A stretch of DNA of 5,540 bases from Nitrospiraceae bacterium (GTDB lineage Bacteria; Nitrospirota; Nitrospiria; Nitrospirales; UBA2166): positions 6,622-12,161 of the forward strand of contig PBSN01000006.1 of NCBI GenBank assembly GCA_002726235.1, written 5' to 3'. Both the position numbers and the translations under genes were made by a program. This document shows positions 1 through 5,540 of the stretch, in pieces. The notes beneath the pieces are model-generated. The model ran no database searches. It was not told the origin of the DNA and saw nothing but the letters and a program-made list of their open reading frames with translations. The first letter of the stretch is position 1. Every line of letters begins with the position of its first letter.

Positions 1-104
1 TTTTAACGAGGACTCGGATGTTTTTTGACATTGCCTTGCGATACTCACATGCTTTGGGGATATATTCGAATCCATCCCTTCCCTCACCTCCCCACGATTG
101 GGTA

Positions 105-695
105 TTAGCGAATAGATAGCCATTCCTTGGCGAGTGCCTCCGCTTCCGCCACCTGCTCTGATGACATCATTTGCGCGACATCATCACGATCACTGACTGC
201 TCGCTCTCTTGCTTCTTTGCTAGGCGCATTAGCCACGGCAATGCTAAACCATTTGTGCGCCTGTACGACATTCTGTGTCACTCCCCACCCATACTCGTAC
301 ATTTCGCCAAGATTGTACTGAGCCTCCGCATGGCCAGCCTCCGCGGCTTGTCTCCACCAATACGATGCTTGCCCATAGTCTTGTGGTACATCCTTCGCAA
401 AGAAGTACATCTGACCAAGATTGTATTGGGCATCCGTATGACCGGTCTCCGCGACTTGCCTCCACCAGCGCATCGCTTCCTGATAGTTTTGCTCCACGCC
501 CCACCCTGAAGAGTACATGCGGCCAAGCTTGTACTGGGCCTCCGCATGGCCAGCCTCCGCAGCTTTCGTGTACTTCTCGAAGGCTACCACATAATCCCCA
601 CGATCAAACGCCACATTGCCATCCTGATAGTTGTTTGCCTCCTCAACACAACTCACACATAACAGCAATACCAGTGCAGATAATATGTATTTCAT
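105..695 (-). CDS. Sel1-repeat (SLR/TPR-like) putative lipoprotein, 196 aa
   Basis: The protein starts with a short basic-hydrophobic signal sequence (MKYILSALVLLLCVSC). Cys16 is the likely lipidated residue, although Cys at -3 is not a standard lipobox residue. The mature part is Sel1-like repeats: a partial unit at about residues 35-49, then three full 36-residue units at about 50-85, 86-121 and 122-157, each with the AQYNLG.MY...G.GV.Q....A..WW pattern. A charged helical tail (about 158-196) ends in EAEALAKEWL. Sel1 repeats form alpha-solenoids that bind other proteins. The role here is inferred to be a periplasmic or outer-membrane scaffold, with the partner unknown. The ATG is supported by GGAGG at 700-704, four bases upstream. 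The protein is colinear with the Sel1 protein at 2763-3371, so the two are paralogues. No downstream gene is visible before the window edge. Confidence 0.9.
   Translation of the reverse strand: MKYILSALVLLLCVSCVEEANNYQDGNVAFDRGDYVVAFEKYTKAAEAGHAEAQYKLGRMYSSGWGVEQNYQEAMRWWRQVAETGHTDAQYNLGQMYFFAKDVPQDYGQASYWWRQAAEAGHAEAQYNLGEMYEYGWGVTQNVVQAHKWFSIAVANAPSKEARERAVSDRDDVAQMMSSEQVAEAEALAKEWLSIR
313..565. repeat. 108-bp-periodic internal repeats of the Sel1 gene
   Basis: The 36-residue Sel1 periodicity is visible in the DNA as 108-bp units. The 37-bp segments at 313-349 and 529-565 differ at only two positions and lie exactly 216 bp (two units) apart. The intermediate copy at 421-457 is clearly more diverged. 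This pattern fits recent duplication or gene conversion between non-adjacent units, and it could let the repeat number change. Confidence 0.75.
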
Positions 696-736
696 TACGC
701 CTCCACCTCAAAGATGGATAAATCGTTCGCGGTCTA

Positions 737-754
737 GGCTTCGTCCAGTGCCAT
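737..754 (-). promoter_or_regulatory. 18-bp block conserved upstream of both Sel1 genes (copy A)
   Basis: Read on the minus strand this is ATGGCACTGGACGAAGCC. It matches copy B (3413-3430) at 16 of 18 positions. In both cases the first base lies exactly 59 bases before the A of the Sel1 start codon. The 24 bases that follow are near-random between the two copies, so the block is conserved well beyond its surroundings. It may be a regulator site, a promoter element, or a remnant of a duplicated upstream coding sequence (it reads MALDEA then TAG). Confidence 0.4.
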
Positions 755-1085
755 AAAGAAGGTGCCTCGAAACGTGCCAGCAAGTCTGTCCACGAGAACA
801 AGTGTACGCCTGACAGGGACACGATTCAATCGTCCTGGTATCTCGGAAATGGAATGGAGAACGATGAGTGACGACTGATGCTTGAGAAGCATATCTTCCC
901 TCAGACGCAGAAGGTGCAGAAGAAAACCATAAGCCCTTGCCACGTCCGTATGCGCTACCATACACGATGGAGCATTCGGTTGGAAGGTGGGCAAGTGCAT
1001 GAAAAAAGGAAAATCACAACTGCTCGCGGCTGGCATATCAACCGTGGACTCAACGTAACACATGCACACGCAACACACGAAAGGA

Positions 1086-1114
1086 TTGACACATTGATAT
1101 CTTAGAAAAAGAAT
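1086..1114 (+). promoter_or_regulatory. Possible sigma70-type promoter for the HExxH lipoprotein gene
   Basis: A perfect -35 hexamer TTGACA (1086-1091) is followed after 17 bases by AAGAAT (1109-1114), which matches the -10 consensus at four of six positions. The local sequence is AT-rich. The start codon lies about 96 bases further downstream. The -10 is weak, so this is only a candidate. Confidence 0.3.
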
Positions 1115-1210
1115 CCAATGCGGCAACTCTGCTGAAGAAAGATGAACGCGACCTAAGAGGCAGATACACAAGAACACTCTGGTTCATGGTGTATCAGGCA
1201 TCATAGAGCA

Positions 1211-1837
1211 ATGCGCCGGGTAAACCAACATTATCGAAATGGTAAGAGTGGCATGCACCTCTCAGTCCTTGCTGTCATGCTGGGGAGCACGATACTTGTA
1301 CTTGGAGGATGTGTTCCCAAGTATCCAACTCTGAATGAACGCACAGCGTGGCCTGCCATTGGATCCGTTGCGACAGGGAACATGACAGCAGGATATCAGG
1401 AGTTGATACAAGCGCATCGAAATGCGGTAATGGTGACTGGAGCCGCGCCACTGCGCGAGGAGATTGGTGAAACATGTTACGAGGCATTAACATCATTTTA
1501 TCGTTACCCTTGGATTAGAGACATCATGGTGTTACGGAATAGTCCATTACTGGACGCGCAATCTGACCGCTATTGGGCCATGATGATCGAAGAAGTAATC
1601 CACATAAGGACCCATGAATGTGATACATGCGCGTCAGATGTATGGTGGCGAGGGACACCCCCATTGAACATTGCTCATGAATTAAAGCATTCCGAGCAGC
1701 AACGGACGATGGGAGTATCGTTCTGGCCAGTGTATGCTGAAACTCATCTTCCTGAAATGCCTGCCGAAAACTTTCTGGAAGAAGAAGCGCGGGCCTCACA
1801 GGAGGCATTTGACCTACAATTCCCTAGGGCATGCTGA
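1211..1837 (+). CDS. Putative lipoprotein with HExxH zinc-metallopeptidase-like motif, 208 aa
   Basis: The N-terminus has a basic region, a hydrophobic stretch (about 16-31) and a clear lipobox LGGC at 31-34, so Cys34 is the probable lipidated residue. A second ATG at 1253 (Met15) would give a shorter signal peptide lacking Lys/Arg. Neither start has a strong ribosome binding site, so the start is uncertain. I do not recognise the family. The notable element is HELKH at 156-160, followed by Gln163, aromatic residues (FWPVY, 171-175) and the acidic stretch EEEARASQEA at 190-199. This order (HExxH, then Glu about 30 residues later in an EEA helix) resembles the zinc-binding layout of gluzincin peptidases. 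Cys89, Cys137, Cys140 and Cys208 could form periplasmic disulfides. A lipid-anchored peptidase is an inference. The gene converges with the minus-strand lipoprotein gene 150 bp downstream. Confidence 0.85.
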   Translation: MRRVNQHYRNGKSGMHLSVLAVMLGSTILVLGGCVPKYPTLNERTAWPAIGSVATGNMTAGYQELIQAHRNAVMVTGAAPLREEIGETCYEALTSFYRYPWIRDIMVLRNSPLLDAQSDRYWAMMIEEVIHIRTHECDTCASDVWWRGTPPLNIAHELKHSEQQRTMGVSFWPVYAETHLPEMPAENFLEEEARASQEAFDLQFPRAC

Positions 1838-1987
1838 TGCCGCCTTGAGGGAAAAACTTCTCTCCGAGAACGTGCTTGAGCTTCCGGACACCCTAACAAA
1901 CGCTTCTCCACCACCAAGACTTCGTTCACTGTTACACTTCAATGTTAAATCTGCATGAAGGCTGTAGTCATTCGTACCAACAAGCAC

Positions 1988-2584
1988 CTAGTTCTTGTGG
2001 AGAGTGCCTTCTCCTCTAACGTTACGACAGGTAGTATCTGGGAAAATATTCACCCACGCATAATCAAATGTGATAGACCCCTCGGTCACATCGGCTTCAA
2101 ACTCCCCACTCTCAAACCCTTCAAGAGTATCGCCCTGCAGTGTTGTGGCAGCAACAATAGACGCACCTAGGACATTTCCTACGATACTAAACCCGCGCAA
2201 CGCATACACCACAGTGAGGACAGGGCTTGCTACAATAGTGAGGGTTCCGTTTATGGTATTTGAAGCTGGGGTAATAAGCAGCCGGGTGTGAAAAGAAACG
2301 GTGCCATTGAGGGAAGAATGAGGACATTCTTTCCATGTTTCGGTACTCTCCCCGACATAGTTGCCGATAATCTCTTGGATCGTGAATACGCCAGACTCGG
2401 GATCTGATGAAGCAGACGTTAATTGTTTTCCAGTTTCAGGTGAAGGCCCCCCTGCCGCTCCAAACACAGGTCCACTCACAGGCAACGTGCCAACATCTTG
2501 CTCAACATCCCCGCCACACGATACGGCACCGAGGACAAACACCGCCATGGCAACACTCCTTGTGAGTGATACATATCGAATCAT
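1988..2584 (-). CDS. Small beta-rich lipoprotein of unknown family, 198 aa
   Basis: A signal peptide (residues 1-22) ends in the acceptable lipobox AVSC with Cys23 followed by GG, so the protein is probably an outer-membrane lipoprotein. Residues 24-65 are a Gly/Pro/Ser-rich linker. From about residue 68 the protein is a run of short alternating hydrophobic/polar strands with frequent Gly and Thr (GNYVGESTETW, then NGTVSFHTRLLITP, NGTLTIVAS and later strands). This suggests a beta-sandwich or small beta-barrel. Cys87 and Cys186 sit near the two ends of this domain and may be disulfide-bonded. I cannot assign a family or function. The start is well supported by GGGAGG at 2593-2598, eight bases upstream. 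The gene follows the second Sel1 gene on the same strand after 178 bases, so co-transcription is possible but not shown. Confidence 0.85.
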   Translation of the reverse strand: MIRYVSLTRSVAMAVFVLGAVSCGGDVEQDVGTLPVSGPVFGAAGGPSPETGKQLTSASSDPESGVFTIQEIIGNYVGESTETWKECPHSSLNGTVSFHTRLLITPASNTINGTLTIVASPVLTVVYALRGFSIVGNVLGASIVAATTLQGDTLEGFESGEFEADVTEGSITFDYAWVNIFPDTTCRNVRGEGTLHKN

Positions 2585-2715
2585 GCACGAATCCTCCCTT
2601 ACTGGACTGGATCCACCTCACTCAATCTCGCCAACTCTTCATCACCCCCGCACACGAGAATGCACTCGAAAGCTCTTCGCCAATCCAAACACCTCATCTC
2701 ATCCTGCTTCACATC

Positions 2716-2760
2716 AAAAACACTCATGAAGCAATTGCACCACATCCGCGCGTGGTTCAT
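2716..2760 (-). terminator. Possible weak intrinsic terminator after the second Sel1 gene
   Basis: Just past the stop codon, the minus strand has ACCAC (2756-2752) and GTGGT (2743-2739), which can pair around an 8-base loop. Flanking ATGA and TCAT can extend the stem across a bulge that contains the self-complementary GCAATTGC (2731-2738). A TTTTT run follows at 2720-2716. The stem is short and bulged, so it may be leaky or not a terminator. Confidence 0.25.
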
Positions 2761-2762
2761 CC

Positions 2763-3371
2763 CTAGCGATTAGGTACTAGGCCGGTGGTCGGCCTCCACT
2801 CCCTGGCCAGCCTTTCTGCTTCAGCGAGCCCAGGTCGTGACAGCTCTTGTGCAACATGCTCACGGGCATTGATTGCGGCGTCTTTGACTGCTTCGCTAAT
2901 CGCAGTAGCCGCAGCAATATTCAACCACTTGTGCGCCTGCATATCATCGTGATGCACACCCCGTCCATTGGCATACATCAGGCCAAGATTGTATTGGGCT
3001 ATCGTAAAACCAGCCTCCGCGGATTGCCGATACCAGCGTACTGCCTGCACAAAGTTTTGTGGCACACCGCGCCCCTCATCGTACATCACACCAAGATTGT
3101 TTTGGGCATCCGCATTACCATCCTCCGCGGCTTTTCCCCACCAACGCACGGCTTCCGCATCGTCTTGCGGCACCCCTTTCCCCTCGGAGTACATCACACC
3201 GAGCTTTGATTGAGCACCCACATTACCCGCCTCCGCAGCTTTCATATACTTCTCGAAGGCCGTCACATAGTCCTTCTGGTTCAACGCGTTATTTCCATCT
3301 TCAAAATCTCCCGCCACCACAACTCCAGCCACGCCGAACAGCAACACTAGTACCAACAATACTCGCTTCAT
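2763..3371 (-). CDS. Secreted Sel1-repeat (SLR/TPR-like) protein, 202 aa
   Basis: Residues 1-20 form a typical signal peptide (MKRVLLVLVLLFGVAGVVVA), probably cleaved after Ala20. There is no lipobox cysteine, so the protein is predicted soluble in the periplasm or secreted. The Sel1 repeats are a partial unit at about 35-49 and three full 36-residue units at about 50-85, 86-121 and 122-157, with the motifs LGVMYSEGKGVPQD, LGVMYDEGRGVPQN and LGLMYANGRGV. A charged helical tail follows (AEAERLAREW). From residue 21 to about 196 it aligns without gaps to the Sel1 lipoprotein at 105-695, with about half the residues identical by eye. I chose the ATG at 3371 over the in-frame GTG at 3374, because GGAGG (3376-3380) lies four bases before the ATG but only one base before the GTG. 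The likely role is a protein-binding scaffold; the partner is unknown. Confidence 0.92.
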   Translation of the reverse strand: MKRVLLVLVLLFGVAGVVVAGDFEDGNNALNQKDYVTAFEKYMKAAEAGNVGAQSKLGVMYSEGKGVPQDDAEAVRWWGKAAEDGNADAQNNLGVMYDEGRGVPQNFVQAVRWYRQSAEAGFTIAQYNLGLMYANGRGVHHDDMQAHKWLNIAAATAISEAVKDAAINAREHVAQELSRPGLAEAERLAREWRPTTGLVPNR

Positions 3372-3478
3372 CACACCTCCAATTGAGGGTTGATAGGTTG
3401 TACCTGGATTTTGGATTCGTTCAGTGCCATGGAATAGCGATATGAGATGGAGCCGTGGTCCTCAATTGCTGGTAGCAC
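3371..3478 (-). other. Possible short leader ORF overlapping the second Sel1 start
   Basis: A GTG at 3478 opens a 35-codon frame whose TGA (3373-3371) shares one base with the ATG of the Sel1 gene, the usual geometry of translational coupling. It contains the conserved block that reads MALNES, and its last codons contain the Sel1 ribosome binding site. No good ribosome binding site precedes the GTG or the internal ATG at 3430. In the first Sel1 gene the same frame stops after MALDEA, 38 bases before the start codon. It may be a leader peptide or a remnant of a duplicated upstream gene. Confidence 0.25.
3413..3430 (-). promoter_or_regulatory. 18-bp block conserved upstream of both Sel1 genes (copy B)
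   Basis: The minus-strand reading ATGGCACTGAACGAATCC matches copy A (737-754) at 16 of 18 positions and has the same 59-base offset to the Sel1 start codon. Here it lies inside the possible leader ORF. Confidence 0.4.
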
Positions 3479-3489
3479 TATACGGCATA

Positions 3490-3518
3490 TTGATTACAGA
3501 CGAAATCCTCCATAGAAA
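3490..3518 (+). promoter_or_regulatory. Possible promoter for the TPR lipoprotein gene
   Basis: TTGATT (3490-3495) and TAGAAA (3513-3518) each match the sigma70 consensus at four of six positions and are separated by the optimal 17 bases. If used, the transcript would carry a leader of about 170 bases before the start codon at 3696. Other AT-rich hexamers nearby could serve instead. Confidence 0.25.
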
Positions 3519-3662
3519 TAAGGTAAATAGGGGAATGTTTTAATAGACACCGTAGTATTTAACGGCTATGATCCGAGAGTTTACAAGGACAGGATAGAGA
3601 TCGGCACCGTCGAGAACTACAGCGTGCTGGGGTAACATGCAATAATAATCCGCAAATCTAAT

Positions 3663-3690
3663 GCTGTCACGAGACAGCTCCATTGGAGGG
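3663..3690 (+). promoter_or_regulatory. Hairpins around the ribosome binding site of the TPR gene
   Basis: GCTGTC (3663-3668) and GACAGC (3673-3678) form a perfect 6-bp stem with loop ACGA. The next bases, CTCC (3678-3681), can instead pair with GGAG of the ribosome binding site (GGAGGG, 3685-3690) across a 3-base loop. The two structures share base 3678, so they compete for it. The ribosome binding site lies five bases before the ATG. The second stem has only 4 bp, so control of translation is a suggestion only. Confidence 0.35.
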
Positions 3691-3695
3691 ATGTC

Positions 3696-4136
3696 ATGAA
3701 TAGATACCTTGGAGTAGCCTGCATGATTACGTTTGCAACGCTGATGCTTCACATCGGATGCACATCCGAATCCCCTTCGCCAGGAGAGGTCGCATCCCCA
3801 GAAGGAGAGGTCGCATCCCCAGAAGGAGAGGTCGCATCCCCAAGCGGTGATCCTCAAGCACTCAACGCGCCAGCCACTTCTCCAGGCCAGCCGGAAAATG
3901 CCCTAGGCATTGATCATTTCAATCAAAAACATTGGGATATTGCCGAAGGACACTTTAGCAAAGCGATTGAAGCTGATCCCAACCTTGCCGAAGCCCATTA
4001 CAATCTGGCTGTTTCTCTCGATAAGATGGGAAATCATGGGGCGGCAACCACATCCTTTCATAAGGCGGCCGAGTTGGGCCCCGACAACAGCGCGATCACC
4101 GGATCAGCGATCTTAAAACAGCATGTTGGGAAATAG
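3696..4136 (+). CDS. TPR-repeat putative lipoprotein, 146 aa
   Basis: The N-terminus MNRYLGVACMITFATLMLHIGC is a signal peptide with Cys22 as the probable lipidation site, although His at -3 is atypical. Residues 23-68 form a Pro/Ser/Glu-rich linker with three tandem EVASP units (two full EVASPEG repeats plus EVASPSG). Residues about 69-102 and 103-136 are two tetratricopeptide repeats (NALGIDHFNQKHWDIAEGHF, then AHYNLAVSLDKMGNHGAATTSF). TPR pairs bind peptides or partner proteins. An envelope-anchored adaptor on a flexible tether is a reasonable inference, with the partner unknown. A strong ribosome binding site, GGAGGG at 3685-3690, decides the start. The stop codon is six bases from that of the converging metalloprotease gene, leaving no room for a separate terminator. 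Confidence 0.9.
   Translation: MNRYLGVACMITFATLMLHIGCTSESPSPGEVASPEGEVASPEGEVASPSGDPQALNAPATSPGQPENALGIDHFNQKHWDIAEGHFSKAIEADPNLAEAHYNLAVSLDKMGNHGAATTSFHKAAELGPDNSAITGSAILKQHVGK
3783..3842 (+). repeat. 21-bp in-frame tandem repeat, about 2.9 copies
   Basis: A 21-bp unit starting GGAGAGGTCGCATCCCC is repeated at 3783-3803 and 3804-3824, with an 18-bp third copy at 3825-3842. The copies are identical base for base. The unit encodes the 7-residue EVASPEG segment in the linker between the lipid anchor and the TPR domain. Because 21 is a multiple of three, a copy-number change would alter linker length without shifting the frame. Confidence 0.9.
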
Positions 4137-4142
4137 GAAGAC

Positions 4143-5540
4143 CTAGAAACGATCGGGTTCTATGCAGAAGGAGTCCAAGGGCTTCCCATACCCGCTAGAG
4201 TTCTGACACCGACCACTGGGAGCGGCTATGGGTAACGGCACAATACCAAGCCTAGTGGCTAGTTGTTGTGGTTGTATGCCTTTCAAGGTGGTCGAGACGA
4301 TCGCAAGGGTATAGGTGCCCGTGGACGTTCTCGGCACAATCGTAACGTCGATGAGACGGGCACTGGGAAATGTGAACGTGCATGTCTCAGGTACCACATC
4401 AGTTACACATGCCCCTAGCCGCGTGCCCGTGATTCCATCAGACACGAGAAGGTCAAAATTGGTGGCGGCGACATGGCTGAGCGTCAGCTCGAGAGCCTGT
4501 CCGCCCTTGAGTTTCAGACGGTACACATCCTGATCGCCTGCGGCATTCACAGCGCCTCTGATGCGAATACGGGCATTCGGAAGAATGCCACCCGCGTTGA
4601 TCGGTCCGTCCTGATCGTGTGCGACAAGTAACGTATCCTTGAGGCTCTCACGCTGCGGAATCTGTTCGACAATTGTGTTATTGCGTTCATCCGTTTCCGC
4701 GACAACATTTTCGTCGTCAATGGACACAATGACGAACAATCCACCCAACGCTTGAAGGTCTTTCAGTTTAAATTTTACGGCCGTATTCGTCGTGATGGCC
4801 TCGTTAATGCACCGTTCCGTCATGAATTGATCGGTCGGATCCAATGACGCATCACGTGACAGCCACACCGTGCCCAGGATACACAGATCCGGCAATGGAG
4901 CGCCCACCTTCGTGATGGTCAGCTTGAGGACAAGCGCCTCCCCTGCTGTTTTGATCTTATGCTTGAATTTCGTGAGCGTCCCGCTGAGATCAAGGGAACG
5001 AGCATTGGGGAGAGGAGCTGGGACGGTTGTCCCTACCGTTGGAGTTCCTGTCGGATCAAAATTGACCGCGTGCGCCCCGGCAATATCATCCGGCTGAATC
5101 GTATGCAAAGAAGTCGATTCAGTAGCACTCATAATGCTCACAACAGTTTGTCCATGCTCGTCAGGATGACCAAGTCCCAGGGCATGACCAAGTTCATGTA
5201 TTGCAACGCGCAGGAAATCATGTAATTTGCTGGTACTATCGCAACATCCTGGTACTCCAGTATCCGCTTCAAGAAGCGGCCCAGGATACGCATTCCACGG
5301 CACGGTGTCGTTGAACAGCATGTCAGTCTCATAGTCACTGATCACGATCGACCCATCCGACTGTGCCCATTCAAGCCACTTGTCTAAGGTGAGACCAACC
5401 GTATCCCCCCAGGCAAGGCCGCACTCCGTCGAGGCAAATGCAACGGTATTGATCCCATCTCTACCAGCACACGGATCAGCATTCAGAGGGGAGACTAAGA
5501 AACTAAAAAATTCATGGTCCGGACGACTGCCCACCCCAAC
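4143..5540 (-). CDS. Secreted metzincin-type zinc metalloprotease with CARDB-like and PPC-like domains (N-terminus beyond window)
   Basis: The frame stays open to the window edge, so the start and signal peptide are missing. Residues here are counted from a GTG at 5534 that is probably not the start. The catalytic part contains DGINTVAF (26-33) and the zinc motif HELGHALGLGH (113-123: His113, His117, His123; catalytic Glu114). A likely Met-turn SIMSA follows (Met135). This is the metzincin/matrixin (M10-like) signature. Residues about 176-290 resemble a CARDB module, ending in the typical DENVVAETDERNNTIVEQI. Residues about 318-413 match a bacterial pre-peptidase C-terminal (PPC) domain (GDQDVYRLKLKGGQALELTL, then NFDLLVSDG). 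A tail of about 50 residues has Cys443 and Cys457. Ten cysteines suggest disulfides and extracellular action. The substrate is unknown, and PPC domains are often removed after export. Confidence 0.9.
   Translation of the reverse strand, partial: VGVGSRPDHEFFSFLVSPLNADPCAGRDGINTVAFASTECGLAWGDTVGLTLDKWLEWAQSDGSIVISDYETDMLFNDTVPWNAYPGPLLEADTGVPGCCDSTSKLHDFLRVAIHELGHALGLGHPDEHGQTVVSIMSATESTSLHTIQPDDIAGAHAVNFDPTGTPTVGTTVPAPLPNARSLDLSGTLTKFKHKIKTAGEALVLKLTITKVGAPLPDLCILGTVWLSRDASLDPTDQFMTERCINEAITTNTAVKFKLKDLQALGGLFVIVSIDDENVVAETDERNNTIVEQIPQRESLKDTLLVAHDQDGPINAGGILPNARIRIRGAVNAAGDQDVYRLKLKGGQALELTLSHVAATNFDLLVSDGITGTRLGACVTDVVPETCTFTFPSARLIDVTIVPRTSTGTYTLAIVSTTLKGIQPQQLATRLGIVPLPIAAPSGRCQNSSGYGKPLDSFCIEPDRF

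Follow-up and report, generated by a model that had tools for sequence, protein, structure and literature searches.

The 208-residue protein encoded at positions 1211-1837 of the window, the whole stretch of 5,540 nucleotides that was analysed, is probably an envelope-tethered mini-gluzincin with a zinc-dependent peptidase role. The translation contains HELKH at residues 156-160, Gln163, FWPVY at 171-175, and EEEARASQEA at 190-199, all at the positions named in a sequence-only reading of this DNA. The features of the gene and its product are the following.

860-1978, no strand assigned: segment of ~1.12 kb that carries the gene of the 208-residue protein and is absent from the syntenic contig G003:C61 of the same genus
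1211-1837, plus strand: open reading frame of the 208-residue predicted lipoprotein, from translation, with an alternative start, Met15, at 1253
1211-1312, plus strand: signal peptide with the lipobox LGGC at its end, from the sequence; lipidation is predicted at Cys34 (1310-1312), and the +2 residue is Val
1430-1834, plus strand: predicted zincin domain, residues 74-208, in an AlphaFold2 model (pLDDT 77.6, pTM 0.74)
1676-1690, plus strand: HELKH, residues 156-160, with the predicted zinc ligands His156 and His160 and the predicted general base Glu157
1697-1735, plus strand: Gln163, Gly168, Phe171, and Tyr175, downstream family positions that are themselves within the search pattern
1769-1792, plus strand: N-F-L-E-E-E-A-R, residues 187-194, which matches the family motif N-x-[FL]-E-x-[ED]-A-R and lies outside the first search pattern
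1778-1780, plus strand: Glu190, predicted third zinc ligand
1778-1789, plus strand: EEEA, residues 190-193, from translation

The signal peptide, the lipobox LGGC, and Cys34 together are those expected of a bacterial lipoprotein, and the mature chain would start at Cys34. The lipid anchoring claimed in the sequence-only reading is a prediction from the lipobox. Cys89, Cys137, Cys140, and Cys208 are the other cysteines of the mature chain, and could form disulfides. No other domains were found in this stand-alone protein by Pfam search or in its sequence.

An orphan protein with relatives among small HExxHxxQ...ExEA proteins

The 208-residue protein is an orphan within the collections searched. 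It has no meaningful match in Pfam, NCBIfam, PHROGs, or PADLOC, or among PDB sequences. Searches of 295 genomes from the phylum and of viral contigs, GTDB contigs, phages, and plasmids yielded no homologues, and among 235 genomes of its order it is a singleton. The eCIS_core/DUF4157 model PF13699 does not match the protein at E <= 10, short of the Pfam gathering cut-off, and has no match in the protein's own genome. The weak matches L002 and L003 were read as noise, as was a HELKH lookalike in another genome (L024/L063 in G039).

A DNA pattern derived from the protein's own HExxHxxQ-x4-G-x2-[FL]-x3-Y, in which the choice of Q, G, F, and Y was guided in part by a family of this kind, was scanned against viral contigs. 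It matches 49 of them, with the motif inside an open frame in 48, and occurs once in the window and never in 200 shuffles. A probe sequence for such a family retrieved a real protein from a Polaromonas plasmid. The distal motif [FLYW]E.[EDQW]A, which is absent from the pattern, is carried by 27 of the 45 distinct proteins. In six of these (L069, L072, L092, L096, L110, and L114) it is located at exactly the offset seen in the 208-residue protein, and the six align with the protein gap-free from His156 to Ala193. The other pattern matches include different subfamilies lacking the distal motif (for example, L070, L078, and L102); therefore, the pattern reaches beyond a single family.

The small viral and plasmid proteins (L066-L114, L287, and WP_041377785) have in common with the 208-residue protein the motif HE[hydrophobic]xHxxQ-x4-G-x2-[FL]-x3-Y, the distal N-x-[FL]-E-x-[ED]-A-R, and a strand-like segment just ahead of HExxH. 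Some of them match phrog_37302, phrog_19616, or phrog_15610, annotated 'protease', whereas the 208-residue protein has no match to these PHROGs and contains extra N-terminal sequence. Unlike the 208-residue protein, the 23 small proteins inspected all lack a lipobox, in place of which about 10 of them have a hydrophobic segment at the N terminus.

Profile A1 was built from 21 proteins with the distal motif, excluding the 208-residue protein, which is its only match in its own genome (E 2.2e-7). Nearly all A1 matches that were read in related genomes carry HExxHxxQ, and many are DUF4157-like. The alignment of the protein with the family by hhalign has a probability of 94.3% (E 9.5e-8), and pairs Glu190 with a conserved Glu. 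HELKH is invariant in the family alignments, the members of which had been selected for it by a pattern that already included the HExxH anchors. The family profile has no good relative among PDB sequences, the best being BepA at E 1.

Scanning for HExxHxxQ-x26-ExEA was dominated by another phage family, in which the H, E, H, Q, and E positions are preserved and G168, F171, and Y175 are not. A closer kinship to small proteins of the same phylum (L117, L118, and L120) was rejected: their profile gives the 208-residue protein 2.8 bits, and 120 of 1832 shuffles score as high; therefore, the kinship is at superfamily level. In two other matches of the family profile, L119 (G208) and L123 (G018), HExxHxxQ domains form the C-terminal ends of proteins that contain Rhs-repeat-like sequence, which suggests that these domains are used as tips of polymorphic toxins.

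The proposal of a new or poorly described family was half right on novelty. No curated family recognizes the 208-residue protein; however, it does not found a family of its own and instead joins a widespread superfamily of small HExxHxxQ...ExEA proteins, near eCIS_core/DUF4157, that already exists and is largely unnamed.

Predicted fold and zinc ligands

Submitted to AlphaFold2 as a single sequence, the 208-residue protein yields an uninformative model (pLDDT 34). The structure prediction that the sequence-only reading had called for, when run on residues 74-208 with 25 family sequences, returns a zincin-like fold (pLDDT 77.6, pTM 0.74), and this model is driven by the same family alignment. 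It contains strands at residues 106-109, 122-126, and 129-133, a helix bearing HExxH at 151-179, a glutamate helix at 188-203, and further helices. All 50 rows listed by the VIA structural search are zincin-type HExxH folds with Z-scores mostly of 4-6. The top row is the metallopeptidase domain of VgrG2b (6h56; Z 8.3, 108 residues, 2.7 A), and values of around 8 or below are common according to the tool's own note. Foldseek matches of the model are weak, with E 0.18 in PDB and 2.8e-3 in BFVD. The gluzincin layout that had been read from the sequence is consistent with this fold and with the A1 and hhalign scores, and it stands as a prediction.

Zinc is predicted to be coordinated by His156, His160, and Glu190, with Glu157 as the base. 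Glutamates 190, 191, and 192 had all been put forward for the third ligand, and family conservation favors Glu190. This residue aligns to the conserved family Glu and begins the predicted helix 188-203. The first Glu of ExEA, in the column of Glu190, is kept in at least 90% of A1, a partly circular value because the source proteins of A1 had been chosen for the motif. Position 191 is not conserved, and position 192 is less constant in the family (E, D, Q, W, or A). Independent hints come from L085 (YERAAR) and L098 (LERRA), chosen without regard to ExEA, in which the first Glu is retained and the second is not, and from L079 and L112, in which the second position is Trp. Glu190, the best family fit of the three candidates, is therefore the predicted ligand.

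Comparison with characterized zincins

VgrG2b resembles the 208-residue protein in its HExxH motif and in a Glu at the start of a helix. It acts in the periplasm, has as ligands H935, H939, and, at the top of a helix, E983, and loses its periplasmic toxicity in HExxH mutants (PMC6899460). However, VgrG2b is fused to a T6SS spike and enters competitors by delivery, whereas the 208-residue protein, 11% identical to it, stands alone and is predicted to be a lipoprotein of the cell that makes it; no fusion to a VgrG or T6SS delivery module was found in its sequence or by Pfam search. The archaeal minigluzincins abylysin (4jiu), jannalysin (4jix), and selecase (4qhf) consist of a single small zincin domain of about 100 residues, as predicted for the 208-residue protein, and have VIA Z-scores of 5.4, 4.3, and 5.2, the abylysin match to the AlphaFold2 model spanning 79 residues. 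They have no sequence match to the 208-residue protein and are not known to be lipid-anchored. The eCIS_core/DUF4157 domain is similar in its HEL-x-H-x-x-QQ, and several members of the small family match PF13699 weakly.

DUF4157 has been proposed to act as an effector chaperone in contractile-injection effectors, and the growth inhibition caused by one DUF4157 effector does not depend on its metalloprotease motif (PMC11297309). By analogy, the 208-residue protein could keep the zincin fold and the metal site and serve as a non-proteolytic module with a binding, chaperone-like, or structural function. Even for VgrG2b, direct substrate cleavage has not been identified (PMC6899460), which agrees with such a role; however, the loss of VgrG2b toxicity in the HExxH mutants argues against it. 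Furthermore, H156, E157, H160, and E190 are all intact in the 208-residue protein, whereas a purely structural role would not need the catalytic Glu. We consider a non-proteolytic module unlikely, and a peptidase remains the preferred reading.

The motif compared with chance

At the composition of the 208-residue protein, HExxH is expected 0.026 times per protein, and when the mature chain is shuffled, 1.8% of the shuffles contain it. Therefore, the surrounding sequence decides, as the sequence-only reading had cautioned in pointing out that HExxH alone is common by chance. HExxH combined with the downstream Gln and the distal E..A/ExEA occurs in 0.03% of the shuffles, this longer motif having been defined post hoc with the protein already seen. 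Against an HMM of 25 family proteins, the 208-residue protein scores 35.3 bits, a value reached by none of 2000 shuffles in which eight anchor residues were kept in place (mean 18.4, sd 4.3). With the anchors masked, the score falls to 1.6 bits; therefore, the motif holds most of the profile signal.

The HELKH motif has very probably not arisen by chance. A fortuitous HExxH in a fast-evolving orphan lipoprotein, with no metal function, would fit a singleton of its order that belongs to no curated family, the failed single-sequence fold prediction, and the low score after masking. However, it would leave the distal motif, which was not searched for, at the right spacing by accident, and it is at odds with the anchor-keeping shuffles and with the protein being the sole match of an independent profile in its genome; it is improbable.

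Gene and genomic setting

In contig G003:C61, the genes flanking the segment 860-1978 are syntenic, and 8 bp separate the flanking alignments. No direct repeats were found at the ends of the segment. A gain here and a loss in G003:C61 fit equally well. In codon analysis, the frame of the 208-residue protein is the best-scoring of six, the codon evidence being weak overall. Inspection of the start contexts found no clear Shine-Dalgarno sequence at Met1, and a promoter-like site at 1086-1114 has a chance-level score. A non-working open reading frame, or a decaying remnant on an accessory segment, would account for the weak codon bias, the start context, and the absence of the segment from the relative, but is very improbable given the best-scoring frame, intact with signal peptide, lipobox, and complete motif, and, albeit at chance level, the promoter-like site.

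The neighboring genes have features of their own. The gene at 1988-2584 (minus strand) encodes an unrecognised lipoprotein-like protein with the C terminus HKN, and its G003 version is 11 codons longer, across the segment junction. A second, ordinary metalloprotease, a matrixin (PF00413, E 3.9e-8) with the motif HELGHALGLGH, is encoded at 4143-5540 (minus strand); it has weak CARDB and PPC matches, and its DNA is about 86% identical in G003:C61. A perfect tandem repeat of 21 bp x 2.9 is located at 3782-3842 within the gene of a TPR lipoprotein, and the repeated segment is absent from the G003 counterpart protein. The 35-bp block 796-830 occurs again at G000:C1:24742-24776 with 89% identity and, more weakly, in G003. 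Two Sel1-repeat proteins, encoded at 105-695 and 2763-3374 (minus strand), have many partial paralogues in the genome.

Proposed role and implications

As an envelope-tethered mini-gluzincin, the 208-residue protein would undergo export and lipid modification at Cys34, and would be anchored in the cell envelope, with the outer membrane as its probable site. Residues ~74-205 would fold as a minimal gluzincin domain, in which zinc would be bound by two residues of a single long helix, His156 and His160, and by Glu190 at the start of the next helix. Glu157 would activate water for the cleavage of peptide bonds, and Q163, G168, F171, and Y175 may shape the helix and the cleft. The likeliest substrates would be peptides or proteins of the cell's own envelope, with the enzyme serving in turnover, quality control, or processing. 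More speculatively, and with little probability, the protein may represent a lipid-anchored branch of viral-type mini-gluzincins that was acquired with a small accessory segment and turned to use as a protease of the envelope, perhaps under redox control by the CxxC of Cys137 and Cys140.

No curated Pfam model was found for the small HExxHxxQ...ExEA group, nor were assayed members outside the more distant VgrG2b-like effectors. For the 208-residue protein, one candidate third ligand, Glu190, can now be named. The group, small, largely unnamed, and represented here mostly by viral contigs, also takes in a predicted lipoprotein of a cell, one that lies outside the curated libraries.
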